In this document: piece by piece, positions 1-13,461 of the stretch
Layout of the letters: every line of letters starts with the position of its first letter
How positions within the stretch are numbered: the first letter of the stretch is position 1
Assembly: GCA_020349865.1 (NCBI GenBank)
Contig: CP070700.1
Span: 4,888,253-4,901,713, forward strand
DNA length: 13,461 bases
Source: Desulfobacteraceae bacterium
GTDB taxonomy: Bacteria > Desulfobacterota > DSM-4660 > Desulfatiglandales > Desulfatiglandaceae
Direction: 5' to 3'
Position numbers and translations under genes: made by a program
Notes under the pieces: generated by a model
Seen by the model: the letters and a program-made list of their open reading frames with translations, nothing else
Told to the model about the DNA's origin: nothing
The model's database searches: none

Positions 1-114
1 ACGGATCTCTCCTCTTTTTAAAATTTCGTCAAGGGTTCCTGCTGAGGCAATTCCCAAAAAACAGAAAAAAATAACCAATGAGACCAGAACCGCAAATACT
101 TTAATCTTTTTCAT
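1..114 (-). CDS. Amino-acid ABC transporter solute-binding protein, N-terminal part (runs off window)
   Basis: Only the first 38 codons are inside the window; the gene continues past base 1. The start ATG (112-114) is preceded by a purine-rich ribosome site AAGGGAG at 121-127. Residues 1-26 form a Sec signal peptide: MKKIK, a long hydrophobic core (VFAVLVSLVIFFCFLGIA), then SAG as a plausible cleavage region. The mature start, TLDEILKRGEIR, is the usual opening of family-3 periplasmic amino-acid-binding proteins, where it is normally followed by a VGV/VGF strand. Seen: signal peptide and the ILKRGEIR motif. Known: this motif is typical of polar-amino-acid ABC binding proteins. Inferred: a substrate such as an amino acid. 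It would fit beside an amino-acid fermentation operon, but specificity cannot be read from this fragment. Confidence 0.7.
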   Translation of the reverse strand, partial: MKKIKVFAVLVSLVIFFCFLGIASAGTLDEILKRGEIR

Positions 115-221
115 TTTTTTCTCCCTTTTCGATATTTTCATTATATATTTCTCAACCCATAAGATTATTCCTCTGTTAAAGACCGAATCACCTCCCTTCT
201 TGGTTTGTTTGATGTTCCTCT

Positions 222-1019
222 TCAGGGCGTTCTGCAAAGCCGAAAACCGATATGTTGGAACCTGTAACGCGGGGGACTCCCAAAGCGGCTCGCACACCGG
301 GCATCACGGGCCGGGCTGTACCAGACGCCGCCTCGCATCACCCGGTAGGAGCCCTTCTTGGGCCCTTTAGGATTGACCACTTCATCGTCCGGGTAGACAC
401 CAAACCAGTCCTGGCACCACTCCTGGACATTTCCGAGCATGTCATAGAGCCCCCATGCATTGGGCCCTTTCTGAGCCACAGGGTGAATTCTATTTTTCGA
501 GTTACCGCAATACCAACCTATAGCATCCAGGTTGGGATCGCGACCACATTGGAGCTCTGTGATACCTCCATTGGAAAAAGCAGTCGCGTTTCCTGCCCGG
601 CAGGCATATTCCCATTCGGCCTCAGTCGGGAGCCTATACTTGTCAGTGCCCTCCTTCTCGTTCAGTCTCTTTATGAACTTCTGCACATCATCCCATGAAA
701 CCATCTCCACAGGGCAGTTATCCCCGCAGCCTTTGTGGCTTGAAGGATTATTCCCCATCAAAATCTTCCATTGTCCCTGTGTCACCTCGGTGGTTTGCAA
801 GTAAAAATGACTTGTCAAATTTACCGGGTGCGGGCTTTCTCCAGCATACCGGCCAGGCTCATCTTTTGGGCTTCCCATCATGAATTGACCGTGCGGAATC
901 AGCACAAATTCCATTACTAAAGTATTGGTAATCTTTTCCTCGGGCTGTTGGGCGTACACAGCAAAAATAGAGGCGGAAATAACCACGGTGAATTGAATCA
1001 GAAAAATGAGTTTTTTCAT
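222..1019 (-). CDS. Secreted SUMF1/FGE-sulfatase-domain protein lacking the FGE cysteine pair
   Basis: A 265-residue protein with a Sec signal peptide (residues 1 to about 23, cleavage near VYA-QQ) followed by one formylglycine-generating-enzyme (SUMF1) fold domain. Diagnostic segments in order: FVLIPHGQFMMGS (38-50), the TTEVTQGQW strand near 76-84, VEMVSWDDVQKF near 104-115, RLPTEAEWEYACRAG near 129-143, WGLYDMLGNVQEWCQDWFG near 189-207, and the C-terminal RVMRGGVW...RCASRFG...GFRLC. In true formylglycine-generating enzymes two redox cysteines lie just after the GG(S/V)W motif. Here that stretch reads YSPARDARC, so the pair is not conserved and sulfatase activation is unlikely. Many SUMF1-domain proteins are non-FGE carbohydrate- or peptide-interacting or hydroxylating proteins. 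The start has an AAGGA ribosome site. It lies in tandem with the regulator upstream and the solute-binding gene downstream. No sulfatase is visible nearby. Confidence 0.8.
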   Translation of the reverse strand: MKKLIFLIQFTVVISASIFAVYAQQPEEKITNTLVMEFVLIPHGQFMMGSPKDEPGRYAGESPHPVNLTSHFYLQTTEVTQGQWKILMGNNPSSHKGCGDNCPVEMVSWDDVQKFIKRLNEKEGTDKYRLPTEAEWEYACRAGNATAFSNGGITELQCGRDPNLDAIGWYCGNSKNRIHPVAQKGPNAWGLYDMLGNVQEWCQDWFGVYPDDEVVNPKGPKKGSYRVMRGGVWYSPARDARCASRFGSPPRYRFQHIGFRLCRTP

Positions 1020-1112
1020 CTTATCGTCCTTCGTGCGGTTAATTATTCTTTAATGGCGCCTTACCGTTTAGCAATTGCGTAGGAAGGGATAAACCATGAA
1101 GATTCTCAAAAT

Positions 1113-1577
1113 CTATATTTCTTCCAACCCGTTAGGAGGTCGCATCCAATTATGTCTGGATTTCATGATGACAAATGTTTCACTTCTAACCACATTGCCC
1201 ATTTTGAGAATCAACTCAGTAGTAAATTTATACAATTCGGCCTTCCCCCCTGCGAAAACCACTTCAGCAATAATATCGTAGCGACCCGCGACCACCCCCG
1301 CCCAGACCACATTAGGCAGGCGGGCTATTTTTTCCAATATTTGATCCATCTTTCCATGCGACTGGATGCTCATCGCGACCAGGGCCGTTGTCATTTGTTG
1401 ATGTTGATTCGGATCAATCATAGCGCAAACCTTCAACAGTCCTTTTTTTTCCAGATTTTTTATCCTGCTGCGTATGGTCGGGGCTGTTACACTGAGGCAT
1501 TTCGCCATTTCACCAATGGGCATCCGACCGTCTTCAACAAGCAGGTGGATAATTTTGTTGTCCAATGCATCAAGCAT
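1113..1577 (-). CDS. Lrp/AsnC-family transcriptional regulator
   Basis: A regulator of 154 residues (158 if the upstream ATG at 1587-1589 is used). I prefer the internal ATG at 1575-1577 because GGGAG lies five bases ahead of it, while the upper ATG has no ribosome site. The N-terminal winged helix-turn-helix opens with MLDALDNKIIHLLVEDGR and has recognition-helix residues around SVTAPTIRSRIKNLEKKGLL. The C-terminal RAM ligand-binding/oligomerisation domain contains the family hallmark AGRYDIIAEV followed by a terminal strand near VVRSETFVIM. Lrp/AsnC proteins bind amino acids and control amino-acid metabolism genes, often their own and a divergent neighbour. Here the divergent neighbour is a truncated alanine dehydrogenase start (2055), so the pair resembles an AldR-ald arrangement; this is inference. 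Its promoter is flanked by two palindromes. The 5' end and promoter recur near 12.5 kb in a degraded copy. Confidence 0.88.
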   Translation of the reverse strand: MLDALDNKIIHLLVEDGRMPIGEMAKCLSVTAPTIRSRIKNLEKKGLLKVCAMIDPNQHQQMTTALVAMSIQSHGKMDQILEKIARLPNVVWAGVVAGRYDIIAEVVFAGGKAELYKFTTELILKMGNVVRSETFVIMKSRHNWMRPPNGLEEI

Positions 1578-1608
1578 CTTATCTCCCATAGCACATTTAT
1601 TTTCTAAT

Positions 1609-1622
1609 AAAATAGCTATTTT
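1609..1622. promoter_or_regulatory. Operator-like palindrome AAAATAGCTATTTT
   Basis: A perfect 14-bp palindrome between the -10 box and the start of the Lrp/AsnC-family gene. Its centre is exactly 50 bp from that of the similar palindrome at 1659-1672, about five helical turns, which suits a multimeric regulator. It is degraded in the second copy at about 12590-12603. Binding by the adjacent regulator is inferred. Confidence 0.5.
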
Positions 1623-1627
1623 TTTCC

Positions 1628-1654
1628 ATATTATCTTTTCAGTGAAAATGTCAA
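1628..1654 (-). promoter_or_regulatory. Promoter of the Lrp/AsnC-family gene
   Basis: On the minus strand a perfect -35 box TTGACA (1649-1654) is followed after 15 bp by TAATAT (1628-1633), upstream of the regulator. The spacing is shorter than the usual 17 bp; a 17-bp alternative gives a poor -10 (ATATGG). The promoter sits exactly between two 14-bp palindromes, suggesting autoregulation. The -35 box is retained in the second copy (12629-12634), where the -10 box becomes TAATGT. Confidence 0.5.
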
Positions 1655-1658
1655 GAAA

Positions 1659-1672
1659 AAAATACGTATTTT
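1659..1672. promoter_or_regulatory. Operator-like palindrome AAAATACGTATTTT
   Basis: A perfect 14-bp palindrome immediately upstream of the TTGACA box of the Lrp/AsnC-family gene. It is identical in the second copy of the block (12640-12653), whereas the downstream palindrome is not retained there. It shares the AAAATA..TATTTT outer shape with the partner at 1609-1622. Role as operator is inferred from position and symmetry. Confidence 0.5.
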
Positions 1673-1883
1673 AGAAAAAAAATTAATTGAATTTTTCTTA
1701 TGCCCTGACTGGCCGAAAGCAGCAATAGAGCCTGTTCAATACTTGGATATGTTAATGAATACAATAAGTTAAAAATCAATTTCATTTTGCGCGAAAATTA
1801 TATAGGAAAATGGTGAGTGATCACAGGCCGATGCAATCCCAGCGATCTGAAAAGATCTCAAAATCCTGCTAACCCGTGATCAG

Positions 1884-2008
1884 CTTAGTGTTTCGATTCG
1901 CAAATATGATAACGTATGTTTTTTAAGTCTAACCTTTGGAATTGCTCACTCAACACTTAGTCCCGAGTGAATAAATACGTTATCGAATTTATGAATCGAG
2001 GGACTAAG
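1884..2008. repeat. Long imperfect inverted repeat upstream of the ald stub
   Basis: Two arms of about 38 bp (1884-1921 and 1971-2008) are imperfect reverse complements: both contain CTTAGT, TCGATTC and GATAACGTAT when read outward-in, with about 30 of 38 positions alike by eye. A second pairing uses CTTAGTCCC (1956-1964) against GGGACTAAG (2000-2008), so alternative hairpins are possible. The structure ends about 30 bp before the ald ribosome site. It could be a structured leader, operator array or foldback remnant; I do not recognise a known riboswitch. Confidence 0.55.
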
Positions 2009-2054
2009 GAAAATGCACTAAGCATAAAGGTTTTAAGGACAAGGAGGTATTGTT

Positions 2055-2117
2055 GTGATTATAGGAGTACCCAAAGAAATAAAAAATTCTGCCCAAAGTA
2101 TAGACTACCCGAATTAA
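2055..2117 (+). pseudogene. ald: 5' stub of alanine dehydrogenase (truncated)
   Basis: A strong ribosome site AAGGAGGT (2041-2047) precedes GTG at 2055, which opens the reading VIIGVPKEIKN. This matches the highly conserved N-terminus of alanine dehydrogenase (M-IIGVPKEIK-N), which is also shared in part by lysine dehydrogenases and transhydrogenase alpha subunits. After 11 recognisable residues the frame runs into SAQSIDYPN and a TAA at 2115-2117, so the rest of the gene is gone. The break coincides with an inverted repeat (CCCAAAGT near 2092 against ACTTTTGGG near 2122), suggesting element-associated truncation. The stub is divergent from the Lrp/AsnC-family regulator, the arrangement typical of ald and its activator. 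Alanine is the end product of the operon nearby, so the lost gene was metabolically relevant. A functional 20-residue peptide is possible but unlikely. Confidence 0.65.
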
Positions 2118-2207
2118 TCTTCACTTTTGGGCGGGTCAGACTTTTCAACCTTTCTTATCGTTATATTGCCAGAGTGGTTATGTTGCGTGTATTTAGTTCG
2201 GTTTATA

Positions 2208-2366
2208 AACCCACGCCCTATCAGACTGTGTCATAATGTCATTGCGAGGGAGAATAACGACCGAAGCAATCTCATAAGGCATTTATATCATAAAGATTGC
2301 CACGCTCCCTGCGGTCGCTCGCAATGACTAAAAAGTAATTGCGACACAGTCTTTATGGGCGTGGTT
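2208..2366. repeat. Nested inverted repeats with a GTCATTGCGAG-type MITE
   Basis: The inner element (2238-2328) begins GTCATTGCGAG and ends with its exact complement CTCGCAATGAC; inside, AAGCAATC on one arm pairs with GATTGC on the other. It is embedded in an outer inverted repeat of about 24 bp: 2208-2232 contains CACGCCC and AGACTGTGTC, and 2343-2366 contains their complements GACACAGTCT and GGGCGTGG. No coding capacity is seen. Palindromic repeats with these ends are, from memory, common dispersed elements in environmental anaerobe genomes. The nesting suggests insertion of one element into another. Confidence 0.75.
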
Positions 2367-2716
2367 ATGTGGGACTGGTTATGCCGGTCCCGGATGGGCT
2401 TGGCCGAAGGCCATTAACCACACAATTTTTACTAAACAACTAATGTTGTTACAATCCGGCTTTTCAAATAAAATAATGGCAACCTACAGGCTGCAGGTAT
2501 CACATTGTGTAAGGTGGTTTGCCTTAATAATTTTGCAAAGATCGAGATGTATGCCGGTATTAAAAAATATTCCAATAGCTGCAGACTCCCCCTTATAGGG
2601 CATAAGCGCTAACTTCTTTTGTAAACGATCACAGGTTGCATTTATGTCATACGGGGTTGTTTTGAAAGATGAACGTCCAACTCGAGCCGTTTGCGTCGAA
2701 CCCTCCAAATTTCATC
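2367..2716. other. Non-coding tail between MITE and operon end
   Basis: No convincing gene was found in this stretch. It contains a short hairpin (GGCCGAAGGCC near 2402-2412) flanked by GTGGTTATG and CATTAACCAC motifs. A minus-strand frame from a TTG at 2706-2708 to a stop at 2484 (about 74 codons, ending CDTCSL) follows the racemase gene closely, but has no known motif and no convincing ribosome site. It may be a decayed gene or chance. Confidence 0.4.
2469..2498 (-). terminator. Possible weak Rho-independent terminator of the ornithine operon
   Basis: On the minus strand ACCTGCA-GCC-TGTAGGT forms a 7-bp stem including one G-U pair with a three-base loop, followed by TGCCATTATTTTATTT. It lies about 220 bp beyond the stop codon of the last operon gene. 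The T tract is interrupted, so this is only a candidate. Confidence 0.25.
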
Positions 2717-4774
2717 TCAAGGACCAAGGATCTTCTTGCCGAAAAGGGAAAGGATGAATTCCGAGCTTACTCTTGGCGTGACCATTTCCGGGTCCCGCAC
2801 CGGGGAAAACCCGACAACATCAAGGGACCTGAGAAGGCCGGACATGGCAATCATTTCCATGGCAAGGTGTGCTTCCCTGTAAGAAATGCCGCCCTTTACG
2901 GGTTTAAGGACTCCTGGGGCGACAGTAGGGTCGAGCACTGAAAGATCCAGGGTTATATGGAGCCCCGATTTCCCCATGCCGGCGGCACGAATGGCGCGAT
3001 AACTCACCTCCCTCATCCCCAGGGCGTCTATATCTTCCATGGTAAAGGCCTTTATTCCGTAACGGGAAATCAATTCCGCCTCTTCCGGCTCTACATCCCT
3101 GAGCCCAATCAGGGCGACATTCTCCGGTTCCAGCTTGGGTTTTATCCCGCCACAGGAAGCCAGTTCTTCGTCACCGTACCCAAGGGCCGCTGCAAGGACC
3201 ATCCTGCTGATTCTACCTTCCACTTCTTCGCCAGGCGCTTGCAAGCCGCCATGAGCGCTGAAAACAATCAGTCCGGGCCGGTCGGTCAACCTGGAAAGGC
3301 CCTGGTAGACGCCCAGAGACGTTGCAGGATGCGAACTCATGACCACTGGAATGTAGTCTTCTAAAATAGCCTTCTCAACCTGTTCTGCGGTTTTTTCCGC
3401 CGTCTTAATCACCAGCTCTTTTCTCTCTGCAAAGGAACTGGTCTCTTTTGCAACCTGTTTTTTCAGGAAAGGAAGCCTTAAGTCACCCTTATTAATGACC
3501 GTGAACCCGATTTTCTCAAGTCCGGGAATCAATGTCACCGCCATGCCGGGGGAAGGGCTCCAGATATTAATTGAACCCGGCACATAGGGCTTTATTCCCG
3601 GGTAACCCTTAACCAGTTTCTCAACCACGGAAGAGGTCCGGAAACTCATTGCGCTTGGAACCCCGATCATGATGATGCCTTTATGGGGTTGCTCGACGGC
3701 TCCCTGTCTGAGGGGCTGTTTCTCAACATACATGGACGTCATAGCCGCCAGGAGTGAGCTGTAGTTGAGGTGAAATCTCAATTCACCTCCAAGGCGCACC
3801 TTATCCTTTGCCGCAGTCACATCCAGGAGGAGATGATCGCTTGATGCGCCCAGTATGGAGAGGCGGGTATCTTCCGGCACCATACCCTCAACATCCACAT
3901 CTTCTCTCCCTATATTCAGGATGGCCCTGAACATGTCGCCCTTGTCCTCGAATACGGGTTTGCGCCCGAAGGCGTCTTCGCTTGTCTCGCCTATAGGCAC
4001 CGAAGGTTTTTCTTTGAATTCGATCACTTCCGCATTCAGTAGAAAGGCATCCTGATAAGTCTCCGGCCATGCCATGCGGTTAACGGTCTCTCTGCCGAGG
4101 ATAATGGCTTCACCGATTCTCATATGGTTGATCTCTTCAGGCATCTTGCCTGAAGCGATTAGGTTCAAAGAACTCGAATTGCCGCCCGATATGTACTGTA
4201 GTGTGATGCCGAAATGCCCCTCTATCTGCCTTGCATATTCCACAAGGCGGTTCATATTCTCTTCCGAGGGGACTACGCCTCCGTAGCAGCTCAGGTTCGC
4301 GCCGATACCCACAATTCTGACACCGGGAAGATCTATGGTCCGGCTCACCATGGGCAGGAGATCATCAGGCCAGACACCTTCCCGAAGGTCTCCTAGATCA
4401 ACCATGATAATGATCTTGTGTACCAGGCCGCGACGGGATGCCGCCTCGGAAAGAGCTGCAATAACGGAAAGCTCGGAATTCAGGCTTATATCGACGGAAG
4501 TGACGATGTCTTCCACAGCGGAGAGGGGGGGTATCCTGAGCAACATGTAAGAGGTGTTGACACCATTGGCCTTTAGGCGGAGGATGTTCTCCATCCTGGA
4601 TTCCCCTATGGAATCAACCCCCCCCCGGAGCATGGCCTTTGCAACCTGTGGCATGCCGCAGGTGACCTTGGTTACGCCTGTTACGCTGATCCCGTGTCTT
4701 TCACAAAGACCGGTTATAGTGCGGGCATTATGTTCAACCTTCTCCAGGTCGATCATGACATAGGGCCTTGACAT
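2717..4774 (-). CDS. orr: Ornithine racemase fused to a degenerate arginase-fold domain
   Basis: Numbering here uses an in-frame GTG at 4817-4819 as residue 1 (700 residues). The likelier start is ATG at 4772-4774 (residue 16), which has GAGGCGAG ahead of it; the GTG has no ribosome site. Residues 16 to about 365 are a PLP-dependent alanine-racemase-N-type domain: TKVTCG with the presumed Schiff-base Lys51, VDSIGESRMENI, a barrel core, GGNSSSLNLI (212-221) and MRIGEAIILGRETV (233-246), as in ornithine racemase, which interconverts L- and D-ornithine. Residues about 378-700 match an arginase/agmatinase fold from its first strand (KGIIMIGVPSA) to its end, but with altered metal motifs: GGDH is MSSH (His497), DAHxD is SAHGG (His523), DxD is DLS (Asp625), and the E of EVNP is replaced by Gly670. 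Known single-domain racemases are about 350-370 residues. It is the last operon gene, supplying D-ornithine to the aminomutase. Confidence 0.85.
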   Translation of the reverse strand: MSRPYVMIDLEKVEHNARTITGLCERHGISVTGVTKVTCGMPQVAKAMLRGGVDSIGESRMENILRLKANGVNTSYMLLRIPPLSAVEDIVTSVDISLNSELSVIAALSEAASRRGLVHKIIIMVDLGDLREGVWPDDLLPMVSRTIDLPGVRIVGIGANLSCYGGVVPSEENMNRLVEYARQIEGHFGITLQYISGGNSSSLNLIASGKMPEEINHMRIGEAIILGRETVNRMAWPETYQDAFLLNAEVIEFKEKPSVPIGETSEDAFGRKPVFEDKGDMFRAILNIGREDVDVEGMVPEDTRLSILGASSDHLLLDVTAAKDKVRLGGELRFHLNYSSLLAAMTSMYVEKQPLRQGAVEQPHKGIIMIGVPSAMSFRTSSVVEKLVKGYPGIKPYVPGSINIWSPSPGMAVTLIPGLEKIGFTVINKGDLRLPFLKKQVAKETSSFAERKELVIKTAEKTAEQVEKAILEDYIPVVMSSHPATSLGVYQGLSRLTDRPGLIVFSAHGGLQAPGEEVEGRISRMVLAAALGYGDEELASCGGIKPKLEPENVALIGLRDVEPEEAELISRYGIKAFTMEDIDALGMREVSYRAIRAAGMGKSGLHITLDLSVLDPTVAPGVLKPVKGGISYREAHLAMEMIAMSGLLRSLDVVGFSPVRDPEMVTPRVSSEFILSLFGKKILGP

Positions 4775-4851
4775 TTCTCTCGCCTCTTCATGAAGTATTG
4801 CCGGTTTGTTAACGATCACTGTAAATCATTTAGCCGGATTGGGGCAGGGCC

Positions 4852-5057
4852 TTTTCATCCAGGCGCTATCTCAAAAAAAATACCACCAAGCTTTATCAGT
4901 GACCAATATTTGGGGTTTTGACCAATTAAGGCCAGATTGTGCAGTAGCCTCCTAATGCACAATCTGGGTTAAACCACTGGTATCTGCCACAAGACATTGC
5001 AAAACCCCAAATATTGAGCACCTTCCTCATCAGAAATAGATAGCGCCTGGATGAAAA
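4852..5057. repeat. 206-bp foldback element (MITE-like) inside the operon
   Basis: Perfect 20-bp terminal inverted repeats lie at 4852-4871 and 5038-5057 (TTTTCATCCAGGCGCTATCT and its complement). Further perfect arms lie inside: CAATATTTGGGGTTTTG (4904-4920) with 5000-5016, and CCAGATTGTGCA (4932-4943) with 4956-4967. Outside the ends GGTTTGTTAA (4803-4812) also pairs with TTAACAAACC (5084-5093). It fills the only large gap in the operon, between the reactivase and the racemase, and has no coding capacity. The transcript would fold into a long interrupted hairpin just before the racemase start, so it could dampen or terminate racemase expression. Clear target-site duplications were not seen. 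Confidence 0.85.
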
Positions 5058-5110
5058 AACCCGCCTCAATAGAAACCCTTTAATTAACAAACCCGTAATG
5101 CCCCCAATCC

Positions 5111-6484
5111 TCAACCCGTAATGCCGACACTTTCCAGGAGGATCGTTGTCGACTCCTCAGGGAATCTGCGGCCGAGAACACCTGCGGCCGACATTACATA
5201 GTTACGGTCCAGTAATATCTGGGCCTCACAGGGAGGCAAAAGTTTTCGCTTTCTAGGGTCGGCTCTCAGGGACTTCAAAATTTGGCCTCCCTTGCCGAGC
5301 CTTGTTAGTGCCCCGCCTGTGCCTATCACATATTTTATGGCGGTCAGGTCCCTGCCCTCCACTAGCTCATTACGGCCATAGGCCCCGTAGGCGATCCGCA
5401 GTTCGCCGGCATGACGCCAAATGGAAAGATCTACCGCCCATGCAGCAAGGTCGACGGAAAACCGGCGCGCCTCTTCCGTATCAGGCAGGGGCATGACGTC
5501 ATGAATATGACAAAGGGCATCGCCTGCAGCGGTTATAATATGATCTGCATTTACATATACCCCGAGATCACCCTCCACTGTCCGTTTGGATCTCGGTTCG
5601 GGGGCCGTCATCATCTTTGCGTATACGGGCGAACCCTCCGTCACGGAATGAACATCCGAGGTAGCCCCTCCCACATCAACGGTCATGACATCCCCCAGGA
5701 CTTCGGCCAGCAGCTCCGTAGATCGCATCACAGCCCCCGGCGTGGGGATAATATCGCCGGAGACCATCGCCTTCACCTCTTCCATGCCCGGCGCTGAAAC
5801 AATATGTCGGGCGAAGACCTCCTGGATGACCTTTCGCACGGGATCAATATTGAGTTCGTCAATCCGGGGATAGACATTATCTACAATAAAATAGGGCATG
5901 CCCGCCTCTTTCAGGATCCTTTTGACCTCGCCCCCGGCCGACCTGTTTCCGGCATATATAACCGGGATGGAATGGCCGAGTAAAGCCAGGGTGAGGGCAT
6001 TGCCGACAACTACTTGCCTGTCCCCGTAATCAACCCCTCCTGCCAGAAGGATGATGTTTGGGTTGATCCGGCTAATCTCATCCAAATCGTCTTCCGTTAT
6101 CAATCCTGCGGTAGTAAACTTGACGATGGCCCCGGCCCCCAGCGAGGCTTCACTGGCGGCCCGAAGGGTCATATCCCTTGTCAGACCGTGGACCGTCATG
6201 CGAAGTCCTCCGGCGGCGGATGAGGCGGCCATCAGTATTACGCCTGAAGTGTCAAGGCCAAACCGGTCTTCCAGGTCCCTTCTTGCCCCTTCGAGGCCTA
6301 CGGCAACATTGCCGTCTTTAACGGTAGTCAAGGCCATGCCCTGACCCAGGAACCGGGCCTCCCGGCGGTCGGATGAATCAGCGTTCCCGTCCACCCCGGC
6401 AAATGCGCTTACCTTGGTGATGGTGCTGCCGATATCGGCAACGAGCACGTCAACCCTCTTCAGAATACCCTTTGTATCAGACAC
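5111..6484 (-). CDS. MutL/GlmL-family reactivating ATPase for ornithine aminomutase
   Basis: A 457-residue actin-fold ATPase of the MutL/GlmL family that accompanies adenosylcobalamin-dependent mutases and is thought to help release inactivated cobalamin at ATP expense. Visible nucleotide motifs: phosphate-1 VADIGSTITK (15-24), phosphate-2 TVDVGGATSDVHS (268-280) and the adenosine motif IGTGGALT (387-394). Also conserved are LMAASSAAGGLRMTVHGL (84-101), ILLAGGVDYGD (145-155) and PTPGAVM (247-253). The start is GTG at 6482-6484, with AAGGA about ten bases upstream; it lies six bases after the oraE stop, so translation is probably coupled. Equivalent genes occur in clostridial ornithine operons and in glutamate mutase operons. 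A 13-bp direct repeat, around ACCCGTAATGCC (5091 and 5113), straddles the stop codon. The cognate mutase is almost certainly OraSE. Confidence 0.88.
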   Translation of the reverse strand: MSDTKGILKRVDVLVADIGSTITKVSAFAGVDGNADSSDRREARFLGQGMALTTVKDGNVAVGLEGARRDLEDRFGLDTSGVILMAASSAAGGLRMTVHGLTRDMTLRAASEASLGAGAIVKFTTAGLITEDDLDEISRINPNIILLAGGVDYGDRQVVVGNALTLALLGHSIPVIYAGNRSAGGEVKRILKEAGMPYFIVDNVYPRIDELNIDPVRKVIQEVFARHIVSAPGMEEVKAMVSGDIIPTPGAVMRSTELLAEVLGDVMTVDVGGATSDVHSVTEGSPVYAKMMTAPEPRSKRTVEGDLGVYVNADHIITAAGDALCHIHDVMPLPDTEEARRFSVDLAAWAVDLSIWRHAGELRIAYGAYGRNELVEGRDLTAIKYVIGTGGALTRLGKGGQILKSLRADPRKRKLLPPCEAQILLDRNYVMSAAGVLGRRFPEESTTILLESVGITG

Positions 6485-6490
6485 AGGATT

Positions 6491-8689
6491 TTATCCTTCT
6501 TTTTGAGTCATCATTTTTTTGACGATAAAAGTGGCCACCAGGTTGCCTTTCGTCCCCCTGCCGAAGCCTGCGTCCATACCGCAGGACCTGGCGATCTCAT
6601 CGGTAACCTGGGTCCCGCCGCCAATGAGCAGAATCTTATCCCTGATTCCGCGTTCCATGGCCAGATCATTGAGACGCTTCATGTTGGTCCTGTGAACATC
6701 ATTATGGGAAATAATCGTTGAAATCAAAACAGCCTGTGCATCCGTCTCCTGGGCGGCATCCAGGACCTTGGATATGGGCACGGAAGTGCCTAAGTAGTGG
6801 CAATGGAAGCCATAACCCTCAATTCCTCCATGTTTTATGTCCAGTATCTCCCTCATGCCCACGGAGTGCTCATCCTCCCCTACTGTCGCCCCCACGACAT
6901 GGACGTTTCGGGACCGTACATACGCTTCCAATTCTTCATCAGGGAGCCGTTCATCCTCCTTGGGGAGTACCAGTTCATCTTTTTTCACGGCATAATCCAG
7001 AATGCCCTTAATCTCAAAAAGTGCGCCCTCCGAAGGATGCATGACCCTCCTGCTGATCACCTCAATCTCACTTAGCCCCATTTTTTCCGCAATTTTTAGG
7101 GCGGCAGCTTCAGCAACCCGTGCCTCTTCAGGGACAAAAATGGTAACGCAGACGATGCCGTCACCGGCCCACTCCACCTCAGACCTTACCAGCCCGGCCT
7201 CTTTTTCCGAAAGGGGCTTTTCAAGTCGTTTACGAACATTGTCCTCTTCATCCAGCTCATCAATAAACCGGATTTTGGAAGGGTCACACAGGGTGCAGCC
7301 ATCGTATGCCTCGCAAGGTCTTCCGGCCTTTTCGGTATAGCTGTTATGGCCAAAATGGCTGCATACGGGCGCTCCATAGTCTTCTTCCCTCTTAACGATG
7401 CTGTTGGAGGCGACCCCGCCGTTTGGGTCACGGGCAATGCCGTCTCCCTTTCTTTCAGGGAAATAGCCGGAATCGACAAAGTGACCCTCTTCAACCGCAG
7501 CAAAATACCCGCCCCCTTCAAGAATCTCCTCCATGAACAAAACGGCCCGTTCCTTGATTTCCCTGACCTGCTCAGAGAGGTACCCCTCTTTCTTCAGTTC
7601 TATCATCTCCATGAGGCCGTCAAGGCCCATCAGAGTCTGTCGCGCAGTATTTACGCCTAATATATTGTTATAGTGCCAGGGAACATTGCGGCCCTCGTCC
7701 GGCGTAATGGTGCTTTGAATGTCGGCGGAAGTCATCCGGGAAATCAGCGTATCCAATACATGCGTAATGGTCGCCTCCGCCATGTCGGCCTCCATATATC
7801 GGGTGTTTTGCTGGGCGCGGAATTTATAGCCCTTAAAAAAATCCCGAAGGGCTTTAGCATAGGGAAGGTCGAGCCAAAGCTTTGGAGCCGGGGGCGCCGT
7901 GGGCGGTACCGTTGAGAGGGCGATGTGGTCTTTGGGCATGCCTACCGCGGCGGAAAAGGCACAATTGATCGCATGCTGAACAAGCAGTTCAGGCATTACC
8001 TTCCAGGCCCCCTTGGCCGTGGCATTGGCATTATGGGCCCCGTCAATCTGAAGTATCCGCGCATCCGTCATAACAGCCTTGGCCTCGGCCGCATCGACAA
8101 AGGAGCGGTGCAAGTTGATATTTCGATAAAGAACGTTGTACTGAGGGTCCTGGTGAGCCCCGTTGACTCCTTCTTCAGCAAACATCACGGCGATCTCCGG
8201 CCCTGCAACCCCGCTTACATATGAATGGAAGTTGATGGGTCTCCCCACCTCTTCTTCGATTGCATCGAGCGCCTTCCTGCTCGCCCGAACCTGTTTTCTG
8301 GAAATGGGAATACCCCCTATGCCTTCAGGGGTGCCTTCTATCAGACCGTCGAAATGAGACTGTCCCATGGTCCTGATAACCATCAGGTGATCCGCGCCGT
8401 GCCATGCGGCCATGCGCATTCGTCGAATATCGTCTTCAAATCTTCCTGATGCTATTTCCGTGGTAATCACAAAGTCACATTGAGGGTCGATGTTCCCAAA
8501 GTAATGGGCTGAAGGAAGTGGAACCGATTTTTTCAGGTTTTCCGACGTATCCTTAAGGTGAAATGAACCGACCTTGTGGTCCCTTACCGGCTTTCGCCAG
8601 GTCCACCCCTTTCGGCCGGGCCTGTATTTGTCCAGGTCCTTGAGGATTTCCCGGATATCGATTTTTTTGTAGGGGTCCAATGTTTTCAT
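6491..8689 (-). CDS. oraE: D-ornithine 4,5-aminomutase large subunit (cobalamin/PLP-binding)
   Basis: The 732-residue catalytic subunit of D-ornithine 4,5-aminomutase, which moves the 5-amino group of D-ornithine to C4, giving 2,4-diaminopentanoate. The N-terminal two thirds form a TIM-barrel with conserved stretches such as GRFEDDIRRMRMAAWHGADH (82-101), GVAGPEIAVMFAEEGVNGAH (160-179) and ALSTVPPTAPPAP (257-269). The C-terminal Rossmann domain binds adenosylcobalamin through DEHSVG (606-611), His608 being the lower axial ligand. Lys619 in ILDIKHGG is the presumed PLP lysine; its 11-residue distance from the His equals that between His618 and Lys629 of the characterised clostridial enzyme. 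GGGTQV (690-695) follows the base-on signature region. Length equals the family norm. The start overlaps the oraS stop as ATGA, with GGGAGGAA upstream, giving coupled synthesis of the two subunits. Confidence 0.96.
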   Translation of the reverse strand: MKTLDPYKKIDIREILKDLDKYRPGRKGWTWRKPVRDHKVGSFHLKDTSENLKKSVPLPSAHYFGNIDPQCDFVITTEIASGRFEDDIRRMRMAAWHGADHLMVIRTMGQSHFDGLIEGTPEGIGGIPISRKQVRASRKALDAIEEEVGRPINFHSYVSGVAGPEIAVMFAEEGVNGAHQDPQYNVLYRNINLHRSFVDAAEAKAVMTDARILQIDGAHNANATAKGAWKVMPELLVQHAINCAFSAAVGMPKDHIALSTVPPTAPPAPKLWLDLPYAKALRDFFKGYKFRAQQNTRYMEADMAEATITHVLDTLISRMTSADIQSTITPDEGRNVPWHYNNILGVNTARQTLMGLDGLMEMIELKKEGYLSEQVREIKERAVLFMEEILEGGGYFAAVEEGHFVDSGYFPERKGDGIARDPNGGVASNSIVKREEDYGAPVCSHFGHNSYTEKAGRPCEAYDGCTLCDPSKIRFIDELDEEDNVRKRLEKPLSEKEAGLVRSEVEWAGDGIVCVTIFVPEEARVAEAAALKIAEKMGLSEIEVISRRVMHPSEGALFEIKGILDYAVKKDELVLPKEDERLPDEELEAYVRSRNVHVVGATVGEDEHSVGMREILDIKHGGIEGYGFHCHYLGTSVPISKVLDAAQETDAQAVLISTIISHNDVHRTNMKRLNDLAMERGIRDKILLIGGGTQVTDEIARSCGMDAGFGRGTKGNLVATFIVKKMMTQKEG

Positions 8690-9039
8690 AGCGGCAGTTC
8701 CTCCCAGTATTTTCCTTCAATTAAGGCCAGTCCCGCCTCACGCACGGAAATGCCCTTCTTCTCTGAAAGCCTGAGAACCAGATTCCCGGCGCCGTGTCCA
8801 AGGAGACCGTTCTCCATCATCCCGTTCACAATCGGTTTTGTCTCGAGGCTGGAAAAGCCCATCCTGAGAAGAACAGACCGCTCAATGGATGGTGAAGTGT
8901 GGGTCCTGGACTCTTCAACAATAGGTTGAACGACTTTATCGATCAGACTCCAGAAATAGTCCCGCAGTTCCTCATCCGGCATATTTTTCAGGTGTTCTCG
9001 TCGCGCGGCATAATCATCAGTTCTTTCCTTTAAGCCCAT
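8686..9039 (-). CDS. oraS: D-ornithine 4,5-aminomutase small subunit
   Basis: A 117-residue protein matching the small subunit OraS in size and sequence character: the opening KERTDDYAARREHLKNMPDEELRDYFW, the central IERSVLLRMGFSSLE, and the late GHGAGNLVLRLSEKKG. OraS pairs with OraE to form the active (OraS-OraE) mutase and supports the TIM-barrel; it carries no cofactor motif of its own. The ATG at 9037-9039 has an excellent AGGAGGT ribosome site and lies 23 bases inside the end of ortB. Its stop overlaps the oraE start as ATGA. The adjacency to a full-length OraE makes this assignment very secure. Confidence 0.94.
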   Translation of the reverse strand: MGLKERTDDYAARREHLKNMPDEELRDYFWSLIDKVVQPIVEESRTHTSPSIERSVLLRMGFSSLETKPIVNGMMENGLLGHGAGNLVLRLSEKKGISVREAGLALIEGKYWEELPL

Positions 9040-10438
9040 GTATAACCTCCTCTACGTATTCTCGGGTTGACCTTGTATCCGCGGCCAGAAATTCAATGTC
9101 CTCATTGGTCGGAGTCTTTCCATCAGGGAGTGAGTTGATTGCGTTACGCAGGTAAGACCGTCTGATCCGGTCCAGATCAACATCCACAGCTTCGATCTGG
9201 GAAGGATGGAGAGGTATGACAATGGCCTCTCCAGGTTTGTTTTCCTTTGGATCGCCGCGTAATACCTTTATTCCCATCTGTTTGGCCAGGTTGAGTTGGC
9301 CCAGAGGGTGTTTGCCGGCACCCGTATATTCCGTTTCCTGCACAACGATGATCTTATCTTCCTCCATTTCCCGCGCCAGGGCAAAGGCCGCGGCCAGCGA
9401 GGTATTCCCTGCCGGTCCCCGTTCCATGCCCTCGATCTCCGCTAGCGCCTGGGTAATGTAGAAGACCTCCCCCTGGGTTACCGTCACGAACCGGTCCATA
9501 TACCGAAGGGATCGGGCCGCGTTCCTGGGGACATCGGCCCTGTCCGGCCATGTGGAAAAGGGGATGGAGAAACCAGTATGACCAGTTGTGAAGGACTTTC
9601 GGTTAAAGGCGTAATCCGACGCCATATGAAGGCCAGCCAGGTCCACACTCGCAGCAACCATCCGGGTCTCCGTTGCCTGAGCTTTAATGAGCCCGCGGGC
9701 CGTGCCGGTCACGTTCCCGCCGCCTGCGTGGGTGGCCACCACAACGTCGGGGAACCTGCCTTCCTTCTCTTTGATCTGAAACGCAAGTTCATGGCCCAGT
9801 GTCTCAATGCCCAGGATGGAGTAGGGCGTATACAGGGAGGCATTGAAAAAACCCGTCTCCATGAGCACAATAAGGAACTGGTAAAAGAGTTCCGGTCCTA
9901 CGGAGAGGCGAACGACCTCCGCGCCGTATGCTTCGCAGGCACGAGTCTTTTCCGCAATTTCCGGTTGAGCAATTCCCTTGCTGTCAAAGGCCTCCTGAAT
10001 AATGATGCAACCTAACCCCGCCTTTGCCGCCTGGGATGCGACAGCCGCCCCGTAGTTGCCGCTTGTCGCCGCCGTTATCCCCTTATAGCCTTTCTTTTTT
10101 GCCTCATGGGCCGAAAGAGACGCCCTCCGGTCCTTGAAAGATCCCGAAGGATTGGCCGCCTCATCCTTTACGAAGATACGCGCCCCCTCTCCGCGTCCCG
10201 ATACGGCCCGGGCCAGTTCGGTAAGATTCCCGAGTTCAACGAGGGGTGTGTTGCCTACGGCCGTCCGGCCCTGTATTTTGCGAGTGGTTTGCAGATCGTA
10301 CCCCGTGTCGGAGAGCATCCCTTCATAATCAAATGAAAGCGGGCCGGTTATATATTTATCATAATCTATACCCACGGATGTACGCATGATTTCGGCTTTC
10401 CGGTCCATTATGGCTGTGTAGGAATTATTTGTACTCAT
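9017..10438 (-). CDS. ortB: 2-amino-4-ketopentanoate thiolase, beta (PLP) subunit
   Basis: A 473-residue fold-type II PLP enzyme resembling threonine synthase, the large subunit of 2-amino-4-oxopentanoate thiolase. With OrtA it cleaves 2-amino-4-ketopentanoate with CoA into acetyl-CoA and D-alanine. The PLP lysine is Lys102 in NPSGSFKDRRAS. The substrate loop is ATSGNYGAAVAS (124-135), and the phosphate-binding glycine loop is THAGGGNVTGT (236-246). A C-terminal extension (about 400-473, through PLHPSQIEAVDVDLDRIRR) is characteristic of OrtB and absent from typical threonine synthases. The ATG overlaps the ortA stop by four bases, with GGAAGG upstream inside ortA. Its own 3' end overlaps oraS by 23 bases. 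Confidence 0.95.
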   Translation of the reverse strand: MSTNNSYTAIMDRKAEIMRTSVGIDYDKYITGPLSFDYEGMLSDTGYDLQTTRKIQGRTAVGNTPLVELGNLTELARAVSGRGEGARIFVKDEAANPSGSFKDRRASLSAHEAKKKGYKGITAATSGNYGAAVASQAAKAGLGCIIIQEAFDSKGIAQPEIAEKTRACEAYGAEVVRLSVGPELFYQFLIVLMETGFFNASLYTPYSILGIETLGHELAFQIKEKEGRFPDVVVATHAGGGNVTGTARGLIKAQATETRMVAASVDLAGLHMASDYAFNRKSFTTGHTGFSIPFSTWPDRADVPRNAARSLRYMDRFVTVTQGEVFYITQALAEIEGMERGPAGNTSLAAAFALAREMEEDKIIVVQETEYTGAGKHPLGQLNLAKQMGIKVLRGDPKENKPGEAIVIPLHPSQIEAVDVDLDRIRRSYLRNAINSLPDGKTPTNEDIEFLAADTRSTREYVEEVIHGLKGKN

Positions 10439-10749
10439 TGCGCCTTCCCCCTTTCTCTGAGAATTGCCCGTACCTCACCCCCGATGGGCGAGAGTTCAGG
10501 AATAGGAGGGCCGTAAATATGGGTGTATGACGGGTTTATCTCAACAAGTGTCCCCTCTATTCTCCTGCCAGCAGCCGTTATGATTTGAGCTTTCTGTCCG
10601 ACTATCGCATCGTTAACAAGGAAGCCCTTCACCTTCATTTCCAGGGGCACAGCCCTTGTGTCCTCTGGAACCTGGGGAGCACGCTCGCCTTTTTCAAGCA
10701 CTATATTTTGGATCTCAACCCAGGTATCCTTTTTTGCCTGCTCTGTCAT
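10435..10749 (-). CDS. ortA: 2-amino-4-ketopentanoate thiolase, alpha subunit
   Basis: A 104-residue protein with the features of OrtA: the opening WVEIQNIVLEKGERAPQVPE, then VPLEMKVKGFLVND, then GQKAQIITAAGRRIEGTLVEI, and the closing YGPPIPELSPIGGEVRAIL. It is the small partner of OrtB in the thiolytic cleavage of 2-amino-4-ketopentanoate. It has no cofactor motif; the central IITAAGRRIEGTLVEINP region looks like a small beta-barrel, as in related small metabolic subunits. The ATG (10747-10749) follows a strong AAGGAGG site and lies 16 bases after the ord stop. The four-base overlap with ortB suggests fixed subunit stoichiometry. Confidence 0.93.
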   Translation of the reverse strand: MTEQAKKDTWVEIQNIVLEKGERAPQVPEDTRAVPLEMKVKGFLVNDAIVGQKAQIITAAGRRIEGTLVEINPSYTHIYGPPIPELSPIGGEVRAILRERGKAQ

Positions 10750-10765
10750 TGTTTCCTCCTTATGC

Positions 10766-11809
10766 CTATTTTTTAATAAGGGTGCGGATATCTCCCATGA
10801 CGGCGGCAGGAGCCGGAAGCTCCATCATGGATTTCAACCCCGGCGCGGCGTTAATTGCCCGGGGGATCATATTTACGGCCAGCGCGATCGTTCCTACCCC
10901 TCCCGGGATTTCAGGGCTACCGGAAAAATTCACATCAGGCTCACCCTTGATTTCAATATAGTCGCCCGTTTGGACATCCTCCAGGTGAGGATGTACCTGC
11001 TGGGGGTGAACCAGGTTGATGACCGGTCTGCCCTCCATGTAGGCCGTCGCTGTGTGAGTACAGCCTGCGGTATGCCCGGGTTCGATGTTCACAAAAGGGG
11101 TTTCCCTCTTAACGCTTGAAATGATAGGCTCACGGTTTTGTTCGATTTTGTCGATTTTCCAGCCCAATGCCTTTGAAATCATACTGATCGATTCAGGAAA
11201 TCCAAAGTGACCCACCACTGATCCGTCCTTCACGCCTTTTCTGAAAGCCTCCGGGGTTATGCCTACGCCCTGGGTCGTCAATACGGACGGCCCGTATGGA
11301 GACAGGTCGTTTATGCGTTGAGCCGTAATGGACTCCACACTGAAACAGACGCCCGTAAGGGTTATGACAAGCAGGTCAAGAACAAAACCCGGATTGATGC
11401 CTGTTCCGACTACGGTCACACCTTTTTCAAGGGCCAGCTTATGGATTTCATCTGCCAGTTGCGGCGCTTCGTATGCAGGATAAGATATCTCCTCGGCAAT
11501 GGAGACTATGTTGGCCCCATGGTTGAGAATGGTTTTGATTTCATCCACCGCCTGAACAACCTTGCTGCAGGTTGCCTGGATGGCAATGTGGGGTCTTGCC
11601 TCTTCAAGAAGCTCAGCAAGGTTGTTCGTCAACTTGACGCCGATCTCCCTGCCAAGTCCCACAACCTCTCCCACATCAATTCCAACTCGATCGGCCCTGC
11701 GGCCGTAAACGCCGGCAATTTCTATCCCCTGTTTTTCAAGAAGAAGTTTGATGATCCCCGAACCCATCTGGCCTGTGCCCAATACGACTACTCTAACAGT
11801 ATCCTCCAT
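10766..11809 (-). CDS. ord: 2,4-diaminopentanoate dehydrogenase
   Basis: The first gene of the operon, 347 residues. It oxidatively deaminates 2,4-diaminopentanoate at C4 to 2-amino-4-ketopentanoate with NAD(P)+, releasing ammonia. The N-terminal Rossmann domain has VVVLGTGQMGSGI (7-19, GxGxxG at 11-16) and belongs to the dihydrodipicolinate-reductase-like group. Further conserved segments are ATCSK (79-83), GANIVSIAEEISYP (98-111), VVGTGINPGFVLDLLVITL, and a C-terminal closing segment VGTIALAVNMIPRAINAAPGLKSMMELPAP. These match Ord proteins in length and order. ATG at 11807-11809 is preceded by AGGAGG (11818-11823). The reaction follows the aminomutase step, although the gene precedes the mutase genes. 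Cofactor preference cannot be fixed by eye. Confidence 0.94.
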   Translation of the reverse strand: MEDTVRVVVLGTGQMGSGIIKLLLEKQGIEIAGVYGRRADRVGIDVGEVVGLGREIGVKLTNNLAELLEEARPHIAIQATCSKVVQAVDEIKTILNHGANIVSIAEEISYPAYEAPQLADEIHKLALEKGVTVVGTGINPGFVLDLLVITLTGVCFSVESITAQRINDLSPYGPSVLTTQGVGITPEAFRKGVKDGSVVGHFGFPESISMISKALGWKIDKIEQNREPIISSVKRETPFVNIEPGHTAGCTHTATAYMEGRPVINLVHPQQVHPHLEDVQTGDYIEIKGEPDVNFSGSPEIPGGVGTIALAVNMIPRAINAAPGLKSMMELPAPAAVMGDIRTLIKK

Positions 11810-11855
11810 GTGAATCGCCTCCTGTATGATAAGAATTTGGTTTTTTACAGAATGG

Positions 11856-11884
11856 AATATATGAAAATTACATTTGCATGTAAA
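11856..11884 (-). promoter_or_regulatory. Sigma70-like promoter of the ornithine degradation operon
   Basis: On the minus strand TTTACA (11879-11884) and TATATT (11856-11861) are separated by exactly 17 bp, upstream of the ord ribosome site. The surrounding region is AT-rich compared with the operon. It is the best promoter in the gap upstream of ord and would drive all seven genes. Confidence 0.6.
11868..11883. promoter_or_regulatory. Palindrome TTACAT-TTGC-ATGTAA across the -35 box
   Basis: Six-base perfect arms (11868-11873 and 11878-11883) around TTGC overlap the -35 box and spacer of the ord promoter. An offset second pairing, ATTTGC (11872-11877) with GCAAAT (11886-11891), extends the symmetry. 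Its position fits a repressor operator. The binding protein is unknown; no intact regulator adjoins this end of the operon. Confidence 0.45.
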
Positions 11885-12017
11885 AGCAAATATTTTAGTA
11901 ACTAATTATGGCACAAAGTGGCAAAAGCACGGAGAAACAAAGGAAGAAAGCTAAAGGGTTCCAACCTAAAAGGTGAAGCTTTACTCTATTGTTGCGCTCC
12001 ATAGGAGTGCAGCCACA

Positions 12018-12266
12018 TCATAACCATTTCAAAATCCCTGCGAAGAGCCGCCATGGCCCTGCTCCTGTGGCTGATCTCGTTTTCTTTCGATAGATGCGCG
12101 GCGATACCACCACTTGTTTACGAAATACCCGGCCAAAATATCAGGGGTCGTTAAAGCCAACCTGAAACGCTACAACGGTGATGGATTTTTTGGTAAATTC
12201 CATGGCTCGTATGTCGATGGAAAACAGTTCTTTCGTCAAGGCTTGCCTATTAATATAGTCAAAGGC
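12018..12266 (-). pseudogene. C-terminal remnant of an AraC-family regulator, with internal stop
   Basis: Read on the minus strand, the frame gives DYINR near 12258, then SITVVAFQVGFNDP, an in-frame TGA, then YFGRVFRKQVVVSPRIYRKK, ending at a TGA at 12018-12020. This is the second helix-turn-helix of AraC/XylS regulators, where VGFNDPSYFGRVFRK is a near-universal signature and PRxYR closes the domain. The TGA stands where a Ser codon is normal. The N-terminal sensor part and first recognition helix are missing. It was not visible as an open frame because of the stop. Confidence 0.75.
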
Positions 12267-12290
12267 TTATTCCTTAGGCATGCTTCCCGT

Positions 12291-12491
12291 TTAATACCGT
12301 TTATCCGTCAAGGAGCGCTTGACTTTTTCCAAATTGCGGTTCACTGTCTCGCCCCGCCTAAGGGCTACGGCAACGAATAGCGCATCGATGATGGCAAGTT
12401 GGGCCATCCGTGATGACATGGGGGCCAATTTTATCCTTAGGCGCAAACTTGAACTTACTGACCGAAAGCTCGCTGTCGGGTCCCAGACTAC
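12291..12491 (-). pseudogene. C-terminal remnant of an RpiR-family regulator
   Basis: On the minus strand the frame closing at TAA (12291-12293) gives MSSRMAQLAIIDALFVAVAL then a polar tail ending LTDKRY. MSSRxAQLxxIDxLFVAVA is the conserved last helix of the SIS domain in RpiR-type regulators. Upstream the frame stays open to about 12491 (SFRSVSSSL...), but it is less family-like there and may contain an insertion. The DNA-binding domain and most of the SIS domain are gone. It abuts the second Lrp/AsnC fragment. Confidence 0.72.
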
Positions 12492-12498
12492 AACTGTG

Positions 12499-12558
12499 TC
12501 ATCTCAGATCGTCTTCAACAAGCAGGTGGATAATTCTGTTGCCCAATGCATCAAGCAT
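12499..12558 (-). pseudogene. Truncated second copy of the Lrp/AsnC-family regulator start
   Basis: Reads MLDALGNRIIHLLVED followed by DLR and a stop at 12499-12501. The first 16 residues differ from the intact regulator at two positions (D to G and K to R). Both the upper ATG and the GGGAG ribosome site of the intact copy have been changed (TTGAAATAAG before ATG). It is therefore a dead 5' fragment fused to RpiR debris. Confidence 0.85.
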
Positions 12559-12708
12559 CTTATTTCAAATAACACATTTATTTTCTAATAAAATAGTTAT
12601 TCATTCTTACATTATCTTTTCAGTGTAACTGTCAAGAAAAAAATACGTATTTTAGAAAAAAATTAATTGAACTTTTCTTATGCCCTAACTGGCCGAAAGC
12701 AGCAATAG
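12510..12708. repeat. Direct repeat copy B (degraded Lrp/AsnC 5' end plus promoter)
   Basis: Partner of 1529-1728 in the same orientation, about 11 kb apart. The upstream palindrome AAAATACGTATTTT (12640-12653) and the TTGACA box survive, while the downstream palindrome and ribosome site have decayed. Both copies end at the same GCAATAG, after which this one leads into dipeptidase debris. Confidence 0.9.
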
Positions 12709-12728
12709 GCAAATGTTATGGCGCTGCG

Positions 12729-13148
12729 TTATTTTTCCCAGATTTCCCTCAGGACTCTCAGGACGTTTCCTCCGATTATTTTCGCGGTGTCTTCATCAGA
12801 GTATCCTAATTTGATCAGGTTTCTAACAATATTCTTAGAGGCTTCGGTTGGATTTTCCAGTCCTTTCACATAGCGGATGTGCGGAAGATTCTCATGGCCT
12901 TCTATTGCGGAATCCCCAGTTGGAAAAACTTTAGAGAGGGCAACATGGAGCCCACAATGATCGCCATACCTGTTATCAGGGCCGAAAGCTACATGTTCGG
13001 CGCCCACAAGATCAACACAATATCGCAAATGATCAAAGCAAGAATCTATGGTGTGCTTAAGATGGGTTTCGGAACGGATTGTATTGGGAGAGGATTCTAT
13101 TCCAATCACACTGCCCTTTCTGGTGCATGCCAGGATAACCTCGTCCGG
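12729..13148 (-). pseudogene. C-terminal part of a membrane (renal)-type dipeptidase, peptidase M19
   Basis: About 140 codons without stop from PDEVILACTRKGSVIGIE near 13148 to the TAA/TGA region at 12729. Family landmarks: GSVIGIE (normally GGVIGI), HLRYCVDLVGAEHVAFGPDN with GDHCGLH as in the FGPD-type M19 dipeptidases, and the ending LIKLGYSDEDTAKIIGGNVLRVLREIW. M19 enzymes are zinc dipeptidases of 310-400 residues; the N-terminal half with the HxD and bridging Glu zinc ligands is absent. The ATG/GTG codons near 13109-13115 are probably not real starts. Upstream it joins a D-cysteine desulfhydrase fragment out of frame. Likely non-functional. Confidence 0.8.
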
Positions 13149-13149
13149 G

Positions 13150-13287
13150 CCCGGTCAGGTCGTCATGCTTAATGTACAATTCAATTCCCAGCTTCTCACC
13201 AAGACGTTTAAGCGGTTTAAGGGGAGTGGCGGTGTTAGCCAGATCGAGGCGGGGTGGATAAGAAATTTTTTGCTTTAGATTGTCCAT
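13150..13287 (-). pseudogene. N-terminal stub of a D-cysteine desulfhydrase / ACC deaminase-like enzyme
   Basis: Begins at ATG 13285-13287 with GGAGAA nine bases upstream. The 46 residues include YPPRLDLANTATPLKPLKRL, then LGIELYIKHDDLTG. This is the conserved start of the D-cysteine desulfhydrase/1-aminocyclopropane-1-carboxylate deaminase family (PRxxLxxxPTPLxPLxRL ... YIKRDDLTG), just before the missing GGNKxRK PLP lysine. The frame then enters dipeptidase DNA in the wrong phase and ends near 13057. A deletion has removed the rest of the gene and the first part of the dipeptidase. The enzyme acts on D-amino acids, matching the D-alanine theme. Confidence 0.75.
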
Positions 13288-13369
13288 GTCACGTTCTCCG
13301 AATATATGTTTTCTATATAGGTGGGACTAAAATAATAAAATTGTGTTCTGTGCTGTTAAATGTTTTGCG

Positions 13370-13461
13370 GCTCTTTGTAGATCAAGACATCTCAACCCAC
13401 ACTACAAAATCAAAAAGAGCGGTAACACTTTAGCTCTTTGAAAATAAGACAGGAAGAGCTA
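13370..13461. repeat. Clustered AGAGC inverted repeats at window edge
   Basis: GCTCTTT (13370-13376) pairs with AAAGAGC (13414-13420), supported by GTAG/CTAC, and TAGCTCTT (13431-13438) pairs with AAGAGCTA (13454-13461). They lie upstream of the desulfhydrase stub. They may be a terminator, operator set or transposon end running off the window; no coding sequence is seen in 13288-13461. Confidence 0.4.

Follow-up and report, generated by a model that had tools for sequence, protein, structure and literature searches.

An ornithine-racemase-like protein whose arginase half is predicted not to work and may be kept for assembly

Introduction

Why do enzymes keep domains that appear to be dead? 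Racemase-arginase fusions make this question directly testable, and one of them is encoded in the stretch of 13,461 nucleotides from a Desulfobacteraceae bacterium analyzed here (the window). A first-pass annotation of this DNA had described a PLP racemase fused to a ureohydrolase-like domain in an ornithine operon, with altered metal motifs that it read as a possible mononuclear site. Here, we describe what the second half of this protein has lost, what it and its relatives have kept, and why it may have been retained.

Results

The fusion gene is an uninterrupted frame of 685 codons running from 4774 to 2717 on the minus strand, and a GTG at 4819, 15 codons upstream, accounts for the residue numbers of the first-pass annotation being higher by 15. 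Within the first half (Table 1), Pfam PF01168 spans residues 8-225 and NF040742, the NCBIfam model of ornithine racemase (Orr), spans residues 4-353, equivalent to model positions 2-350 of 351. Since the Orr score of 448 bits is below the curated cut-off of 480, we name this half only ornithine-racemase-like: it resembles Orr in matching nearly the whole model and in its operon genes, and differs in its score and its extra C-terminal half. Lys36 (4667-4669, minus strand), presumably the PLP-lysine, is kept in 131/131 fusions having a residue there in the alignment of listed fusions, with gaps in 2. The D-ornithine aminomutase and thiolase neighbors expected beside Orr are present in the window, with oraS, oraE, ortA, ortB, and ord all found; one study gives the genes of oxidative ornithine degradation as orr, oraS, oraE, ord, ortA, and ortB (PMC8803604). 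On the minus strand, the fusion gene is co-directional with ord, ortA, ortB, oraS, and oraE and with a gene related to MutL/GlmL, in agreement with the fusion and operon first described, and the N-terminal half is, by these matches, an ornithine-racemase-like enzyme predicted to racemise ornithine.

In the second half, the Pfam Arginase family (PF00491) spans residues 430-678 (E 1.3e-35), and rocF_arginase (TIGR01229) spans residues 425-680 with 136.6 bits, far below the equivalog cut-off of 227.6. The AlphaFold model retains an arginase fold over the whole domain, which, with the open frame, agrees with the earlier description of an intact domain free of frameshifts.

Elsewhere in the window, an intact Lrp/AsnC-type regulator gene lies at 1113-1589 (minus strand), and a 178-base stretch covering its start and upstream region (1523-1700) recurs upstream of ord at 12504-12680 with 89% identity; no intact Lrp frame follows this copy, which is a truncated duplicate. 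Upstream of the operon there is also a broken piece of an M19 dipeptidase, its C-terminal part (12729-13109, minus strand), beside a frame at 13057-13326 (minus strand) that resembles the beginning of a PLP enzyme of the D-cysteine desulfhydrase type. A formylglycine-generating-enzyme-like protein (PF03781) is encoded downstream of the operon at 222-1019, and no Rfam match was found in the window.

Table 1. Features of the fusion gene and its operon, in window positions
Feature	Positions	Strand	Remarks
Whole fusion gene (ornithine-racemase-like half and arginase-fold half)	2717..4774	minus	685 aa
Racemase half, residues 1-358	3701..4774	minus	PF01168 and NF040742
Pseudo-arginase half, residues 363-685	2720..3688	minus	
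His482-Pro483, counterpart of Asp98-His99 of GGDH	3326..3331	minus	Ligand His replaced by Pro
Ser506-Ala-His508-Gly-Gly510, counterpart of DAHGD	3245..3259	minus	Two Asp ligands gone, His retained
Ser523, counterpart of catalytic His139	3206..3208	minus	
Asp583, counterpart of B. caldovelox Asp199, putative interface position	3026..3028	minus	43/43 degenerate, 15/15 six-ligand, 133/133 fusions listed
Asp610-Leu-Ser612, counterpart of DxD metal motif	2939..2947	minus	Second Asp gone
Arg633-Glu634, counterpart of Arg249-Glu250, putative interface pair	2873..2878	minus	43/43 degenerate; 132/133 fusions listed, 1 gap
Glu640, counterpart of Glu256, putative interface/arginine-site position	2855..2857	minus	43/43 degenerate; 132/133 fusions listed, 1 gap
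Gly655, counterpart of Glu271 (EVNP glutamate)	2810..2812	minus	
MutL/GlmL-related ornithine degradation protein (Or-4-like)	5111..6484	minus	PF13941 E 1.6e-142; NF040744 564 bits, below cut-off 600
oraE, D-ornithine 4,5-aminomutase large subunit	6491..8689	minus	NF040743 1303 bits
oraS, D-ornithine 4,5-aminomutase small subunit	8686..9039	minus	PF16552 E 4.8e-49
ortB, 2-amino-4-oxopentanoate thiolase subunit	9017..10438	minus	NF040741 794.6 bits
ortA, 2-amino-4-oxopentanoate thiolase subunit	10435..10749	minus	NF040739 125.5 bits
ord, 2,4-diaminopentanoate dehydrogenase	10766..11809	minus	NF040740 479.3 bits

To establish residue equivalences, we aligned the second half with solved arginases and adopted the numbering of Bacillus caldovelox arginase. 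The metal ligands H99, D122, H124, D126, D226, and D228 correspond to P483, S506, H508, G510, D610, and S612 of the window protein, which retains two of the six (His508 and Asp610); among the non-ligands, D98, N128, H139, D178, and E271 correspond to H482, Q512, S523, E562, and G655. We take His139 and Glu271 to be catalytic and Asn128 and Asp178 to be substrate residues, and this set is absent from the window protein, which has Ser, Gly, Gln, and Glu instead. Having lost ligands as well as catalytic and substrate residues, the second half is without what arginase needs, and arginase activity is not expected of it. The motif changes first read from the sequence (DAHxD to SAHGG, DxD to DLS, and the EVNP Glu to Gly) are upheld, but the list was incomplete at the counterparts of His139, Asn128, and Asp178, and the His of its "MSSH" is not at a ligand position. 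Of the three ligands then thought to survive, His523 and Asp625 (here His508 and Asp610) do occupy true ligand positions by alignment, while His497 (here His482) aligns with the non-ligand Asp98, and Pro483 with the ligand His99. The alignment is gap-free around His482-Pro483, and relatives reading SADP or SSDP give the same register, which shows that the residue replaced by His was the non-ligand Asp. Among the nearest relatives, position 482 is H, D, N, S, or E and position 508 is H, R, Y, or F (Arg replaces His508 in the near relative P0005). Asp610 hardly varies within the clade to which the window protein belongs, but it is kept in only 20/43 degenerate representatives, as defined below.

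That the same two-domain architecture could be sought in other proteomes had been anticipated, and three database searches (best 120 of 128 matches, all 107, and best 120 of 376) yielded 132 fusion clusters among the matches listed, or 133 with the window. The family thus holds at least 133 clusters at 90% identity, in a sample biased to near relatives, with P0001 being the window's near-copy. Several of these fusions carry the name arginase in databases, which is a warning for annotators. Sorted by the number of ligands that remain, the 133 listed fusions comprise 25 with six, 11 with five, 9 with four, 40 with three, 25 with two, and 23 with one. After P0043, P0060, and P0230, each incomplete at one end, were excluded, 62 representatives comprised 43 that we call degenerate (four or fewer of six ligands), 15 with six ligands, and 4 with five.

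Only 3/133 listed fusions (P0127, P0208, and P0209) retain the full set of 11 catalytic and substrate residues that we checked. Asn128, His139, and Asp178 are gone from the remaining 22 fusions with all six ligands, eleven of which have a gap at His139, whereas P0120 and its kin clade keep His139 and Glu271 and have lost metal ligands; these two types indicate at least two orders of decay. Eleven fusions of 670-672 aa (P0019, P0020, P0022, P0025-P0031, and P0215) have all six ligands with Glu271 replaced by Gly, His139 by Ser, Cys, or Glu, and no Asn128 or Asp178, and judging from these residues they are possibly hydrolases of another substrate. A further eleven of 616-644 aa (P0184, P0185, P0187, P0189, P0227, P0228, P0229, P0231, P0233, P0236, and P0238) keep six ligands, and Glu271 in 10/11, with a gap at the His139 position. 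At the start of P0127, one of the three intact fusions, stands an integrase-core fragment (PF13683, residues 5-53), which probably reflects a wrong start or an upstream insertion. Shortened fusions of 587-617 aa also occur among the matches listed.

We then compared trees of the two halves. The racemase-half tree, covering the 62 fusion representatives and two standalone racemases (distant standalone L025 and L027 were removed as flagged long branches, and L006 was added), is well supported. The arginase-half tree has the same main clades, and in it the 62 fusions group together in a single clade that excludes the five standalone arginases (support 99/94). Together, these findings fit one ancestral racemase-arginase fusion and disfavor repeated separate fusions, though the outgroup of five is small. 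Counted without regain, the metal site would have been lost independently 7 times if Asp may replace His99 and 9 times under the strict definition, and single ligands 3 to 15 times each; unordered parsimony requires no more than 4 changes in the metal-complete state. Two proteins that are racemase alone, L006 and L023, are nested inside the fusion clade, within a 22-row clade at 98/92 (exact placements are weaker, at 98/79 and 91/76), and thus seem to have lost the whole arginase half. In the genome of L023, the racemase is still within the ornithine operon (locus L070). At both L006 and L070, the standalone racemase gene is followed directly by a gene that we take to be alanine-racemase-like, and the interval between oraE and the racemase gene at L070 gave no match to a MutL-like gene.

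We compared dN/dS between the two halves in 11 pairs by the Nei-Gojobori method. The window and L001 gave 0.096 for the arginase half and 0.045 for the racemase half, at dS of 1.70 and 2.58, which is near saturation. Arginase-half dS was infinite in 3/11 pairs and above 1.5 in 5 (ratios 0.081-0.284, window-L001 included), and fell below 1 only in three pairs that share sequences and belong to a 617-aa group, not the window's: L002-L003 (0.180 for the arginase half and 0.106 for the racemase half), L003-L004 (0.204 and 0.103), and L002-L004 (0.181 and 0.096). The arginase half therefore evolves at roughly twice the rate of the racemase half, yet it is clearly constrained. Its dN/dS well under 1 is in keeping with the earlier view of a pseudoarginase under selection and, with the open frame, rules out a frameshifted gene or pseudogene.

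Where does this constraint lie? In a set of 38 representative standalone arginases, identity reaches at least 97% at 45 columns, and nine of these stay at least 95% identical in the 43 degenerate fusion representatives: G173, R175, E181, D199, G202, G245, R249, E250, and E256. The 36 columns not retained include all metal ligands, by construction, and His139, Asn128, Asp178, and Glu271, which are not there by construction. Seven second-half columns (D583, G586, G629, R633, E634, E640, and G679) are invariant in all 82 rows of one alignment, 77 of them fusions, and seven matching columns are invariant in a second, overlapping alignment. We take D199, R249, E250, and E256 of B. caldovelox to be Asp204, Arg255, Glu256, and Glu262 of the human enzyme, and all four are present in the window protein. 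These putative interface residues make up 4/9 retained and 0/36 lost columns (Fisher P 0.0008, for a grouping chosen after seeing the data). The conserved residues thus point to a subunit interface, not the old active site, and a 2020 arginase paper is said to link Glu256 and Asp204 to oligomeric structure. A paper on arginase I reports a bridge from Arg308 to Glu262 and, in rat, to Asp204 of the neighboring subunit, with monomers resulting when Arg308 is changed to Ala; B. caldovelox arginase, which is without Arg308, binds L-arginine in that interface region (PMC7925462).

Two facts tell against a pure interface story. In B. caldovelox arginase, changing E278 to Ala is reported to disrupt the hexamer (PMC11271267), and the counterpart of E278 in the window is Pro662, at a position that varies among the fusions and also among 96 standalone arginases, of which 69 have R and 11 have E. 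The second is Glu565 (E181), on the old substrate side, which is kept in 42/43 degenerate representatives.

We also checked nine fusion-bearing genomes, mostly MAGs (G001-G005, G019, G057, G093, and G375), for other arginase-family genes. A separate arginase above the NCBIfam cut-off occurs only in G003; G001, G002, G004, G019, and G057 have another arginase-family gene below the arginase cut-off; and the same search gave no other arginase-family match in G005, G093, and G375, where assembly gaps are possible. Arginine deiminase scored above its cut-off in 0/13 genomes. For the fusion bacteria, uptake may be the main source of ornithine, ahead of synthesis from arginine, and if so, this would explain a dispensable hydrolase, though assembly gaps weaken the suggestion. 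At least one of the window's operon genes lies near the racemase gene in 11/12 loci inspected.

Discussion

Our best explanation is that an ornithine-racemase-like enzyme and a nonworking arginase descend from one fusion, with the dead half kept as an assembly scaffold, and we judge its chance of being right to be about even. The ancestral fusion would have been bifunctional, channelling L-arginine through L-ornithine to D-ornithine, and its hydrolase would have become superfluous once free ornithine was the food. The trees and alignments support the loss of metal or substrate residues in separate lineages by most members, the window protein among them, with the fold staying under purifying selection. 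Most likely, the dead half would have been retained as the part that keeps the protein assembled, probably as a trimer, by way of the old arginase interface together with the racemase half's own dimer contact, which is a feature of fold-III racemases. Since E278 is not kept, a hexamer of the caldovelox type is not supported and a trimer is the better guess, and we slightly lowered our confidence for this loss. Against an assembly role, the arginase half is dispensable, as L006 and L023 inside the fusion clade illustrate, and it evolves about twice as fast as its partner. In addition, the charged residues that stay invariant here are no less invariant in active arginases, and they may matter for folding instead of assembly. 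In the Fusobacterium fusion, the decarboxylase domain alone is about as active as the whole protein (PMC8503589) and rescues growth (PMC12826042).

The main deflationary rival is a passive relic, in which the arginase half is a vestigial passenger still decaying and awaiting deletion. Consistent with such decay are the repeated losses of the metal site, the higher evolutionary rate of the arginase half relative to its partner, the shortened fusions of 587-617 aa, and the two cases in which the arginase half is gone altogether. Against it stand dN/dS well under 1, the seven columns that never vary in an alignment of 82 diverse sequences (of which 77 are fusions), and a predicted arginase fold even in a strongly eroded member. 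We regard it as unlikely, if deserving of serious weight.

A more doubtful alternative is that the pseudo-arginase half is an arginine sensor, binding free L-arginine at the interface (Asp583/Glu640) and thereby tuning assembly or racemase activity. Garcia et al. reportedly describe an allosteric site permitting activation by arginine, which we count in its favor. The binding of L-arginine at the same interface region in B. caldovelox arginase (PMC7925462) is consistent with this idea. So are the carboxylates Asp583 and Glu640, invariant in all of the 133 listed fusions with a residue there, position 682, which is Ile, Leu, or Val in 62/62 representatives, and the end of the protein, which lies 2 residues beyond the Met299 counterpart and so leaves no Arg308-like tail to fill the site. 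On the other hand, the same residues are invariant in active arginases regardless of regulation, the old substrate residues are gone, and no arginine-linked gene was recognized within the window besides the ornithine operon. The more specific proposal of an arginine-responsive assembly module, in which L-arginine would set the oligomeric state and hence ornithine racemase activity, is a shade more doubtful again; it arises from a catalytic site that was repeatedly discarded beside an inter-subunit arginine site kept in every fusion seen. If true, free L-arginine would control the racemase at the entry to D-ornithine fermentation.

It is improbable that the dead half instead docks a partner, whether the aminomutase, the MutL-like protein, or an arginase-family protein, in the manner of MetCb, which has five of six ligands mutated and binds its active cognate (PMC11271267). 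The operon genes near the racemase in 11/12 loci, the other arginase-family gene in five of nine fusion genomes, and the true arginase in G003 are compatible with docking, but three genomes gave no other arginase-family match, their assemblies possibly being incomplete. Least probable is that the second half has gained a new metal site or a new hydrolase chemistry: His508 and Asp610 do sit at true ligand positions and a related clade with six ligands but without arginine-binding residues might be a different hydrolase, but His482 is off the ligand position and the nearest relatives differ from one another at positions 482 and 508, on which grounds we rejected the conserved mononuclear two-His-one-carboxylate site first proposed.

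Whichever role the second half has, the fusion family offers a natural experiment in pseudoenzyme evolution, with apparently one fusion, several inactivations, two deletions, and intact members; the inactivations involved different residues and followed at least two orders, all beside a constant partner half.

The window protein can be set against several known systems, beginning with Fusobacterium ornithine decarboxylase/arginase (Oda), reportedly the subject of Mothersole 2022. The first-pass annotation knew of no described racemase-pseudoarginase, and indeed we found no paper on a racemase-arginase fusion in the open-access literature, searched mostly by title, and no mention of one in passages of PMC8803604 and PMC8142540; the architecture itself is nevertheless present in 132 database clusters, and the analogous Fusobacterium fusion is published. 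Like the window protein, Oda is an ornithine-using PLP enzyme with a C-terminal arginase domain, which is described as non-functional and has lost two metal-binding Asp, to Ser and Asn (PMC8503589, PMC12826042). Its partner is a decarboxylase of aspartate-aminotransferase fold, reported to be fused only in Fusobacteriaceae (PMC8503589, PMC12826042), whereas the window partner has the alanine-racemase fold of PF01168, belongs to an ornithine-fermentation operon, and has relatives with losses in several clades. A Trypanosoma brucei arginase-like protein (4rhi, 4rhj, and 4rhk among the structure matches) shares the arginase fold but is standalone. It is said by Hai et al. 2015 to have evolved without a binuclear manganese cluster. 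Arginase-family pseudoenzymes with a binding role are already known: MetCb, of metformin hydrolase, has lost five of six ligands and binds its partner in a hexamer, but, unlike the window protein, is a separate subunit pairing with an active arginase-family subunit (PMC11271267). Finally, P0191, P0192, P0194, and P0195 (PF00202 and PF00491) join an ornithine--oxo-acid transaminase, again an ornithine-using PLP enzyme, to an arginase. We considered fusion itself as a cause of the loss of the arginase site, but in these four proteins the site is intact, with every one of the eight residues checked in place, and a fusion therefore does not have to bring loss with it. By comparison of these proteins, a dead arginase behind an ornithine-using PLP enzyme has already been reported from Fusobacterium, while the racemase version would be new as far as we found.
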